Shown one piece after another: positions 1 to 64,000 of a DNA stretch of 64,000 nt; position 1 is the stretch's first letter; every line of letters starts with the position of its first letter. The notes under the pieces are model-generated. The model was not told the origin of the DNA. It worked only from the letters and a program-made list of their open reading frames with translations, and ran no database searches. Source of the stretch: Polytrichum commune (taxonomy: Eukaryota; Streptophyta; Polytrichopsida; Polytrichales; Polytrichaceae); the NCBI GenBank assembly GCA_950295325.1, contig OX485807.1, positions 51,984,440 to 52,048,439 of the forward strand, written 5' to 3'. The translations under genes were made by a program, and so were the position numbers.

Positions 1-54
1 TCTCTTTATATTTCTCTTGGGTCCATCGTTAAAACTTGGATTCATTAGGGCTAA

Positions 55-353
55 GGTTGCGTTTACACTAGGGTCCAAGACCAAAGAAACTCAAAAATCA
101 AGTTGTCCCGTTGTTTTGGGGTCGAGGAGTTTACACTAGGTTGGAATCCAAAGTATGAAAACTGGAGTGGTGTTAATGTGGAATTGTTTTCCCGCCAAAT
201 TGAATCTTATCATTTCCAATTTAAGAAATTACTCTATCCAATTTGGGAGACCAAACTTCAAGCTTTGGTCCAATCTTCAAACTAAAAGTAAGGTCTTTCA
301 AGAGGTGTTTTGGACCCCCTGGATTCATAGTGCATCCTAATGTAAACCCACCC
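55..353. mobile_element. Tourist-like MITE, copy 1
   Basis: Short non-coding element. The left end reads GGTTGCGTTTACACTAGG. The reverse complement of the right end reads GGGTGGGTTTACATTAGG, giving an imperfect terminal inverted repeat. TAA lies directly outside both ends (52-54 and 354-356). A TAA target duplication with a G-rich terminus is typical of PIF/Harbinger (Tourist) MITEs. There is no coding capacity. Superfamily is inferred from TSD length and termini only. Confidence 0.6.
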
Positions 354-356
354 TAA

Positions 357-673
357 GGGTGCATTCACAACAGGTCCAACTTTTAAGGTCAGAGAAACTA
401 AAAAATTGAGCGGTTTTATTGAATGGGAGCTAATATTATGGACACAAGGATTTTACACCAAGGTTAGAGTCCAAAGTATGGAAATTTTGAGGTGGTGCTG
501 ATGTGGCATCACTTTCCTACCAAATCTTGGCGGTCTTGATTCAAAAAAATACTCCTAGTTTGAGAAGCCAATCTTTGAGCTTGGGTTCAACCTTGAGTCC
601 AAAAGTAATGTCCATTAAGGGGTCTTTTGGACTCTCAAGTTTCTTGGACCCAAACCCTAATGTAAACCTACCC
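357..673. mobile_element. Tourist-like MITE, copy 2
   Basis: Second member of the same family, directly abutting the first and sharing the TAA at 354-356. Its other TAA is at 674-676. The left end reads GGGTGCATTCACAACAGG and the right end closes with CCTAATGTAAACCTACCC. Internal similarity to copy 1 is clear around 'gtccaaagtatg' but diverged, so these are two insertions or an old tandem duplication rather than a recent copy. Confidence 0.6.
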
Positions 674-912
674 TAAGAGCATCTCCACCTATGCCACCAC
701 ATCCTCCACCAAAACTACATGTTGTAGAGGGAGCGGAGGTATAACAATCCATCATCACATCTCCTTACATGTACACTGGTCAACATAGATTTTGAGACCA
801 CTAAATGAAGGAGCTTTATTTTGTTGTAGCAATACAGAGGCTCCTTTAAAGTAGTAAAAAATCTTTTGATGCTGGAAAATGTTCATTTCATAACACTTAT
901 TAGTATTAACAC

Positions 913-1533
913 CAGGGTTGTCTATTGTGACGTGACGGATGCTAATCTCGGCATAATGTAGTGTTGTCACGACACGTATCCGTCACGACATTATGCCGGA
1001 TGTTGTCTTTATCCTGACGGACTTGAATTTTACCGAATTCTCTGTGTAATTACATTACCCCATTTCGGACACGTAGGATGTAAGATGTCCACGTGTGATG
1101 ACATGTCAGCAAAGTAGAGGTAAAGTGGGGAAAAATTTACTAGCGCCCGTCCGCCCCCCCGTCCGCACCCGTTCCCGCCCCCGTCCGCCCCGTTCCCCCC
1201 GTTCCCGCCACCGTCCGCTCCGTTCCCCCCCCCCCCCCCCCCCCGGTCCGCCCCACACCCTCGTTAGTTATATTTTACTACTTTGATTTTAACAGAATGA
1301 TAAACAAAATGGCAAAATGGTTTACCTGGCGCTAGGCATATCCACGTCCACGTCGGCCTTTTCTGCCACATAGGACGCCACCTTGGCAAGAAGGTAAGTA
1401 TTTTACCCACCCTACTAGCTTCCCCCTAGGTTGACCCTACGTGGACCCTATTGTGTCGTGACGGAGGGGTCCGTCACGACACGACATGTCATGACGGCGC
1501 GACACCGTCATGATGTCGGGATAGACAACCCTG
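913..1533. mobile_element. hAT-type MITE nested in another MITE
   Basis: The element begins CAGGGTTGTCTATTGTGACG and ends CGGGATAGACAACCCTG. It is flanked by a perfect 8-bp duplication ATTAACAC at 905-912 and 1534-1541. A CAGGG terminus plus an 8-bp TSD is the hAT signature. The interior has several CGTGACGG/CCGTCACG inverted motifs and a C-rich tract, and no coding region. Confidence 0.8.
1142..1255. repeat. C-rich low-complexity tract
   Basis: Degenerate reiteration of 'cccgtccgcc'-like units followed by a long C run, inside the hAT MITE. Any translated peptide here (Arg/Pro-rich) is an artefact of composition. Confidence 0.7.
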
Positions 1534-1734
1534 ATTAACACATGTCCATAATATGTCTTACGCATTTTGGGATTATACTATTATGCATAGATTATCAATT
1601 GGTATTGTAGTGGCTGCCTTTATCGCTATAGTAATAAGGCTTCTCCATACAACACTCCACAAGCTCCTCTATATCATTGCTTTGAAGTAGGAAGTGGAGG
1701 GAGATGTGATGACATGGTTGGAGATGCTCCAAGG

Positions 1735-4700
1735 TAAGTGGCCCTATTGATATTACGGGCACCTCCAACTCCCCATACAATTATGACCATTGGATAGTCT
1801 TATGCAGTATTGGATCATGAAGATTGTTATTTCAAGTTTCCAAATCGGAGTTGAAATGCAAAGTTATTAGAGCTCAAACTGAAAATTTCCATCCTCTTTG
1901 AGTTATCATTATTTCCATCCCAATTGTGTTAAGTAGGAAATGGAGAATGGTGTCTATATATTAAGCACATAATGCAATCTAATAAAAATAAATGCATTTT
2001 TGGCACCCATTCCTAACTACAAACCTTGCCATATACCCCTCAATGTAGGTGTGTGGTGATTTTCAGCCACCCCCCTTTGAGGGAGTCTAGAAGTGCCACA
2101 TAAGTCCTTCGGTGAGGGTGGCCTATATTTGCAAGTGCCCAAGTTGAACCCGGATGGTAGGTGTATAAGATGAGAGCTTAGATTTTTGGAGGGGGATTGA
2201 AATTGCGGTTGTAATACCTCCAAATATTGGGCCTTAGTTTTTATTATTATAGCTCTAAGCTCCACTAATCCAATTCATACCTAATTCTAACCTAGACCTA
2301 CAACCTAGACTAAGCATAGACACACCAACCTTAGAACCAAGGCAATCCTAGCTTATAAATTGAGATGGTTGTAATACACACCAACCAGATGCGACTCATA
2401 CCACCCCTAGCTCAATGGACGGAATAGCAACGGTTTAATCGACCATTCAAACCCTTCATGTTTTCTTGATTAATTATGTTTAAATTTCCTAAGCGGAGAG
2501 ATTTGGTTTAAGTCCCACCATTTACACAATTTTTTTCTTACTTAGTTAATTTTGTTTGCTCATCCTACCTTACTATAGTCATGTATTAGGCATCACCCCT
2601 TACGTGGTTTATGCATCCCTTAGCTCGGAACCTTCTAAAGCCTCGTGCAGGTCCCTTGAAGGTTGAATAAGAACTCCAATTCTTCGAACTTCAACAGTCC
2701 AAAGGGTGTTATCACCCTTCCGAGTTCAATTTTCAATTTGGGTTTCTTGCCAACAAGGCTTCATAATATGGTTTTTTTGTTTTTTATCGTTAAGTGTGTT
2801 TACACTAGATAGACCACAAAATGCAACTTAATGGGACTAGGATGACAAACGACTTGTAGGTTCAACATGTTGTACAATCTTCATAAATTGGGCCCATAAC
2901 TTCCAATCCATAGGGTCAACAACACAATAATGGATTCGTGGGTCATTAACCCCAACTTTCCACCAACAACATTCAAAGTGGTCGTATCGGTGATTAATCC
3001 GACTTCACCATATATAAAACTTTTCTAATAATTAAAACTACTCTTACAAAACATGTCAAGGGGTTCTAAAAATAATAAAGTTGGATATCCTCCTTGGCGG
3101 TCAAATGGTCAAACCGCTTGACCTTACGAGATATGTAAGTGAGTTTAAAAATATATACCTTGGTCGCGTTCCTTCTAATCCTAAATGAAAGGCTATGGTT
3201 AATTAGCTTACCTCAGTAGTCATCGTTTAGTTGGGTTCAATGTAGGCCGACCCGCTACCTTCTTATTTTACTTCATTTTCCGGACATTGACCATGTCTCT
3301 TTCCTTGTAGCTAAATTGGTTGTAGAGTTTAAATTAATCAATGATCAAAACATCATCTTAATGTATTATTTTGGCCTTACTATAATTAATTCACTCAGTA
3401 CATATCATTAGGTCTTTCTAGAGATCTAAAATTCACTTCAATCGGATAAAATTTGCAAAAATTACAAAGTTTGGAAATGTGATGTCTATTCAACCGATTT
3501 TTCCACCTCCATCTATTTAACCTCATATTTCAAAAATTCATATTTAGATTTTTTATTACTTGGACTGAGATTTGCCATACACCATTGGAAAACTATTACA
3601 AACAAATATATTAGAAAAAAAACATATGACATTAGCAAGGTAAGCCAAGATGGATCCAACAACCTCTTTGTAATGTAGCAGTGAACTAGAAAACTCAAAT
3701 TATGTATCCTACCTTCGGAAATTCATATTCAATTCAATATTCATTCAAATTACACGTTTTAAACAACCTTGGAAAATTAGACCAAAAATATATTTAAAAA
3801 GAATAAATAAATAAATTTAAAATTCTAATAGGCTAGCATGTTTGATCCAGCAGCCGCTCCCCAAATGAACATCATATTTTTGACTCTGACTTTAGTAATT
3901 CATAACCACTTGCTACCTCAACCAAATCGCAAATGAAAAATGACTATTAATAGTTATAAAAATTCTATAAAAATGATAAATATTTAGGTCCAGAGTGTAA
4001 ACTAAGCATTCATGTCATCAGTGGTCAAGCTCTAAAATACCTCAACTTTTAAACATGCACTCCAAACTACCTTTAAGAAGAAAAAATAATAATTAAGAGA
4101 AAGTGGGAAGAGAGATTTCTTAAGCCTTACTTACTAGGTAATTCAAAAAACAAGAGAAAGTTTTCTCCTAATTACATAGAGGCAGGGCTTCGCCCAAGCG
4201 TTGAGAAGAAGAGAGAGATTGCAATGTGGGAGGTTGAGGAGTTTAAACCCTCTCAAAAAAATGTTGGACCCCTCCGCCATTGGTCCCATTATTTCAGACC
4301 CCACCCAAAAAAAAAAAAAGGCTCGGGAATTTTTTCAATTTAGGGTTGTTTCCTGCCATTGAGTTGGCAAGGGCACAAGTAAGCAAGTGATCCCCTTTTT
4401 TATTTTTTTATTTTTTTTCTTCAAAAAATTTCATGCCGATTTTGCCCTCTTAAGCGGAACACCTTCATTTGTCTTGTGTGATCCACACTAATAAATAAAC
4501 TCATCCTTGCTTAGCTAGCTTCTACTGAGTTAACCTCTTAGCTAGTTGCTTTTACTAGCTAGCAATTTTTCCTACTAAGCTAGTATCTTTCCTAACTAGC
4601 AATTTTTTTCTAACTTACCTAGTTTCTACCACTACTGTAGTTAGTTTTCTTTTTTACTAACCCTACCTTAAGTAGTTTTTTTCCCTTCATGGATGAAGGC

Positions 4701-6180
4701 CCAAAGTCCCCGGTAATTTACCTTCCTCTTTTGGGGGTTAAACACTAAATGAACTAATTTTTTTACAATCTCTTATCAATTCTAACTTTTAATGCTAAAA
4801 TCCTAACCAAAAGTGACCCTGCATAGTGGTGGACCACTCTAAGGGTTCACAAGGTGTCATAAGGATATCAACCATATAAGACCTTATTTGGAATAAATAA
4901 AAGAATACACCACAAACTTTTGGAGGCAAAACTAACATGTAGAAACAATAAACTGTTGGAATAACATCATAAATCTTTAATTAATGTGTCAAAGTGGATG
5001 GTTTGGTTTTTCTCTCTAATATGGGTCACATTACAATGGGGTACAAGCATGGTAAAGTGCTCTAGTATCTTAAAACCATAGTTTTTTTGGTCAAATGCCT
5101 GTAAGTAGTAGTAAAATGTTGATTAGATTGGATATTTTCCATGATGATCTCAATTGTTGTGCTAAGTACTCAAATGTAGAATGCCATGATGAGATCTTCA
5201 ATTATCATTAAAAGTACCACTCGAAAGAAAATGGCTAGCTTTGGTTTTTGGACATAAATTTCATGACCTAAAGCATTTTGAAGTTGATTCGTTCTCATAT
5301 TCCTTGAAATCATTATACACTTGAGGTTGTCATCACATAATTTTGTAGAAATGCATCAATTTGCATTGTCTTAAAAAATATGTAATTTTTTTTGAGATTA
5401 TTGTTTCAACATAAATTGCTTAGCTTTGTAGATCAATATGATATTTATATATTTGTGATTTTTTTCCCCACAAAATTCAAAAGTTAGTATATTGTTGCAA
5501 GGATCACTTTCACTTAAACTTGTGCAAGGATCAAGAGCTATCCACTTTACCGAGCTTGTACCCACTACTACAAAGCAAGTTATTACATAAGAATAATATA
5601 TATAACAAAATTGTGTTTTATAGCATTGGATGTTATATTAACATAATAATCACACACTTCACCATTCTTTAGAATTTGGTCACGAGGGAATTACTTTCTA
5701 AAATGTTTGTTGATCATCAAAAAGGTTTAGCACAAGAGATTATAAAATTAAGGGATCAATGGTTTGACAAGAAGTAGAATAAGCTATGATTTAAGTAGGT
5801 ATGAAATGAAATCTTGTCCAAAATAATAATGCACATGAGAGTATCGTTTGCGTCCTTGATACATGCACATTGCAAAGACAATATAATTTGGGGAAGATAA
5901 CCGTGATAATATGATGAAAACCCTCATTAGACATTGAGAATTAATCAACATTCTTGATTTGCGTTTCCTATAATTAATATAATGTTAATGTGCATTTTCC
6001 AAAATTAACATAATGTTGATATTATTAACACGTTCTTACAATTTGAAAACTATGACAAGAGATGTAGTCCTTACCCTAATTGAATTATCTTAATTTAGAC
6101 TCACAAAATTTACCCCCACCCCATCCCCAATCTTACCACTCAAAGTAAGGTATGGGGATGTTATTTGGTTTTTTTTTGGT
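1735..6180. other. Intergenic, no gene recognised
   Basis: AT-rich sequence with frequent stops on both strands and no reading frame above about 60 codons with recognisable content. It contains a possible tRNA-like SINE head near 2404-2520, a CTAGC-rich low-complexity patch at about 4510-4680, and several A or T runs. No coding, RNA or repeat unit could be established. Confidence 0.5.
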
Positions 6181-6289
6181 TCTCCAACATCTACCCATTA
6201 GATTTACACAACAAAACTCGTGCTGCAGTAGCAAATCTATATTTGACCATTTGTAAAAACATGATTAAAAATCGGACCTCCCCTGCTTT

Positions 6290-6530
6290 AGTTATGATTG
6301 TTGGAATTGCACGTTTGTTGATTTCTTAAATGAATACATAGGTCCTCCCAATTGGGTTCATGATTGAGTGTAGAGTAGTTATCAATATTTGAAAACGAAG
6401 TGCAATCTCATTTAAACATGTGTCTTTATGGTGTTTCTTTTGTAATCCTCAACAAACAACATACCAATCAAATATAGGGGTACGATTAAGAAACAAGCCA
6501 CTTAAGACCCATCTACCTTACACAAAAATA
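6290..6530. repeat. Dispersed repeat family, copy at 6.3 kb
   Basis: Shares diverged but collinear sequence with 9080-9215 and 34715-34870. Common landmarks are 'cgtttgttgatt', 'gaatacat..gtcctcc', 'ttaaacatgtg' and 'ggtgttt'. A weaker partial match lies at 32300-32400. The type of element is unknown and no termini were found. Confidence 0.45.
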
Positions 6531-7753
6531 AAAACTAACAATTTTGTAGTAAATTTTGGTGGCATCTTGAATTATCGAGAACAAATATACATACATATTC
6601 CAATACAGTCAAATGCAATGGAATGTGTTACCATTTAGATCCAAATGTGATGTGTTGTATTAAAAACCGATTAAAATGCGATAATTTATTTGGGCATGTG
6701 AGGGTTAACGTAGAAATGCTTACAATGAATATCTTAACCGTTAAGCGTTCGAGAGGCCCATACTAGGCCTCTCCAAACATGTATTGAGTTACATACTATC
6801 ATTTTTAGTTAAGTCAATCAAAAGTTATCCTATTTAAAAATCAACTTATAATTCGTCAAGTGCGCTTTTTGAATCAGTTGAATATCATGATGTTTTTGAA
6901 TTCGATATTTATGTAAAATCGGACTAAGTCTAAATTCAGTTTTTAGAACATGTTGACTTCTATCATAAGATAGGATTGGATGATAAGATCCCGTGATAGA
7001 ATGTGCATTATGGATCATGATAGTATTATAGCAAACGGTTTTGAGTGTGTTTTCACTATTCGACATCTATTTTTATATATTTACCATCAAAAAACAGATA
7101 TTTGATATCTTCCATCATATTTTAGGGGTTGACTCTTTAGGGAGGGTTGCATATCACGTGCAACTGCGGAGTATTGTTGTAAGGGGTATTTTGATCACCC
7201 AAACCAATTAAATGGACCATCCGATCACCAAATTCTCTAATTCAAGCTGTTTAAAGAGTTCATATAAGTACTTTCAAATCGTAGAGAGGGGTACTTTTTA
7301 GCCCCTTAATTTATTAGAATGAATTGAAGTAAATGGGAAAAGTGTAATCCAAAGATTAAAGATAGCAAATTTCTACTAGTTTGACCACCAAAACTAAGAC
7401 TAAGTCATCAAGGCATGGTGCCACTTGAGTTACAAATGACAACTGCTTTAGTATTGACGACCAAAAATTTTGAACTTCAAAAGTTTCATAATTGATGCCA
7501 TTACACACTCAATGTGACAAACAACACACAAACTCTCCATTATAAACATGAAGGTAACTTATCCCACATAGTATATCATATCCTAAAAACCTACATTGGA
7601 TGCGTTAGACAGGACCTTATATCAATTTTAATAAAATATGATATGTATTACCCATCATATACTACCTTGAAAAAAGTTCATACAAAGAATAACACAAACC
7701 ATATATTTGGTCACACCATTCCAACTAATTTTTTCTTAGTCAACCCCCCCCCC

Positions 7754-8383
7754 CTCGGGGAGGTCACTGGCGAAAATCGTAAAAACAACGTGCAATAAAA
7801 AATAGTGCCTGATATATTCATTATAGATAAAATTTACAAAAAAAAACGTACATATAATATAAGGGGTTTTTAAATAGTGAAACAAGTTTACATTTAAAAC
7901 ACCATCACATATAATGGCCTATTTTATCTAGTCAGTAGATGTAAAATAGCATGGGAATAATTTCTAGGGGTAGCATGTCTAGGGTAGGGTATGTGCTAAT
8001 GGATGAAAAGAGGTAATTTTCTGTTGAAAAAGCTTGGATATATGACTTCGCAGACTAGCTAGCTTGAACGTTACTGAATCAACATATCCAATGTGGAGTT
8101 AATGTCCTCTACCTACGTGCCGGGAGGGAAAATTTCAACGTGCAATTTGAATTGCAGTCTTCTTTCCAATTTTCTTTGGTAGTATAAGTAAAACAAGGTA
8201 TTTTTAAACGATCCCCCCTAAAATTTTATAATTAATGTTAGGATGTATTAAAATATAAGCATTTACCTTTATTTTGAAAAATACCATACCTTGTAATCTT
8301 TTCTGCAAGGTAAATAGCCCACCGATAAATAGGTCGCGAGTGCACGTATATGCATTGATATAAGAGGGAGTGACCTCCCCTCC
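7754..8383. mobile_element. hAT-like non-autonomous element, long copy
   Basis: The left terminus is CTCGGGGAGGTCACTGGCG. The right end carries the inverted form 'agtgacctcccc', then degenerates into a C/T-rich run. The ends and interior match the 268-bp element at 16796-17063, which looks like an internally deleted sibling. No TSD can be read here because both flanks are C-rich. No coding region. Confidence 0.55.
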
Positions 8384-9079
8384 CCCCTCCCCCTCCCCCA
8401 GGCTACCAATCTATAAGGGGGTAGGTTTTTAGCATGGTTGGATGAGAGATACATTTGTATATAAACAATCCGTCTTGCCCTTCGAGTTAAAACTAATCAT
8501 GACACGTAGTTCTTCAACTTACTACCGTCAAGTTGACTCTCACGTTGGACCATCACCATGTCGTTGTTCACTATTTTAATGCTTTACATTATTCTATGAG
8601 CACAAGGCCCAACTGGCCGTACAATGTTCTGCAAGCTCCGAGATCGGAAGCTCCAACTTTTTCTCTATCATTGCGAGGTGGGGCCTTTAGATGGGGCCAC
8701 ATGTTATGTTGGTTGTTTCTCTTGAATGTTGGTCCTTCACTCATTTAGGGAACTTGCAGTCTACGAAGTCCATATTTCCAAGGGTTTCTTTTGTCACACA
8801 AACCAAGTAAAGCTCGGCATCTAAGGTAAGCCGACACTTTTAGCTCTAAATCCACTTCTTGTACGTAGGTTTATATCTAACACCAATCAACTAGTGCAAG
8901 AGTATTAGCAAATTTATTCTAAAATTGTGCACCTTAGTTATTTCCTCCTGACTTTTGGAGCTCGTATGAACATCTTGGTCATTGTTGAGGTGAAGATTTT
9001 TCATTCTTATTACATGTTTATCTAGGTCTCCTCTGTTCCCCTCACCTATGTTGATTACTGTTCCTATAATGGTTAACAA

Positions 9080-9215
9080 TTTGGACGATATAGTTCAATA
9101 CAGTTTAAACACATGTGTTTGTGGTGTTTGTTCTTGGATCCACACTTAGTCACACATCACTCAAATGCAGGTGTGCGATTAAGATAACGAATCAATTTAG
9201 GTTTGTTTCCCTTAC
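9080..9215. repeat. Dispersed repeat family, copy at 9.1 kb
   Basis: Matches the 6.3-kb copy around 'aaacacatgtgtttgtggtgt' style sequence and the following 'gtgcgattaaga' segment. Non-coding. Confidence 0.4.
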
Positions 9216-9987
9216 ATAATCTTCAAATTAAAATTGTTGAAAATATTCTAAGGTGTGGAGTTTTCAAACTCATTCACTGATATGTGTTTCATTATTGTAA
9301 GGTGTTAAGGAACACATACACAACAAATTGAAGCAAACTTGCATATCAACTTCTTGGAAATTACTCGACACTTATTCACATAGGAGCCCCTTGACGTATG
9401 TCTGAGGAGAGAATAGAAGTTTATAATCTTATGTGACCTTGATGGTTAAAATTACTAAATTGTGTTTGCATCCAAGGGCACTCGATATGTGTCTTTGAAA
9501 TCCACTTCAATGACATGGAGGTATATAACTCACTTCAAGATTTCACTTGATAAATGAGTTGGTTTTACGTAGGCTCGTTATTGAAACAAGTAACTTAAAT
9601 AGGAACTATGTAACTCAAGGATGGCCATGGTCTATGCTAGAATACAAATCCATGAGCCGCCTCTTCAAGTATTGAAGATGCCTCATTTAAGCACCGAGCT
9701 TGGGGGAGACAATTATTGCTGGTTAATTGTTGATCACTTGCACAAACAAGTGACAAAGACGATAAGATCATTATCAGTGTTTTGAAGATATTATAGGCAC
9801 GTTCTTCACAAATGTTATAAAGGGCAAGGCCTTTATAAGACCGGGATTCAACTCCCACAATGCCTCAATGACTAACATGAATGAAACAAATTGATTAATA
9901 CAAGAGCTATAGGGTGCAATTCATTGCTATGTAAATGTGTTTTATTTCCCAACACCCCTTCATGAAATGCCAAAGAGTAGTTTATTT

Positions 9988-10465
9988 CCCGAGTACGCAA
10001 CTCCCGTATTATATGGTCCCGATTATAATCACTTATAATGCGTTTTAGTCCAATATTGAGTGATAAAATTTGTTTTAATGTAGGAAACCCTTGTAGCCCT
10101 TCTGACAAGGAATCCAAAAATGTAATTATATATAGGAAATGAATATATTTTGAAGCATATAATTGCATTAAAAACCTAATTATATGATTTTTTAATACAA
10201 GTACCATAGGTCAAACTACCCAAATTTTTGGACTTTTTAATAAAATTTTAACATTGTGAATGAATTATAATTTTAATGGGAGGCTTAATAAATATGCAAC
10301 CCAACTTTTTTTTCATCTCATTTATTTAATTTGGTCTTCACCCAACTTTTTTTTCATCTCATTTTATTTAATTTGGTCTTTACCCAACTTTTTTTTCATC
10401 TCACTTTATTTAATTTGGTCTTCACCCAACTTTTTGATCATTTAAATTTGATATATTTGATATAT
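9988..10465. mobile_element. TIR element, truncated inverted relative of 38036-38622
   Basis: Begins with 'cccgagtacgcaactcccg', matching the terminus of the element at 38.0-38.6 kb, and runs about 480 bp at high similarity in opposite orientation. Similarity stops after a TTTGATAT-rich stretch near 10460, so the far terminus is missing or replaced. It contains a roughly 42-bp tandem repeat (10300-10440, about 3.5 units) with the core 'tttttcatctcatttt'. Open frames across it are repeat artefacts. Confidence 0.6.
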
Positions 10466-10577
10466 ATATTATTTCTACTTATAAGGAGAAAAATAGGATT
10501 GATTTGTATGCAAATAACTCCCATTAAATATCCTCTAAATTGTGCACTAGCTTCAAAGCTAGGTCACCTCCCCCCCT

Positions 10578-11075
10578 GGGGCCATGTCACTAAGGTGCTG
10601 TGAATGGAGGGTGTGTGGTTGTGGGCAGACCACATCCAAACTATCCATTCACATAGTCCCATCTTACAGTCTACGAAATTGCTCGGGCAACCCGAAAAAT
10701 ATTCCAACGGATGAAATTTTGGCGGATGACAAATCAATGTTTGCAAGATAATGGGGTTGATGGTTCATCCCATTGTATGAGAGCATTTGTGTGAGATTTT
10801 TGAAGGTTCCCAAAGGGTTCCCTAAGTTCCCAATCGAATTGCAAGTCCTTTTAATGAAGGACTTAGTTTGAAACATTTCATCCAAGATTTGTGAGTGGAT
10901 GGAGGTGGATATTTCATCCAACGTGAAGTTTTTCAAGCTCTACCCAAGGGGAAGAGAAGCCAAAAGTCGGGGCAGCATAGGAGCCTTTACATTTGTCACA
11001 TCAAAATCGACGACTGAGATCATCCTAGCCCCCGACCGCACGGGAGGCGCTCACAATGCCTCAGTGATGTGCCCC
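10578..11075. mobile_element. TIR element, about 500 bp
   Basis: The left end reads GGGGCCATGTCACTAAGG. The reverse complement of the right end reads GGGGCACATCACTGAGG, an imperfect inverted repeat over about 25 bp. The flanks are C-rich on both sides, which hides any target duplication. The termini resemble the GGTCACT-type ends at 7754, 16796 and 57121, but the interior differs. Non-coding. Confidence 0.5.
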
Positions 11076-11879
11076 CCCCCCCCCCCCCCCGGGACATGCA
11101 AATAGTTAAAAGCATTTTGGAGATGACACAAAAGTTCAACCCAACCACTAAAGTAGAGGGTGCTTAAACCAACACTTTAAGCTATTGCACGTGCACATGG
11201 TTGTGTAGTTGATATGAAAAAAATCATGTTAACCTTTGGGCTCATAATAGGTATTAAAATAAAAATATCAACAATACAATATTTTATGAATATTCAAAAT
11301 CAAAACCATTAGCTTATTTTATCCACTACCTAGCCCCGTGTATGATGTGATTGTAGATGGTGAGGACCCCTGCCTTCATTACCTAAATCCAACCCAATCC
11401 AATTGGGTACTAGACCCAACAACCATCAAAGCCCAACCGACAGTAGAGCCTCAAAGCCACTTGGCCACCTCCATGATCCCACTCGGTTTGGATTGAGAAC
11501 TGACCCAACTATAGCCCGGGAAAGACCTGGCAACAAGTACAATTTGATCCTTTTGTAGTCTGGTACCAACCCATCCCACTTCCCATCCTGACCCTGGGCA
11601 GAAGGGGCACCAACCTGTTTCTTTTCACAACCAACCCCCTTTGTGCCCAAAACCAACCCCCTTGGCTTTGTGAGCCTACCTCATTGGCAACAAGCTTGAC
11701 CTTGGATACCAACCTACATTCTCACCATTCATTGCCATTAAGATAACTAAAACTTACTACCAAATACAATTAATTTAGACTTGCAATAATAGGGATGGGT
11801 CTTAAATGGTTATTGATGAGAGTATAGTTCAACAAAAATCTACAAACTAATGTAGCATACCTTATAGAATTTAGAGTTT

Positions 11880-13060
11880 ATTTTGCAATTAAGAGTTTAG
11901 GATGACATACATTTCAATAAAGTACACATACAACGTTGGAAACGTACCCTGACCATCGGAGTAAGGCATTGCATTGCCCACATGGGTTTTGGGACCGTTG
12001 TGCGCATCCACAATTGGTGGTAGTGGCCCTAGAGCTAGCCATTCCCTACGAGGGTCTCCAATGTAATGCACCTAAATGGGCTCCTGCAATGGACATAGTT
12101 TTTCATTAGGTATTCATTTTTGTTCATAGCCCTCTACCACATGCTCACATTTTTGTTCAACATTAATAGTGGATGCACTACACCACAACATGGGCCTTGG
12201 TATGCCCCCTTGCCAAGAGGCTCATTAGCCCTTATTGCCTCGTGCAAATTCACCCTTATTTCAATGCATCATTGAGCAGGCCACATTACTCCATGTTTTT
12301 GTGCACATTCTTGAGCCCTCGACTTCTTGTCCTCTCATTTTTGTCTTTTTTCTTTTGCCTTTCTATTTTTGGTGATCTCCAAGACAACATTTCTCTTATT
12401 TTTTTCTCGAGCTACCTCCTCCCATCTCTCTTGCTTGTGTTCTAGAGTGGCTATGTACTCATCACTAATCAAAATTATAGACTTAGAATAGTCTATAAAT
12501 GGGTTGTCACGGCTTCTTCAAGGAATGGCCAAAGTAATGTCATACTTAATGCTACATTTGGGTAAACATAGTCCAACTCTTGTGAAATCCTAAACTCCTA
12601 GTTGGTAACTTCCTCCCCCATCCCCCACACCTTGCATTGTGTCCTTATCATCCTCTGTCAATGCCATCATATATTGAGTTCTACCTTCTTGAATTTCTAT
12701 CATACTTTCACCAAACGCCTCCTCCACCTGCTCATTGCCCACCTCTCCTTCATTGACCTCATTAACATTTGAAACCGCAACATAAACAAACACTACACTT
12801 TATTCACTTGGCCCCATTTTATCATCCATGGTTGAATGATTAAAAGACCAAATACTTGTGGCAAAAAAACCCTTTCCTAATGTTCACCAGAGTCATGGCT
12901 TTTTTCAAAGCCAAAGACATCCACTGGACTAGGTCCTCCTTTGCGGCACCCTTCCCCTTGTTCCTAAGGGCATAAATCCTTGTATTTTTTCAACAATGTC
13001 TTGAACATTTGAAAATACTCATATCCATGGGCTAGGTGGCATGGGATGTGTGACTAGGAA
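11880..13060 (-). pseudogene. Decayed coding relic, unknown product
   Basis: On the minus strand several stretches read as protein-like sequence. They include an acidic segment (12590-12793, rich in Glu/Asp with 'EVNEGEVGN' and 'TEDDKDTMQG') followed by a Lys/Glu/Arg-rich segment around 12400-12480, broken by stops and frame changes. The composition resembles the linker and coiled parts of trihelix-type or transposon proteins, but no family can be named. It lies just outside the hAT element at 13114. It may be an old transposase gene or a captured host fragment. Confidence 0.25.
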
Positions 13061-13142
13061 TGGTTAAGACATCTAGACTTATTTTCATAGTAGTGTGCAC
13101 AACATCTAGGGAGCAGAGCCCAACATTTTCCTTTTAAATTGC

Positions 13143-13290
13143 ACCCATACCCAAACCATGCCCATCAGCAGCGGCCTATGCCCACCCATGCCCACCCATA
13201 GCATGACATGTGCGCACTCATGCCCACCCATGCCCACCCATAGCATGACATGTGCGCACTCATGCCCACCCATGCCCACCCATGTTATTC
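13143..13290. repeat. CCCATGCCCA minisatellite, distal block
   Basis: Reiterated 'cacccatgcccacccat' units alternating with 'agcatgacatgtgcgcactc' spacers inside the hAT element. Matching units occur in the 40.66-kb copy. Confidence 0.8.
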
Positions 13291-13336
13291 AAATTGCGCC
13301 CATGTATTCAAAAATTGTGTAATGTGTATTACCCGC

Positions 13337-13636
13337 CTACACCAAGTCTTGGTTGGTACGGACAAATAAAAGGTCGTTCACTATTGTTGGCTTCAGCCCG
13401 GAGCGCTTCTTGGTTAGTGTATTCCCTGCATCCAAGAAGTTTGACTCTGATTTGGAGTTGGATGCAGGGCTGCACAAAACCGAACGCGCCACACGCGACA
13501 TGATGGGGAATGTGGGGGCTCCTTTCAGCTTCCACCACAAGAGAATACTGAATTTAGCAGTGGTATCCCAATTCATTGGCAATGCTAAGCTCACTGCTGC
13601 AATGATCTCATGATCACCCATGCCCACCCATGCCAC
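13337..13636 (-). pseudogene. hAT transposase C-terminal dimerisation domain fragment
   Basis: A 99-codon open stretch carries the hATC dimerisation domain. The conserved hydrophobic/Trp patch 'LLWWKLKG' comes first, then 'PTFPIMSRVAR', the Ser-rich 'SNSKSESNF' that corresponds to the family's SxxSE core, and 'LTKKRSGLKP' before the end of the protein. The N-terminal zinc finger and catalytic region of a normal transposase (600-800 residues) are absent. The upstream codons (GWAWVGM) are translated minisatellite. The same domain at 40671-41081 keeps its frame with a few substitutions. No activity is expected. The opposite strand is also open but has no family support. Confidence 0.85.
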
Positions 13637-13985
13637 CCATTATAATATCGAACCCATGCCCACCCATGAACAATAATATCGCAGCCATGCCCACCCATGC
13701 CATCCATTATAATATCGAACCCATGCCCACCCATGAACAATAATATCGCAGCCATGCCCACCCATGCCCACCCATGCCACCCATTATAATATCGAACCCA
13801 TGCCCACCCATGAACAATAATATCGCAACCATGCCCACCCATGCCCACCCATGAACAATAATATTACAGCCATGCCCACCCATGCCCACCCATGAACAAT
13901 AATATTGCAGCCATGCCCACCCATGAATAATAATATCGCACCCATGCCCACCCAAAACCGATGGGCATGGGTGGGCATGGGTATG
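13612..13985. repeat. CCCATGCCCA minisatellite, proximal block
   Basis: About seven units of 'ccatgcccacccatgaaca' joined to 'ataatatcgca' spacers, with unit boundaries at slightly different phases. Located between the transposase fragment and the right TIR. Confidence 0.85.
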
Positions 13986-14479
13986 GGCACCCAATGTAGG
14001 GCTCTGCTAGGGAGGCATGGGAGTTGTGCCCATCCATTATGAGTGATGCTAGTTCTCATTAGAAATTCCATACATTTTACCAATGTGAACTAGGAAGTGA
14101 TTAAGCCACTTATTGAATAGAGCTCCTATCATCCAAACAATTTTTTGCATGGCCATACAAACCCCTCCTTGCACCTAATTATGAAATTCCACCTAAATGA
14201 CCTACCCTTAAATATATATAAAAAAGGGAATGCTAGAACTTGATGCATTTATGCAAGACAAGGTAGACAACCATTCTCTCTCGTTGGCTATCACAGTTTG
14301 CACGTTCCATATCCCTCTTAGTCAAAATGCAGCCACCACCATCCCACCCTACTTGGGGCCTGGACTCATCACAATTCCCAAATGTGAGTGTACATGTATT
14401 TGTGCCCATAGTACATATCCTATAAGTTATTATATAAAGATACAACTATCTGTGGGCATAAACCCTTCGCCCTACCTTG

Positions 14480-15376
14480 CTCCAAATTCTACACCACTCT
14501 AAGTGTCAAGTTGGGGTTCCTGATTTTGAAACACTTTATCCACCCCAATCTAGGAATGCCCTTTCTAAAAGGGGGTGTCATAGTCATGGGTGATCTCAAC
14601 CACCTTCAAACAATATTGAGTCAAATCAATCGAAGGGCCTAGTCTCTACATTTTGAGAATCCAATTTACACTTTCACTCTCCTCTTAAACAAAAATCACC
14701 CCTGACTTGCCATGTTTCCTACCTATAGTATTCCTAGTAACATGCTCCCGCAAAGACTTGGTGGGTATTCCATAAATTTGTGGCACTATTTTTGTAAGAG
14801 CCCCATCATCAACTGCAAGAAGGTTGTTGACTAATTTCCATTTTTTCTAGGTATTTTAGCCAAGCGTTCGGAGCATATACCATCCATATTGCCCTTCTCA
14901 ACACCCTTTCGAATGTCCTCCGCACCCAGAAGCGTGTTTTGTGAACGTGTGTTGTGAAGTGGGGTGAAGTCATTAGAATGGGCACCTAGTGCACTAATGT
15001 GATATGCTCTAGCCTTAGTTGCATTAGGCCCAGGGGGTAGCCCATCATTATGACGAGATTGGGTCCCGCTAGGACTTCCCACTACCCAGGCCCTTAAACC
15101 ACCAAGATGCTGACTTGTAGCAACCAACATCTTGGGGGACACCACGGCACCCTCCTTGATCCCACGCATCTCATTGATAGTTGCCACCATCCTCAACACG
15201 TTCAAATTGAGGGTCGGTTCAAGGAGTTGTGCAAAGTCAACAAACACAATCTCCACTACATGATAAAAAATCAGAGTCCCTTCCCCCTCCCCCCCCCCCC
15301 CAATGCTCATTGCAACACTCAATAATCTCAAAGCATTATTAGAATTTCTATGCTTCAATGTCATAGCCTTAATCAT
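14480..15376 (-). pseudogene. Transposase-like relic with psq/CENP-B type helix-turn-helix
   Basis: A 181-codon frame (15376 down to 14831) runs into a second frame through an indel near 14850. After the shift the sequence reads '..DDGALTKIVPQIYGIP' then 'TKSLREHV' and 'GRKHGKSGV'. This is the arrangement of a psq-type helix-turn-helix with its basic Gly-Arg-Lys linker. It continues to a 'SVNWILKM' block typical of the region after it in pogo/Tigger and related transposases. At least three in-frame stops follow. No DDE catalytic triad is visible. The N-terminal 181 residues are not recognised. Assignment to the pogo/Tigger lineage is inference. Confidence 0.45.
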
Positions 15377-15399
15377 GAACTATAAACTTAGCCACAAAT

Positions 15400-16790
15400 T
15401 TTGCAATTGAGTTAATAACTTGAAGTGTATATTGTTAAAAACATAAGTTGACCTAGTCATGCAAACCCTAACCATCTATATAGCATGTGATTGAGGGCAC
15501 AATTCTTACATATGTGCAACTTAATAATGCAATAAGCAATTAAGGACTTGTAGGTTATATGTATATGCCGAACAATGGTTCTCAATTGTACATGTGGCAA
15601 TTTTTTCCCAATCGAAGATGTTAGTGTTCTATAATGCTTTTACAACTAATTTAACCTTTGTTGACAAAAAGATGAGATATATTGTAAATGGTTATAGCAT
15701 TGCGCAATGCCAAACAATAAGTGATAATATTTAGTGTAGAGGATCGATATCACTTTTCTTGTATCACTAATGCTTTAAAATTTTATTTTTTACATTTTAG
15801 AAAATTTTGGCCTATATATCATGCAAGAACTTTCATGTAAGTATGTGTACTTCCCATATCCACATGGAGTATGGATAATGGACACCAAATTATACTAGGA
15901 CATTAAAAGGATAGATGGTAGATCTACATAGGTTAGATTTGCAATATAAAGGGTGTATAGATATTAGATCTATAAAGGTTAGGGATGCAATAAGTGATTA
16001 AGTGCTTGACTCTAATATGATTAAGTATTCATATTTTTTATGTACCCTAAAATCTTGTTGTGATTATGCAACACACATTTAAAAATGCAACATGAAGAAT
16101 GTGAGGCACCTGATGAGATTAAAACATGAAAAAATTATTCAATATAAGTACGTGGTTAACTTGGAAAACATGGCGAAACACAAGCATTATGTATAAGTAG
16201 TGATGATAGATAACGATGAGAAGCAATATTAAGAATTCAGATGAAAAATAAGAATTTTGTATAAGAAATGATGATAGAAATTGCATGAAATAAATCGCTG
16301 AAACGTCTATGCATAAAATGCATACAAAATTTGGGCCATCAGATCTCAGGTGAATGGCAGTGGAGAGGTCAATGAATAATGAGACGAAGAGATTATAATA
16401 AATGATCATGCTGAAAATCCATCGCAGTCGTCCAAATCCATAGTGCAACCATAAAAACCTTTATTCAAGCAGTAATCGCCCTTTGATAAGCCGCTCTCAA
16501 CCCTAATGTTGCCTTTATCTACCACTTAATCAACAACATCAACCTAAACCATAATCAACCAATGTGACCCTAACAACACCCTAAACCGGTGGCATCAACC
16601 AACAAACATCAACAAACATCAACACACTACCCGAGCTCCCTCAACTTGAAATCAAAAGACTTCACATACAAAGTCAACCCCTTTATGTAAGGTAGCCACC
16701 CCCACCCCTTCCCCCGTGATCCTCATGGCCTGCCCAACACTGACAAGCCAACTTAAACCCATCTTGAGCTGACTTGAGATAAAGTAGACC
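15400..16790. other. Intergenic, no gene recognised
   Basis: AT-rich, with no convincing frame. A CAACATCAACC-like low-complexity stretch lies at about 16490-16640. The 109-codon minus-strand frame at 16119-16448 is AT-driven, hydrophobic and without family features. Confidence 0.5.
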
Positions 16791-16795
16791 CCGTG

Positions 16796-17063
16796 CTCGG
16801 GGGGTTCATTGGCGAAAATCGTAGAACAACGTGCAATGAAAAATAGGGTCTAATATATTCATTGTAGATAAATTTTGAAAAAAATTTACATATAATATAA
16901 GGGTTTTAAAATAATGAAAAAGGATTACATGTAAAATACCATCACACCTTTATTTTGAAAAATACCATACCTTATAATCTTTTCTGCAAGGTAAATAGCC
17001 CCCCAATAAATAGGTCCCAAACGCATGTGTATGCAAAATATAAGAGGGAGTGAACCCCCCGAG
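16796..17063. mobile_element. hAT-like MITE, deletion derivative
   Basis: The left terminus is CTCGGGGGGTTCATTGGCG and the right terminus GGAGTGAACCCCCCGAG. The flanking 8-mers are accccgtg (16788-16795) and agcccgtg (17064-17071), an 8-bp duplication with one mismatch. The first about 130 bp and the last about 110 bp match the 630-bp element at 7754-8383 and the middle is missing. This is the usual route from a longer element to a MITE. Confidence 0.75.
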
Positions 17064-17074
17064 AGCCCGTGTCT

Positions 17075-18290
17075 TCTTATATGGAGATAGTGGAGGCCCG
17101 GTATTGGGTGGTGCCATTAATGGTAACTAAACATGTCACTTCATGAGCTTGGGTATGCCTTTTCCATGGGGATTGGTTCAAGGTAGGAGAGTGTTGGCAG
17201 TTGGGAGGCGGGTGTAGGTGTGGGGTGTGGGTTTAGGGTGGGGTAACATGATTAGCATCCTCTACCTTATGTCCTTGCTCAAACTTCCACCATAAATCTC
17301 CCGAACGCAACCTCAATGACATTTGCAACTCCAAACTCTCAATCCAAAGAAAAATTGCAACGAATTTTGATTGACCTTAACCCTAAATCTTTACAGAAAC
17401 CCTCAACAATCCATCATACAAAAAAGAGGGGAAACCTATGTGAAATCACAATTCCATCCTGATACGTACCACATACTTGGTGATATCCTCCGATACCCAA
17501 CTTACAATACATACCCAACTTTGTCTTATAATCTTTGTATTCTCCATCATCTCCCAAGTATATTTGTTTAATAGTTTTCTACTATCATCATATTTCCATC
17601 ATTTAATACGCTTCCTTTAAACACACTTTTTGTGACATATATAATATATTACATGGAGGGTTATTTAACCTCTTGTCTTTATAAGTAATGGAATTTTTAT
17701 ATATTTCTTGAATAAAGTGGACACCGTGCTCTCACATGGTTTATGAGATTTACACTTAGCAACCCCCCCCCCCATGAGGAGGTGGCATTCATGGTGCATT
17801 GTGGCCTTGGAGGGCTTGCTTGGGAGATATTATAAAACATGTGCAACAAAAGATAGGTCCCCACTTAATCTTTGGACCTAAAAATACATATATTTTTGGA
17901 ATAATTAGGGTCCAGTGAATTCATAAAGTATACCAAAATTGTTTTTGTTAATTTTGTGGATTATTTTGAGAATATGCATATTTCTTAACCCCCTTGAAAT
18001 ATCCATTTGCCAACTGTGGTGCATGTGACCAAGCTACATAGAGTGGCACATGTCACGTTGCTTGAAGAATTGATTACTCAGTGGCAAACTTTTAAAGTAT
18101 GCAAAATTGAAAGAGCATGATTCGTTGAGTTTAATTAAATTTGTGCAAATAGTGATTGAGACACCTTTGAGTGGTGTGATGTTGTGGCACTACACTGAAA
18201 AGGGTATGCAAAACCTAAATCAAACATTTTTCTTCAATGGTTTATCAATGTAAAACTCATAGAATTTCATTCTAAGATGAAGATATTTAA
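17075..18290. other. Intergenic, no gene recognised
   Basis: AT-rich sequence. A C run with an adjacent 'gaggaggtggcattcatgg' at about 17764-17795 resembles the ends of the TIR elements in this window, but no partner terminus was found. Confidence 0.45.
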
Positions 18291-18291
18291 G

Positions 18292-18642
18292 CTACACTGT
18301 TGAAAAATTGAGCACTTTATAATCATTGACAATTTTAGGTTCACATACCTTATAAGATTGCATCTGTTGAATATGCTTAAGTACTTCACTGTGCACAACT
18401 TTATTATTGCTGTTGAAAAAACCGACCTCATATGGAAGCATGAATGAAATGCCTTGGATTATTTCCCCGCAAGCTACTCCCACCTTTCGTTGGTGGACTC
18501 TACATGATACAAAGAGAAATTGGGATCCCTTGGGAATGTTACAACCCACAATAGTGTTTAAAGTTGCCACATGGCGGAATGCCATATGATGAGGGAGAAG
18601 GTAAGTTGGTTGGTTGACAAGGGCCCAATGGTCTTTTGTCAA
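18292..18642 (-). pseudogene. Probable cytochrome P450 fragment
   Basis: A 116-codon open stretch holds 'RHVATLNTIVGCNIPKGSQ'. This matches the P450 segment after the K-helix (the 'hV..dT.V.GY.IPKGs' region of plant CYP71/CYP79-type enzymes). A second block, 'NNKVVHSEVLKHI', resembles the part shortly before the heme-binding loop. The Tyr expected after Gly is Cys, and the ExxR helix and Cys-heme loop are not found on either side. Length is about a quarter of a full P450. I read it as a gene fragment left by duplication or TE capture. The alternative is chance resemblance. Confidence 0.4.
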
Positions 18643-18649
18643 GAAACTT

Positions 18650-20940
18650 CGGAGGCCCGATAGTTAAAGTGGGATCTATTGAGAATTCCTAAGTGTGGTG
18701 TAGTTGTGTCCACTTTCCCTTTTGATTGATTGGGGGTGCCTACTATGTCGCATTCCCAAGTGCAAACTATTGGTGTTTGAGGTGGGGCCGGGGTGAACCT
18801 AGAAGTCGCCAAACTTGCATAGAGACTTTGCATTATTTAGGCCCTTTGGTCCCATGCAATCGACAAGGGGTCCTCTTTCCAAGTATAAAGATGTGAACAC
18901 GTATGACCATTTTTATACATATATCATGAATTGTTGTGGGAAAGCATGTGGGGGCTTAGAATTTGTGGCATTCATGTTAGAAGGTCTCATTGTAAAAAAC
19001 ATGCCTTCTTTGAGTTTGCGGTTGATTCAATCCAACTTGATTGCATTAGACTAATTTGGGTCTCTAATTACATGTGAGATCAAATTAATTGAATTTTTTT
19101 TTTGTGAAGATTCCAAAGTTTTCAAGTCCTCAACTTTCATGGGTTGTCATGTGGAGGATTTAGTACTATTTTGAACCACTCAATAGTGTAGGAGTCATAA
19201 CATGCTACTCAAATGTCTTTTTGACTCGCAAAAATATCATAGGCTTGGTTTTGTTTTGATTTTCATAGTGTGCTTGACACATGAGGAGTTCACTTAGCCT
19301 TATGTTTGGTATACAAATGTGGGGTATTTTCTGGAGGGCTACGATTTGAAAAATTATGAGAATTTAAGTGGCATGATTTTATAATGAATTGGTTTTTCAA
19401 GCATTTCCTAGCACTCTACCAATGCTTATATATATATATATATATGATATTTTTGGACCCATCTTTTTCAAAGAAAATCTAACAAATGCATCAAATGAGA
19501 AAGGGAAACTCAAAGAAACACAAGTAGCCCTAAACCTCAGAAGCTCTAAACCCTCTAGCCTCACTACAAAACAACTTGGTCTCCAATGAAACAAAATGCA
19601 TTAATATGCAAGAGAATTTCCACACTACAAGGTTCAAAATACCTTTTCACTCATGTCATCCAAGGTACATCCATGTTTTGAAATAAATGTAACAACTTTC
19701 ATTTAATTATGCTAAATGTGTTGTAGGTAAAACTGATTATTTTTTTGTCCACATGCGATAGTAGGAAAATTGTAAATATAATTTAGCGACTGTGGAGAAT
19801 GCTATATTATGTATAAGTATTATTTGGAATTTTATTGACACTATGTTACTTCTACTCCAAGTATATTAATTATCTTTAAGGATTAAACTACACCTTATGT
19901 TTTAACTCACGTAGTTTGCTAATTTCCTCCCAGTTTACATCTTGGGGCATGATAATTTGGTTGGAACATGTTGGACCAAAACCATTTTTTAGTTTCCAAT
20001 CAAAATATTATCGCACCACAAGATATTGCCACATCATTTCAAGGACACGTGTCATGAGTTCTAATGTTGCTTGGCATGATTACTACATGAATGGAAGTTT
20101 GTTGACTTGTGAAGATTCTCTTCATTGGTTGACTTAGAGTGAACTATATTTTGAACTTTAAAATCTCATTGCACTAGTGTATTGAGACTGAAATGTAAAC
20201 AAAGATCAATATTAAGCAAGACCACATGCTCTAGTGCCTCAAGTCCATGTTAATAATCAAAATTAAATATGGTGTAATAAGGTTATGTTGCAATTTAAAT
20301 AAGCCTATATTGTTACACCCAAGTCCTTTGTTGGGATGACACTCAATCTCATATAATAATTACACCAATGTGTGTAATTAGCAAACCCCGCACAAATATA
20401 TCAACATTCCACTAATTTGAATACTTGTTACCATAGTACTAACAAAATATTGCGGTTTCTATATGGATACTTCCCCTCTGCCAGTGGATGTGTTGGATGC
20501 ACCTCTTTATATTTATCCAAGAGTGTCCTTAGATCCTCACATGCTTCAGAAACATGAGGGAGGGTTGGTAACAATTTATAAGTGTGGCTTCCAATTCCTC
20601 CAAAACAAGAGGGACACTTGCAATGTTGTGAGGTATCACATGCAACATTTGCTCATTAATATTTAGAGTGTCTTTGAATTGTTCTTGCATAGGTTTCACA
20701 TGCCTTTCAATCTATTTTTAATAATCCTTGGGTATCTCTTTATATTATCAAACACAATAGTGAAGACCAATTTCACATGTGGATGGTAATATAGAAATGA
20801 CTTCTTGGTGTTTGATGCAATGAACCACAACCGATATTTGATTTCATTGGCCAAACATATTTACTCCAAGTCTTTTTGTTGAGATGATTAGATGCAAACA
20901 AATTATAAACAAGGAGAAGACAACCACATTCATCTATGTT
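18650..20940. other. Intergenic, no gene recognised
   Basis: No supported gene. It holds a short (TA)n microsatellite at about 19427-19446. Open frames of 60-80 codons lack any family feature. Confidence 0.5.
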
Positions 20941-20944
20941 TGAG

Positions 20945-21531
20945 CAGGGGTGGAGCCATAATTTTGACCCAGGGGTGATAACCAATGTGTATTTTATTTT
21001 CAAATTTCAGTAGGTGGTTGAATTTGATTATTTATTGAGAGATGTGGACTCATCGAGCCGACATTCCCATAATTTATTTTGATAATGTTGTTGATATCCA
21101 AAGCTTTGGCAATGGTCTTTCAATATAGATGATAATCAAATTGACCTACCAATCATCACCAATAGACATCACCAATACTAAGCAGATGCTCGACTTTCCT
21201 TCAATGCACTCGTAGAAAACATTACGAAAAAGAATCTCTATTGTTTTCCCATTGCAGTTCTTTTGACTAGACTGCTCTACAGTTGTTGAATGACTGTAGA
21301 TTTTTTTTGGTTTTACCAATTGAAATTTTAGGAATTTGGGGGCTTGTAATGTACAATTAGAAAGGTCTTGCAAACACCTTTCCAACGGTGTATTACATGT
21401 CCCGACATTTTTTGCATTGCAGTTGCAAAACAAAAAATAAACTATGTAGTCGTTTTGGCATAGTTTTCTATTATTGATGTCAGAGGGGGGGTGAGCCTCC
21501 CCCAGCCCCCCCCCCCTTGGCTCCGCCCCTC
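20945..21531. mobile_element. hAT element, non-autonomous
   Basis: The left terminus is CAGGGGTGGAGCCA and the right is the inverted TTGGCTCCGCCCCTC. The 8-bp duplication TGTTTGAG flanks both ends exactly (20937-20944 and 21532-21539). CAGGGG.GGAGCCA is a familiar plant hAT (Ac-like) terminus. The 587-bp interior shows no transposase domain. The long minus-strand frame across it is non-coding by content. Confidence 0.85.
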
Positions 21532-21559
21532 TGTTTGAGATCACAAGATCATAAAAGGG

Positions 21560-23010
21560 ATGATATGCATCTTAATTGCCCTTGTCCCACATAATGAAAT
21601 GTAGATTGTTGAAGATTATTGCTTTCCACTTTGATTAGTCTTGTGTGGTTATGCATGTTGTCCCATGTGTCCGTCAATATCACACATGAGAACGTATTAA
21701 CAATATTGGTTGAATCATTGTCCAAAATTCAAATAAACCTCCTTGATGTTGATTCATGTGCTTCCATTGTGTACTTTCAATGTCTTGACTATGGTGTTCT
21801 TCAAGGTAGTTTTCTCCAATGACATTACATTGCATAATCTTATCTTAGTTGAAACTCAATATACAATGTTATCCACATTCAAAATTTAGGTTAGATTATC
21901 GCTTAAAGCATGTCCTAATATAACCTCTTAAGAAAATCAAAAGTACATGTTAATTTTCAGGCTTGCATTTTAGATCAAGTAGAATCCAAAAGCTCACATT
22001 TAAGATTAAAATATGAATATAAAGCATAAGTCTTGTACGAGGTAATATCTAGGCCCCACATTTGATTTCACTGATATCTATTTTGTTAATCTTAACATGA
22101 AATTCTACTACAAAATTTCAAGAGTATCAAATTGTTTTGCAATCTTTTGATTTTGATGGATATCTCTAGATTAATTGGTAAGAATAAAATACAATTACAT
22201 ACTCATACACTACAACAAATTTGTTATAAGGAAGAGAATACATAAAATATACATACCAGTATGACTTGAAATCAATGAAATCGTTAGTAAACATGTAATC
22301 TACAAATGTATTATGGTAAATCGTGTGATATAATTGATAATATATTAATAAAGATTACCCTTAACTAGTCTTACTATTTATATGAAGTGGGCCAAATCAA
22401 ATCATATATGTTACAAAATCATTTTGAAACATTTGGTATCCTTTATAGCAATAGATTGTTGGTGGTTGTATTATAAGTTCAATTTTTTTTTTAAAAATTG
22501 TACATTTTATAAATCTCTAAGAAATGAACATAAAGACATAGTATATGTGGCATTCTATATTCCACAACAAGTTGCCAATCTCCTTGATATATCACATATA
22601 GCATAAGTAAAATCCTTTAAACAAATGCCAACCAATCCCTATATAATCGATGTATGACAACCGTTGATTTATTTTCAATGAAAGTCAAGCTCTAATTAGT
22701 CAGAATGGAGATATTGTATGTATGCATCAAAAAATATATCCAACTTCAAACTTATCTTCATTAAAAATGATCAGAAAAGACAATCATGCCAATGTTGAAG
22801 GAATAAGAGTCATGTTCTTCATCACCTCACATAGCTTATTGGTTGCCTTCTTTTCAAACAACATTCTTAATATCTCCTCTTAATACTTGTTTTCCCCGTG
22901 GATACACAACTGTCTTGAGCTGAAAATTCACCTCAAAATAACCATGATCGTTGCAACTATGTTATCACCATCAAGGTTTATACATCTCATAGTACCAAAA
23001 GTAATGTGTT
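21560..23010. other. Intergenic, no gene recognised
   Basis: AT-rich, stop-dense on both strands, with no repeat or RNA gene identified. Confidence 0.5.
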
Positions 23011-23014
23011 CCAA

Positions 23015-23640
23015 TCAATGATTGCATTTCAAGGCTACAACCATCTTAAGATCTAGAATACTTCTACTCAAACGTGAAGTCCAAGGATTTGAGACATTCA
23101 ACAATTTCAATGACTCAGATCGGAGATTATCAATCTGATCATCGTCATCTTGTGCATACCAATGTTCAAGGTGTAAGTGGTTGAGCCCAGTAATGGGGTA
23201 TCGATATCCTTGCAAGCCCGGAATCAACACTTTCACCACAACCTCTTGCAAAGGGTAGTTGAAAGTGAAGAGTGTGGATCCATGCTCCTTATTACATTGA
23301 TCACCAAGCCCATTTGAATCTCTAAAAACAATTTCTATGGTCGAAGCTGTGCGGTGAAGGAACTCGCCCAGATGATCAACTAATGGAGCATCATTGCACA
23401 TGAGATAGCTATTTCAAGAGCTTGATACAATCCACCTTATATATTGAAATCATATCCTCAAAGTACCATACTGTGCAGTAGAATCTATCCTCAGAGGAAT
23501 ATAGCTCAACTATCTTGACAGTTGAACCTGGTGCAGCAACCAATCTACATACAACCTTGAGCTTTTGTGGTTATAATTCACTATATTACACTATTTCTTT
23601 AAGAGTGCACTTATAAAATTTTGGGACTCTGCGATTGAAT
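23015..23640 (-). pseudogene. Coding relic, unknown function
   Basis: The last 128 codons (23401 down to 23015) form an open frame with normal-looking protein composition (for example 'GEFLHRTASTIEIVFRDSN', 'DDDDQIDNLRSESLKLL'). Just upstream another frame continues the protein-like text ('VCRLVAAPGSTVKIVELY'), so one frameshift separates them near 23400. The same strand carries more relic sequence up to about 24270. I cannot assign a family. The repeated Leu pattern near the end could be a leucine-rich repeat remnant. It is flanked by the inverted repeat at 23657-24013, which carries part of the same kind of sequence. Confidence 0.35.
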
Positions 23641-23656
23641 TGCACATGATTACAAA

Positions 23657-24013
23657 TGTAGAGTTCAAGTTAACCTTGAGAAGTACCCATACGATGTTAG
23701 AAAAGACTTCATCCAGAAACTTAGATTGGCCGACATAGCCTCCCTACCTATCAGGCATATTATTATATGCACTAAAGCCTATTGCCATCATCAAATTGCA
23801 CATGGCCTGGCCGTTGTGGGAGTCTCCATGACAAATGAGATGCGTGGCCATCAGGGAGCTCATCTTTATCACTCAGACATTCTTCATCTTGTTCATCCCA
23901 TAGAACAATATGCCTTATAGGTAGGGAGGCCATGTAGGCCAATCTAACTTTCTGGATGACGTCCTTTCTAACATCGCATGGATACTTCTCAAGGAAAACT
24001 TCAACAAGCTACA
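23657..24013. repeat. Inverted repeat made of a duplicated coding fragment
   Basis: Arms of about 107 bp (23657-23762 and 23906-24013, roughly 85-90% alike) are separated by about 140 bp. Both arms encode the same peptide outward from opposite strands: 'LEKYP.DVRKD.IQK.RLA' followed by 'ASLPIRHI'. The conserved reading suggests that a piece of an exon was copied in inverted orientation, not that this is a transposon TIR. No TSD was found. Confidence 0.65.
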
Positions 24014-24789
24014 TGTGTCAACAAAGTGAGTGCAATAATGGCGGAGTCCCAAAACCGTGCGTTCCAGACGAAAGTTTGCTCTTGGGAAATCGTTGAAATA
24101 AATTCTTCCATCTTGTGCTGCAGTGTTGCCAATTCAGCCCCTTTCAACAGGGAGATCTCTCTGGGATAGTCCTAAACATGCCTGCCCTAGCAGGTCGTAG
24201 ACGCTTCTCAGGACAATTGACAAGTCATGGTTCTACATTTCTTTCAGATACTCAGGTTTACAAAAAAAGTATCTAATGGAGAGTGAACTACGGTCCAATT
24301 TCAAATGAAAAAGGCCCCTTCGCGCTTGAAAGAATAAACCAAAAGATAGACTCGCAAACTCGCGTGCACTTGGTAGATATCAGTCCGAGGAACATGTTCT
24401 GGCTATGTCCGTATGCTTCAAGTGGCCATGGCAAGAAACCCTTTTGGAAATGACGAATGATTGAGGTAGGCATCACTGTGCTTGTAGTCGGAGTTTCTTG
24501 CCAATGATCAGATTGAGCATATGCACAAGAATTAAAGAATTGCAAATCCACCTTCACTCGATGGCACAAGAGGAATACAGAACTCAAAAGTCTGTCAGGC
24601 GTAAGAGACCCACCAAAAGAAACAAACTCGGAGTAGGCGAGCGATTCATGTGCAAACAACGAAAACATCTCGTGTCCTCTGCTCCGCTCCGCTCAATTCT
24701 GGAGTCCCACAACATGGTCTAACGTACCTCCAACATTCCGAAAGCCGATCCACATGCCAGCCCAGCAGTTTGCAAGACATCAGTCGTTT

Positions 24790-25820
24790 CAACTAGCTCC
24801 ACCAGAAGCGCTCGGTGAAGTCGAAGCACACCAACGATGCGTGCCGCTACAGAATGGTAGGCTCTTGGAATGGCTCGCTTGCCAGGTGATTGTGAAGCCA
24901 CCCAATATGTGAATCAGATGGAAGAAGCTGGGCAGCGGAGAAACGCCGACTACAATAGATGGTGGCTTCTTGAGGATCGACATTCAACAACAATTTGTCT
25001 GCTCACACACTGGCTAAGTTAGCGCGACACACACAGGCTCACAAGAAACTCCTTTCCCCCAACTTCACTTTCCATCTCACTATCAGGTTGGCTTAAACCC
25101 AGGGCCTTAACCCGAATCCCGTAGGAACTCCGAGGTTAAGCTGCCTAAGTCCGGCATAGTTTCTAATGGGTGACCTTCTTGGCGCTTGATTTCCGGTGCC
25201 CTTTATCACCTATGGTCCTCTCAATCATAGTGGTGTACCAGATATCTTCAACCAACTGGATGTGGAAACTTAGGGTTTGCCCTTGGGGGAGATCGGCTTG
25301 TCCGCGCCAGTTCAAGATGTTCCCCATCGAAAGGTAGTAGCCCTCGCGGCCCTATGATTCTCGGAATGCCCATTTTGGGATTACATCTAGACTTACACCA
25401 ACTCGAAATTGAAGCAACACCCCGCACCTATACCCTTGCTTGGCGCCGCTATTCGCTAACATGTCTTCTCAATCTACGCCGACCTTTTCGTCACCCAAAA
25501 CCACCTCTCTTAAACTCTTGGTTTTGTGATCCGCAGTGGGCTTCCGATTGCTAGCAGTCCGGTTATAGAAATGAAAACTCACAAATGCCGAGCTCAAACC
25601 ACCGCAGGTTCTCATGCGTGCAATAGGATGCCTACCAAATGACAATAGCTCGTGACTCTTCAAGATCGCAGTACGACAACGATGCACGCTCCTACACCAC
25701 CAGACTCTTCGATTGGGTCGCTTGCCAGGTTGTGACGCCACTGGAGTGATGATGTAAGGTAGTTCCAAGCTGGGCAGCGCGGAAATGTCGCATACAGTAG
25801 TCGCTGATGACTCTTCCAAT
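24790..25820. repeat. Degenerate direct repeat, two units about 850 bp apart
   Basis: Segments near 24825-24960 and 25672-25805 share 'acaacgatgc', 'tggctcgcttgccaggt' versus 'gggtcgcttgccaggt', and 'aagctgggcagcg.ggaaa'. The unit is moderately GC-rich, unlike its surroundings. A 5S-derived SINE lies between the units. Open frames here are not recognised. Confidence 0.4.
25086..25422 (+). mobile_element. 5S-rRNA-derived SINE, copy 1
   Basis: The first about 120 bp align with plant 5S rRNA: 'gaatcccgtaggaactcc' for the loop A/helix III region, 'gaggttaagc' for the A box, and 'aatgggtgacct' for the C box of the internal pol III promoter. About 220 bp of unrelated body follow, ending 'gaagcaacac'. 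The whole unit is collinear with the copies at 27559 and 48974. A 5S head with a common body and no LTR pair fits a 5S-type SINE. The alternative is a solo repeat of a Cassandra-type TRIM, which also carries 5S sequence. Confidence 0.7.
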
Positions 25821-26308
25821 TGGAGGTACTGCGTAGCTTTCCAACTATTGCAACTTCCAAGCTGCTTCCCACCACGTGAAAACTGTTATGATATAATATG
25901 TCAAGATAATGTCCGTCACTTGAGCCTCGATAACGACGACCATTACCACTTGCAATGTCCACATATATTAAATAACTGTAAGCCAACATGAAACAAGGTT
26001 AGCCATTGAATCCCTTGCCATGCGATACCGACTGCCTTGGAGATTCATTAAAACATAAAATTATACCACAAATTCAAGGCAGGCAACGCGGCACTCAATG
26101 CTCCGCGTAGAAGTCTCCACATCCTTGAATCCATAGTCTTTACTAAATTTAATCCTCCGATGGTGTGTGGGCACTTCAGAATCTGTGGTTGTCAACTCTT
26201 GAAGCCTTTTGAAACATTTTATATCCGAATTTAAGGCGTCCTGGTCACTAGGTACTCCCTGATGCATATATGGCTCATATTCAAGTGATTTGTGTCACCT
26301 ACTACGCC

Positions 26309-26412
26309 GGACGCTAAAGCACCCCTATTGAGCTCTGTCCGCCTAAGAATCCACTGCTCCTGGCCCACGTTTCAGTGCCCAAACCAAAAATTACTGGTCT
26401 TGCCCACGTTGT
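26309..26412 (+). repeat. Dispersed repeat family R, deletion copy
   Basis: Both ends match the longer copy at 39938-40330 ('gctaaagcacccctattgag' and 'actggtcttgcccacgttgt'), but the middle about 290 bp are missing. Type unknown. Confidence 0.55.
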
Positions 26413-26814
26413 TGCCCGCAGCTTGCTTGACCGGACGGAATTATGGACGGAGTCAACTCCAACGACGTTAGTCATCCTTCAAGCCATGGACCCTCCTCGG
26501 ACATTGGGAACATTCCCTGCTCCCATCTCCTTGCATCTGCACCACATCTTCTAATGTGTTATGCAAATGAGATCTGCTAATGTGTTATACACCATATTCA
26601 CATCTACAAATGTGTTATGCACCATATCCACAAATATTATGCAACAAATTTAACGGATCCAAACTTGTTAGTGGGCACAACTATTTCATACAAATAGTGC
26701 CTGTAACTAAGTGGTCTTCCTCTATACCTGATTGTTGGTTGAAGCATAATTGATGCCCACGTGCTAAGAGCAAGCATCCCACTTCCAGATCGTGAAAAGG
26801 AACGATCGTTTTAC

Positions 26815-28705
26815 CTTTTGCATCTCTACAAGGCTAGCTTGGTTCCTTGGTGGTCAAACGATCTCATCCTCATTGTTTTCCGCGATAGGCTTGAATATTG
26901 ACCTCAACATATCCATAGAGGAATATCCATAGAGTATTTTTTCCTGCAAATGGACGCGAAGGAAACCATAATTATGAAATTTGAGATCAAATACGGCTAT
27001 AGATGTCCTATAAAGAACAGTAATGGATCTAATCTTAATCTACGAAAGGTCTGAAAGACTGTACCTTGGTCTTATTCACTATAAGATCAACGAGTGTCAT
27101 AATTTGAATAGCAAGCTCCTTGTACTCTTTCTGCGTCAAAGCATGCCATAAGGGCTGTCAGAAATAGCAAAAAACACATGTGACTTCTCAGCAACCACAG
27201 TTTATAAATGTAAGTATTTCTGATTATATTTGAGGTTCACTTTCGGTAGCATGTACTTTTGCATCAGAGTTCCAGTGGACAATGTTCCTCGTACTTCTCG
27301 AGTATTCCTGAGATGAATGCGCAGAACCCAGATCACAATAACTGCTTTTGATTCAGTGGCAGCACCATTCCAAGCTGGGAAAAATCTTCAACCCAGCTGT
27401 CAATTACTATTAATCCCTTCTTTCGAAATGGATGTCAATTCCATCTAATCCAAAGAGATGACAGCATTTCAAAACATCAATGATCATTTGTTCACTCAAT
27501 GACTACGTGATGATGGGGACTGAAATCACCTTCAAGTAACAGAATTTGTAAGTTCAAAGGGTGGCTTAAATCTAAGGCCTTGACCTGGATCCCATGGGAA
27601 CTCTGAGGTTAAGCAGCCTAAGGCGGGAGTAGTGCTCGGATGGGTGACCTCCAAACACTTCATTTCCAGCGCACCCTACCACCTATAGTCCACTCAATCA
27701 TAGTGGGAGTATCCGGATGAACCTCATATTCTCAACCAACCGTGTGGAAACTGAGGGGCTTGATCTTAGGGAGACAGGTGCAGGCTGTCTAATCCTCACC
27801 TGTTCAAGGTGTTCACAATTCGTAGGAGGCAGCGTCGTCGGGGGCCCTCTGATTCTTGTGATGCCTGTTTCAAGATTACAAATAGACTTAGACCAACTTG
27901 AAAATGAAGCAACACCATAATTCATGCCGGTGGCAACATCCAATTTGTCTTTCTTTCACTTCTTTCTTTGCTTTATTGTCAAGTTCAATACAGTATGATC
28001 AGAAGGTGAACTCACTCTCTCCTCATCCGAAGAGCATTGGTCCACCCCGCAGCAAGACGCAGCCGAAATGGAGCTTTGAAAGCTAAGACGTTCTCAGCCA
28101 CTACCTGTGCCATCTGTGACCCCAAAATAACACATAAAACAGAGAGTTAGCCTACAGGATGATTCAGCATGTCTTCCTACTGCTTCTTGATGGGCAAAGT
28201 TCTTTGCTGTTAAACCTGCCAAAGGCAATGTGCAATCCCAGGGTTCATGTGTGGCACTCACATTTTCAAATTCGGTTTCTCGCAGGTTGTCAATAAGGCG
28301 ATCGATCTCTAGTCTTTTTGAATGCTCTCTCGGTTTCAGCGCCAAAACTTGCTGCAATGTGCAACATTGGCTTCCTGCTAAACTCCCAGAATCCATCCCG
28401 GTATTCAATCAAGAATTAACACCAGATAACGATGTGACAACACATATACCAGATTGAGATAGTTATGCCAGATTTGTGATGGTGATCTATCATATAAAAG
28501 GATTTCATGGTAAACAAGAAATGTATGAATGCAAGGGTTCTTGTTCTCAAATTCACAATGAGTAGATTGCCCAGTTAAGTAAGACAACAATCATAAAATG
28601 TCTACCAAACCTGGAGATAGAAACGCCAGAGATTGGGGCCAGAAATCGTCGTTCAAAACCACAAGCACCCAATCCACATTTTTGCCTGCTCCAAGCCTTC
28701 CCCAT
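26815..28705 (-). pseudogene. Pseudogene of the 48.2-kb plastid-type gene, exons 1-5
   Basis: Counterpart of exons 1-5 of the intact gene. The start codon (28705-28703) and 'MGKAWSR' N-terminus are kept. Exon 2 lacks 2 nt after 'aaaaagact', which shifts the frame. Exon 3 lacks 1 nt near 'gctgcgggg', a second frameshift. Exon 5 has a 12-nt insertion made of a 'tatggatattcctc' duplication, and a TGA (26856-26854) where the intact gene has Trp of 'VWPP'. Exons 6-10 are absent. It cannot make the full protein. Splice sites are still recognisable, so decay is recent relative to the duplication. Confidence 0.85.
27559..27916 (+). mobile_element. 5S-rRNA-derived SINE, copy 2
   Basis: Best preserved head: 'ggatcccatgggaactc', 'gaggttaagcagcc' and 'ggatgggtgacctcc' follow 5S rRNA almost base for base, so the A box, intermediate element and C box of the internal promoter are recognisable. 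The body ends 'gaagcaacaccat'. It lies antisense in the intron 3 equivalent of the pseudogene. The copy at 48974 is its orthologue across the duplication, so insertion preceded duplication. Confidence 0.75.
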
Positions 28706-29199
28706 CCCCCACTTCGCAGTGCCCCACCTTCTTCTTCACCTTGAATCAAGTATGAAATACCAGAAAATAAATAAAAATCTAAAACCTAAAATCCAAGATG
28801 GATCAACCTTCAACAAGCTCCACAAGGCAAAGACAATTTTAGTGTAAGAGCTCTCATTGGGAGCATGACTTACCAACTCTCACAACAGGAGCTTATCTCA
28901 AATTTCGATGGTTTGGAAATTATGCAACATCATCCCTCAGACTTCCGAAACTACTTGATATTCTCTCACTCCCTTGCTCCACATTAAGCTATTTGACATC
29001 GTCAGATCAGTGCCACATTGCAATATTTCCTGCGTCACAAATTTCACAACCCATCTCATGCACATTTACCACTACGAAATTTAAAAAAGGGGTAAGGTGA
29101 CGCCATACCTGACCGCTGGAACACTCCACCTCAACAACTCTCCCTACTACAACCGAAGTTGTGAGAGAGAGAGAGTAGCCATCGCCACTCTTCCTCACT

Positions 29200-29560
29200 T
29201 GAACAGCCTCTGTAGTCCACACAGGAAAACCCTCCGAAGAATTTACACGAAGGTATCTTCAAAATTTCTTAGAATTCAGCACAACTCACAATCCAACTGC
29301 AATTTATATCTTGAAACATCCAAAACTTTATCAAAAATTTCAACCACTTCTTAAATGCACATCTCTGTAGTCCACACAAAAACCTGCAGAGCTATCGTAC
29401 GAAGACAATTGGACAATATCATACAGTAACAGAAAAATTCGCACCTAGACCATCAAAAAATTCAACAAAACTTCAACAGTTTTTGGATTCACACCTCTGG
29501 TAGAGACAGACTCCGTACTCCACACAAAAACCTCCCAAGCTATCACATTAAGAAACCTTC
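29200..29560. repeat. Degenerate tandem repeat, about 150-bp unit
   Basis: Three spaced occurrences of 'tccacacaaaaacct'-like sequence followed by 'gctatc' (about 29214, 29363 and 29518), each with a T/A-rich spacer containing 'aaacttcaaca'-type text. The same array in inverse orientation is at about 47380-47700 in the duplicated segment. Non-coding. Confidence 0.5.
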
Positions 29561-29914
29561 AAATTTCTCCAGAATCCAGCACAATTTACACCCCAGTCAC
29601 TTTCCATACCTTTAAGAAATAAAAAATTTATCAAATGTTCCACATTTGTTTCAATACAAATCTCTGATACATGCGATGCCCACGTCGTGTGGTGCAAAGC
29701 AGCTCCTCCTTCGCCATAGCCGAAAAGCTCTATCGCGGGTTTCGGGAAAGAGCGCGGGTGTACCCGGCGTGGCATCCACAGGTCCCGGGCTCTATTCAGT
29801 CGGCCGACACCTTTGGCCCCTATTCACACTGGCTTAGAGTAGAGTATTAGCTTGACCCCTTGCAGTGTGGCCTGTCCATGGCGTATGTGCATGTGCATTA
29901 CAAATACGAGGCAA

Positions 29915-31325
29915 CATATTAAGGCTGATGTGCATACTGATATGTGCAATTAGGTTGCCTTTGCAAATAAGTTGACTTTAAAATACCCATGCAAAATTTA
30001 TTTTTTTTGTCAAAACCAGACTCCAAACACTTTGTGTATTCATCGATGTAGTCACCACAGTGATGTATTTAAATAAATCTGAACATATTTTTAAAGATTT
30101 GGACGTTTTGGTTGCTTCGATTCTATCAACAGATCTGTTAATGCACTTCTGATATGCCAAAATGTTATGGGAGGTATGTCAATCCGTAGTGATTAATTAA
30201 TTACTATGCTATTAAGATATGATGGAAAATATTTTGAAGATATTTATTTTATCTAGATAAATAAATGTTGATTTGTTAAAAAAATACCATTTTTAATTTA
30301 TTAAAATATTATCACAATCAACTCTGCATATTCTATTGGAGGATCTTAGCATACAATCTTATTATGAGATCCTATGGTTGAACTCAACATGTTATAATTT
30401 TGGACTTGGACTTGGTCTAGTTTTACTTAAATATCAATTCGCCAACTTCAAAATATGTAAGGTCATAAAATTTACTTCCAAAACCATATTCAACCATTTG
30501 CTTTTGAGCATCACTTTTAATGATAAGTTTTGAAGATCTCAACTTGATATTCTACATGTGAGTATTTAATACAACAATAGAGGTCATCATTGAAAAAAAT
30601 TTAGTTTAAACAACACTTTGCTACTACTTTTAGGGCTTTGAACCAAATATCTATGGTTTTAATATACCGGAGCATTTCTTTGGTCCACTTTATCATGCTT
30701 GCACTCATTTGTTGGAGAAATTTCCTCTTGTACTTTCCATCTATGTCCAAGTTTGTTTTTTATGCTTTCTTCCTTCAATGCCTACGATAACTTGCTTTTT
30801 AACCCTTATTGCAATCTTGAAAAAATTAAAGAGCATGTTCAATGCTTGACATGTGCTTGCATGTGTTTAAGGAAGTGGAAGTTGAATCTATCAATAACAT
30901 TTGATTTATTTTTCCTCATGCCAAGCTTATAGTTGTTGAGTTTAATTATGGATTTAGGTATTCATCAACCCCACTCAACTTATTATGTATAAAAATGATA
31001 TTATATGTACCTAAATACCACTGTTATAGGATTGATGTGGCCTATTACCAAAAAATCCCCTCTCATTGCTCATGTGTTACCGTTCATTACTCACATGGTA
31101 GCACTCCCCCGCACTATAACCATTGCAAGTGTATGTTCTTATGAGAAAAAAATATGTTATATTTTTACTTGGTAGTCTTTTTTTCAAAAATCATGCAACA
31201 TATATGTTATGTGTCTACTATACCCTTAATAACTTGCCACAAAAAGCAATGAGTGCACACTTCCATAAAAAATCACATGTACTTCTAAAGATTTGCGAAC
31301 ATGATAGTTCTATAATAGTTGCAAT
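29915..31325. other. Intergenic, no gene recognised
   Basis: AT-rich DNA without supported genes. Reading frames of 60-80 codons lack features. Confidence 0.5.
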
Positions 31326-31328
31326 TGA

Positions 31329-31662
31329 GGTGAGTTTCCATGTAGTCCACTTGCCCACTACAATGTAGACAATAGTGGGCTAGAGGTGTTCACACTTGTA
31401 AATAAACAAAAAAGCAAGAGATTGACCGACCAAATTTTTGTGGCCTACTAGAAGACGGAGGGCCGTGGCCTTGGTTGTTAGACTTCCATGCCCCCAGTAA
31501 CCACTTAGAATAGCAATAATTAGTTGATACAGAAGAATATTAAACTCTTGAATAGCAATAGTTGGTTGGCACATACGAACACCACCCCACTAAATTCCAT
31601 CTACATTTGTCTTTATTCCCACTAGAATTTGGTGGGCAAGCAACCTACATGGAAACTCACCC
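31329..31662. mobile_element. MITE with GGTGAGTTTCCATGTAG termini
   Basis: The left end GGTGAGTTTCCATGTAG is repeated inverted at the right end (ctacatggaaactcacc), and the match extends about 30 bp into 'cttgcccac'. A partial relative of the right half lies at 35070-35185. The TSD is not clear. Confidence 0.6.
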
Positions 31663-32719
31663 TTAGAACACTTTCAATTCTCGAAAATCATGATTATATT
31701 ATGAAACATTTAGTGGTAGCTTCCGTAGACCACCGAGTTTGAAGAAAATCACGTAAGGTAGAGAAGTCTTGTGTGGTTACTTTTTTGATTACCTAGCCCA
31801 CTTCACTTACGATATTGAACAATATTAAAACTTTATTAGCAAATCCAATTTGAAGCCATAGCCATCTTCCTCGTTATGAATAAAGCTCATGTGAATATCT
31901 TGGTCATAATTGACATTGAAGTATATTTGGACAAACCACTTGTCCAAAAATAATCGGGGATGTGTAGTTGTGGAAACAAAAACATCAAACTACAACAACA
32001 AAACCAACAACACAACAACCACAACTTCGACTATAATTTGTATGCCACGTTTGCCAACCACCATATTTGTGTACTTTTGCAGTGTGGTGTACATCATATT
32101 GACGGTTGAAGTTGTCCAAAATTCATGCATAGATCCAAATATACTTAAATCTTAGTTTTATTATCAAAGCAACCAAAAATACATCCTTCTCAAATGACCA
32201 CATACATCCTCCCGAATATGTTGACTACCCAATTTTGTTAACTATTGGACCTAGAATAATCAACAAAAGAATTTTAGCACGTCATCCAATTCTCTCTTAA
32301 CATGTAAGTTGTGTCTGTTGTTGGATCCACCACCCTACCGCACACCACTCAAACTAAAGGTGCCCATTTAATTAAGAGAGGCAAGCGACTTTAGGCTCGC
32401 TTCTCTTACTCGTCTCCAGAAAAGGGCTGGCTGGAAGACTTTGCATTGACGTGAATGAGTTGATACTGAGAAGCAGCAAAACGTGTGTAATTGTTGTTCA
32501 CCAAATATTATTATGCTGTGGTGGACTCCAATGGAGATCTTTGGGTTTCAGCCTGCACAAAATTGGGTCACGAAATTTCGCATGCACTGGTTGCTGTGCT
32601 TTTTGGACATTGTCAATCCTTCGACATTGTGACATGGCCATGAGCACAGAGTTGGGGATCTGGGAAGGCCATTTCATACTTGAAAGAATGAATGGCCAGC
32701 TGCTAAAGCACCCCCAATG

Positions 32720-33140
32720 GGCTTTTTGAGGAAGGGGTTTCCTGATAGGATAAGGGCCGGGGCCTGTGATCCATAACCCCCAACTTTTTGGGAAGGAACC
32801 CGACTGAGAAATGATGCCTATCCCACCTGACTTCAAAAAAAAGTTGTCCTTGTTTTTATGAAGGCCATGTAGTCTACAAAAGACATATTGAGTGCACTTC
32901 AATTACAAGGTCCGAAATCCAACATAAATGTTCATTCCCACCTAGTAAATAAGAAAATAATTGGGTTTTCATTCCCGAAGTGAAATAAGCAATAAAGTAT
33001 GTAATTAATTTGGGAGTTAAAGATATAAAGCATTCTTCATTCTAATAGTGAGGTGATATTTTTGTGACTTACCATTTGAAAGGGCCTTTGCCATTTATAA
33101 ATTTAGCTCAAAATAATGTGCTAATTTTAGATAATTTGTT
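32720..33140. repeat. Diverged relative of the fold-back element arm
   Basis: From about 32860 to 33130 this follows the left arm of the 45785-47063 element in order: 'attgagtgcacttca', 'ttcattcccgaagtgaaa', 'tgacttaccatttgaaa' and 'aatgtgcta'. The GC-rich outer end is different or lost. It is either an older member of the same family or one arm of it. Confidence 0.5.
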
Positions 33141-33144
33141 TCAT

Positions 33145-35065
33145 AATGCTCATGGTTGCATCACCATAGTAGCACGTGGTTCACATCCATCCTTTCCTAG
33201 GTATTCCATTTTGAAATGGAGTTGGCATGTCCATGCAAATCTCACCGACCTTAAGTTTGAATGTTGTGGGTGACAAGCCAAGGCCTTACTCAGCCATCAC
33301 AACAAGCCAATTACAACTCTTGGCCTACTCTTCATGAGTGAGCACCCTAGACACGCCATGGTTTCGAGAAGTTCGGGTACTGTAAGCATGATCTCTTAAA
33401 CCACTATAAAGGATTCTGAATTTTTGATTTGCATGTCTCATGTTACGTCAATGGTCCCATGCCACAAGTGCTTGCTTGAGCTCCTCGTCCATCTAGTTAC
33501 CATTTGTCTACCTTCTTTGAGTGCATGCAATTGGTCTCCCTCTTTCTCGTTTCTTCACATGCTGAAATCCACAAGTGTTTGAGATGTCTTGCAGGAAGCT
33601 CTGTATTGTACCTAGAGTTTTCATTAAATCAATGGCGGTGATGCCCTCAAATATTTTTGTGTTCTCTTTGAATTTTTGTCAACTTTTCAAACCTACCTTG
33701 AATATTTTTCAATGTGTCCAATTTGGTCTACATATGCATGTGGCACTTTTCACATCCACTCTTGAGTCACACAACCTAGCTAATCACCCCAAAACTTACT
33801 CAATCAACATGCTCGTTGATCACAAAAATTGCTCTCCCTAACATGACACAAAGCAACCGGACTGAAGCTATGAATTAGTCGCAATCAACATGCTCAAAGT
33901 TGGATATTTGAGAGCGTTTGAGTCCCTAGTCACCTAGTCAGGACACTACTTCTTTGCAATATGTTGGTTTCACAATGGCATGAGAAGTGGTTGTGCAGTG
34001 TCTTCGAAACTGACACATTCATTCGGAATCTCGTCAAATCTCAAATTGTGGTCTCAATTGCACAAATCGAATCTTGAAAAACCAATAATTCTACTCCCAC
34101 TAAGCATGATTGCCACCTATTTCTTCTAGTGTATCCAAAGTTGATTAAACTAATTATGGAGCCCTCAAAATATGAAAGTATCAACCACTTGGAACGAAGT
34201 CTTTCTCCACACCTTCCTAACTTGACAACTTGAATAATTTTGGAATAATATGTTGCATGTCACTATTTTAGGCGCAACCTATGGCACATCTAGAGGTGTA
34301 GGCCCGGTTTTCAGTATATCTACCTTATATCACGATGCCAACAATCCCTTAAAAATTATCATGCAAACAATTAAAATGATATCTTCCTGGTTGATAAGAC
34401 ATAATCTTAGGTCACGTGTTTGCAGGAAGGGAAAGAAAAGAAGGACGCTGAAATATCAAATTATCAACTTAAACCAATGTTTGGCAACATAGCAAAATGT
34501 CTGTAAGTGGTGCTTAATATTACCATTTAACATGTAGTGGATTACATGCATCATGCTTAAGGTATGCAAGTGTTATTTGGCTCGTTTTTCTTGTTCTCTC
34601 TGTCTCTTCTATTGGTCAAATTTACATTTTCAAAATTGTGCCGCATTGGAAAATCTAAGATGAAGACATCAACAAAAACCATATTGAACATTAGACCTCC
34701 TCTTACGTAATTATGGTTATTGGTAGTGCATGTTTGTTGATTCCTCAACTGAATACATCGGTCCTCCCTATTGACAATGTTCACTATTGAGTGAGGAGGA
34801 GTTAGTAAGAATTTTTTGAAGACATAGTTCAATCCCTTTTGAACATGTTTTTTTTATGATGTTTGTTCATATACGAGTATCCAACTAAGAAAGTTGACCA
34901 AATAGCAAATGCATACATCACATAAATGCTTTGTTAATCAACCTTCCGTGATATTTAGGCATTTGCATCACAAATGGGCAAACTATGTTTGATCCACGAT
35001 TTTGAGTTTTTTTCAAAGAAATTGATTTATACCTTGATGCAACTATAGATGTAGGTGCCATCAGA
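33145..35065. other. Intergenic with one dispersed-repeat copy
   Basis: No gene recognised. The segment 34715-34870 belongs to the dispersed family also seen at 6290 and 9080 ('gaatacatcggtcctccc', 'gaacatg', 'gtttgttca'). Confidence 0.45.
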
Positions 35066-35069
35066 GGAC

Positions 35070-35185
35070 TAAGAGTGGGTTTCCATGTATGTTGCTCACC
35101 CACCAAACTCTGGAAGGAATAAGGACAAACGTGGATGAACTCTAGTGGGGTTGGGTTTATATGTGCCAACCAACCATTGTTATCT
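35070..35185. repeat. Partial copy of the 31.3-kb MITE
   Basis: Matches the right end of the 31329-31662 element in inverted orientation: 'gggtttccatgtatgttgct', then 'cacccaccaaa', 'ggaataa.gacaaa' and 'tatgtgccaaccaac'. The left half is missing. Confidence 0.5.
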
Positions 35186-35704
35186 TCTCAAATCAAGGCT
35201 CACCTACTAACCTCCTCCTCCTCCAAGTTACCAAGGTTGAAGTGTAAATGGTCACCTGCAACAACCAATCTCTAATCTTTTGATGATGGACAGTTGTAAG
35301 CTGAAAAGTGTTTAGTGGATCCATGGTCAGAGTCCTCGACATTTTGAAAGGCAAACTAGAATGTGGTTGCTTTTGTTATCTTCATGAGAACTCATCCCAC
35401 CCACTACACCCTTCCCTCCGTAATGTCACCCTCTATAATGTCACTCCCTCTCTTATATCCTCAAAACCCTGGGGAACGGACGTGCTCAGTTCAAATCTCC
35501 CTCCTTGTTGTCACATGTCCCTCTCATAAATATCAAAATAATCCACCAAAGAACTCAAAGCACATGCTCACACGCATCACGTTCTCATTATTGTCATTAT
35601 TGCCATCATCGCAATATTGACTTTGTATTATTCCATAAGATCGCACATTACACTAATTCTGTAGTACCATGTATCCATGACAACGCTGCAGACCTCCTTG
35701 ATAG

Positions 35705-35952
35705 CACGTGCACTTTGGTTGGCCCCCAGGCGTGATATTAGGGAGGTGGGAGTAAATTATGTAGAATCTAGTGGGTCGTCGACGACCATGGAAAACCCAC
35801 CTTCAACTTACACAAGGTGCGGCCACAAGCAATCTTCATCCACGCGGCAGTCGTCAGGACCCAGCTCCTTACATCCATCGGAGAGAGCAAGAAGAGAGAC
35901 GCTTTACTTTCTACAAACGCCTCCCAAGCTGCCTTTCACGAAGCCACACGTG
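35705..35952 (+). promoter_or_regulatory. Two CACGTG G-boxes upstream of the dirigent gene
   Basis: CACGTG occurs at 35705-35710 and 35947-35952, about 375 and 135 bp upstream of the TATA box. G-boxes bind bZIP/bHLH factors in plants. That these particular sites work is inference from position. Confidence 0.35.
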
Positions 35953-36080
35953 ATGGGAATTGTCCAGGTCTACCGGTGAAGGACGGGACTTCGGAGGCGG
36001 GAACTCGACGGGATGTGAGTGCCGTAAGGGCAGGCAAAACCCTGTCGAACTTCGGTCAACCGTTGCATCGAATCCTCCAC

Positions 36081-36087
36081 TATAAAG
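36081..36087 (+). promoter_or_regulatory. TATA box of the dirigent gene
   Basis: TATAAAG in a GC-richer context (ccactataaagcctcg), about 240 bp before the chosen start codon. It implies transcription starting near 36110 and a 5' leader of about 210 nt. Confidence 0.55.
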
Positions 36088-36322
36088 CCTCGACGGTGTC
36101 CTCTCATATTCATCACCACATCGCCCAACTTATATTTACGAGCACACAGCTTCCGCCTCTCCCGCACACTAAGCTCCCTCGTCTGATCGGTCTGTGACAT
36201 CGACTCGGCAGTGCCCTCCAAAGATCCTCACTTCAAAGGCCATCAGTTTAGATAATCTTCAACGCTCGAGTCGGAATCTGCAGGGAGCCCGCAGTGTGAA
36301 TTCCTGCGTTGCCGCCAAGACG

Positions 36323-37134
36323 ATGGCAATGGGCCAGAACTTGAACTTCCTGGCAGCATGGGGGATGCTGGTGCTTTGCATGGCCGCCAGCGGGGCGGCT
36401 GCAGGCCGACAGCTCCTCGAGCACGAGCACACCCATAATGTGACGTTCTTCGTCCACGAAGCGATCAACACCGGCTCGGATGCGACGGGTTACATCGTGG
36501 CCGGGCGTGGCGGCGAAACGAGCGAGCTGAACCAGGGTGCGCTGGTTGTGGTGGACAATATCATCACCGAGACGGCCAGCCCCAAATCCAAGCAGCTGGG
36601 CAAGTTCCAGGGCCTGTATGTGCTCGATGGAGGCCAGAAGTACCGCGTTCAAGTCACCGTCATCATCGACCAGCCCGGAGATCTGATCGAGACCACCTAC
36701 GAGGTAAAATATTAAAGAAAATTGAGCAACAAAACCACTCAGAAAATAAAGTACTCCCCTAGAATTTGTTTCAAAATTAAAGATGCCATTCGTCTCATCA
36801 TTGGGTCAACCATATTTGTCTCAGCTGGACTTTGATGTGTGACGAATCTCCGCTGCAATATATTTAGGTATGAAAATTTCATGACGTTTTGTTCTTGGTC
36901 GAGGAGTCGCTTAATTACTTACATGTCGATGGCATTTGGTGTTGCTTTCAGATTCTCGGACAACGCCCATCTTTCAACGCCACAAGTGACAGGCAATTGG
37001 CAGTGGTGGCTGGCACTGGAGTGTTTCTCGGGCAGAAGGGATACGCCCTGGCAGACACTGTGTACCAGAAGCTTGTTGGTACCAAGGGCGCTCGATACAC
37101 CATCCAGAAGTGGACGCTCGTCGTTGGGAAGTAA
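36323..37134 (+). CDS. Dirigent protein, two exons, complete
   Basis: Dirigent family proteins are secreted beta-barrel proteins that steer stereoselective coupling of phenoxy radicals in lignan/lignin-type metabolism in the cell wall. Exons are 36323-36703 and 36952-37134. The 248-bp intron has gag|gtaaaa and ttgctttcag| borders and is phase 0. The product is 187 residues, the usual size. Residues 1-27 form a signal peptide (hydrophobic 'WGMLVLCMAASG'). Family motifs follow: 'VTFFVHE' (40-46), 'GALVVVDN' (72-79), 'GKFQGLYV' (93-100) and, in exon 2, 'LAVVAGTGVFLGQKGYAL' (143-160), which is the dirigent GTG.F..A.GYA block. Without splicing the frame stops after VKY. An upstream in-frame ATG at 36194 would add 43 unrelated residues before the signal peptide, so the ATG at 36323 is preferred. 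The exons are distinctly GC-richer than the flanking DNA. The subfamily and the reaction steered cannot be told. Confidence 0.92.
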
Positions 37135-38035
37135 TTTAGGGATAATTGAGAGAGCCTGCTATTCAGTTATTGGATTGATTTACCTGAAAATTTCACTCTG
37201 TAAAGATGCCGATTGGCACAGTTGATTGTAACTATTTAAGAAGAACATCAATTCTTCAAGGAATCTGAAGGTTGCCTCCGAGCTCTTATCATTAGCTATT
37301 GAGTACTTCTTGGGTCTGTTCACCGGCATTCTCTCTGTCATGGATTGTACTAACCATTTACAAAGAGCGGTGTCTCATCAACACAGCTGTAGATTGCCTC
37401 TGAACTCGATCCGAGTCATTTGGTTCATGATGAGCTGCATATGTAATTGGACGTCATCCTCCAGCTACACGCTGAGACATTGGTTGATGAACAACAAAAT
37501 AACCTTCCTCTGCCTCTTGAAGCATCAAGCGAAGTTTATAGGACTCAACATTTCGCCTGTTGAGCTTGGGGTCGCAGGGATCCTTTCAGCTCGCATGAAG
37601 TGAACTAGAAAAAGCCATTTTGTTTGGAAGTTCTTTTAAACATCAATGATGATGCACTACTGAGTGCATGATCTACTTGTAGCGAGAGATGACCATGAAA
37701 GTGGTGTAGTTCGCAAAAATGAGTTTCTTTGTGTTTATGTGTGGAGTGAGAGGTGGTGGATTATTATGGGTGCGGAGGGTGGAGATTGTGTATGAATTTC
37801 GGGTTTGGTTATTGAGTCAGACCGGCTTGATTGATGTTACCTTAAACATGTTACCTTAAACTGTGACATTCATCTGTGACATGAATAAGTAACATGTTAC
37901 CTTAAACTGTGACATTCATCTGATCATGATGTTCATCGCATATAATAGGTGGGCTTTAGCACTCCGGTGAATGTAATTGAGATACTGGCCGCGCAGCATA
38001 CTTGTCGGTTTTTATCTTCGTTTCAAGAACTTGTC

Positions 38036-38622
38036 CCGGGTACACAACTCCCATATTATACGCAGGGGGCATCGTACTTAAAACGGCTTAGAGGACGGCT
38101 TTTGTAAAAATTATATCAAATTATATCAAATTAAAATGATCAAAAAGTTGGGTGAAGACCAAATTAAATAAAATGAGATGAAAAAAAAGTTGGGTGAAGA
38201 CCAAATTAAATACAATGAGATGAAAAAAAATTTGGGTGAAGACCAAATTAAATAAATGAGATGAAAAAAAAGTTGGGTTGCATATTTATTAAGCCTCCCA
38301 TTAAAATTATAAGCCACGAATAGTTGCCTCCCATTAAAATTATAATTCATTCACAATGTTAAAATTTTATTAAAAAGTCCAAAAAGTTGGGTAGTTTGAC
38401 CTATGGTACATGTATTAAAAAAATCATATAATTAGGTTTTTAATGCAATTATATGCTTCAAAATATATTCATTTCCTATATATAATTACATTTTTGGATT
38501 CCTTGTTAGAAGGGCTACAAGGGTTTTCTACATTAAAACAAATTGTATCACTCAATATTGGACTAAAACGCATTATAAGTGATTATAATCAGGACCATAT
38601 AATACGGGAGTTGCGTACCCGG
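38036..38622. mobile_element. TIR element with CCGGGTAC termini and intact TSD
   Basis: The left end CCGGGTACACAACTCCCATA is matched inverted by the right end (tacgggagttgcgtacccgg). GAACTTGTC flanks both sides (38027-38035 and 38623-38631). The duplication can be read as 7 to 10 bp because it overlaps the C/G ends. A 9-bp reading gives symmetric termini and would fit a Mutator-like element. It contains a roughly 42-bp tandem array (38141-38280) and is non-coding. It sits about 0.9 kb downstream of the dirigent gene. A truncated relative is at 9988. Confidence 0.8.
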
Positions 38623-38639
38623 GAACTTGTCCATCTCTG

Positions 38640-39930
38640 GGTCCTCAAATGTGCTTTTAAATCACCATAGAAATTCTTCAATGAAGATGATATCATTCAA
38701 ACAATCACAAATCACATTGGCCGGCCTTCAAAGCATGCTTACCGACGTCGACTGAAAGTGATGTTTTCTATACCTTTGAAACCCTTCGAATTTATGCTCA
38801 AAAATATTTCTATGGGCCACATACTGGCCAATGTATGGATTGACTGGATCGTACTACTTGGAGCTTTGATTGCACACCAAATACCTGAGACCTTGTGGAT
38901 GAATGAAACCTTCCAGACAAAGACTTAGACTTCTTTCACCGAACACCAGCTCTGAATCATACTTTGATTTGGCCAGAATTCCTTTTATAAAGGTCAGCAC
39001 ATGAGAGCCATCTTTATTGCAAGAATAACTGAACAAGTGTCACTAGAAACTGTATTTAGTGTCATGGTATATTATGTCACTGTGGTAACATTTCTAATGT
39101 CGATTCTTATGAATAAATTTACAAAAATTGTCATCCCAACTTACTTTTAGTTCATCCACTTTTGGTATGACATTCTGCATCATAACATTTCTGTAATGAA
39201 ATACTGTCATGAATGATTGAAACTTGGATGGAAAATTGCTTGGTAAAGTGACAATAATTGCAACACTGTAAATCTGTGATGCCTAAAAAAATCTACAAAG
39301 AATGACAAATAATGTTAGGTTTACATTTAGTGTGGGTGACACTGAATACACGGGTGGTTCACAGTTAGTATTGAGCAAGACAAATAGAATTGGTGACACT
39401 GAATACAATATTTAGTGTATTGAGCATGTCAATAAGCTCACAGCGATTCACAATTCTAGTAAATTGGATTTCCTAGTGTGATGGTTTTGGGTGCATTGTG
39501 ATTCTCAAGGATTAACCAGATTGTTCCCCTTCTCGGTTTTATTCTTGGTGCCAATCGGACTTCTCCCTTTTGGTTACTAATTTGTAGAATGTACAAGAGT
39601 GATTGTTACTTCTAATACAGTCTATGCCGGAATGAGGAACACATGAACAATGGTCATGGGGTAGAACCTGACAATGAGGTAATGAGGAAGGGCAACTTGC
39701 AAACTCTTGACTCTCTATGCACACCAAAGATCACGGACTCAATCATTTTGTTGCTTAACTTACTATTATGATGAATTTTCTCGAATATGGTTGCCAAACA
39801 GTCGGAAAAAGAGGAGCAGTGACATATTTCATACATTCATGAGCATGTTGATGTGAAAATATGCTTTTTTGAGGTGGCTTCTGCTTAGTAAGGTATCAGC
39901 TTGCGTCAGTCTAGAGAAATGGTGAGTAGT
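38640..39930. other. Intergenic, no gene recognised
   Basis: Nothing supported beyond scattered 'ggtgacactgaatac' repeats at about 39345-39415. Confidence 0.45.
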
Positions 39931-39937
39931 ATTGGCT

Positions 39938-40330
39938 GGACGTTAAAGCACCCCTATTGAGCTCTGTCCGTCTAAGAATCCGGTGTCCCTGGTCCAGATA
40001 GATAGATAGAAACTCCGGTCCCTTTTTAGCAAGGGGCCGGCGTGAATAAAGTGTCCGTTCGTAATGCCAATGACCCGATGCCCACTGGACAAGGGGACAT
40101 TGGGACAATACTACTCTCCCCTTTCGAGGATGGACACTATAGTGACACACTATACTAGTTCCTAGCTAGCCACTAGTGCCTTGAAGATACGGGACATGGT
40201 ATCCCCCCAAAGGGCTTTGAGGTACCCATACAACAAGGTCCAAGGACCCCCCATCATAGTTGGGTGGACTTCCCTGGTCCACATGTCAGTGCCCAAGCTA
40301 GAATTTATTGGTCTTGTCCACATTGTTGTT
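39938..40330 (+). repeat. Dispersed repeat family R, long copy
   Basis: About 390 bp shared in part with 55845-55990 (the 'gtgaataaagtgtccgttc' to 'ggacactatagtgac' part) and, at its two ends, with 26309-26412. Contains a short GATA run. Presence of one full and two partial copies shows mobility or duplication, but no termini or TSD were found. The minus-strand frame is not conserved in a protein-like way. Confidence 0.55.
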
Positions 40331-40654
40331 CATTGTCAACAAGGAATTGGGTGCAAAAACAAATGTAGTATGTCAACAAGTGTAGGTGGAACACACTCTC
40401 CAAATGTAGAGTGCGGCACAAGCAAACCCTCCTGGAAATCATAAACAACCAAGTTAGCTCCGTACTTAGACATCCTTCTCCCAATCCATGTTGATTTATC
40501 TTGAACATGGAAAATAATATTTTAGTATATATCATTTTGTAGAGTTATCAAATATTGAAATATCAAAAGTAATGAAAGGCAATGGAAGAGAAAACATCCC
40601 ATACATTCACAAAAAAAATCTCTAATTCATCCCATGAGCTCGAAGGGACCATAG

Positions 40655-41295
40655 CAGAGCCCTACATTGGGTGCCCATACCCATGCCCACCATGCTCATG
40701 GGTTTTGGGTGGGCATGGGTGCGATATTATTGTTCATGGGTGGGCATGAGTGGGCATGGCTGCAATATTATTGTTCATGGGTGGGCATGGGTGGGCATGA
40801 GTGATCATGAGATCATTGCAGCGGTGAGCTTAGCATTGCCAATGAATCGGGATACCACTGCTAAATTCAGTATTCTCTTGTGGTGGAAGCTGAAAGGAGC
40901 CCCCACATTCCCCATCATGTCGCGCGTGGCGCACTCGGTTTTGTGCATCCCTGCATCCAACTCCAAAAAGGAGTCAAACTTCTCGGATGCAGGGAATACG
41001 CTAATCAAGAAGCGCTCCGGGCTGAAGCCAACAATAATGAACAACCTTTTATTTGTCCGATCCAACCAAGACTTGGTGTAGGCGGGTAATGCACATTACA
41101 CAAATTTTGAATACATGGGCGCAATTTGAATAGCATGGGTGGGGCATGGGTGGGCACATGTCATGCTATGTGTGGGCATGGGTGGGCATGGGTGCGCACA
41201 TGTCATGCTATGGGTGGGCATGGGTGGGCATAGGTCGCTGCTGATGGGCATGGTCTGGGTATGGGTGCAATTTAAAAGGAAAATGTTGGGCTCTG
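40655..41295 (+). mobile_element. hAT element with transposase remnant, copy 2
   Basis: Same termini as 13114-14006 but in opposite orientation (CAGAGCCCTACATT on the left, AATGTTGGGCTCTG on the right). It has its own perfect 8-bp duplication GACCATAG (40647-40654 and 41296-41303). It is 641 bp, shorter than copy 1 because it has fewer CCCATGCCCA minisatellite units. Two copies with independent TSDs prove transposition of the shortened form. Confidence 0.9.
40671..41081 (+). pseudogene. hAT transposase C-terminal dimerisation domain fragment
   Basis: The hATC domain of copy 2 begins at about residue 43 with 'DHEIIAAVSLALPM' and continues through 'ILLWWKLKG' and 'SVLCIPASNSKKESNF' to 'KRSGLKPTI', stopping after 'NQDLV' as in copy 1. 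The first about 40 codons are translated minisatellite. The catalytic domain is missing, so it is not an active transposase. The frame is preserved in both copies even though no function is expected, which points to recent common origin. Confidence 0.85.
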
Positions 41296-41707
41296 GACCA
41301 TAGGGGTCGACCCAAATGTCTTCCTTGATTTCCTTCTCTTCCCCTTCTCCTTGGGCTTTTAATATTGACATATCAGTTGATTGTAGTAGGACCTTATTTT
41401 TTGGCACCTAAATTATAGTGATTTAATTGCCAAAATGTAAACACAAAATAGTATTGGCGTTGGCTTTTGGCATTTTGTGTCAACAAAAAAAAGAAACAAC
41501 AAAGAGACAACATGATGGACTTTTCAACCACAGTAATCAGAGTACAAATCGTTTTAATGATCATGAATCATGCCGCTCCTCAGGTGGGAGACTTTGCCAA
41601 GCAAACTGACGTATGGCTAGCGATAGAAACTCACAGCCCAATTGCAAATGCTCTCCAACAATACCAACGGAAAATTAAATAAAAGGAGGGCCTACAACCA
41701 ATTTTTT

Positions 41708-43384
41708 GACCTCAACACTATTACTGCACAATACTATTGTCGAGGTGCCTCCCTAGCCACATGGACTAGTAGCCATATCCTAGAAATCAAGGACCTTCAC
41801 CACTATTCCAAGTGTATGTCAACTGGTTTTACCCAAGTTCAAGAATCAACTAATTACATACATTTTATTGAATGAAAGATGAATAATAAGGACAAATGTC
41901 AAATTTAATCAAAGGAGCCTACACTTGAAACATTGACCTCGACACTAGTACTATGCAATACTAGTGTTGAGGTTCCACTCTTATCTCCACCTCTGGTAGC
42001 CATATTAATGACTTGAATGCCCTCTACCTCTTGATTAAGATTTATTTGCCACTCAGAGGCAACTTTCCACAGACAAGCAAAGGAAAACAGTCCCCTGCCC
42101 CCCCCCCCCCCCCAACAACAACCAAGGGGGCAAATACATACAAAGATTATTGCAAAAAAAATGACCTCGACACTAATATTGTACAGTGTTGAGGTGCCAT
42201 GATGTCACCCTCATATTTAGCTATGGCAGCCATAGCCAAGACTACAAAGCCCTCCATCAAGAGATGCAACCTTACCCAAGTAATTTTGCAAGCTCTCAAT
42301 GCCAAAATCAAATGCGACTTAAGACCAAAAATAAATAAAAATTAGTGACCTAGACACTAGTGTCAAGGTGCCAACCTCGTATTGAGCTCTAGCAGCAACA
42401 TCAAAGATTGCTAAATTTCAACCAGAGTTAAAGTGCAAAACAAACGGACTCAAGTTGCATCTTACAAAATGTTTGCACCTTCAAGGTAACTCAAAAACAT
42501 CCTTCTATTCTCTGTGTGATTCACTATTAGTTGCATTCTGCACGGACCTACAATTCGATCCTGCTGGTTTGAATTTGGATTGAGCAAGATGTGGGGAAAA
42601 TGTGCAGATGAAGGAATCCAGAAGCATATACTAGCATTGGATTGATACCAAAATAGTAAAAGAATATGTGCTTATGTGAGTTGTAGCACTCTGTGAGAAT
42701 CATGGCAGACCTTCTGGGAAAGCAACAATAAGATTCAAGTTCGTAATACTACCCTAATTGAAGATTTTGTGTAGAAGAGAATGTCTCTTACTGAAATTGG
42801 ATCTCTTTCACTCTAAGGTGAACCGATTGCTTTGTGGCGGGGATGTGAAATGTCACAAAATTGCAGTACAGAAAATAAATCCTCAAGAATTCATCAATGT
42901 TCCACCTACCTACTTTACTACTTTAAAACTCCCCTCTTTTAACCCCAATGTTACTGCTGCCAAGGTTAACTCACAGACACAATTTTTTTTGGCTAGGATC
43001 AATACCAACATCGTTCAAGCAGACTCAAAATCTTATAGTCAGGTTGGTGCAATGTAAGATTTTAGGCAACATTTGTACGGAATTTCTCCCTGGTCTAGTG
43101 CTTGTAAATTGCAGTGCTTAGTTATTGAAGTAATAAAGTCCAAGGAGGATCCTATGTACATCTATACATATTCATGTTTCCAGATCATTTGACATTTTGT
43201 TTCCTATAGGAATCCATTCCCAAGTCTGACTAAAAAAAATCTAATGTGTGATGTAAATGATGGGTTGTAAGTGTGTGTTCGATTACAACTAACTAGCTTT
43301 GCTTTTGAGGGAGAATGAAGGAGAGCCTCCTGCCAACCAATTGACCTCGACACTAGTATTGCACAGTATTAGTGTCGAGGTGCC
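41708..43384. repeat. Array of five short palindromes (GACCTCGACACTAG type)
   Basis: Five near-perfect hairpins: 41708-41748, 41935-41976, 42163-42198, 42347-42372 and 43343-43384. Each consists of GACCTCGACACTAGTA, a short loop such as 'ttgcacag', and the inverse ending CGAGGTGCC. The first three are spaced 227 and 228 bp apart, the next 184 bp, the last about 1 kb. Intervening DNA also shows unit similarity (for example 'tagccatat' after the hairpin and 'ggagggcct'/'ggagcct' before it). So this is a degenerate tandem repeat with a conserved palindromic core. Nothing is coded. Confidence 0.75.
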
Positions 43385-43389
43385 TCCCT

Positions 43390-44425
43390 TGCTCTTGGGA
43401 TTGTTAGCCATTCCAAAAAATTAGAGGCCCTCCAACTAGAGCCAAATGGGCCAGATTAGATTCTCAAATGGGCATGGGTTGAAGTGGGTACAAACTCTTC
43501 AAGGCACAATTAATAGCATCTAGAGGCAAAAAAAGATGTGTGGGCACTAACTTTAGCTCCCTTTGTTGCAACTTCGCGGTGTGCCTCACATGTGGCTTCG
43601 CAACCCACCTCTCGCGCAACTGCCATCTCCAATTCAACCACCTCCTCCATGGCGTTGTGCATCGTCTCATCCGCAACCACTGCCATTGCAATTGTTTCCC
43701 CCTTGCTGGCCGCAATGCCTTGGCCCTAAAATCTTGTAGTAATTTTCAGATACTATAAGAATCATGATAAACAATGACAATAATTTTAATTCTTCATTTC
43801 GGTTCTCTCATGCTTTGCTAAGCATCCCATAAATTACATTGATCAAATCAAACTCTGAATTAAAAAAAATCAATCGACCTTTTCTTTGCAATTGATATTA
43901 GTTTATTTTTTTCTTGTGCCCTCACGCTTTACTATGCCTTCTATAAAATGATAGACAACTCAATATCCTGAAAGTTTTTAATTCAATAATTTTCTTGAGC
44001 GACTGGCTCAACCTTATGAATGAAATGACATTGATTTTAGAATCAGGGAAGCCAAAAGGCTAGTAGAGTTCCGAATGAGAAAAGGGTTCCCAACTACTTT
44101 TCATATATCATGGACAATTGTTAATTTGTAATGAGGTGACAGTTGTGAACAAGGCCATGAAGACGTGAAAACTTTATACCTACTTTCCTTTCTTGCACAT
44201 GGCTCCTTATAAACTTTTTCTTCAAGTGTTTATTCATTGTTTAAATCTTGTAGGGTTGGAAATGACTCCAATTGTCACACAACATTCATTGCCTAGCTAA
44301 AGGATTTTGAGCTGATAAAATTCACAATAGTTGTTGTTTCCATGATGGCAAATTCTTTTTGGAGACATTAGGGGAGAGGCTTCATTGTTCCCTATGGAAG
44401 AGGTCTCCAACGCGCATACCTAGTT
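43390..44425. other. Intergenic, no gene recognised
   Basis: A short GC-richer patch at 43540-43730 is open in several frames but has no recognisable domain. The rest is AT-rich. Confidence 0.45.
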
Positions 44426-44429
44426 TAAG

Positions 44430-44844
44430 TTGGAAGATACACATTCCACAATGCGTGACAACAAAGCGGTTCGTCTAGTGCAACCCACAGCAAACCATTT
44501 TTCAAAAATGAATTTTGGACACTTTAAAGTTGCAACAATAAAGAGGAGGATGCCTCTCCTTGGAGGCAGATTGTACGTCTTAATAAACCATAATAGCACA
44601 AATCCTATCATGAAGTGGACTGTGACAATTGACAAGTTTCCAAAATATAACTGCCATGATTTTTGTAGAATGTTATTCTCCAATATTGGGAAGAAAGGGA
44701 AGTACATCCCTTGCAAACATCAATATTAAGTGTTCTTGGTTGTTTTCCAAGCTGACTTTGTAGTGGATGTGTGTATCCACAATGCGACCTGGAGCGATTA
44801 TGAGATTGCCAAAATTCTCCATAATGACCCATTTGATGGATGAT
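44430..44844 (+). pseudogene. SWIM zinc-finger transposase relic
   Basis: One frame reads '..MKWTVTIDKFPKYNCHDFC', then 'GKKGKYIPCKHQY' followed by a stop and then 'VFLVVFQADFVVDVCIHN' in the same frame. This is the C-x-C ... C-x-H pattern of a SWIM zinc finger as found at the C-terminus of Mutator-like transposases and some plant SWIM proteins; 'GKYIPCKH.YYVF' is typical. The TAA stands where a Tyr codon is expected. There is no MULE catalytic domain upstream. Host SWIM proteins cannot be excluded, but a decayed TE gene is more likely. Confidence 0.45.
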
Positions 44845-44859
44845 AGATGATACATACCA

Positions 44860-45700
44860 AGGAATATGCCTTCATGTCCATGTCACATCCTACATACATG
44901 TGCGGGCCATGCATTCTCTGCACATGTATTGCCCTTCATTGCCCTAAATTGCCTTGAACTTAGGGTTGAAGTTAGAGATCAGTGTAGGAGTTGAGTTTTA
45001 CTCCAAAGGGTTGGGGATGCTGAGAGAACACAAGTTTTGTTGTTGCAAACATTTGGTACTTCAGTGAGGTTGATAGTTGTAAAACGTTTTGGAATGGCCA
45101 TACTTTTGAGCCATTCCAGTCATACATCTTATTTGAATATAGTGTGCCATTTAATCTCACTGAAGCAATATGTTTAAACAACGTTTTGTGGCATTATGGA
45201 CATTGCTTGATATTGTTCGCATCAAATGTGTATTGTTTATTTTTAATCACAATCTTGGGGATATAATGTCTACAGTGACATCAACCACACTTATAAACCC
45301 CAAACAAAAAAATCCCTAACCCTATAATGTAACAATTTGAGCATGTTGTTTGTTACATTCACATGTAATATTCTGAGCACATTGACTCAACCCTACGAAA
45401 ACAATATTACATCATATCCAGATTTGTTACATCCTTTGAAAATTCTTATTGTCTAACAAGAAGTAAACATTATTCCAAAACATCGACCCTTACCAAAATA
45501 CCAACCTCAAATTTCATGTGTCTCGGGATTTTGAACAAACACTTATAAATGTAATTTGGGCATCGCAAAAATTATTATGGGTAGCCGCCTCGCAAACTTG
45601 GTCATAGGGGTGTGTATGCCCCCTAAAATAATCCCAATAAATCATGGGCAGGTATGAAAAAGTTGGTGATAAGGCTTGCTCATGTCCTAGCTTCACTCAT
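44860..45700. other. Intergenic, no gene recognised
   Basis: AT-rich sequence up to the edge of the duplicated segment. Nothing supported. Confidence 0.45.
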
Positions 45701-45784
45701 ATCTTGCCTCGTATTTGATTCAAATGCAAATTTGCTATGGGCAGGCCACACTGCAAGGAGTCAAGCTAATACTCCCCCCTCTAC

Positions 45785-47063
45785 GGGGGACGTTAAGTAC
45801 CCCCCACGAACTAATAGGGATTCCATATTCGGGCGGGGGCAGCCCTCCCACGAAATTTCTGCCCCCGCCCGGATTTTTTCCAAACCCGCCCGAAAATAGC
45901 TGCCCGCCCCGCCCGAAAACGAAAAAAACATTGCTCTTCCATTCTTGAAGGCCGCTTGACTACAAATCCCATATTGAGTGCACTTCACCTTCAAGTTCTC
46001 AAATCCAATATATATGTCCACTTCCACCTTGTAAATAAGGCATTAAATGGGATTTCATTCCGGAAGTGAAACCATCAACCAAGAATGTAATTTACTTGGA
46101 AGTCAAAAAATTAAAAAATCCTCATCAACATTGAGGTTATAATTTTTATGACTTACCATTTGAAATTGTCTTCGTCATTTTTAAATGACACTTGAATTTA
46201 GTGTGCTGATGTGGTATGTATATTTTATAATATTTTAGATAATTCTGGCTACTTTCAAAAATATTCATACGCACTTATTTATAAAATATACTTAATGGAA
46301 CTAATTAATCAATTATTTTAATTACCGGATTTAATTGGAGTTAATTCCATTAATTAAATTTTAGGGTTAATTAGGCTTACTGGATATAAAAATTGAGTAT
46401 TGTAATTACTGAAATTGATTGGAGTTAATTGGAGTTAATTCCAGTAATTAAATTTTAGGATTAATTAGTCTTACTTAATTTGGTAAGAATACTTTCTGAT
46501 TTATTTGGGATTAATTAGGATTAATCAGATTTAATTAGACATAATTACATTAAATCACACTTAATTAGAATAAGTGCGTATGAATATTTTTGAAAGTAGC
46601 CAGAATTATCTAAAATATTATAAAATATACATACCACATCAGCACACTAAATTCAAGTGTCATTTAAAAATGACGAAGACAATTTCAAGTGGTAAGTCAT
46701 AAAAATTATAACCTCAATGTTGATGAGGATTTTTTAATTTTTTGACTTCCAAGTAAATTACATTCTTGGTTGATGGTTTCACTTCCGGAATGAAATCCCA
46801 TTTAATGCCTTATTTACAAGGTGGAAGTGCACATATATATTGGATTTGAGACCTTGAAGGTGAAGTGCACTCAATATGGGATTTGTAGTCAAGCGGCCTT
46901 CAAGAATGGAAGAGCAATGTTTTTTCGTTTTCGGGCGGGGCGGGCAGCTATTTTCGGGCGGGTTTGGAAAAAATCCGGGCGGGGGCAGAAATTTCGTGGG
47001 AGGGCTGCCCCCGCCCGAATATGGAATCCCTATTAGTTCGTGGGGGGGTACTTAACGTCCCCC
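45785..47063. mobile_element. Fold-back (Mutator-like?) element with 495-bp arms
   Basis: The left arm 45785-46279 and right arm 46569-47063 are both 495 bp and almost perfect inverted copies. The loop of 289 bp is AT-rich with internal 'ttaattggagttaattcc' repeats. Termini are GGGGGACGTTAAGTACC, followed by a GC-rich CGGGCGGG zone. Outside, ATACTCTAC follows the right end (47064-47072). The left flank reads ATACT, CCCCCCT, CTAC, i.e. the same 9-mer with a 7-nt insertion, so a 9-bp duplication is likely and points to a Mutator-like element; ATACT alone (5 bp) is the cautious reading. The 29.84-kb duplicate shows the empty site. No transposase is encoded. Confidence 0.85.
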
Positions 47064-48183
47064 ATACTCTACTCTGAGTCAGTGTGAATAGGGGCCAAGG
47101 TGTCGGCCGACTGGATAGAGCCCGGGACCTGTGGATGCCACGCCGGGTACACCCGCGCTCTTTCCCGAAACCCGCGATAGAGCTTTTCGGCTATGGCGGA
47201 GGAGGAGCTGCTTTGCACCACACGACGTTGGCATCGCATGTATCAGAGGTTTGTAATGAAAAACATAGGGAACATTTGATAAATTTTTTGTTTCTCCAAG
47301 GTAAAAAATGTGTCTGGGGTGTAAATTGTGCTGGATTCTGGGGAAATTTGAAGGTTTCTTTGTGTGATAGCTTGGGAGGTTTTTGTGTGGAGTACGGAGT
47401 CTGTCTGTACCAGTGGTGAATTGAAAAATTGTTGAAGTTTTTTTGAATTTTTTGATGGTCCAGGTTCTGTTACTGTATGATATTGCGTAATTTTCTTCGT
47501 ATGATAGCTCTGCAGGTTTTTGTGTGGATTACAGAGATGTGCATTTAAGAAGTGGTTGAAATTTTTGATAAAGTTTTGGATGTTTCAAGATATAAATTGC
47601 AGTTGGATTGTGAGTTGTGCTGAATTTTAAGAAACTTTAAAGATTCCTTCGTGTAAATTCTTCAGAGGGTTTTCCTGTGTGGACTACAGAGGCTGTTCAA
47701 GTGAGGAAGAGTGGCGATGGCTACTCTCTCTCTCACAACTTTGGTTGTAGTAGGGAGAGTTGTTGAGGTGGAATGTTCCAGCGGTCAGGTATGGCGTCAC
47801 CTTACCCCTCCTTTAAATTTCGTAGTGGTGAATGTGCATGAGATGGGTCGTGAAATTTGTGAAGCAAAAAAAATTGCAATGTAGCACTGGCCCGACGATG
47901 TCAAATAGCTCAATGTGGAGCAAGGGAGTGAGAGAATATCAAATAGTTTCGGAAGTCTAAGGGATGATGTTGCATAATTTCCAAACCATTGAAATTTGAG
48001 ATAAGCTCCTGTTGTGAGAATTGGTAATTCATGCTCCCAATGAGAGCTCTTACACTAAAATTGTCTTTGCCTTGTGGAGCTTGTTGAAGGTTGATCCATC
48101 TTGAATTTTAGGTTTTAGATTTTATCTTTTTGTATATTATACTTGATTCAAGAAGAAGGAGGTGGGGCACTGAGGAGTTGGGG

Positions 48184-51100
48184 ATGGGGAAGGCATGGAG
48201 CAGGCCAAACTGTGGATTGGGTGCTTGTGGTTTTGGGCGGCGACTTCTGGCCCCAATCTCTGGCGTCTCTATCTCCAGGTTTGGTGGACATTCTATGATT
48301 GTTATCTCACTTAACTGGGCAATCTACTCATTTTGAATTTGAGAAGAAGAATCCTTGCATTCATGAATTTTTTTTTACCATCAAAGCCTTTTATATGATA
48401 GATTACCATCACAAATCTGGCATAACTATCTCAATCTGGTTTATGTGTTGTCAACTAATTATCTGGTGTTAATTCTTGAATGCATACCGGGATGGTTTCT
48501 GGGGGTTTAGCAGGAAGCCAATGTTGCAGATTGCAGCAAGTTTTGGCGCTGAAACCGAGAGAGCATTCAAAAAGACTATAGAGATCGATCGCCTTATTGA
48601 CAACCTGCGAGAAACCGAATTTCAACATGTGAGTGCCACACACGAAACCTGGGATTTCACATTGCCTTTGGCAGGTTTAACAGCAAAGAACTTTGCCCAT
48701 CAAGAAGCAGTAGGAAGACATGCTGAATCATCCTGTAGGCTAACTCTCTGTTTTATGTGTTATTTTGGGGTCACAGATGGCACAGGTAGTGGCTGAGAAC
48801 GTCTTATCTTTCAATGCTCCATTTTGGCTGCGTCTCGCTGCAAGGGCGGACCAATGCTCTTCGGATGAGGAGAGAGTGAGTTCACCTTCTGATCATACTG
48901 TATTGAACTTGACAATAAAGAAAAGAAAGAAATGAAAGAAAGACAACTCCAATGTTGCCACCAGTGTGAATTATGGTGTTGCTTCATCTTCAAGTTGGTC
49001 TAAGTATATGTAATCCCGAAACGGGCATCACAAGAATTAGAGGGCCCCAAAGACTACTGCCTCCTTCGAATTGTGAACGCCTTGAATGGGTGAGGATTAG
49101 ACGGCCTGCACGTATCTCCCTCAAGATCAAGCCCCTAAGTTTCCACACTCCACTATGATTGGGTGGACTATAGGTGGTAGGGTGCACTAGAAATGAAGTC
49201 CTTGGAAGGTCACCCATCCGAGCACTACTCCCGCCTTAGGCTGCTTAAGCTCAGAGTTCCCATGGGATCCAGGTCAAGGCCTTAGATTTAAGCCACCCTT
49301 TGAACTTACAAATTCTATTACTTGAAGGTGATTTCAGTCCCCATCATCACGTAGTTATTGAGTGAACAAATGCTGTTTGAAATGTTGTCATCTCTTTGGA
49401 TTAGATGGAATTGACATCCATCTCGAAAGAAAGGGATTAATAGTTATTGGCAGCTGGGTTGAAGGTTTTTTCCAGCTGGGAATGGTGCTGCCACTGAATC
49501 AAAAGCAGTTATTGTGATCTGCATTCTCCGCATTGATCTCAGGGAGACTCCGGAAGTATGAGGAACATTGTCCACTGGAACTCTGATGCAAAGTACATAC
49601 TACCGAAAGTGAACCTCCAATATAATCAGAAACACTCACGTTTATAAACTGTGGTTGATGAGAAGTCACATGTGTTTGTTGCTATTTCTGACAGCCCTTA
49701 TGGCATGCTTTGATGCAGAAAGAGTACGAGGAGCTTGCTAATCAAATTATGACACTCGTTGATCTTATAGTGAATAAGACCAAGGTACAGTCTTTCAGAC
49801 CTTTCGTAGATTGAGGTTAGATCCATTGATGTTTTCTATAGGGCATTTAGAGCCGTATTTGATCTCAAATTTCATAATTATGGTTTCATTTGCAGGAAAA
49901 AATTGATTCCTCTACAGATATATTGAGGTCAATACTCAAGCCTCTCGCAGAAAACGACGAGGACGAGATTGTTTGGCCACCAAGGAACCAAGCTAGCCTC
50001 GTAGAGATGCGAAAGGTAAAACGATCATTCCTTTTCACGATCTGGAAGTGGGATGCTTGCTCTTAGCATGTGGGCATCAATTTTTCAACCAAGAACCGGT
50101 TTAGAATCTGTGTGTGGTTTGTGGGTTTGAGGTTCTGGGAAAGCAAGTGTCAGCATGACAGATCCTCTAGTATTTGTGGCTGGACTTCAAGTCTCTGGGT
50201 CCAGTTTTATTTCAGTGTCAGTCTGATGAAATAGGTTCTGCAGTTTGTAGTTCCTTCATACATTGGTGAGTTTAATTTTGGTTCGATTTCAGGAGGTGCA
50301 AAGAAGAGAAGAAGGGAACTTTTTGGATGAAGGTTTTTTATCCGAAGTTAGTGCACAATTACGACAGGTACGAGAAGTGTTGTGCTGTCTTGATTGAATG
50401 TACAAGGTGTGCACTTCTAGATTCTTGTAGTGAAAGCAACTACAATGAATATATAGAAGAGGTGGGCATGTACATTATGAGTTTTGGTATGTTGATGAAC
50501 TAGCACTATTGTTATTGTCACCGTTGTTTATTGAATTGAAGAGATATTCTTTGCATGTTGTCCATTGACCTATATGTAAATTGTGGTCTTGCCTTGATTT
50601 TATTACTCAATGTTTGCGTCCGAAAAGAGATTAAAATACATATATCATCCTATTCCGATCAAGATAAATATATTATAATAACATCAATCTTCTTTGTTGC
50701 CAGGCCAAGGAGGATAAGGATAAACCTGGTTTGGTAGCTATTTTACAAAAAGTCCTCCAGCTCTACGCAGCTTGCACTCTGTCAAAGCGCAGCTATGCCG
50801 TGAAAGGTATGGTGCTTGTTTACTTACAGATTGATCTAGTCAACTCAATTGGTCATTTGTTTTCCTTCCTTTGATCTTTCGTTAGTGTTGATGGCGGACT
50901 GACAGGTCTGTTGAAGTGGAGCAATTTGATCGGTCAATTTTATCCCTAGAGAGGATTTTGCGCTTTTGCCATTACATGATCATTCGGCAGTTTCTCATAC
51001 TGTGTCATATTTTCGGACTCATCATAATCGTTTGAATGATTGCAGATGGTGTTGTTGACAAAGCCGAAAGTCTGCTTGAGCAAGTTTTGAATGGTACACT

Positions 51101-51796
51101 TCCGGGCTAATTGCAAGTTGTGTATAGAAAGAGCATCGCAAACAAACTTTGTTTGTAGTAAATTGGTTCAAAGTGAACATCACAGGTCAAAAACCAAGCA
51201 TCACTCTTGCTCCAGTTCAATCTCTTTAATCTTATGGTTATGTACTTGATTAGCTCACTTGCTAAGGTGGCTGTCTCCTGTATGACTCATTCATTGCTTT
51301 GCTGTTTTTGCGTCCAGCGGACGAGGGTGAATGGAATGATCTGTTAAGGAGCGGGCTCAATTATGGAGGTGGTGCAGTGACATCTGAGGAACTTTTTAAA
51401 GCGATAGAAAAAAGAATAGAACGAACTCTTATGAGGACTGTAAGTTACTCTTCAGTTATTCTGTATAGTGAGCATTTTCAGGAGGTCATGTACTTCAAAC
51501 TGCGACTCTTGTCTTCAGCATCTTTCATGTCATAGAAAAAATTGCACCCTGTTATTAAACAAGATTATTTTTGGTGGAACCGAATTGTTGCTTGGAGTTG
51601 TACTCCAATTTTACATCCGTGTAAAATGCCGAGTAAGGTTCAGGTTTTGAAGAGCTCTTTTGAAAATTGACTGGTTGTGATTGTGCAGGAGAATGGGTCA
51701 TATCATCAACGAGTTTTGGCAGAGTACATCAGAGAGATAGAGATACGAGCTGAAGCTCTTGTAGCAGCCTTTAAATCATCCTCTCCAACAGGCTAG
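48184..51796 (+). CDS. Conserved plant protein, probably plastid-targeted, 10 exons
   Basis: Spliced exons are 48184-48278, 48511-48628, 48777-48875, 49719-49784, 49896-50015, 50293-50367, 50704-50806, 51046-51093, 51318-51439 and 51689-51796. Together they give 317 codons with consistent phases and GT-AG borders throughout. The N-terminus (about 31 residues, 'MGKAWSR', Arg/Ser-rich, almost no acids) looks like a transit peptide. Recognisable family blocks are 'LSFNAPFWLRLAARAD' (exon 3), 'KEYEELANQIM' (exon 4), 'STDILRSILKPL' and 'VWPPR' (exon 5), 'LDEGFLSEVSAQLRQ' (exon 6), 'AKEDKDKPGLVAILQKVLQL' (exon 7), 'RIERTLMRT' (exon 9) and 'GSYHQRVLAEYIREI' (exon 10). I recognise these from a plant-wide family of unknown biochemical role that is annotated as chloroplast-located. 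The intron 1 donor (cag|gtttgg) is weak, so exon 1 is the least certain part. A 5S SINE lies antisense in intron 3. The inverted partial copy at 26815-28705 is a pseudogene. Confidence 0.85.
48974..49298 (-). mobile_element. 5S-rRNA-derived SINE, copy 3 (in intron 3)
   Basis: Minus-strand counterpart of the 27559 copy. The 5S head has 'ggatcccatgggaactc' and 'ggatgggtgacc', and the body ends 'gaagcaacaccat'. It is shorter by about 30 bp because of a deletion after 'tagtccacccaatcatagtgg'. It lies between exons 3 and 4 of the host gene on the opposite strand. No effect on splicing is visible. Confidence 0.75.
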
Positions 51797-51799
51797 AAG

Positions 51800-52640
51800 C
51801 ACATGTCATTGTACTATCCAATTTTGCACAACATTTGAAAATAGTAACCCTAGTTTCTTAGTTGGCATCTTGCTGGCATTCATACTGGGTGGCCAACTTC
51901 TGGGCCATGTGATCCATGCAGTCAAGAAAAGCGATTTGTAGTTGGTATGAAATTTTAAATAATAGGGTATGTCTCAAACTCCAGTCTAGCTGGAGACTGC
52001 ATTTACAAAGCCTTAATTGTGGCTGATCTTGCAACCTATACTTGTAAGAATTCTTGTTGCACAAGATTGGGCATGTGATGTTGAGCCACTTTGTGGTTGA
52101 GCCAATTTGCAAGCATTAAATTTTTCATGTCATGTCCCAGATATCAATGCATTGCATGTAGTCATTCATCTCACTTTGAGGTCTTAACAACAGATCACTT
52201 ATCATGTTCTTGAGGGCAATTGATTTTTCAGTCATGATTGACAAAGTCTAAGAGAGTGAGATAATGTGGTAAATGGATGTTTGAGACGAGTTGTAGGACA
52301 CAGAATTACACACCAGTGTTGATCATTTGGAGTGATGATGATTCACATCTATCTTCGAGATGTTGCAGGTCTCGTTGGTTAGGACAACACCACTTAACTC
52401 CGGATTGCTTTTGTTTCGTTCTATTAGCACGTGTTGAGGACCCATGAGATATATAACAATCAATGGTCCGGTGCTTGGTTGATCCCGGAGGCACTAACAT
52501 GCCTATTAAATGGAGAGGCGATTATTTAGGTTATTATTGTCTTTTATAGTAATTTTGAAGGCATCAATTACCAGTCAGCTTTTGAAACAACAAAATCTAA
52601 TGGGCATGTGAAGTGACAACCTGGTGGCGTTTGAAATTTT
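51800..52640. other. 3' flank of the 10-exon gene, no further gene recognised
   Basis: No second gene. A segment at about 52300-52500 is moderately GC-rich but unrecognised. Confidence 0.45.
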
Positions 52641-52644
52641 GGCA

Positions 52645-53100
52645 TAACATTATCCAATTGAGTATGGAGGGTGGGCGGGGCAGGTAATAAGTTAGATATT
52701 ATTTGGGAACTATACCATGGTTATTCTCTTTCCATCATTGCTATTTGAGAGTTAACTTGATAAACTTGAGTGAAGCATTGTCACTAAGTATTTTTACAAT
52801 GGAAGAGTTGATAACAACTCACAACATTATGCAGTTGAGTCTGTGCGTTGGGTGGGGCAAGGAAAAAGCCAAATTCTATTCGGAATTTTTTATTTATTCT
52901 CACAATAGAGCAAAACACTTGCACATTCAAGCTGAAAAACTTGAGAGAAGCATTGTACTGGTATTATTAGAATGGAACAACTGATAGGAACTAAATAATG
53001 TTATGGAGTTTGTACATTTGGCTGACAATTTTCCAAACTCAGAATTTCCATTGCCACCAAATTGTCACTCAATGATATACCGAGAAGATTTTGTTGTTTC
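52645..53100. repeat. Degenerate tandem repeat, about 177-bp unit
   Basis: Units begin near 52646 ('aacattatccaattgagt') and 52823 ('aacattatgcagttgagt'), with a third, weaker one near 52996. Each is followed by a 'gtgggcggggcagg' or 'gggtggggcaagg' type segment and a downstream 'acttgagtgaagcattgt' or 'acttgagagaagcattgt' segment. Non-coding. Confidence 0.55.
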
Positions 53101-53104
53101 AAAA

Positions 53105-55840
53105 AGTTTCATGTACCAAGATTTTGTTCTCATAGGGCCAAGTTTCATATAATAATCTCAGTCCATTTTTTGAAAAATAAATGAGTGGGTGGGTGGGGAA
53201 AGGATCGTGCCACGAGAATTGGTACCCCACATGGATGGGTGTCCCACATTGTACGTTGTGTAAAGACGGGCACCAAAGGACATGTTGTCCTAATGGTCAA
53301 AAGAAAGACATATGCCGGTTAGAGAGCTCCGGTGATCGGATCAGGTACACCCTTAGTTATTATAGGCCATATTGTTGTTGAAGTCCTTTCCTTTGAGAGT
53401 TACTCCTAGGGCTCCATGTGGTACTTTCTTGTAAAGGGCAAAAATACACATCAATCACCTACATGAGATTTTGCAAATGTGATATAATATTAATGTTGAT
53501 AATTATTCTTTTGAGTTTTTTACAATGCATAAAAATCTCTTAGTGCCTATTCAAATGTAAAAAATAATTTGTGATTGATTGTACAAATTAGCATATGCAT
53601 GATTCCAAACCCATTAGAAGTCATTCAACTGATTTTTGAAGTTATATATCAAGAGCAATAAGAAAAATAATGATTTTGAGGATTTTCAACAATTTTTTAA
53701 AATATAGATTAAAAAATAATACATTTTATTACATCATATATACATCATTATATATATTTTATAAAATCTAAATACACATATTTTATTCATTAAAATACGT
53801 AATTTTAAGAAAGTATAATTTTTTGCAATTGTTCGGCTTCATCCTTTAGTGTAGTACGGTCTGTCGTGTAAATACCGATCGTGTGGCAGCTCGAGTACCA
53901 ACCACCACTAACAAACAACACTAAAACATAGCAAGGTCACACATGAACAACACATCTCGACAAGACTTGACTTGGCAAGAATGCCAAGCCAAGGAGGAGG
54001 CTCCTCACTTAGGAGCCTCATTTTCCAAAACTAAGGTTCATCCATCCAACTCTAAATGGATGAAGCCCAACAGATAAGGTGCGGCCGCCGATGCCGCATA
54101 CCGTGACAGGTTTAAAAGCTTATGATATCCTTCATCATGGTTACCCCAAAGAATTAAGTTTTCATCAATGACTGCATTTTATTCTATACCAATGTTAGGT
54201 AAAATGCACCATGCTATAATAAGTGAATGCAATTAATAATTAATATCAGTCTTCTGAGTATTCTCTAAACTTCTTTCGAGATATTAAACGCATATTCTAT
54301 ATACATACGTGGATTAGAATGTTTGAAGTTTTATAAACGAAACATAGGTGATAAGCGATTTTTCGACATTGGTACAAGCATGTTTGGACTATTTGTATAA
54401 CTTGCATAATTTATAATGAATTTGTGAATATTCACACCTTGCATATTTTTTATAGTATCATTTAATATTTTATCATTGGCAACAAATAATTTATGATTGG
54501 AATGAAAAAATACGAGTATCGTAAACTTAACATGAAAATCCTATAAAAATATCAATGACTCTAGTTCATGAATTCATAATTGCTTATAAAATCATACTAT
54601 AATTGTAATCTTTATTGAATCAATTCACACTTTAGATGTTGATTGGATTATTAAAGAGATTGTAAATGTATTCAATTGCACCAATACATCGTGGAATGTT
54701 ATGAATGTTTTTAAACCAAATTTTACATTTATGAACTTTTTATCCACTCGCTACTTTAACAGTAAAGATATTGCGGGATTCAAAATAAACTTTGCAGACC
54801 TCTTAGTAGTCTTGATACTTGTACATGCCGTAACTCCAAACATCTCACCTATAATGAAATGTAAATGTCCAGTCAGTGATTAACAAAAATTTATAGTTAA
54901 TTGTTTTGGAATAGTCATCCACCTCCCAACAATAGTTCTCAAACCTAGAGGCAATTTTTTCTTTATATGTAATCCGACAATACCACAAATGTCATCAAAA
55001 GTAGAAATTGAAATTAAAAGGAAAAAATTGAATCACTATAAATGAACACGTATTATAAGTTTTAATATTGATTCCACCAATGTATACATTTTGGCTCATA
55101 GAAGATTTTAAGATTGTATATTATATTATCAGAGTTTTCATCGCTAATTAAAGTGAACTCGTGAGAACATATATGTTATGATGTTTTTCAAAAAATTGGA
55201 TCTTTATAAAAAAATCACATATATTAAATGTAATGTAATAGTAAGTGTCGGGTTTAGGAAAAGATAATCAAAGACTATTCAAATATATCAAAACTGTTTA
55301 TAAACAATGTAGAATCACAATTTCAACTAAAACTAAAATATGTAAATACTTTTATATTTCCATAGATGACATCAATATCAACCTATAGACACCAAAAATA
55401 TATAACTTGAACTTCACATAAAATTTTAGGGTCTAAAATAAGAGGTTATGTCTAGAAAATGCTAACAATATATAAAATAATGATTAATATCATAAAATTA
55501 AAAGTTTTAATTCAATTATAATGGGGAAATTATTTTATATGTATATATATGTATATATGTATTTATATATTTATTAGTAGAAGGTATCAATATCTACCTA
55601 TGGGCACAAAACAATAAATCATTTGGACTTCGTATGAATTGTTTATGGCCAAAAACGCATAATCATATCTTATAATCTTAAAATTCATACAATTAGTGTA
55701 CAAAAATTCATGTAAAAGTCAAATACTAAAGGTTAAATGATATTGACCTTCACAACCAGTCACCTTTATAAAGTGTAATATTTTATTACTTGCCAAATTT
55801 CTCAAAATAAAAATAAAAATAAAAATACACCAACATTCAC
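53105..55840. other. AT-rich intergenic DNA
   Basis: No gene recognised. 53860-54170 is a GC-richer island that might be a solo repeat, but no partner was found in the window. A TATATG microsatellite lies at about 55538-55575. Confidence 0.5.
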
Positions 55841-55844
55841 ATAG

Positions 55845-55990
55845 AGAGAGAAAAACTTCGGTCTCCGGAGGAGACCGACGTGAATGGAGTGTCTGTTCAA
55901 TCCTCCTCCAATCCAATGCCCACAGGACAAAGGTATGGAGGTAAAGATCTACTCTTCCCTTTCGAGAGTAGACACTATAGTCACCAGTCA
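55845..55990 (+). repeat. Dispersed repeat family R, partial copy next to the LINE
   Basis: Matches 40010-40150: 'gtgaatggagtgtctgttc', 'atgcccacaggacaa', 'ccctttcgag' and 'acactatagtcac'. It lies about 130 bp beyond the last recognised codon of the LINE, so the LINE end or its target lies between 55990 and 56120. Confidence 0.5.
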
Positions 55991-56119
55991 CTAGTAACAA
56001 GAACCAAAATGGTTAGTTATTAGGGGGGGATTGTTAGTATGATTTGGGTCGCCAGGTCTCTAGTGCATTGTTAGTGGATGGGGTGGAGTGGCTTAGTTGT
56101 TAAGGTTTTATGGCTTTAT

Positions 56120-56836
56120 CTATGGGGGGTCTAGTGTTTGGGGCAGTGGTTGGTGGTTTTCTATTCTTCTTTTGTGTAGGAGGATAGCCATGGCATATTT
56201 TATAGCGATAGTATTGATGTTTTTAAAGGTATTTTTAATGATAGGCATGGGTATTTTAAATTTATTTTCGAGTGATTTCATTGAAGGAATGTGTGTAGTG
56301 GCTCTAGCGCCAACAGTGATTATAATAAGGGGGTCAACTTTCCATCCTCTAGCAGCAATACTATCGATTAATGGTTTGTATTTGTTATTTTTTGCTTCGA
56401 GTGTTTCTGGAGAGAATCTATCATTACAGTATGTAAATTCGATGAATTGTATGGTGAGGTTGGGGTCCAAGTCTGTGGGGGGGTCATTTTGGTATGGTAA
56501 TCCTCTAACACAAAGGATGTCAGGTCTAAATCTGGAGTTACAATGGCATCTTTGTGTACCGCATGTGCAAGGGAGTAGCCAATTGGGAACGGTGTTTTCC
56601 TGGGGTGTATTATTGAAGGTGCCCGCGTTCATGAGAATATAACATCGAGATTTTTAAGATGAAATTAGTAGTTTCCTAATTTCCCATACTGCTTTGTTGT
56701 GTCTTTTGACGTGAAGTGAATGTATATGTTGTTGTTTACACGTAAGTAGTACATGTAACCACGTGTCCGGTTTGTATGAGGTGCAAATGGGGCTTGTAAT
56801 AGAGGGATATGTTTGTGTACCGAAGAACAGTTGTTT
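56120..56836 (-). pseudogene. LINE C-terminus: Cys/His motif and PD-(D/E)XK nuclease
   Basis: A single frame, interrupted by TGA (just after 'YMGNA') and TAA (before 'KSRCYILMNAG'), carries 'SPICTSYKPDTWLHVLLTC', then 'HVKRHNKAVWEIRKLL', then 'LPCTCGTQRCHCNSRFRPDI'. After that come 'IQFIEFTYCNDR', 'EAKNNKYKPLIDSI', 'ARGWKV' and 'IITVGARA'. RPD, the E of IEFTY and the K..KY pair are the PD-(D/E)XK signature of restriction-like endonucleases in R2-, NeSL- and Dualen-type elements; the 'GW...VG.R' tail fits too. The first Cys of the CxxC pair is Ser. The nuclease core itself (56632-56120) is open for 170 codons and the stop at its end is probably natural. Confidence 0.8.
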
Positions 56837-57120
56837 TCAAGCATTGCCCATATAGGTTCCTGTTCGGAATTTGATGAGGCATGATTTTTGTTTATCTGTG
56901 ATTTCCAGGTTTTCCCATAATTCGTTAGAAAGTTCTTTACCTATATCTGCATATCCTGTCCATTTGTAAGTGTTGGGGGTTTGTGTGGCCATGTTTTCCA
57001 AGTTGTTTTCCCTATTGTATTTAATAATTTGTTTTTCTAGGAATCTAACGGGGCCTTTATTAGGAATGTCCGTCATTGAGGCTCAAACGTCCTTTTGGTA
57101 GTAGTATGGGGTGGCATGGG

Positions 57121-57529
57121 CACGGGGAGGTCACTTCATTGTCAAGTTGACACCACGTGCGGACAAAGTTTGCTACCCCTATATTACATGTCATATATAA
57201 TTTTAAAATTTATGATATTTTTTCTACATATACATAACCATAGATAGTATCTTTTGTATACTTTTTTGAAATTTTTAGTCATCTTTATTTTTTTAGTAAT
57301 TGTTTTAGTTCAATTCTGTATCATTCTAGTTAGAAATAGTATGTTTTATGAAAAAAACAAATCATCAAATTTAGTTACCACTTTTAACTGTGTCATAGGT
57401 ACTGTGTATATCTACTCATGAAAAAAATTTGATAAAATTTTGACCCATTTTGGTGGTGCAACTTACCAAAAGAAGATTTTTTTTGGCCGCACGTGGTGTT
57501 CAACTTGACAATGGAGTGATCTACCCGTG
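57121..57529. mobile_element. hAT-type MITE inserted in the LINE
   Basis: Begins CACGGGGAGGTCACTTCATT and ends AATGGAGTGATCTACCCGTG. The inverted repeat is about 42 bp long and includes 'caagttga' and 'caccacgtgcgg'. It is flanked by a perfect 8-bp duplication GGCATGGG (57113-57120 and 57530-57537). Removing the insert with one TSD copy rejoins the LINE frame ('PYEHAHA' to 'TPYYYQKDV'). Its GGGGAGGTCACT core resembles the ends of the 7754 and 16796 elements. Confidence 0.9.
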
Positions 57530-57539
57530 GGCATGGGCA

Positions 57540-58197
57540 TGCTCATATGGGTGAATGGCAATTCTGTGCTCTAGTTCTAGCCCTTCTTTTACCAATTTGT
57601 CTGCTTGTTCGTTGCCATCAATGTTGACGTGTGCTCTAACTTTGGTTGTGTCCGGTTTTGAATTAGTTGTACCATGGTGGCGAGGGTAATTTGGTCGGGG
57701 TGGCTATTGTGAAGTGTGGGGTGTTTAATTTGTGTGTTGAGTAAGTATAATACGTTTAGACTATCGGTAAATATGTATGCGGGTTCGTTTGGATATAGTG
57801 TATTAATGGTTGTTAGTGTTTCATGTATTGCTATCATTTCTGCTCGTAGTATGTTTTGGTGTCCATGTAGTCTTTTGGAGATGTTAAGGCCCTTGGGGCT
57901 ATAGATTCCATAGCCGGCTCTTTCTCTTCTCCATTCTCCAAGGTTAATTTCTTTGGGTTTCATAAAAGAGCCGTCTGTGTAGTAGCTGAATTGAGGGTAG
58001 AATTTTAGTGGTAAGTTAGTTTGGTAATTTGGGAGTTGTGGAATAGGTGTGTTATTATTTACAGGTGTGTTTGGATAGTTAGATTTAGCCCATTTTTTGC
58101 TAGGGTTAACGGCGGTATTTACGGGGGTGGGTGGTGCAATTTGTGTGTGAATTTGTAATATTTGGAGGTTATTTGCTATGTTGGTGAGTTGATTCAT
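57540..58197 (-). pseudogene. LINE RNase H domain
   Basis: Ribonuclease H type I, which removes template RNA during target-primed reverse transcription. Catalytic residues are visible: Asp in 'YYTDGSF', Glu in 'ILRAEMIAI', Asp in 'YIFTDSLNVLYLL', and after a one-base shift near 57645 the His/Asp block 'RAHVNIDGNEQADKL'. All four acidic residues and the His are intact. The about 80 residues before the domain are Asn/Pro/Thr-rich linker. Confidence 0.85.
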
Positions 58198-58199
58198 TT

Positions 58200-59857
58200 G
58201 TTTGTAGGTACCGATGTGATTGTTTTGGTGGTGGATACAGAATATTCGTAATGTTGATAATTCTTTCTCGTGATATTGAGTTCGGGGGGAATTGTGGGTT
58301 CTTCGTATATGATGGTGCCTGCTGCAAAGTGGGCAATGATGTGTGTGTCCAAGAATGGGCCAGTGTATGGGTTAAAATTATGGTACCAATCCATATCTTT
58401 TGAAATAAGTATAGTGATTGTATTTGGATCGTTTTTGGCCACAATGCGGGCCCTATGGATGGCTTGTTATAAGTCTGTTGCGTTATGGGGGTGGGCGTAA
58501 CCAATTCCCTTCCATTTTTGGTCAAACGCTTTTCCTAGGGATCCAAATATTCTATCCCTAGATAATGGTGAGTGGAATTGGGTGAATTGTGTGGGACAAG
58601 TAACTGGGGATGAGAAGTATGAATGGTTGATATTGAATGATGTTATTAGGAAATCTAGTATTGGAGTTGGTATTGTATATTGGGCACGTTTAAGTGGGTC
58701 GTTTTTAGGAATACGGTATTTATACCTTTGGTATAGCCACACGATTTCTGTTTCAAATGATTGGGTAGGTGGTTCTAGGCTATGTGGGGTATCTTTAGCT
58801 TGATGGTATTGTTTCCATAACCACAGTAATCTGGTTTTTGGGATGGTAATGAGGTGCCGACCGTTGTCTTCATGTATGTGAGCGACGTCGAATTATGTTT
58901 GAATAGTGTTAGTATTTGTTTTGATGGCACTCTCTGGGTTGCATTCATTAATGGAGATATGTGCCAATAGGATAATTATGGCAGGGATAACGTATCTAGT
59001 GTCTCGTTGTTGTTCTATGGAAAAGTATGCATTGATGATGTTTGAGAAGTGTTTGTGTTGTCTTTTCGTATAATATTGGGTAAGTAGTTCGGTGTTGTGA
59101 CGACTAGTATATGCGTCACAATAGGGGAATAAATTTCTTTGGGTACGCCATTTGTTGTATGTGTTATTATTTGGAGTAATCCATTGGCATAGATATGATG
59201 TGTCTTTTCTTTTTATCCCATTAGAATCTATGAGTTGTCGTTGTTTGTGGTCAAGTATTGTGTGTATGGGAAATTGACGGGGGTTTTTAAGCATATTATT
59301 GGGAGGTGGGGGTAGGTGGGGGACCGGGAGATTTGGGGGGTGTATAGGGGGGTTGGATGTTGAGGAAGGATTTTGTGGTTTATTATTGTGTAGTCATTTT
59401 TTAGGGTTCGTGGAGGGTAGTGGTGTGGGCATGGGAATGGACATTCTCGGTGACAGGAAGGGTGGCAGAATAATTGGTTTGCGATGTTTGATGCACTCTT
59501 TATGAGTTTTGTAGGGTTAGAGTGGTATATTTTAAAGTCATCTGGGTTCATTAAGGTGGCACCATTGGGCATGGTTATTTTGTCTAATTTTATTATATTA
59601 TGCAATAGAAGTTTTTGTAATAGTTTAAGTGAAGTGTTGGGATTTAGGCCCTGTAGATTTTGTGCTTCTTTCAACCATGTGGTTTCGAGTGGGGACGGGT
59701 TTATTAGAAAGGTATCTATTGTGCTTTTTAGGTGGACTTCAGCTTCATGTTTGAATAAGAATAACGTTCTAGTGATAGGTGATCTAACGCAGTGATGGTA
59801 TTTAATGTGGGCTATTTCTTTGGAGCCTCCAAATTTAGCAAGTATAAATTGTGTCAA
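58200..59857 (-). pseudogene. LINE region between RT and RNase H
   Basis: At least four frame pieces (59857-59228, 59294-58893, 58742-58467 and 58525-58169) continue the polyprotein. The first begins 'FILAKFGGSKEIAHIKYHH', thumb-like, and contains a Cys/His cluster 'LFCHPSCHRECPFPCPHH' that could bind zinc. No other domain is recognised. Breaks between the pieces are indels. The region is long compared with simple LINEs, as expected for the large Dualen-type polyprotein. Confidence 0.55.
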
Positions 59858-59969
59858 GCCATAATAGATTTTGCCAAGTCTACCTTTGTCATTGAGGGCG
59901 TTTTATAGTTGTTCTCCAATACAGCGCATGTAGGCATTTTGTAGTGAGAATGCTTCAATTCCGAATAGA

Positions 59970-61750
59970 TCATGTGGAAGTTTGTGTAGCAATATTAGAT
60001 GTGCATTTCGGTAATCCGCATATTGTCTTGTGGAGTGCTATAATCTTTTTGTCGAGTTTTTTGATGGCCGGAATAGAGTATGGTATTGTGTAAAAGCTGT
60101 AGGCTATTCCAACACGTATGATTGTGTTTGCCATGTTGATTTTTTGCTTCATAGTGGCCGGACATGCTACGAGGGCTTGACATTGTTTGATGATTTTTGC
60201 TGTAATGGTGTTTATTTGTATTTTCCATTTAAGTGAAGGTGCAAGATTTATTCCGAGATAAGTGTATGGTTCGTGTTGATTGAAAACTGGAATTGGTAGG
60301 TTTCTATAGTTTATATTAATAGATTGGATCAAGACTTTGAATGTTATGAGGTTCATTTTAGATTTATTAGGACATCCGGTCATTGCGCATTTGGGTATTC
60401 CGAGGTCCATTCTTGCCCATTCACAGAATTTGTCTAATTTGTTTAGTTGTACTTGTAATGATTTTAGTTTGTTAGCAATAGCTGCTAAGTCATTTGCATA
60501 TGCTGCAGATGTAATTTTTACTTTAAATGTTCCGAAGGTGTATCCATTATCGCCTTGTTGTAGCCATCTAAGGAGGGGTTCTAAAAATATTATAAATAAA
60601 TATGGGCTGATAGTGTCTCCTTGTATTGTACTTCTTTGAATGGGGATAGGTAGGGTTTTACCAAAGTATTTTCCAGTAAATATGGTAGATGCTTGTGACT
60701 ATATGTTTCTGATGAGGTTTAGGGCGTCAGTTGGATAACCAAGGCCCTTCATTATGGTTAAAAGTCTTGCATGGTCAATGGAGCCGAAAGCATTTTTGAA
60801 ATCAATGTAGAGGATGTATATATCTTGGTTCGTAAGTCTAGCATCTTCTAATGTTGCAATGAGGAGTTGAAGTTGTCTAGATGTTCCTCTTTCGGCTCTG
60901 AATCCTTCTTGATTGTCATGTAGTATTTGGTATATTTCTCCATAAGCTGAAAGGATAGAGGTTAGTATGCTTGTGTGCTTGAGTATAATTTATATATGGT
61001 GTTAGCTAGTGCGATAGGTCTGTTGTTGGTAAGTTTTGACGGGTCACCTTTCTTATATAGTAAAACTGTTAAACTAGTTTTCCACGATGCGGGGATTTGT
61101 TTTTGTTTGTAGCAGTGTTTGAAAAATAAATAGAGTAGTTTGTGAAATCGTGGGGGCATATTTTTTAAGATTGAATTAGGAATTTTGTCTGGGCCCGGGG
61201 CTTTGTTGTTGCCTAGGTTTTTAAGGCAGAAGTCGTATGTTTCTTGGTCAAAGTATGTGTGCAGGGGAATTTGGGGTTCACCACATTGATCAATTATAAA
61301 TCCTTCTAGGTCGTGCCATGGGTATTGCCTAACACCACATGTGTAGTATGATGGGTGAGTATTATGATAGTGACATATGGGTACTGTTGGGCGGTTACTG
61401 ATGGATTGTTGGATGTGTATTTCTTTTGCAATGTCTTCAGGGCTAGTTAAGATATTGTTTTGTCTATCCGTGATTGAGTCTAGGGGGGAAGTTTCGGAAT
61501 GTTTGAAGACTTTCCTATTTATCTTTTTAGGGTTTTTTTCATACATTTGTCGGTATTTTGATACAGCTTTTAGAATACAGTCTTTGGTATATTTTGTGGT
61601 GATTTTTCTGGCATTTTTATTAGCGGTTTTTGCGATGGCAGCTACGATGTCTATCCATTCATTTGGAAGGGTGGCTATTGTGGGTGGGTGCGGGATTTGC
61701 ACATTTTGGTGGTTTCGAATTTCATTTAGGATAGGGTTTGCCAGTATGGG
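59970..61750 (-). pseudogene. LINE reverse transcriptase domain, broken
   Basis: RT motifs in order: 'NNKAPGPDKIPNSIL' and 'LLYKKGDPSKLTNNRPIALA' in one frame, then, after a shift near 60970, 'HDNQEGFRAERGTSRQLQLL', 'LYIDFKNAFGSIDHARLL' (motif A Asp present), 'QGDTISPYLF' (motif B), 'SAAYANDLAAIA' (motif C) and 'YLGINLAPSLKW' (motif E). Motif C should be YADD; the first Asp is Asn (codon at 60494-60492), which would abolish polymerisation. An in-frame TAG at 60701-60699 separates motifs A and B. It is clearly of APE-LINE type and not a retroviral or LTR RT. Confidence 0.85.
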
Positions 61751-64000
61751 TTGTTTTTTGCAATGTATATAGTTTTCTAATAAGGTTATATGTATCAAGG
61801 TGTTTTTTCCATTCTTTAGATAGCTTTCGTGGCAGGAAGCCACCTTGTTGTGCAGTTTTGTTTGTGAGGGATGGTATTGGGGCTGCTTTGCAGATTTTTT
61901 CAATGGTTTCAGAGATTTTTACTACAATATTATCTAGAGTTGTACAGGCTTCTTGCCATTGATCAGGGTTGAAGTGGTTGTGGTCCTCTAGTAATTTGGT
62001 TAGTTCGTTTAGTTGCGTGGAGTATGTTTCGAAAAATTCTATATTAAAATTTTCTAAGTTTTCCGGAGGTATCGGGTTTAGTATTCTGGTTGGTGTGATA
62101 TTCGTGGAGAATAGGGATCTAGCTATAAGTGTGTTTAGGGGTATGTGTAGAGTAACTGGGTAGTGGTCTGAGTTTAGATTCATGTTTGTGTTTGTTGTGG
62201 AGGTAAATCTGCTATTGTCTGGTGAGTTGATATAGAAGCCGTCTATAAGGCTAGTTGATGTGTAATTATAGCCTCCTTGTCTGGAGAGGATAGTGTCCGT
62301 AGGAATATATTCTAGATTGAGGGTTGTGGTGAAGTTTTTCCATTGTATATCTTCTTCTTGTGGTGGTGTATTGTTATTATAGTTTTGCCTACCAGTGAGT
62401 GCAATGTCTCTGTTAAAATCACCACATAGGATGTGCGTGTGGTTTGGATGTGCAGTGATTTGATTGGTAATTACGGTTTTGAAGTACGGAATGAGGTGGA
62501 TATCTTCTAAGTGTGTGGGCATATACATGTGTATGATTAGCCATGGTAGGAGTGGGTGATTGTTTATTTTTATTATTTGTAAATATGGGGAGATGTTTGC
62601 TTGTGAGGGGATCTTGGTGACGTTTCCAGGAAATGCGTATTTGTTATGAATGAGTGTGAGTAAGCCACCTCTTCTGGGGGTGTAAGGCATTCTTTGTTGT
62701 ATACATCTTGTGAGGGTGTGCATGTTGTTAAAAATAAGTTTGTATTTAGGGAATAAGTTCTGTATGTGTTTTGTTGATTTAGTTGCTGTCAATTTGGTTT
62801 CTTGGATATTAATCATTGTAGTATTTTTGAAGGAGTAATTTATTAGGCTTTGTAGATTTGGTAAGGCTGTGTTAAACGATGAGGCATTCCAAGTTATCAT
62901 GTTTGTTTCGTGGTTGGTATTTATGATGTTTTTTGGAGTTGGTGTAGGGGTGTTTGGAAGTAGAGGCGGGTGTGAGTATTCATTTATGTTTTCTAGGCAA
63001 CGGAGGGATTCAGTTATTAATTTTTCTGGGAGATAGGGGAATTTTCTTTGGAGTGTGACTGGAGTATTTGGGATTTCTTGGCTGTGGATGAATTCATATA
63101 GTTCAGTATGTATAGTGTTTTTGGGGAATATTATGTCTTGGTTATTTTCTACAAATGTAGTGTATGGGTGTTTTGTTAGAATATGCCGTTCTGGGGGGTT
63201 GTTAAGGTTGGCTAGCCTAATGATAAGCGTGTTGGTCCATATATTGGTAAAGTGGTGAATGTGTGGCTGGGCTAGTATATTGTTACATGTGTTTATTGAG
63301 GGGCTTATAATGATGATTAAGGCGTATAGTATGTGAGTTGATAGGGAATGGCTTTGTGTTTGGATGTATTGATGTAAGTTTGTATACATAGTGGTTGCTT
63401 GGTGATGTAGTGGATGATTATATTTTAGTATGGGTACAAATGTGGTAGCTATGTGTTGATATTCGGGTTGTAGTTTTATCGTATTTGGAATAAAATATTC
63501 TTTGGCTCTCTTTTTGTGTGAGGCGGGATGTGTGTGTAAAATATCAGGCATTGGTCCGGGGTTGGGTTCTATATCTCCACATTTTAATAATGTTAGTTTG
63601 TTAATGAAGTAGTACCCATGAAGTTGTATTGTTTTTGGTATTTTCTTGTTTTTTTTTATATATTTGGTAAGTATGAATCTGGTTGTAGTAAAAATGTTAG
63701 GTAAGGCAGGTATTTTGTTTGATATTTGTTTGGTTGAGAAGTGTGTATTTGTGTTGTCTTTAGGTGTGTGGTCTGTTATTGTGTTAGGTGTCCAGTTGTT
63801 TGCGATTTGGTATTTGTTTTTATTTTTGTGGGGAGGCCGGGAGGCCGAAGCCGTTTTATGTTGAAGGCGATGTTTCGATTGAGGTTTATATTTAGAATAA
63901 AATTTATATTTAATGTGTATAGAACGGTTGTAGTGAGATTTGTGTAGGTGTGGGTATATTGTTTGTTTTGTTTTCTGGCGAGGCCGGTAGGCCGAGGCCA
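61722..64000 (-). pseudogene. LINE N-terminal region, 2A-like site and APE endonuclease (partial)
   Basis: One frame is open from the window edge (64000) to 61722, at least 759 codons. The first about 150 residues are Lys/Asn/Thr-rich and unrecognised. They end in the 2A-like motif at 63578-63552, followed by Met (63551). Counting from that Met, the APE (exonuclease-endonuclease-phosphatase) domain spans about residues 215-470: 'MITWNASS' (218-225), 'QETKL' (250-254, catalytic Glu), 'RRGGLLTLIH', 'LCGDFNRD' (375-382), 'SLIDGFYI' (434-441) and 'SDHYPVTL' (461-468, catalytic Asp-His). All key residues are present. Near 61750 a run of six A's probably lost or gained a base, moving the frame into the RT part. 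Whether the protein starts beyond the window cannot be seen. Confidence 0.85.
63552..63578 (-). other. 2A-like ribosome-skipping motif
   Basis: Codons spell GDIEPNPGP, preceded in frame by 'KLTLLKC', giving the full D-x-E-x-N-P-G-P consensus with the upstream Leu-rich helix typical of 2A-like sequences. In 2A sites the ribosome skips the last Gly-Pro bond and releases the upstream polypeptide. Here that would separate the N-terminal part from the APE-RT part. 2A-like motifs are known near ORF2 starts of some animal and trypanosome non-LTR elements. Activity here is inferred from the motif only. Confidence 0.8.

Follow-up and report, generated by a model that had tools for sequence, protein, structure and literature searches.

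A decayed LINE with APE-type and restriction-like endonucleases and a PCIF1-like domain in the genome of Polytrichum commune

We analysed a stretch of 64,000 nucleotides of Polytrichum commune DNA (contig OX485807.1, positions 51,984,440 to 52,048,439), called here the window, and all positions are counted from its first letter. Open reading frames in all frames were examined together with the sequence between 56120 and 64000, and this revealed a chain of open pieces on the minus strand running from 63998 down to 56120. Read from 5' to 3', the chain contains a 2A-like motif, an APE-type endonuclease, an R2-like reverse transcriptase (RT), a PCIF1-like domain, an RNase H domain, a CCHC zinc knuckle and a predicted R2-type restriction-like endonuclease (RLE). 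The sense strand of this LINE is rich in A and C and poor in G (roughly A 0.39, C 0.27, G 0.11 and T 0.23, measured in 500-base rows over 56000-64000), a composition unlike that of the flanking DNA. G was most frequent at the first codon position in all eight pieces of the LINE, and seven of the eight followed the order 1>2>3. Since both the open frame and the A/C-rich composition reach the end of the window, the element has its 5' end beyond that point. At the opposite end the A/C-rich composition stops near 56010, which leaves a 3' UTR and an approximate 3' end at 56010-56119 (minus strand). No second copy of the LINE was found within the window; this is the only copy followed along its length, and APE, RT, PCIF1-like domain and RNase H were seen in none of the homologues described below, which cover the CCHC-RLE end alone. 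Scanning the window for Rfam families and tRNA genes gave no hits, NCBIfam and PHROGs gave no match above chance, and weak Pfam rows (DUF4177, Rad4, SoxZ and others) were treated as chance.

The 2A-like ribosome-skipping motif, LTLLKCGDIEPNPGP, was read directly from the sequence at 63552-63596 (minus strand). The codons upstream of it (63597-63998, minus strand) include no in-frame Met within the window, the start codon of the LINE being either located beyond the window or lost. A CGGCCT motif pair occurs twice, 147 bases apart, close to the window end (63834-63994), and possibly corresponds to 5' repeat units of the LINE. The APE-type endonuclease lies at 62050-62930 (minus strand) and displays WN, QET, GDFN and SDH motifs. 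This piece matched PF14529 with an E value of 2.2e-6 and a score of 27.9 bits for a cut-off of 27.4; the whole ORF, with 25.4 bits, was slightly under this cut-off. PF03372 scored 21.8 bits on the same piece, for a cut-off of 24.5, and was under cut-off on the whole ORF as well. A PDB sequence search with the APE ORF returned nothing relevant.

The reverse transcriptase occupies positions 59970-61918 (minus strand), split between two frames and interrupted by one in-frame stop, and was matched by PF00078 in two pieces (E values of 2.7e-10 and 2.2e-7). The copy is dead: its coding pieces hold seven in-frame stops, the frame changes six times, and YAND stands at the catalytic motif of the RT. 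When the RT was compared to PDB sequences with phmmer, one TAG being read as Y, R2 reverse transcriptases were matched with E values from 6.6e-21 to about 1e-12 and L1 ORF2 at about 1e-7. The corresponding bit scores were 77.9 for turtle R2, 51-52 for Bombyx R2 and 35.2 for human L1. For calibration, the fragment of turtle R2 scored 127-131 bits with Bombyx R2 and 61-63 with L1. Measured in this way, the RT appears to be placed outside R2, yet nearer to R2 than to human L1, these two being the comparators. A grouping of the RT within plant L1/RTE, the outcome that the sequence-only reading had set against its own proposal, is disfavoured for L1 (78 bits with R2 against 35), human L1 serving as comparator. 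No relatives of the RT were detected in public viral contigs, a collection not expected to contain a plant LINE.

The RNase H domain was located at 57599-57981 (minus strand) by PF00075 (E value of 1.4e-6), with one frame change inside the domain. Its last part, in the other frame, matched PF00075 under the cut-off (E value of 0.0014), the motif residues D, E, D, H and D could be read by eye, and matches to PDB sequences were weak. Between RNase H and the CCHC, the LINE is interrupted by a foreign 408-bp element with terminal inverted repeats, a MULE-like MITE (57122-57529), identified by its inverted arms and by a 9-bp direct repeat at 57113-57121 and 57530-57538 that corresponds to the target duplication. 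When the empty site was reconstructed, the reading frame continued without change from the last part of RNase H into the linker-CCHC-RLE segment. This single frame led us to reject the possibility of a stray RLE belonging to a neighbour.

The linker and CCHC zinc knuckle (56654-57112, minus strand), whose first Cys is unreadable in this copy, are followed by the RLE at 56120-56653 (minus strand). The latter was recognized by a PD..E..K..KY signature (56510-56527, 56429-56446 and 56369-56392, minus strand), by its homologues, by structure models and by fold searches. Public sequence collections contained 462 homologues of the RLE at E<=1, many of them on ENA contigs that reach about 1.1 Mb in length, and the family may be widespread. 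D45, E72, K88, K91 and Y92 were all retained in 93 of the best 120 of these 462 homologues. Because candidate length was limited in the search, these best 120, with 126-308 residues, match the C-terminal part of the protein alone, downstream of RNase H, and have no bearing on the link between RNase H and the RLE. Three homologues (P0018, P0053 and P0084) run unbroken from the linker and CCHC into the RLE. No relatives of the RLE were found in public viral and prokaryote contigs, where a plant LINE is not expected.

Pfam gave no match on 56120-56653, and PDB searches with the RLE, performed both with the sequence and with an alignment profile, retrieved neither R2 nor any nuclease. Four of 39 RLE homologues matched PF15518 (L_protein_N) under the cut-off, with a best E value of 0.0019; we take this family to be a bunyavirus endonuclease of the same fold class as the RLE, and the match is a hint only. 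A Chordopox_A20R match in seven of the 39 (best E value of 0.00031) was treated as chance. Using the predicted model of the relative P0084 as a Foldseek query, the six best matches were R2 proteins, and in this fold search the linker, CCHC and RLE matched R2 as one module. The comparison with restriction-like nucleases proposed earlier was thus negative for sequence profiles, apart from the hint below the cut-off, and strongly positive, with R2, for the fold of the relative's model. From this model, the C-terminal segment is predicted to be an R2-type RLE, with a CCHC and the PD-(D/E)XK core fold.

The sequence-only reading had announced a 2A-like site and, in this order on the minus strand, an APE nuclease, an RT, an RNase H and a C-terminal PD-(D/E)XK nuclease. 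The 2A-like motif is present, and Pfam, motifs, homologues and fold matches agree on the series: PF14529 passes its cut-off on the APE piece, PF00078 matches the RT twice, RNase H combines a PF00075 match with its five motif residues, and the nuclease combines conserved signature residues with the R2 fold match of the relative's model.

That reading had overlooked a PCIF1_WW-like domain of the PCIF1/CAPAM methyltransferase family, which sits between the RT and RNase H at 58509-58784 (minus strand). PF12237 matched there with an E value of 7.1e-10 and 39.2 bits for a cut-off of 31.1, over profile positions 11-102 of 176. The frame itself extends over 58194-59393 with two stops, and the E value in this longer frame was 3.6e-9. 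In the PDB, the PCIF1 structure 6irx was matched with an E value of 0.0054 by the short piece and of 0.081 by the longer frame. One reversed and two shuffled control sequences yielded zero PCIF1 matches, on which we rejected a chance match; one of the shuffles gave an unrelated match (E value of 0.058). The PCIF1-like piece shares the A/C-rich, G-poor composition of the LINE, unlike the flank. No relatives of it were found in public viral and prokaryote contigs, where a plant LINE is not expected. Titles and abstract beginnings of the open-access papers retrieved mentioned no PCIF1-like domain in retroelements, which is weak evidence for absence, and no methyltransferase domain was found in this literature for RLE-bearing non-LTR elements. 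A work on adenine methylases in eukaryotes by Iyer et al. in 2016 may touch on PCIF1-like proteins in retroelements.

PCIF1 requires an NPPF catalytic motif (PMC11345611). In our own alignment, AHPHN stands at the NPPF position of the decayed copy, and the Pfam match stops just before it. Because AHPHN replaces NPPF, and because the terminal 90 aa, taken alone, matched no PCIF1 model, methyltransferase activity of the domain appears doubtful from its sequence. The unreadable NPPF may reflect decay, divergence or a role limited to binding. The LINE has the PF12237 domain in common with PCIF1/CAPAM, the cap-adjacent m6Am methyltransferase, and differs from it in that the domain is embedded in a retrotransposon protein and, in this copy, lacks a readable NPPF.

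We then compared this architecture with known elements. To our knowledge, R2 lacks APE and RNase H, both of which are present in the LINE. The 2005 description of Dualen reportedly includes a cysteine protease domain, and we know of no PCIF1-like domain among those listed for Dualen. No protease was found by Pfam in the LINE pieces scanned, which belong to a decayed copy whose 5' part extends beyond the window. Dualen/RandI is described as encoding both APE and RLE (PMC4640811, PMC3636483); RNase H is listed for Dualen, which is taken as evidence for APE-type LINEs having arisen by replacement of the RLE by APE (PMC4640811). The clade is listed for green algae only (PMC4438587), LINE/Dualen is reported in cryptophytes (PMC12747079), and Dualen is present in all the Chlamydomonas relatives compared (PMC8226300). 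A search of the open-access literature for Dualen in land plants was matched by PMC4438587 and PMC8226300 alone.

The LINE thus resembles Dualen/RandI in combining APE, RLE, RT and RNase H in one element, and is unlike it in its land-plant host, in the additional PCIF1-like domain and in that the pieces scanned gave no protease. These data confirm the architecture: a land-plant LINE with two endonucleases, of which the RLE is R2-type, and with a PCIF1-like domain. The proposal of a Dualen-type lineage in this plant is supported insofar as APE, RNase H and RLE occur together in a land-plant LINE, and was incomplete in missing the PCIF1-like domain. We conclude, with a probability of roughly 0.8, that a non-LTR retrotransposon of a Dualen/RandI-like, dual-endonuclease type left a dead copy at this locus, and that a PCIF1-like domain of the methyltransferase family forms part of its main protein. 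The element probably belongs to the Dualen clade, to which it is likened by domain content, its RT being compared with R2 and human L1.

An I-group-like LINE with APE, RT, RNase H and CCHC could have gained an R2-type RLE independently, giving a dual nuclease by convergence outside the Dualen clade. I-group elements have the order APE, RNase H and then a downstream CCHC, which is the order seen here. Outside the L1 groups described in PMC5348765, the CCHC is placed downstream of RNase H. However, its RT matched R2 far better than human L1, a one-sided result as the comparators include no I-group RT, and the R2-like linker, CCHC and RLE behave as a single module in their match to R2, so that we regard such convergence as improbable. 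A chimera formed by nesting, in which an APE LINE fragment lies beside an RLE element of separate origin, or in which a captured gene fragment supplied the PCIF1-like piece, seems less probable again. The six frame changes, the one genuine nested insertion and the observation of a single copy would fit such an origin, but no frame change separates RNase H from the CCHC-RLE once the nested insertion is taken out, the linker and CCHC continue into the RLE in relatives, and the PCIF1-like piece has the composition of the LINE, unlike the flank, within a run of coding pieces that is otherwise collinear.

L1 elements abound in plant genomes, and the RLE has neither a Pfam match nor a sequence match to R2 in the PDB, as would be expected if an ordinary plant L1 or RTE LINE had been misread at its C-terminus. 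Plant L1 elements with an archaeal-type RNase H are likewise APE LINEs with RNase H in plants. Unlike these elements, which have R in place of H and an upstream CCHC, the LINE carries an RLE, an RNase H with H and a CCHC downstream of RNase H. With an RT that is also closer to R2 than to human L1, assignment to plant L1 was rejected, and a misread L1 or RTE element, already disfavoured, is scarcely credible.

If the Dualen/RandI-like reading is correct, the 2A motif would release the main protein from a product encoded upstream, and the main protein would reverse-transcribe its own mRNA in a target-primed manner. If R2 is a guide, binding and nicking of the target, which gives the primer, would fall to the CCHC-linker-RLE module; RNase H would strip the RNA template, and APE would act as a second nuclease on the other strand or at non-specific sites. 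In the least certain step, the PCIF1-like domain might act on or bind the 5' end of the transcript, at the cap-adjacent adenosine, either by methylation or by RNA binding only; this function is a hypothesis only. More specifically, a land-plant LINE family with two endonucleases could use a PCIF1-derived cap-adenosine methyltransferase to mark or protect its own mRNA, or to tell its transcripts apart from host RNA, ahead of target-primed reverse transcription, a scenario that we consider rather unlikely. A land-plant relative of Dualen, with hundreds of homologues known for its RLE end, would extend the intermediate APE/RLE state and make the role of each nuclease testable, and a PCIF1-like domain in a LINE would connect retrotransposition with RNA cap modification. 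The combination of two DNA-cutting domains with a cap methyltransferase-like one is unusual and bears on how retrotransposons acquire and combine their tools.

Elsewhere in the window, a dirigent-like gene was identified at 36173-36715 (plus strand; PF03018, E value of 1.4e-11), which fits a land-plant host, as dirigents are known only from land plants, and a fragment of the C-terminal dimerisation region of a hAT transposase at 40638-41081 (plus strand).
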